Source of the DNA: Lachnospiraceae bacterium
GTDB lineage: Bacteria; Bacillota_A; Clostridia; Lachnospirales; Lachnospiraceae
NCBI GenBank assembly: GCA_009911175.1
Contig: QXWX01000185.1
Span: 1 to 5,837, forward strand
DNA: 5,837 nt
Reading direction: 5' to 3'
Below, one piece after another: positions 1-5,837 of this stretch; positions within the stretch are counted from its first letter, which is position 1, and each line of letters starts with the position of its first letter. A program made the translations under genes and the position numbers. Below the pieces are notes generated by a model. The model searched no databases, was not told the origin of the DNA, and saw only the letters and a program-made list of their open reading frames with translations.

Positions 1-78
1 CGGCTAGAACTTTTAACGACGCAATGGTGCGGAACAGGCAGTTCAGGAGTTCAATTTCTGGCCGGATGGAGTACTAGG
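1..78. other. Left flank with no identifiable gene
   Basis: This 78-base stretch lies downstream of the last operon gene. On the plus strand one frame is open from the window edge to a TAG at 75-77, so it could be the last 24 codons of a convergent gene entering from the left. The peptide (ending ISGRMEY) matches nothing I recognise and is too short to judge. I see no clear rho-independent terminator for the operon here. An imperfect pairing of GGATG (64-68) with CATCC (83-87) lacks a U-tract. Confidence 0.4.
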
Positions 79-81
79 TCA

Positions 82-1074
82 TCATCCCCCGGACCTTTGC
101 GGAATTCGGAACACCGGATCCGGGCCGAAAAGCGTCCGGTTCATTTCCTCATCCCGGAGTCCGTATGCCAGATAACAGGAGCACCATTTCCTGCGGCACA
201 GAAAGCTCTCTTCAAACAACTCCTTCCGATGCCCTCCATACCAGTTTTTGCCCGATGCCCCGCTGATATTGCATCTGCGGACATTTCCGTCGGCCTCCAC
301 AAAAAGCCGGTTGAGACACAGGCTTTCATCTGCGGGAACATGCCGGAGCTCTCGGTCAAAATAGGGATCTATGGATTGGAACAGCCGAATTTCCTTTTCT
401 GTATAAGGGCGTTTCAGGCCGTCCATTTTGTTGACCCAGAGATAAATCTCGTCAGGGAGCATTTCCCGGAGCCTGCGGAGCAGATCTATATTACCCGGCA
501 CCCCAACTGCGCCGGCGCAAAGAAGGATACCTTCCTCCCGAAGCCGAATGCATTTTGCGGCAAATTCTTCGCAGGCCGTCATCTCCGGATGGAAGGAAGC
601 CCAGAGACGAAGCTTTTCCCGCGCGCCCCCGAACTGATCGAAGATTTTGAGAGAGCGTTCGGCAGAGAAGCTCAGGTTGGTCTGCGCTCCCGCTGCCTCC
701 AGAACATCCCATTTCGTCAGGCCGCCGAGTCCCTCCCAATACCATGGGTGGACCAGGGCTTCCCCGTAGGGTACAACCATCAGGGCGCGGATGCTCAGAT
801 ATTCCGCACTTTCCCGCAGACTTTCACAGAACCGGAACCATTGTTCCCGGTCATCTTCCAATTCCCGTTTAGAAATCCGATGCTTGGAAAAAGGGCAATA
901 GCTGCATTGATAATTACAGCTCTTTAAGCTGCCCCGGTAGAGGACTGTACGGCGTTGGTCCTGTACGGCTCCCGGATTCTCTCCACAGTGTGCCAGGTCA
1001 TCGGCACAGAGGGATTTCGTTTCAGCTTCACATCGTTTGAAACTGCTGCATAAGAGGTCAGTTTGTCTGTCCAT
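82..1074 (-). CDS. STM4011-family-like radical SAM protein
   Basis: Predicted 330-residue cytoplasmic radical SAM enzyme. The signature is the CxxxCxxC motif at Cys53, Cys57 and Cys60 (SCNYQCSYCPF), which would bind the 4Fe-4S cluster that cleaves S-adenosylmethionine. The sequence just before it (LYRGSLKSCNY) resembles what I recall of the STM4011 family. A second cysteine group at 253, 268, 293, 298 and 300 could bind an auxiliary cluster, as in SPASM/twitch-type enzymes; that is inference. The 43 residues before the conserved start are an apparent extension with four cysteines (9, 15, 23, 30). No later usable start precedes the radical SAM motif, since the next Met is residue 99. The ATG at 1074 has a GGGAGA ribosome site 6 nt upstream and overlaps the preceding gene by 17 nt, suggesting coupled translation. 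The gene ends in tandem TGA TGA stops. It is last in the operon. The reaction and substrate are unknown. Confidence 0.87.
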   Translation of the reverse strand: MDRQTDLLCSSFKRCEAETKSLCADDLAHCGENPGAVQDQRRTVLYRGSLKSCNYQCSYCPFSKHRISKRELEDDREQWFRFCESLRESAEYLSIRALMVVPYGEALVHPWYWEGLGGLTKWDVLEAAGAQTNLSFSAERSLKIFDQFGGAREKLRLWASFHPEMTACEEFAAKCIRLREEGILLCAGAVGVPGNIDLLRRLREMLPDEIYLWVNKMDGLKRPYTEKEIRLFQSIDPYFDRELRHVPADESLCLNRLFVEADGNVRRCNISGASGKNWYGGHRKELFEESFLCRRKWCSCYLAYGLRDEEMNRTLFGPDPVFRIPQRSGG

Positions 1075-2545
1075 GCGCTGTCTCCCATTCTGCCATTTTT
1101 TCGCTGATTTCCCTGGAAATCAGCTGCGGGCCAAGATAATCGGAAAGGCTGAGCCCGTCATCCGTCAGTACCAGCCAGCCGGATTCTGCCTTCCGCTGTG
1201 CCGGATCACAGCACACATCCCGCAGCCCTGAACCGCAGTTGGTCCCGACTTCATCAGGAGAGCTCTGTTGCACAAGATACCCCTCCTCGATCCACTCCGA
1301 CAGCAGCGGAAATTCTTTCAGGATCTCCGTGCCGAAACGCTCCCGATACCTGCCGATATCCAGTCCAGGCCGGATCAGGAGATGGCGGATCACATATCTG
1401 CGTTTCTGTTCCTCACGGGAAAGTACGATCCCATGAGTGACAACGGTAAAATCCTGCGTATTTTCATAAGCGTATAATTCACGCAGGCAGTCCTGCCTTG
1501 TGATGGCGTATGGGGTGCAGAAATGCAGATTCCCTACATAGCTCCGTCCGCCGCAGCCCAATGCCAGGGAGTTGCCGAAGCCGCACTCGGAGAAGGGGCG
1601 CAGATGTTCTGATTTTCCCTGAATAATCTGCTCCATAGACGCCTGTTGGGATGCTGCTGACTTCCCCCGGACAATCTGCGCTATCGAACCCTGCCGGGAT
1701 CCTTCTGATTTTCTCCGTACAAACCGCCTCATAGAATCCTGCCGGAACCCTTCGGATTTCAAAAAGCCGCATGCTTCCCGATACTGCTCAAAAGCCTTTT
1801 CCGGATCCAGCACCATTCCGTCTCGCAGCTCCCTTTCCAGCCCTGCGCCGTGCTTCACATACAGAGGATACAAAAAAATCTCCTGGGGACCGAGAGACAC
1901 CGCCCGTTCCAACGATTCCAAAAGAGATTGGATTGTTTGCCCGGGAATCCCGTAGATAAAGTCCGCATTTACACAGTCAAATCCAAAGGAAAGCAAAAGC
2001 TCCAGGGCTTCCAGCGCCTTTTTCCCGCTATGCCCCCGGCGCAGAGTTTCCAGTTCTCTGTCACAAAAGCTCTGGATCCCCATGCTGACCCTTGTAATGC
2101 CACGCCCCTTCAGCAACTGTAATTTTTCTCTGTCCGTCTGGTTGGGAGCCGTTTCGATCACAATGCTCCGGTTTTCGTCAAAATGCAGATAAGATTCCGT
2201 CATGGCAAAGACCCGATCCAATTGCTGCGCATTCAAAAGAAGAGGCGTCCCACCGCCTATGGTAAAATCGGAAAATCTTGTGCCTGCCGGCTCCAGAATC
2301 CGGCGGTACTGGCTCAGCTGCCGTTCCACCGCGTCCAGATACCGTTCCATTTCCTCTGTCCCGGCTCCGGTGACAGAGAACAGATTGCAGTAGCCGCATT
2401 TCATCTGGCAGAAGGGAATGTGCAGATACAGCCCGCAGCCCGGTCCCGAAAGACTGTCGGCGCAGTCTGCCAGACGGATCCCGGTCAGCGGGCGGTAAGC
2501 CGTTTTGTGAGGATAGCTGTACATATATTGAATATACGGATTCAT
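1058..2545 (-). CDS. STM4012-family-like radical SAM protein (HemN/HemW-like)
   Basis: Predicted 495-residue radical SAM protein with the architecture of the HemN/HemW group. Visible landmarks are an N-terminal YPHKTAYRPL segment (11-20), the cluster-binding Cys46, Cys50 and Cys53, a GGGTP motif (97-101), VSMGIQSF (153-160), GIPGQT (199-204), GCGGRSY (330-336) and a C-terminal domain ending in LSDYLGPQLIS (467-477). The HNxxYW-type haem-binding motif of HemW is not visible, so a coproporphyrinogen oxidase or haem chaperone label would be misleading. The protein seems longer than I expect for the family because of two inserts: three 16-residue repeats at 265-312 and a Cys-containing stretch at about 426-456 (Cys437, 445, 446). 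The ATG at 2545 follows the upstream gene by 15 nt. An AGAGG (2558-2562) overlaps that gene's stop codon and is spaced rather far at 12 nt. The substrate is unknown; it presumably acts with the adjacent radical SAM protein. Confidence 0.88.
   Translation of the reverse strand: MNPYIQYMYSYPHKTAYRPLTGIRLADCADSLSGPGCGLYLHIPFCQMKCGYCNLFSVTGAGTEEMERYLDAVERQLSQYRRILEPAGTRFSDFTIGGGTPLLLNAQQLDRVFAMTESYLHFDENRSIVIETAPNQTDREKLQLLKGRGITRVSMGIQSFCDRELETLRRGHSGKKALEALELLLSFGFDCVNADFIYGIPGQTIQSLLESLERAVSLGPQEIFLYPLYVKHGAGLERELRDGMVLDPEKAFEQYREACGFLKSEGFRQDSMRRFVRRKSEGSRQGSIAQIVRGKSAASQQASMEQIIQGKSEHLRPFSECGFGNSLALGCGGRSYVGNLHFCTPYAITRQDCLRELYAYENTQDFTVVTHGIVLSREEQKRRYVIRHLLIRPGLDIGRYRERFGTEILKEFPLLSEWIEEGYLVQQSSPDEVGTNCGSGLRDVCCDPAQRKAESGWLVLTDDGLSLSDYLGPQLISREISEKMAEWETAHGQTN
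1081..1086 (-). promoter_or_regulatory. Ribosome binding site of the STM4011-like gene
   Basis: GGGAGA on the minus strand lies 6 nt before the ATG at 1074, inside the end of the upstream gene. It supports this start in spite of the apparently extended N-terminus. Confidence 0.6.
1610..1753 (-). repeat. Three 48-bp in-frame tandem repeats in the STM4012-like gene
   Basis: Units lie at 1610-1657, 1658-1705 and 1706-1753. They encode EGFRQDSMRRFVRRKS, EGSRQGSIAQIVRGKS and AASQQASMEQIIQGKS (residues 265-312). All keep the frame and end in a KS pair. The 1658 and 1706 units share about 35 of 48 bases, so the duplication is not very recent. The first-translated copy looks like the ancestral family segment (GFRQ.SMRRF); the other two are extra. 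Confidence 0.88.
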
Positions 2546-2560
2546 AGTAACAAAAAACCT

Positions 2561-3562
2561 CTATAAAAAGAAATGCTTATAAGGAACGGTATTGACCACA
2601 GGATGATTGATCCCATGGAACTGGCATCCGTCCTCCCCGTAGCAGGTTCCGTGATCGGAACAGCAGATGACAAAGGCATCGCCCCGCTTGTCTTTCCAAT
2701 GGTCAAACAGCCGCCCCAGCTCCCGGTCCGCATAGCGAAGCGCTGCCCCGTGGCTGGCCAGGTTATCATGGGAGCACCCATCCAGATAGAAGGAATTGGG
2801 ATAATGAATGGCGTCCACATTGAGGTACATAAAAATCCTCTGCCCCGGATCCGCAGCTTCCAGCTTTCTCAAAATAAAGTCTACCTGATTTTTGGTGCTG
2901 TCCTTTACCCCGCAGCCAAAGGACGGGTTCCAGTAGCTTTTCCGGAAATATCCGGGAAATACCTTTCCCAGGTCTGAGCGTTTGTCAAAAAAGGAGACGC
3001 CTCCGACACACCAGGTATCATAGCCTTCCTTTTCCAGCCCTTCCATGATCGTGCCGCCGGAAAATCCGTAAGCCCCCGGGGGCGTTTTTCTGCCCATGCC
3101 GATCTGCCTGGGAAAAAACAGCATTTCCCGGTCAGCCAGATTTTTCGCCTCATGATCCGCAGGCAGGAAACCGGCAAACATGGCGTGATGGGACGGCCAG
3201 GTAAAATTCCCCGGAGCCTGGCATTTTTTCCAGGAGCCGTAACGATTCAGCACTGGGGTCGCTCCGTCCTCCTGCTCCTTCACCGCCGCGTCATACCGAA
3301 GGGTGTCCAGACATATGAACAAAATGTCCATCTGCCCGACAACCTGGTTCATATCCACGGAAGACGTTCTCCGCGCTTTGGCAGAAGAGAACAGCCGGAA
3401 AGGGACCTCTCCGGCATGCTCGTGCGGGGCTTGCCGATTGTCCTGAACTTCCATGTTATTTGCTTCTTTCTGTTTTTCCTGAACTTCCATGCTATTTGTT
3501 TCTTTCTGGTTTCCCTGAACTTCCATATTTTTTGCTTCTTTCTGATTTTCTTGTACATCCAT
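2561..3562 (-). CDS. STM4013-family-like hydrolase, alkaline phosphatase/sulfatase superfamily
   Basis: Predicted 333-residue metal-dependent hydrolase. Alkaline-phosphatase-superfamily landmarks are DILFICLDTLRYD (79-91, with Asp86 as likely metal ligand), NFTWPSHHAMFAGFLP (119-134), NVDAIHYP (248-255) and a C-terminal CSDHG (301-305) followed by FHGINHP (315-321). Thr121 sits about where sulfatases carry the Cys/Ser that becomes formylglycine, so a Thr nucleophile, as in phosphotransferase branches of the superfamily, is more likely than sulfatase activity; this is inference. No signal peptide is seen. The first 70 residues are unusual: three 12-residue repeats plus a partial fourth, each starting with Met, then a linker. 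The family-like part starts near Met71 (MNQVVGQMDILF, codon 3350-3352), giving 263 residues, but I see no good ribosome site there. The ATG at 3562 has AGGAAAG (3575-3581) 12 nt upstream, which is also weak, so the true start is uncertain. Confidence 0.83.
   Translation of the reverse strand: MDVQENQKEAKNMEVQGNQKETNSMEVQEKQKEANNMEVQDNRQAPHEHAGEVPFRLFSSAKARRTSSVDMNQVVGQMDILFICLDTLRYDAAVKEQEDGATPVLNRYGSWKKCQAPGNFTWPSHHAMFAGFLPADHEAKNLADREMLFFPRQIGMGRKTPPGAYGFSGGTIMEGLEKEGYDTWCVGGVSFFDKRSDLGKVFPGYFRKSYWNPSFGCGVKDSTKNQVDFILRKLEAADPGQRIFMYLNVDAIHYPNSFYLDGCSHDNLASHGAALRYADRELGRLFDHWKDKRGDAFVICCSDHGTCYGEDGCQFHGINHPVVNTVPYKHFFL
3445..3562 (-). repeat. 36-bp in-frame tandem repeats at the 5' end of the STM4013-like gene
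   Basis: Three full units lie at 3445-3480, 3481-3516 and 3517-3552, with a partial one at 3553-3562 and a trailing partial unit before 3445. Neighbouring units match at 32 of 36 bases. They encode 12-residue blocks such as MDVQENQKEAKN, MEVQGNQKETNS and MEVQEKQKEANN, then MEVQDNRQAP. The region is rich in Gln, Lys, Glu and Asn and probably disordered or helical. Confidence 0.92.
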
Positions 3563-3590
3563 AATGCTTTTGCACTTTCCTGTTTGATAC

Positions 3591-4805
3591 TCACGGCAGA
3601 TTTATCCGGCGTTCAGTATACAGCCACTCCTTCATCATTTCCGCCTGATGGAGGTAGATCCTGTTCTGGTCATAAATATCCTGGTAAATGAGATCGCCCT
3701 GGCCGTTCAGTTCAATGATCCTGGGCCGCAGGCTCTCCTTTTCCAGAAGTACATCGATCCCCACGCTCCGCAGTTCCGGATAGCATCCTGCCGCACGGAT
3801 GCAGAGCTGCTCCACATCTTCCATGACATGACACGGAAGCCCAAGCTCATTCCCCTTTAAAGGGTGGTTATTCAGATGCAGATTGGTAATGGGACCGGAA
3901 GAAAGACGGGCCAGGATAAAATCCATCCTCCCGTCCTGAACCACTGCCCGCAAGTCATAGGAAAAGCCGTTGTGCTCCGCCTTGGCATACCACCGTTCAA
4001 CGATACAGCCCAGTTCCAGAAGCCGCCCGATCATGGAAAGTACCTGCTTCCTGTCCGTAAACCGCCGGAGCCGCTTCGTATTGACCAAACGTCCGGTTTC
4101 GGGATTCTCCATTGCGCAGGTGTAGAGGATCATCCGGCCGGAGCGGGGCTGCCAGCGGAAAGCCGCCGCTCCGGCGGCACCGGAACCGCAGACCGGTTTA
4201 ATAAACACCTGAAAAATGCGGCGACGCTCCATAGAATCCAGCAGCAGATCCGCCCGCCCAACGCCATCCAACGTCTCAGCCACTGGAAGCACAGCCTGCC
4301 CAACGCTGTCCAACGTCTCAGCCACTGGGAACACAGCCCGTCCGATGCCATCCAACTCCTCGGTCACCGGAATCCCGGCCTCTGCCAGCCGCCTTTTACA
4401 CGCTCTTTTATCCAAAAGAGCGAGGATATCCTCCGGTTTGTTTAAAAACGTGATCTGCCGTTTCTTCCCCAGTTCTGCCAGCCATTGCAGCTTTTTTTCA
4501 TAATCCTGCGCCAGGATATTCAACTCATCCAGGCAGCAGCTTTCCCACAAAGGCGGGTCAATTTTCAGAAACACGTTTTCCCATGCGGTTTCATTCCAAA
4601 AAGGATCTGCCAGAGCCGTATCATCTCGAAAATCATTTTTCAAAACCAAATCCTTCCGAAGCGGACTTGCCGGCGAATCCGCGCTCCGGAAGGGAAACTC
4701 CTTCCAGTCCAGCAGCCGGAACGATATCCCTTCCGCCTCTGCGCCCTTTTCCAGATAGATGGTCCGTTTTGTACCGGGACTGCCGAGGAGAACTGCCTGC
4801 CTCAT
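3591..4805 (-). CDS. STM4014-family-like ATP-grasp protein
   Basis: Predicted 404-residue ATP-grasp enzyme, a fold that usually activates a carboxylate by phosphorylation and joins it to an amine or thiol. Supporting landmarks are NKPEDILALLDKRACKRRL (122-140), AGIPV (143-147), a lysine plus glycine-rich nucleotide loop FIKPVCGSGAAG (201-212), YDLRAVVQDGR (283-293), SVGIDVLLE (347-355) and the magnesium-binding IIELNGQGDL (363-372, Glu365 and Asn367). The family-like linker after AGIPV is expanded by three 14-residue repeats (144-185). The ATG at 4805 overlaps the preceding stop codon as ATGA with no clear ribosome site, so translation is probably coupled to the LRR gene. The ligation substrate is unknown. 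Assignment to the ATP-grasp fold is fairly firm; the STM4014 family name rests on motif recall and neighbours. Confidence 0.84.
   Translation of the reverse strand: MRQAVLLGSPGTKRTIYLEKGAEAEGISFRLLDWKEFPFRSADSPASPLRKDLVLKNDFRDDTALADPFWNETAWENVFLKIDPPLWESCCLDELNILAQDYEKKLQWLAELGKKRQITFLNKPEDILALLDKRACKRRLAEAGIPVTEELDGIGRAVFPVAETLDSVGQAVLPVAETLDGVGRADLLLDSMERRRIFQVFIKPVCGSGAAGAAAFRWQPRSGRMILYTCAMENPETGRLVNTKRLRRFTDRKQVLSMIGRLLELGCIVERWYAKAEHNGFSYDLRAVVQDGRMDFILARLSSGPITNLHLNNHPLKGNELGLPCHVMEDVEQLCIRAAGCYPELRSVGIDVLLEKESLRPRIIELNGQGDLIYQDIYDQNRIYLHQAEMMKEWLYTERRINLP
4251..4376 (-). repeat. Three 42-bp in-frame tandem repeats in the STM4014-like gene
   Basis: Units lie at 4251-4292, 4293-4334 and 4335-4376 and encode GIPVTEELDGIGRA, VFPVAETLDSVGQA and VLPVAETLDGVGRA (residues 144-185). 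The two extra copies share about 36 of 42 bases. Each is more diverged (about 28 of 42 for the middle unit) from the first-translated copy, which contains the family-like AGIPV segment that was probably the template. Confidence 0.88.
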
Positions 4806-5659
4806 TCGGTCAGCATGGCGTTCATCCAGATCTCGCCTTTGTATTCCTCCGGCTCATAGCGCTCCGACGCGTCAACCTTCGCCGGAAGAGCCTGCAGATC
4901 CTTTACCATGCCCTCTGACATATAATGAAAATGCACATCCAGCTCCTCGATATTGGGATAGGAAGGAATCGTTTCCAGGAGCAGGGCGCCGCCCTTGTCT
5001 GTCAGGGTGCCGTTGGCCAGATCCAGTACCTTCAGCTGCTTCATATATTTGCATTCCAGCACTGCCCGAACCAGTTCATCCTGGATCTCGCTGTCCTCAA
5101 TCCCCAGGTGCGCGAGCTTTGGAAAATCCGACTTTTCGAGAAGGGTTTTGATGGTGTCCGCGCTGCCGTCAAATCCGTAATCCTCAATTCCGATGTAAAG
5201 AACCAGCTTTTTCAGATTCGGCAGTTTGGCATTCTGGATCTCCTGGATCACCGACACCGGAAGCCCGCCGCAGATGATAGTCAGAGATTCCAGTCCCGGA
5301 TGGCTGATCTCTCCCAGCACCAGCTCCGAGCTTCCCTTGACAGTCAGTTCTTTTAAGTGAGGAAGGGCCTGCCAGAGCCGGCTGTAATTGCCCTGGATGA
5401 TCCAGGAAACCTCGCACTCCTCATAGTCCATGTCCCCTACAAACAGACTCTCAACATGGGAAAACCGTTCCTTGTTCTCCACGATCTGATCCAGGATGAT
5501 CTGGCAGCTGTCGTCCCAGGATTCACCCCAGCATCCAATCACCAGACCTGATACCTGGGGAAATTCCGGATCGTTCAAGATATCCTCCACCATGGTTCCG
5601 GGACCCTTTCCGTTCTCAAACTGTTCATAATCATACACATATTTTTTACTCTTTCCCAT
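4802..5659 (-). CDS. STM4015-family-like leucine-rich-repeat protein
   Basis: Predicted 285-residue soluble protein. The first ~95 residues contain stretches that fit what I recall of the family, namely LVIGCWGESW (39-48), LFVGDMDYEECEVSWIIQG (72-90). From about 99 on there is a run of irregular leucine-rich repeats: LPHLKELTV (99-107), HPGLESLTI (120-128), LPNLKKLVL (146-154), FPKLAHLGI (179-187), MKQLKVLDL (206-214) and YPNIEELDV (234-242). These resemble ribonuclease-inhibitor-like LRRs, which usually bind proteins. No signal peptide, membrane segment or enzymatic motif is evident. The start at 5659 was chosen because a near-perfect AAAGGAGG lies 5 nt upstream; a Met nine codons earlier (5686) would put that ribosome site inside the gene. 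It is the first gene of the operon. It may be a scaffold, partner-recognition subunit or substrate of the enzymes downstream; the sequence does not decide between these. Confidence 0.84.
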   Translation of the reverse strand: MGKSKKYVYDYEQFENGKGPGTMVEDILNDPEFPQVSGLVIGCWGESWDDSCQIILDQIVENKERFSHVESLFVGDMDYEECEVSWIIQGNYSRLWQALPHLKELTVKGSSELVLGEISHPGLESLTIICGGLPVSVIQEIQNAKLPNLKKLVLYIGIEDYGFDGSADTIKTLLEKSDFPKLAHLGIEDSEIQDELVRAVLECKYMKQLKVLDLANGTLTDKGGALLLETIPSYPNIEELDVHFHYMSEGMVKDLQALPAKVDASERYEPEEYKGEIWMNAMLTE

Positions 5660-5664
5660 AAAAA

Positions 5665-5672
5665 CCTCCTTT
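5665..5672 (-). promoter_or_regulatory. Strong ribosome binding site of the operon's first gene
   Basis: AAAGGAGG on the minus strand lies 5 nt before the ATG at 5659. It fixes the start of the LRR gene and is the strongest ribosome site in the window. Confidence 0.85.
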
Positions 5673-5719
5673 GCGGCAAGATGCAAGGCATCGTGAACAG
5701 CAGCTGCATTTTTCTTATT

Positions 5720-5748
5720 ATTATACGCAATTATACAGTGGGGTTCAA
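5720..5748 (-). promoter_or_regulatory. Probable sigma70/sigmaA promoter of the five-gene operon
   Basis: On the minus strand a -35 box TTGAAC (5743-5748) is followed after exactly 17 nt by a perfect -10 box TATAAT (5720-5725). A second TATAAT lies within the spacer but is only 7 nt from the -35 box. Transcription would start near 5713, giving a leader of about 54 nt. That leader contains a short inverted repeat, GATGC-AAG-GCATC (5680-5692), before the ribosome site. No operator was recognised. Confidence 0.75.
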
Positions 5749-5767
5749 CTGTTTTTTGTCCTATAGG

Positions 5768-5837
5768 GTGCGCCCAGCTAAGGGCTTGGAATTCGGTGGG
5801 TGAAAGTCCTACGGTGTAAGGTACAAGCTATACCGCA
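5768..5837 (+). mobile_element. Group II intron, 5' end (partial, runs off the window)
   Basis: From 5768 the plus strand reads GTGCGCCCAGCTAAGGG, which fits the conserved GUGYG 5' boundary of group II introns and resembles the start of lactococcal Ll.LtrB-type introns as I remember it. GGTGGGTGAAAGTCCTAC at 5796-5813 is also typical of the first part of domain I. Only the first 70 nt are in the window; the reverse transcriptase gene and domains V/VI would lie to the right. The exon side ends at 5767. The intron points away from the operon. Confidence 0.75.

Follow-up and report, generated by a model that had tools for sequence, protein, structure and literature searches.

What do the five hypothetical proteins of the STM4011-STM4015 set do together? 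We analysed a stretch of 5,837 nucleotides from a Lachnospiraceae bacterium (contig QXWX01000185.1; hereafter the window), in which STM4015, STM4014, STM4013, STM4012 and STM4011 are encoded by five consecutive minus-strand open reading frames. No function for the set was found in open-licence papers, subscription journals being mostly outside the scope of the search. In excerpts of such papers the STM locus names appear only as listed loci, topic searches gave no title on this set, excerpts of PMC8939145 do not mention it, and no mention of the family names, Q64V53 or 2RA8 was found in open-licence papers. What is new here is a conserved C-terminal Glu of STM4015 beside STM4014, an ATP-grasp protein like LysX, ArgX and RimK. 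With a candidate acceptor residue (Glu285 of STM4015) and a candidate ligase, the five hypothetical proteins become testable.

Layout and distribution of the operon

The five family names proposed in an earlier note on this DNA were borne out by profile search. As shown in Table 1, all five proteins scored above the curated NCBIfam cut-off for their own STM family. From STM4015 to STM4011, the junctions are a 4-bp overlap, a 28-bp gap, a 15-bp gap and a 17-bp overlap. The start of STM4015 was placed at the ATG at 5659, not at the TTG at 5686 of the ORF list, because AGGAGG lies 5 nt upstream of the ATG. The nearest relative of the window, L008, is from Lachnospiraceae, in agreement with the Firmicute host suggested before, and it has both this AGGAGG and an upstream stretch resembling the TTGAAC-17-TATAAT site. 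Over both strands of the region together, two promoter-like sites were found, against a mean of 0.5 (sd 0.8) in the shuffled control. Since the genes overlap or nearly abut and a promoter-like site precedes STM4015, they likely form one transcript.

Table 1. Features of the window and the basis of each assignment
Feature	Positions	Strand	Basis
STM4015-family leucine-rich-repeat (LRR) protein, 285 aa	4802..5659	-	NCBIfam NF038076 327.4 bits, cut-off 275
STM4014-family ATP-grasp ligase, 404 aa, RimK/LysX/ArgX-like fold	3591..4805	-	NF038074 312.9 bits, cut-off 175
STM4013-family alkaline-phosphatase-superfamily enzyme, 333 aa	2561..3562	-	NF038075 384.5 bits, cut-off 250
STM4012-family HemN-like radical SAM protein, 495 aa, CxxxCxxC	1058..2545	-	NF006067 483.3 bits, cut-off 380
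STM4011-family radical SAM protein, 330 aa	82..1074	-	NF038073 294.2 bits, cut-off 200
C-terminal tail of STM4015, IWMNAMLTE-COOH; terminal Glu E285, proposed attachment site	4805..4831	-	Conservation counts
STM4015 loop, residues 76-90 (DMDYEECEVSWIIQG), candidate docking or second modification site	5390..5434	-	Ten-sequence alignment
Shine-Dalgarno-like AGGAGG, 5 nt before STM4015 ATG	5665..5670	-	Direct reading; present in L008 too
Promoter-like TTGAAC-17-TATAAT upstream of STM4015	5720..5748	-	10/12 consensus matches

Homology between the window and L008 stops at positions 71 and 5765; beyond these limits the sequence differs at both ends. These ends had no match among plasmids, and a Rfam scan of them returned one sub-threshold group II intron match only (12.7 bits, gathering 49, E 0.68). 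Megablast with the window against plasmids also gave no match. The window shares all five families and their order with the STM4011-STM4015 cassette and differs from it in two respects. In-frame tandem repeats enlarge its STM4012, STM4013 and STM4014, and its STM4011, like those of the nearest relatives L008-L010, is missing the C-terminal HAD phosphatase domain that is fused to this protein in 65 of 77 related loci. The operon had been called complete; this holds for the five named families and, given the missing HAD domain, is too strong otherwise.

The order 4015-4014-4013-4012-4011 on one strand was found in the window, in 71/80 related loci and in 11 named records from four phyla. It is also that of the annotated Salmonella enterica locus, as the earlier note had expected from the Salmonella numbering. 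The cassette was found in Salmonella, gut Lachnospiraceae, Deinococcus and actinomycetes. In a phylum sample of 249 genomes, each of the five families passed its cut-off in one identical set of six, which includes the search centre (G001). The claim that the genes travel as a set was upheld by this count and has exceptions elsewhere. Streptomyces albidoflavus (L006) has STM4013, the other four being absent within the 16.9 kb examined, and in Bacteroides finegoldii (L126) 4015 and 4014 are retained along with a 4011-HAD fusion, 4013 is reduced to a fragment and 4012 was not detected. The operon is split in six genomes examined, in five of which STM4015 and STM4014 are still adjacent. In a near-mode search, none of the E. 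coli genomes matched most of the Salmonella operon (L001:8000-11980). A DUF6745 protein and a protein of ~99 aa adjoin the operon in L003, L004, L005, L128, L129, L130 and L131; since the pair is absent from the stretches examined of Salmonella, Paenibacillus, Embleya and the 80 related loci, we regard it as a lineage partner. The co-occurrence of the families and their order argue for one pathway.

In the phage collection, STM4013 was found at 51% in two Salmonella records and one Escherichia record. A role in anti-phage defence was considered and rejected: the PADLOC matches (viperin-like and PDC-M51A) were only weak and confined to the radical SAM domains, and were therefore read as generic radical SAM similarity.

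The C-terminal Glu of STM4015 and the adjacent ligase

The AF2 model of STM4015 had a mean pLDDT of 90.7, and its best Foldseek match was 2ra8 (TMq 0.88, 42% identity). The C-terminal residue is Glu in 106/107 rows from six phyla, in 72 of 73 related loci and in all 120 among the matches listed, of 2085 homologues; the solved homologue from B. fragilis ends in Glu too. The tail was modelled with lower confidence, with a mean pLDDT of 77 for residues 271-280 and 52 for residues 281-285. Eight residues from the end, Tyr or Trp is present in 71/72 related loci. A loop at residues 76-90 was also conserved, with D76, E83, S85, W86 and I87 invariant in ten sequences from four phyla, and pLDDT below 50 at residues 79-82. 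This loop is not kept in an orphan STM4015 copy of Embleya (L154).

We searched for the tail pattern in nine Bacillota genomes. Four gave one match each, which was the STM4015 gene, and five gave none because only tails of the AM-TE kind fit the pattern; the reversed-pattern control gave one match in all nine genomes together. In four actinomycete records, 11 of 15 matches were STM4015 proteins, and the reversed control gave three matches. The remaining four comprised three short frames, one of them without a stop, and one protein that we take, from its appearance, to be reductase-like. Some operon-bearing records also have STM4015 copies with the same tail at a distance from the operon.

LysX, ArgX and RimK are ligases that couple an amino compound to the C-terminal Glu of a protein. 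The best PDB profile match of STM4014 was LysX (1uc8), and comparison of its AF2 model (pLDDT 86.2) by Foldseek and VIA placed the ArgX-LysW complex 3vpb first; in VIA, the rows for RimK tied with those for ArgX and LysX. The putative ATP-grasp active site lies near K203, D351 and N367. The family matches include MptN and CofF, both named glutamate ligases. In the Foldseek ranking, the graspetide ligase PsnB was third and MdnB 47th. The LysX/ArgX-type fold predicted for STM4014 is compatible with a reaction of that type and does not prove it. The earlier note had named the LRR protein as a candidate substrate or scaffold; this idea gains strength because the C-terminal Glu is conserved and a RimK/LysX-like ligase lies alongside.

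Proposed pathway and alternatives

The other three proteins carry conserved residues of catalytic type, which, like the conserved terminal Glu and the ligase fold, were established by computation. C46, C50 and C53 are invariant in STM4012. This protein aligned by profile to HemN (1olt, 2.8e-55, over positions 13-417 of 443) and to the radical SAM methyltransferase NocN (2.2e-35, over 41-317), and was below the equivalog cut-offs for HemN (141.4 vs 324.95 bits) and HemW (155.4 vs 205.4 bits). In STM4011, eight Cys are invariant in six sequences, forming CxxxCxxC and a SPASM/twitch-like group of five more. SkfB is a thioether-forming enzyme, and its C-terminal part was a weak profile match (0.0037) of STM4011. 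In STM4013, D86, T121, D303 and H304 are invariant in eight sequences; their roles are assigned by analogy with nucleotide pyrophosphatase, T121 being at the nucleophile position. The best PDB profile match was NPP 2gsn, on the nucleotide pyrophosphatase/phosphodiesterase branch, a weak match in two short pieces that covers the region of the Asp and Thr and is followed in the list by many sulfatases. The Pfam Sulfatase model scored 39.4 against a cut-off of 25. Sulfatases have Cys or Ser as nucleophile, for formylglycine; neither was found in the eight STM4013 sequences, where T121 is invariant at that position.

We consider the chances about even that the operon encodes a pathway in which STM4015 acts as a carrier protein or is itself modified, and propose the ligation, its site and the order of steps as follows. 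The acidic LRR protein would present its C-terminal tail ending in Glu. STM4014 would use ATP to activate a carboxylate of this Glu and then couple it to a small molecule, at the amino group of the latter. The attached group may then be reworked by STM4012 and STM4011, and also by the putatively phosphate-cleaving STM4013 and, in most related loci, the HAD domain. The product would either be released, as for LysW, or stay permanently attached to the LRR protein. We thus propose STM4015 as a LysW-like carrier or as a permanently modified scaffold.

The same ligase fold could serve a RiPP/graspetide-like reaction, in which STM4014 links a carboxylate in the tail or loop of STM4015 to another of its side chains by an internal ester or amide bond, the radical SAM enzymes modify STM4015 at the tail Tyr/Trp or the ECEVSWI loop, and nothing external is attached. 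The ranks of PsnB and MdnB, the conserved low-confidence loop, the Tyr/Trp near the end and the weak SkfB match point this way; we consider it unlikely. Graspetide ligases have a short precursor peptide, with leader and core, encoded nearby; the gaps between the five genes here are at most 28 bp. The tail may instead be a docking or sorting signal only, with STM4015 holding the four enzymes while these use free metabolites and STM4014 joins two small molecules. However, the conserved free C-terminal Glu adjoins a ligase, and the closest relatives of this ligase with solved structures use that very group; same-tail copies lie away from the operon on operon-bearing records, and STM4015 and STM4014 stay paired in most of the split genomes, all of which makes a docking-only tail improbable. 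If STM4014, like RimK, only lengthened the tail of STM4015 by an amino acid such as Glu in order to regulate it, the radical SAM and phosphatase genes would be left to make an unrelated metabolite. The RimK tie and the glutamate ligases MptN and CofF are consistent with such lengthening, but the joint presence or absence of the five families and their one order in four phyla speak against it, and we hold it to be very doubtful.

Comparison with known systems

LysW is a 54-residue zinc protein whose partner enzymes are a kinase, a reductase and an aminotransferase, and the partner genes of the LysW/LysX system are of the LysZ, LysY, LysJ and LysK types. The STM4015-STM4014 pair resembles LysW/ArgW and LysX/ArgX in that an ATP-grasp protein of the same fold adjoins an acidic protein whose tail, of the hydrophobic-small-Glu type, ends in a conserved Glu. 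According to excerpts of PMC10433800, the LysW carrier has an EDWGE tail and Zn-binding Cys, and the LysX-side ligase has a GSWGR motif. In contrast, the carrier candidate of the window is a 285-aa LRR protein with a tail of AMLTE or similar, and no Cys is invariant in ten STM4015 sequences. STM4014 is without GSWGR; the loop at that position is GSGAAG, GSGASG or GSSASG in eight of nine members and GSGALG in one. None of the five genes in the window is a LysZ/LysY/LysJ/LysK-type partner, the partners here being radical SAM proteins and phosphatases. Because the operon departs from LysW and LysX in these sequence features, the proposed working would be LysW-like without family membership.

RimK and S6 share with the proposal the ligase fold and a protein C-terminal Glu as acceptor. 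They differ in that the neighbour of STM4014 is not S6, four further families accompany it, and the window protein scored 15 bits against the RimK family (TIGR00768) cut-off of 143.4. In the pearlin (PEARL) pathways to 3-thiaglutamate and 3-thiahomoleucine, a carrier peptide serves at its C-terminus as the base on which an amino acid is assembled, and a radical SAM enzyme takes part (excerpt of PMC9303977). The proposal likewise has C-terminal build-up on a carrier with a radical SAM enzyme, whereas here an ATP-grasp protein would load the carrier; the PEARL family (LanB-like tRNA-dependent ligase) is absent among the matches of the five proteins.

We tentatively suggest, at somewhat less than an even chance, that amino-group carrier systems include a second kind, in which a LysX-like ATP-grasp enzyme loads the C-terminal Glu of an LRR protein, and two radical SAM enzymes together with phosphatases rebuild the cargo. 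Such a system would occur in at least four phyla, and in some actinomycetes it would serve more than one LRR carrier, several being present in the same genome. If true, 2ra8, released in 2007 as the structure of an uncharacterised protein, would gain a role, and biosynthesis on carrier proteins, as described for pearlin peptides and zinc proteins of the LysW type, would be extended to an LRR scaffold with radical chemistry.

The five-gene set and its conservation

In the window, reading of open reading frames placed five minus-strand genes (see table), transcribed in the order STM4015, STM4014, STM4013, STM4012 and STM4011. Each passed its curated NCBIfam cut-off, which confirmed the five families that the earlier note had placed in one array. 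The successive junctions were a 4-bp overlap, a 28-bp gap, a 15-bp gap and a 17-bp overlap, and a TTGAAC-17-TATAAT site and an AGGAGG were present 5' of STM4015. The closest relative was L008, from a record titled Lachnospiraceae isolate, which aligned in two long stretches (96.9% and 94.8% identical). Because this homology spanned only positions 71-5765, both window ends are different sequence from L008. The plus strand of the upstream end starts GTGCGCCC and contains GGGTGAAAGTCC, which resemble the consensus 5' end of a group II intron; Rfam gave 12.7 bits, under threshold, for such an intron there.

When genomes were scanned with STM4013, 122 loci were confirmed, of which the best 80 (L008-L087; record titles Lachnospiraceae, Hungatella, Eubacterium and similar) were kept. 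In 71 of these best 80 of 122, all five genes were found in order, a few with extra genes inserted (e.g. L013, L023, L027, L029, L068). Four of the other nine ended at a contig end (L017, L025, L033, L077), and five were truly split (L066, L071, L074, L079, L084). Beyond the 80 loci, the same order was found in 11 records from four phyla: Salmonella, Paenibacillus, Methylobacterium, three Deinococcus, two Streptomyces, two Embleya and Nonomuraea, the last three being stretches read by tblastn. In a sample of 249 genomes of the G001 phylum, all five families passed their cut-offs in the same six (G001, G026, G070, G109, G155, G236), where G001 is the sample centre, picked because the set is present, and related genomes are not independent samples. 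At E 0.001, matches were obtained in 7 genomes for STM4015, 9 for STM4013, 25 for STM4011, 58 for STM4014 and 239 for STM4012, the six included; those beyond the six are sub-cut-off superfamily relatives. We regard the STM4015-STM4011 set as a genuine and conserved operon, whose families have names but are uncharacterised.

The joint occurrence expected in the earlier note was supported by the six genomes, but lone, partial and split sets exist. In S. albidoflavus, STM4013 was present and the other four were absent from the 16.9 kb read. The B. finegoldii locus had STM4015, STM4014, an STM4011-HAD fusion and an STM4013 fragment (54 residues aligned), and STM4012 was not detected there. In G236, STM4015, STM4014 and the remaining three genes lay on three different contigs. 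The other four genes were not found in the 11.2 kb read around a Calothrix STM4015 relative. Agrobacterium matches (26%) were rejected as a more distant sulfatase-like gene; the other four were not nearby in the one record read.

The Salmonella operon or its STM4013 also appeared in records filed as Salmonella plasmid or as phage (L001, H27-H29), which may be chromosomal DNA because the operon in L001 adjoins glnA, glnL and typA.

Features located in the window (W) and in compared loci
Feature	Location	Details
Five-gene operon	W 5659-82 of 5837 bp	minus strand
Downstream of STM4011	W 1-70	differs from L008; no plasmid match
Upstream end	W 5768-5837	past L008 homology
Tandem repeat, STM4012	W 1634-1745	48-bp unit
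Tandem repeat, STM4013	W 3436-3562	36-bp unit
Tandem repeat, STM4014	W 4252-4356	42-bp unit
DUF6745 and ~99-aa proteins flanking operon	L003:4516-5841; L004:11094-12403; L005:3168-4632; L128-L131	Methylobacterium, Deinococcus, Streptomyces, Nonomuraea
Separate HAD gene	L001:11961-12695	Salmonella; overlaps STM4011
Lone STM4013 relative	L006:8085-8879	Streptomyces albidoflavus plasmid; beside NUDIX hydrolase and lasso-peptide B2-like gene; type I-E CRISPR genes near
STM4015 with N-terminal WGR domain	L126:7764-10216	Bacteroides finegoldii
STM4015 relative, 424 aa	L125:2014-3288	Calothrix plasmid; tail ..RYCSVAE

The HAD domain and the enzymes

The earlier note had called the operon complete; this held for the five named families, but the window lacks the HAD domain that 65 of the 77 STM4011-bearing related loci have as a fusion to this protein. 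One of the 77 had a HAD match 1.1 kb downstream, three were not judgeable, and no HAD was found in eight (L008-L010, L015, L035, L052, L075, L086). The fusion was also present in G155, G236 and Bacteroides. The domain is of the Cof-type phosphatase kind in the 65 fusions, in L112, L113 and L126, and in the separate gene of L001. With an HMM made from 24 of the fused copies, no HAD was found in the stretches from Paenibacillus, Methylobacterium and the actinomycetes. The NCBIfam STM4011 model (278 positions) covers the radical SAM part only. STM4011 of the window stops at ..FRIPQRSGG, the point where the HAD domain of L014 begins, and a HAD remnant was not found downstream in L008.

STM4012 aligned with HemN and NocN. 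STM4011 had eight invariant Cys in 6 sequences and matched the C-terminal part of SkfB weakly. Because STM4013 carries a Thr where the nucleophile sits, along with D86, D303 and H304, its sequence makes phosphoester cleavage or transfer likelier than sulfatase activity. With two phosphate-cleaving activities, the pathway may run through a phosphorylated intermediate. All three tandem-repeat units are multiples of three and enlarge their proteins, whose repeat-bearing parts align poorly with other phyla.

The C-terminal Glu of STM4015 and its pairing with STM4014

The last-residue Glu was the sole invariant tail position in 10 STM4015 sequences from four phyla. Across all loci, 106 of 107 rows ended in E (five rows re-fetch places counted before). 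The one exception was L052, where two in-frame stops occur; past these stops, the frame finishes ..IALLTE. The tails were AMLTE in most of the 80 loci, AMYTE in Salmonella, PSLTE in Paenibacillus, IAVSE in Methylobacterium, VALGE in Deinococcus, VAVGE, VEVSE, TQVAE and similar in actinomycetes, PMITE in Bacteroides (including the solved 2ra8) and CSVAE in Calothrix. The best 120 of 2085 homologues, which are close kin, all ended in MLTE. With the other four proteins of the 80 loci as internal control, the commonest last residue occurred in 12/76 for STM4011, 47/77 for STM4012, 42/79 for STM4013, 10/73 for STM4014 and 72/73 for STM4015; the STM4013 C-terminus was partly conserved as well (FFL or FFI in 54/79). 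The final STM4015 codon was GAA 67 times and GAG 5 times. In the AF2 model, mean pLDDT was 90.7, falling to 77 for residues 271-280 and 52 for the last five. The loop around E83-S85-W86-I87, also of low AF2 confidence, was invariant in the 10 sequences and was not kept in one Embleya copy (L154); it may serve for docking or as a second site of modification.

Five genomes among the 80 loci (kin by title) have the set split; in these, STM4015, STM4014 and STM4011 each passed the cut-off, and STM4015 was adjacent to STM4014 in all five, with STM4011 elsewhere. The sixth split genome, G236, did not keep the pair. STM4015 was acidic in 6/6 (pI 4.4-4.5), and STM4014 had pI values of 6.1 (window), 6.7, 8.6, 9.1, 9.7 and 10.1. 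The AM-TE tail DNA pattern matched once per genome in G001-G004, at the STM4015 gene. Off-operon STM4015 genes in S. cadmiisoli and both Embleya records retained the tail; several LRR proteins sharing one tail suggest that one enzyme set serves several LRR substrates.

Proposed function and known systems

In our best reading, the LysX/RimK-like ligase would load the C-terminus of the LRR protein, and radical chemistry would come after this loading. We did not file the STM4015 operon as a member of the amino-group carrier family because the sequence tests of that family (EDWGE, zinc Cys, GSWGR and partner genes) failed. However, under the proposed C-terminal loading, the operon would work in a manner like that of an amino-group carrier system.
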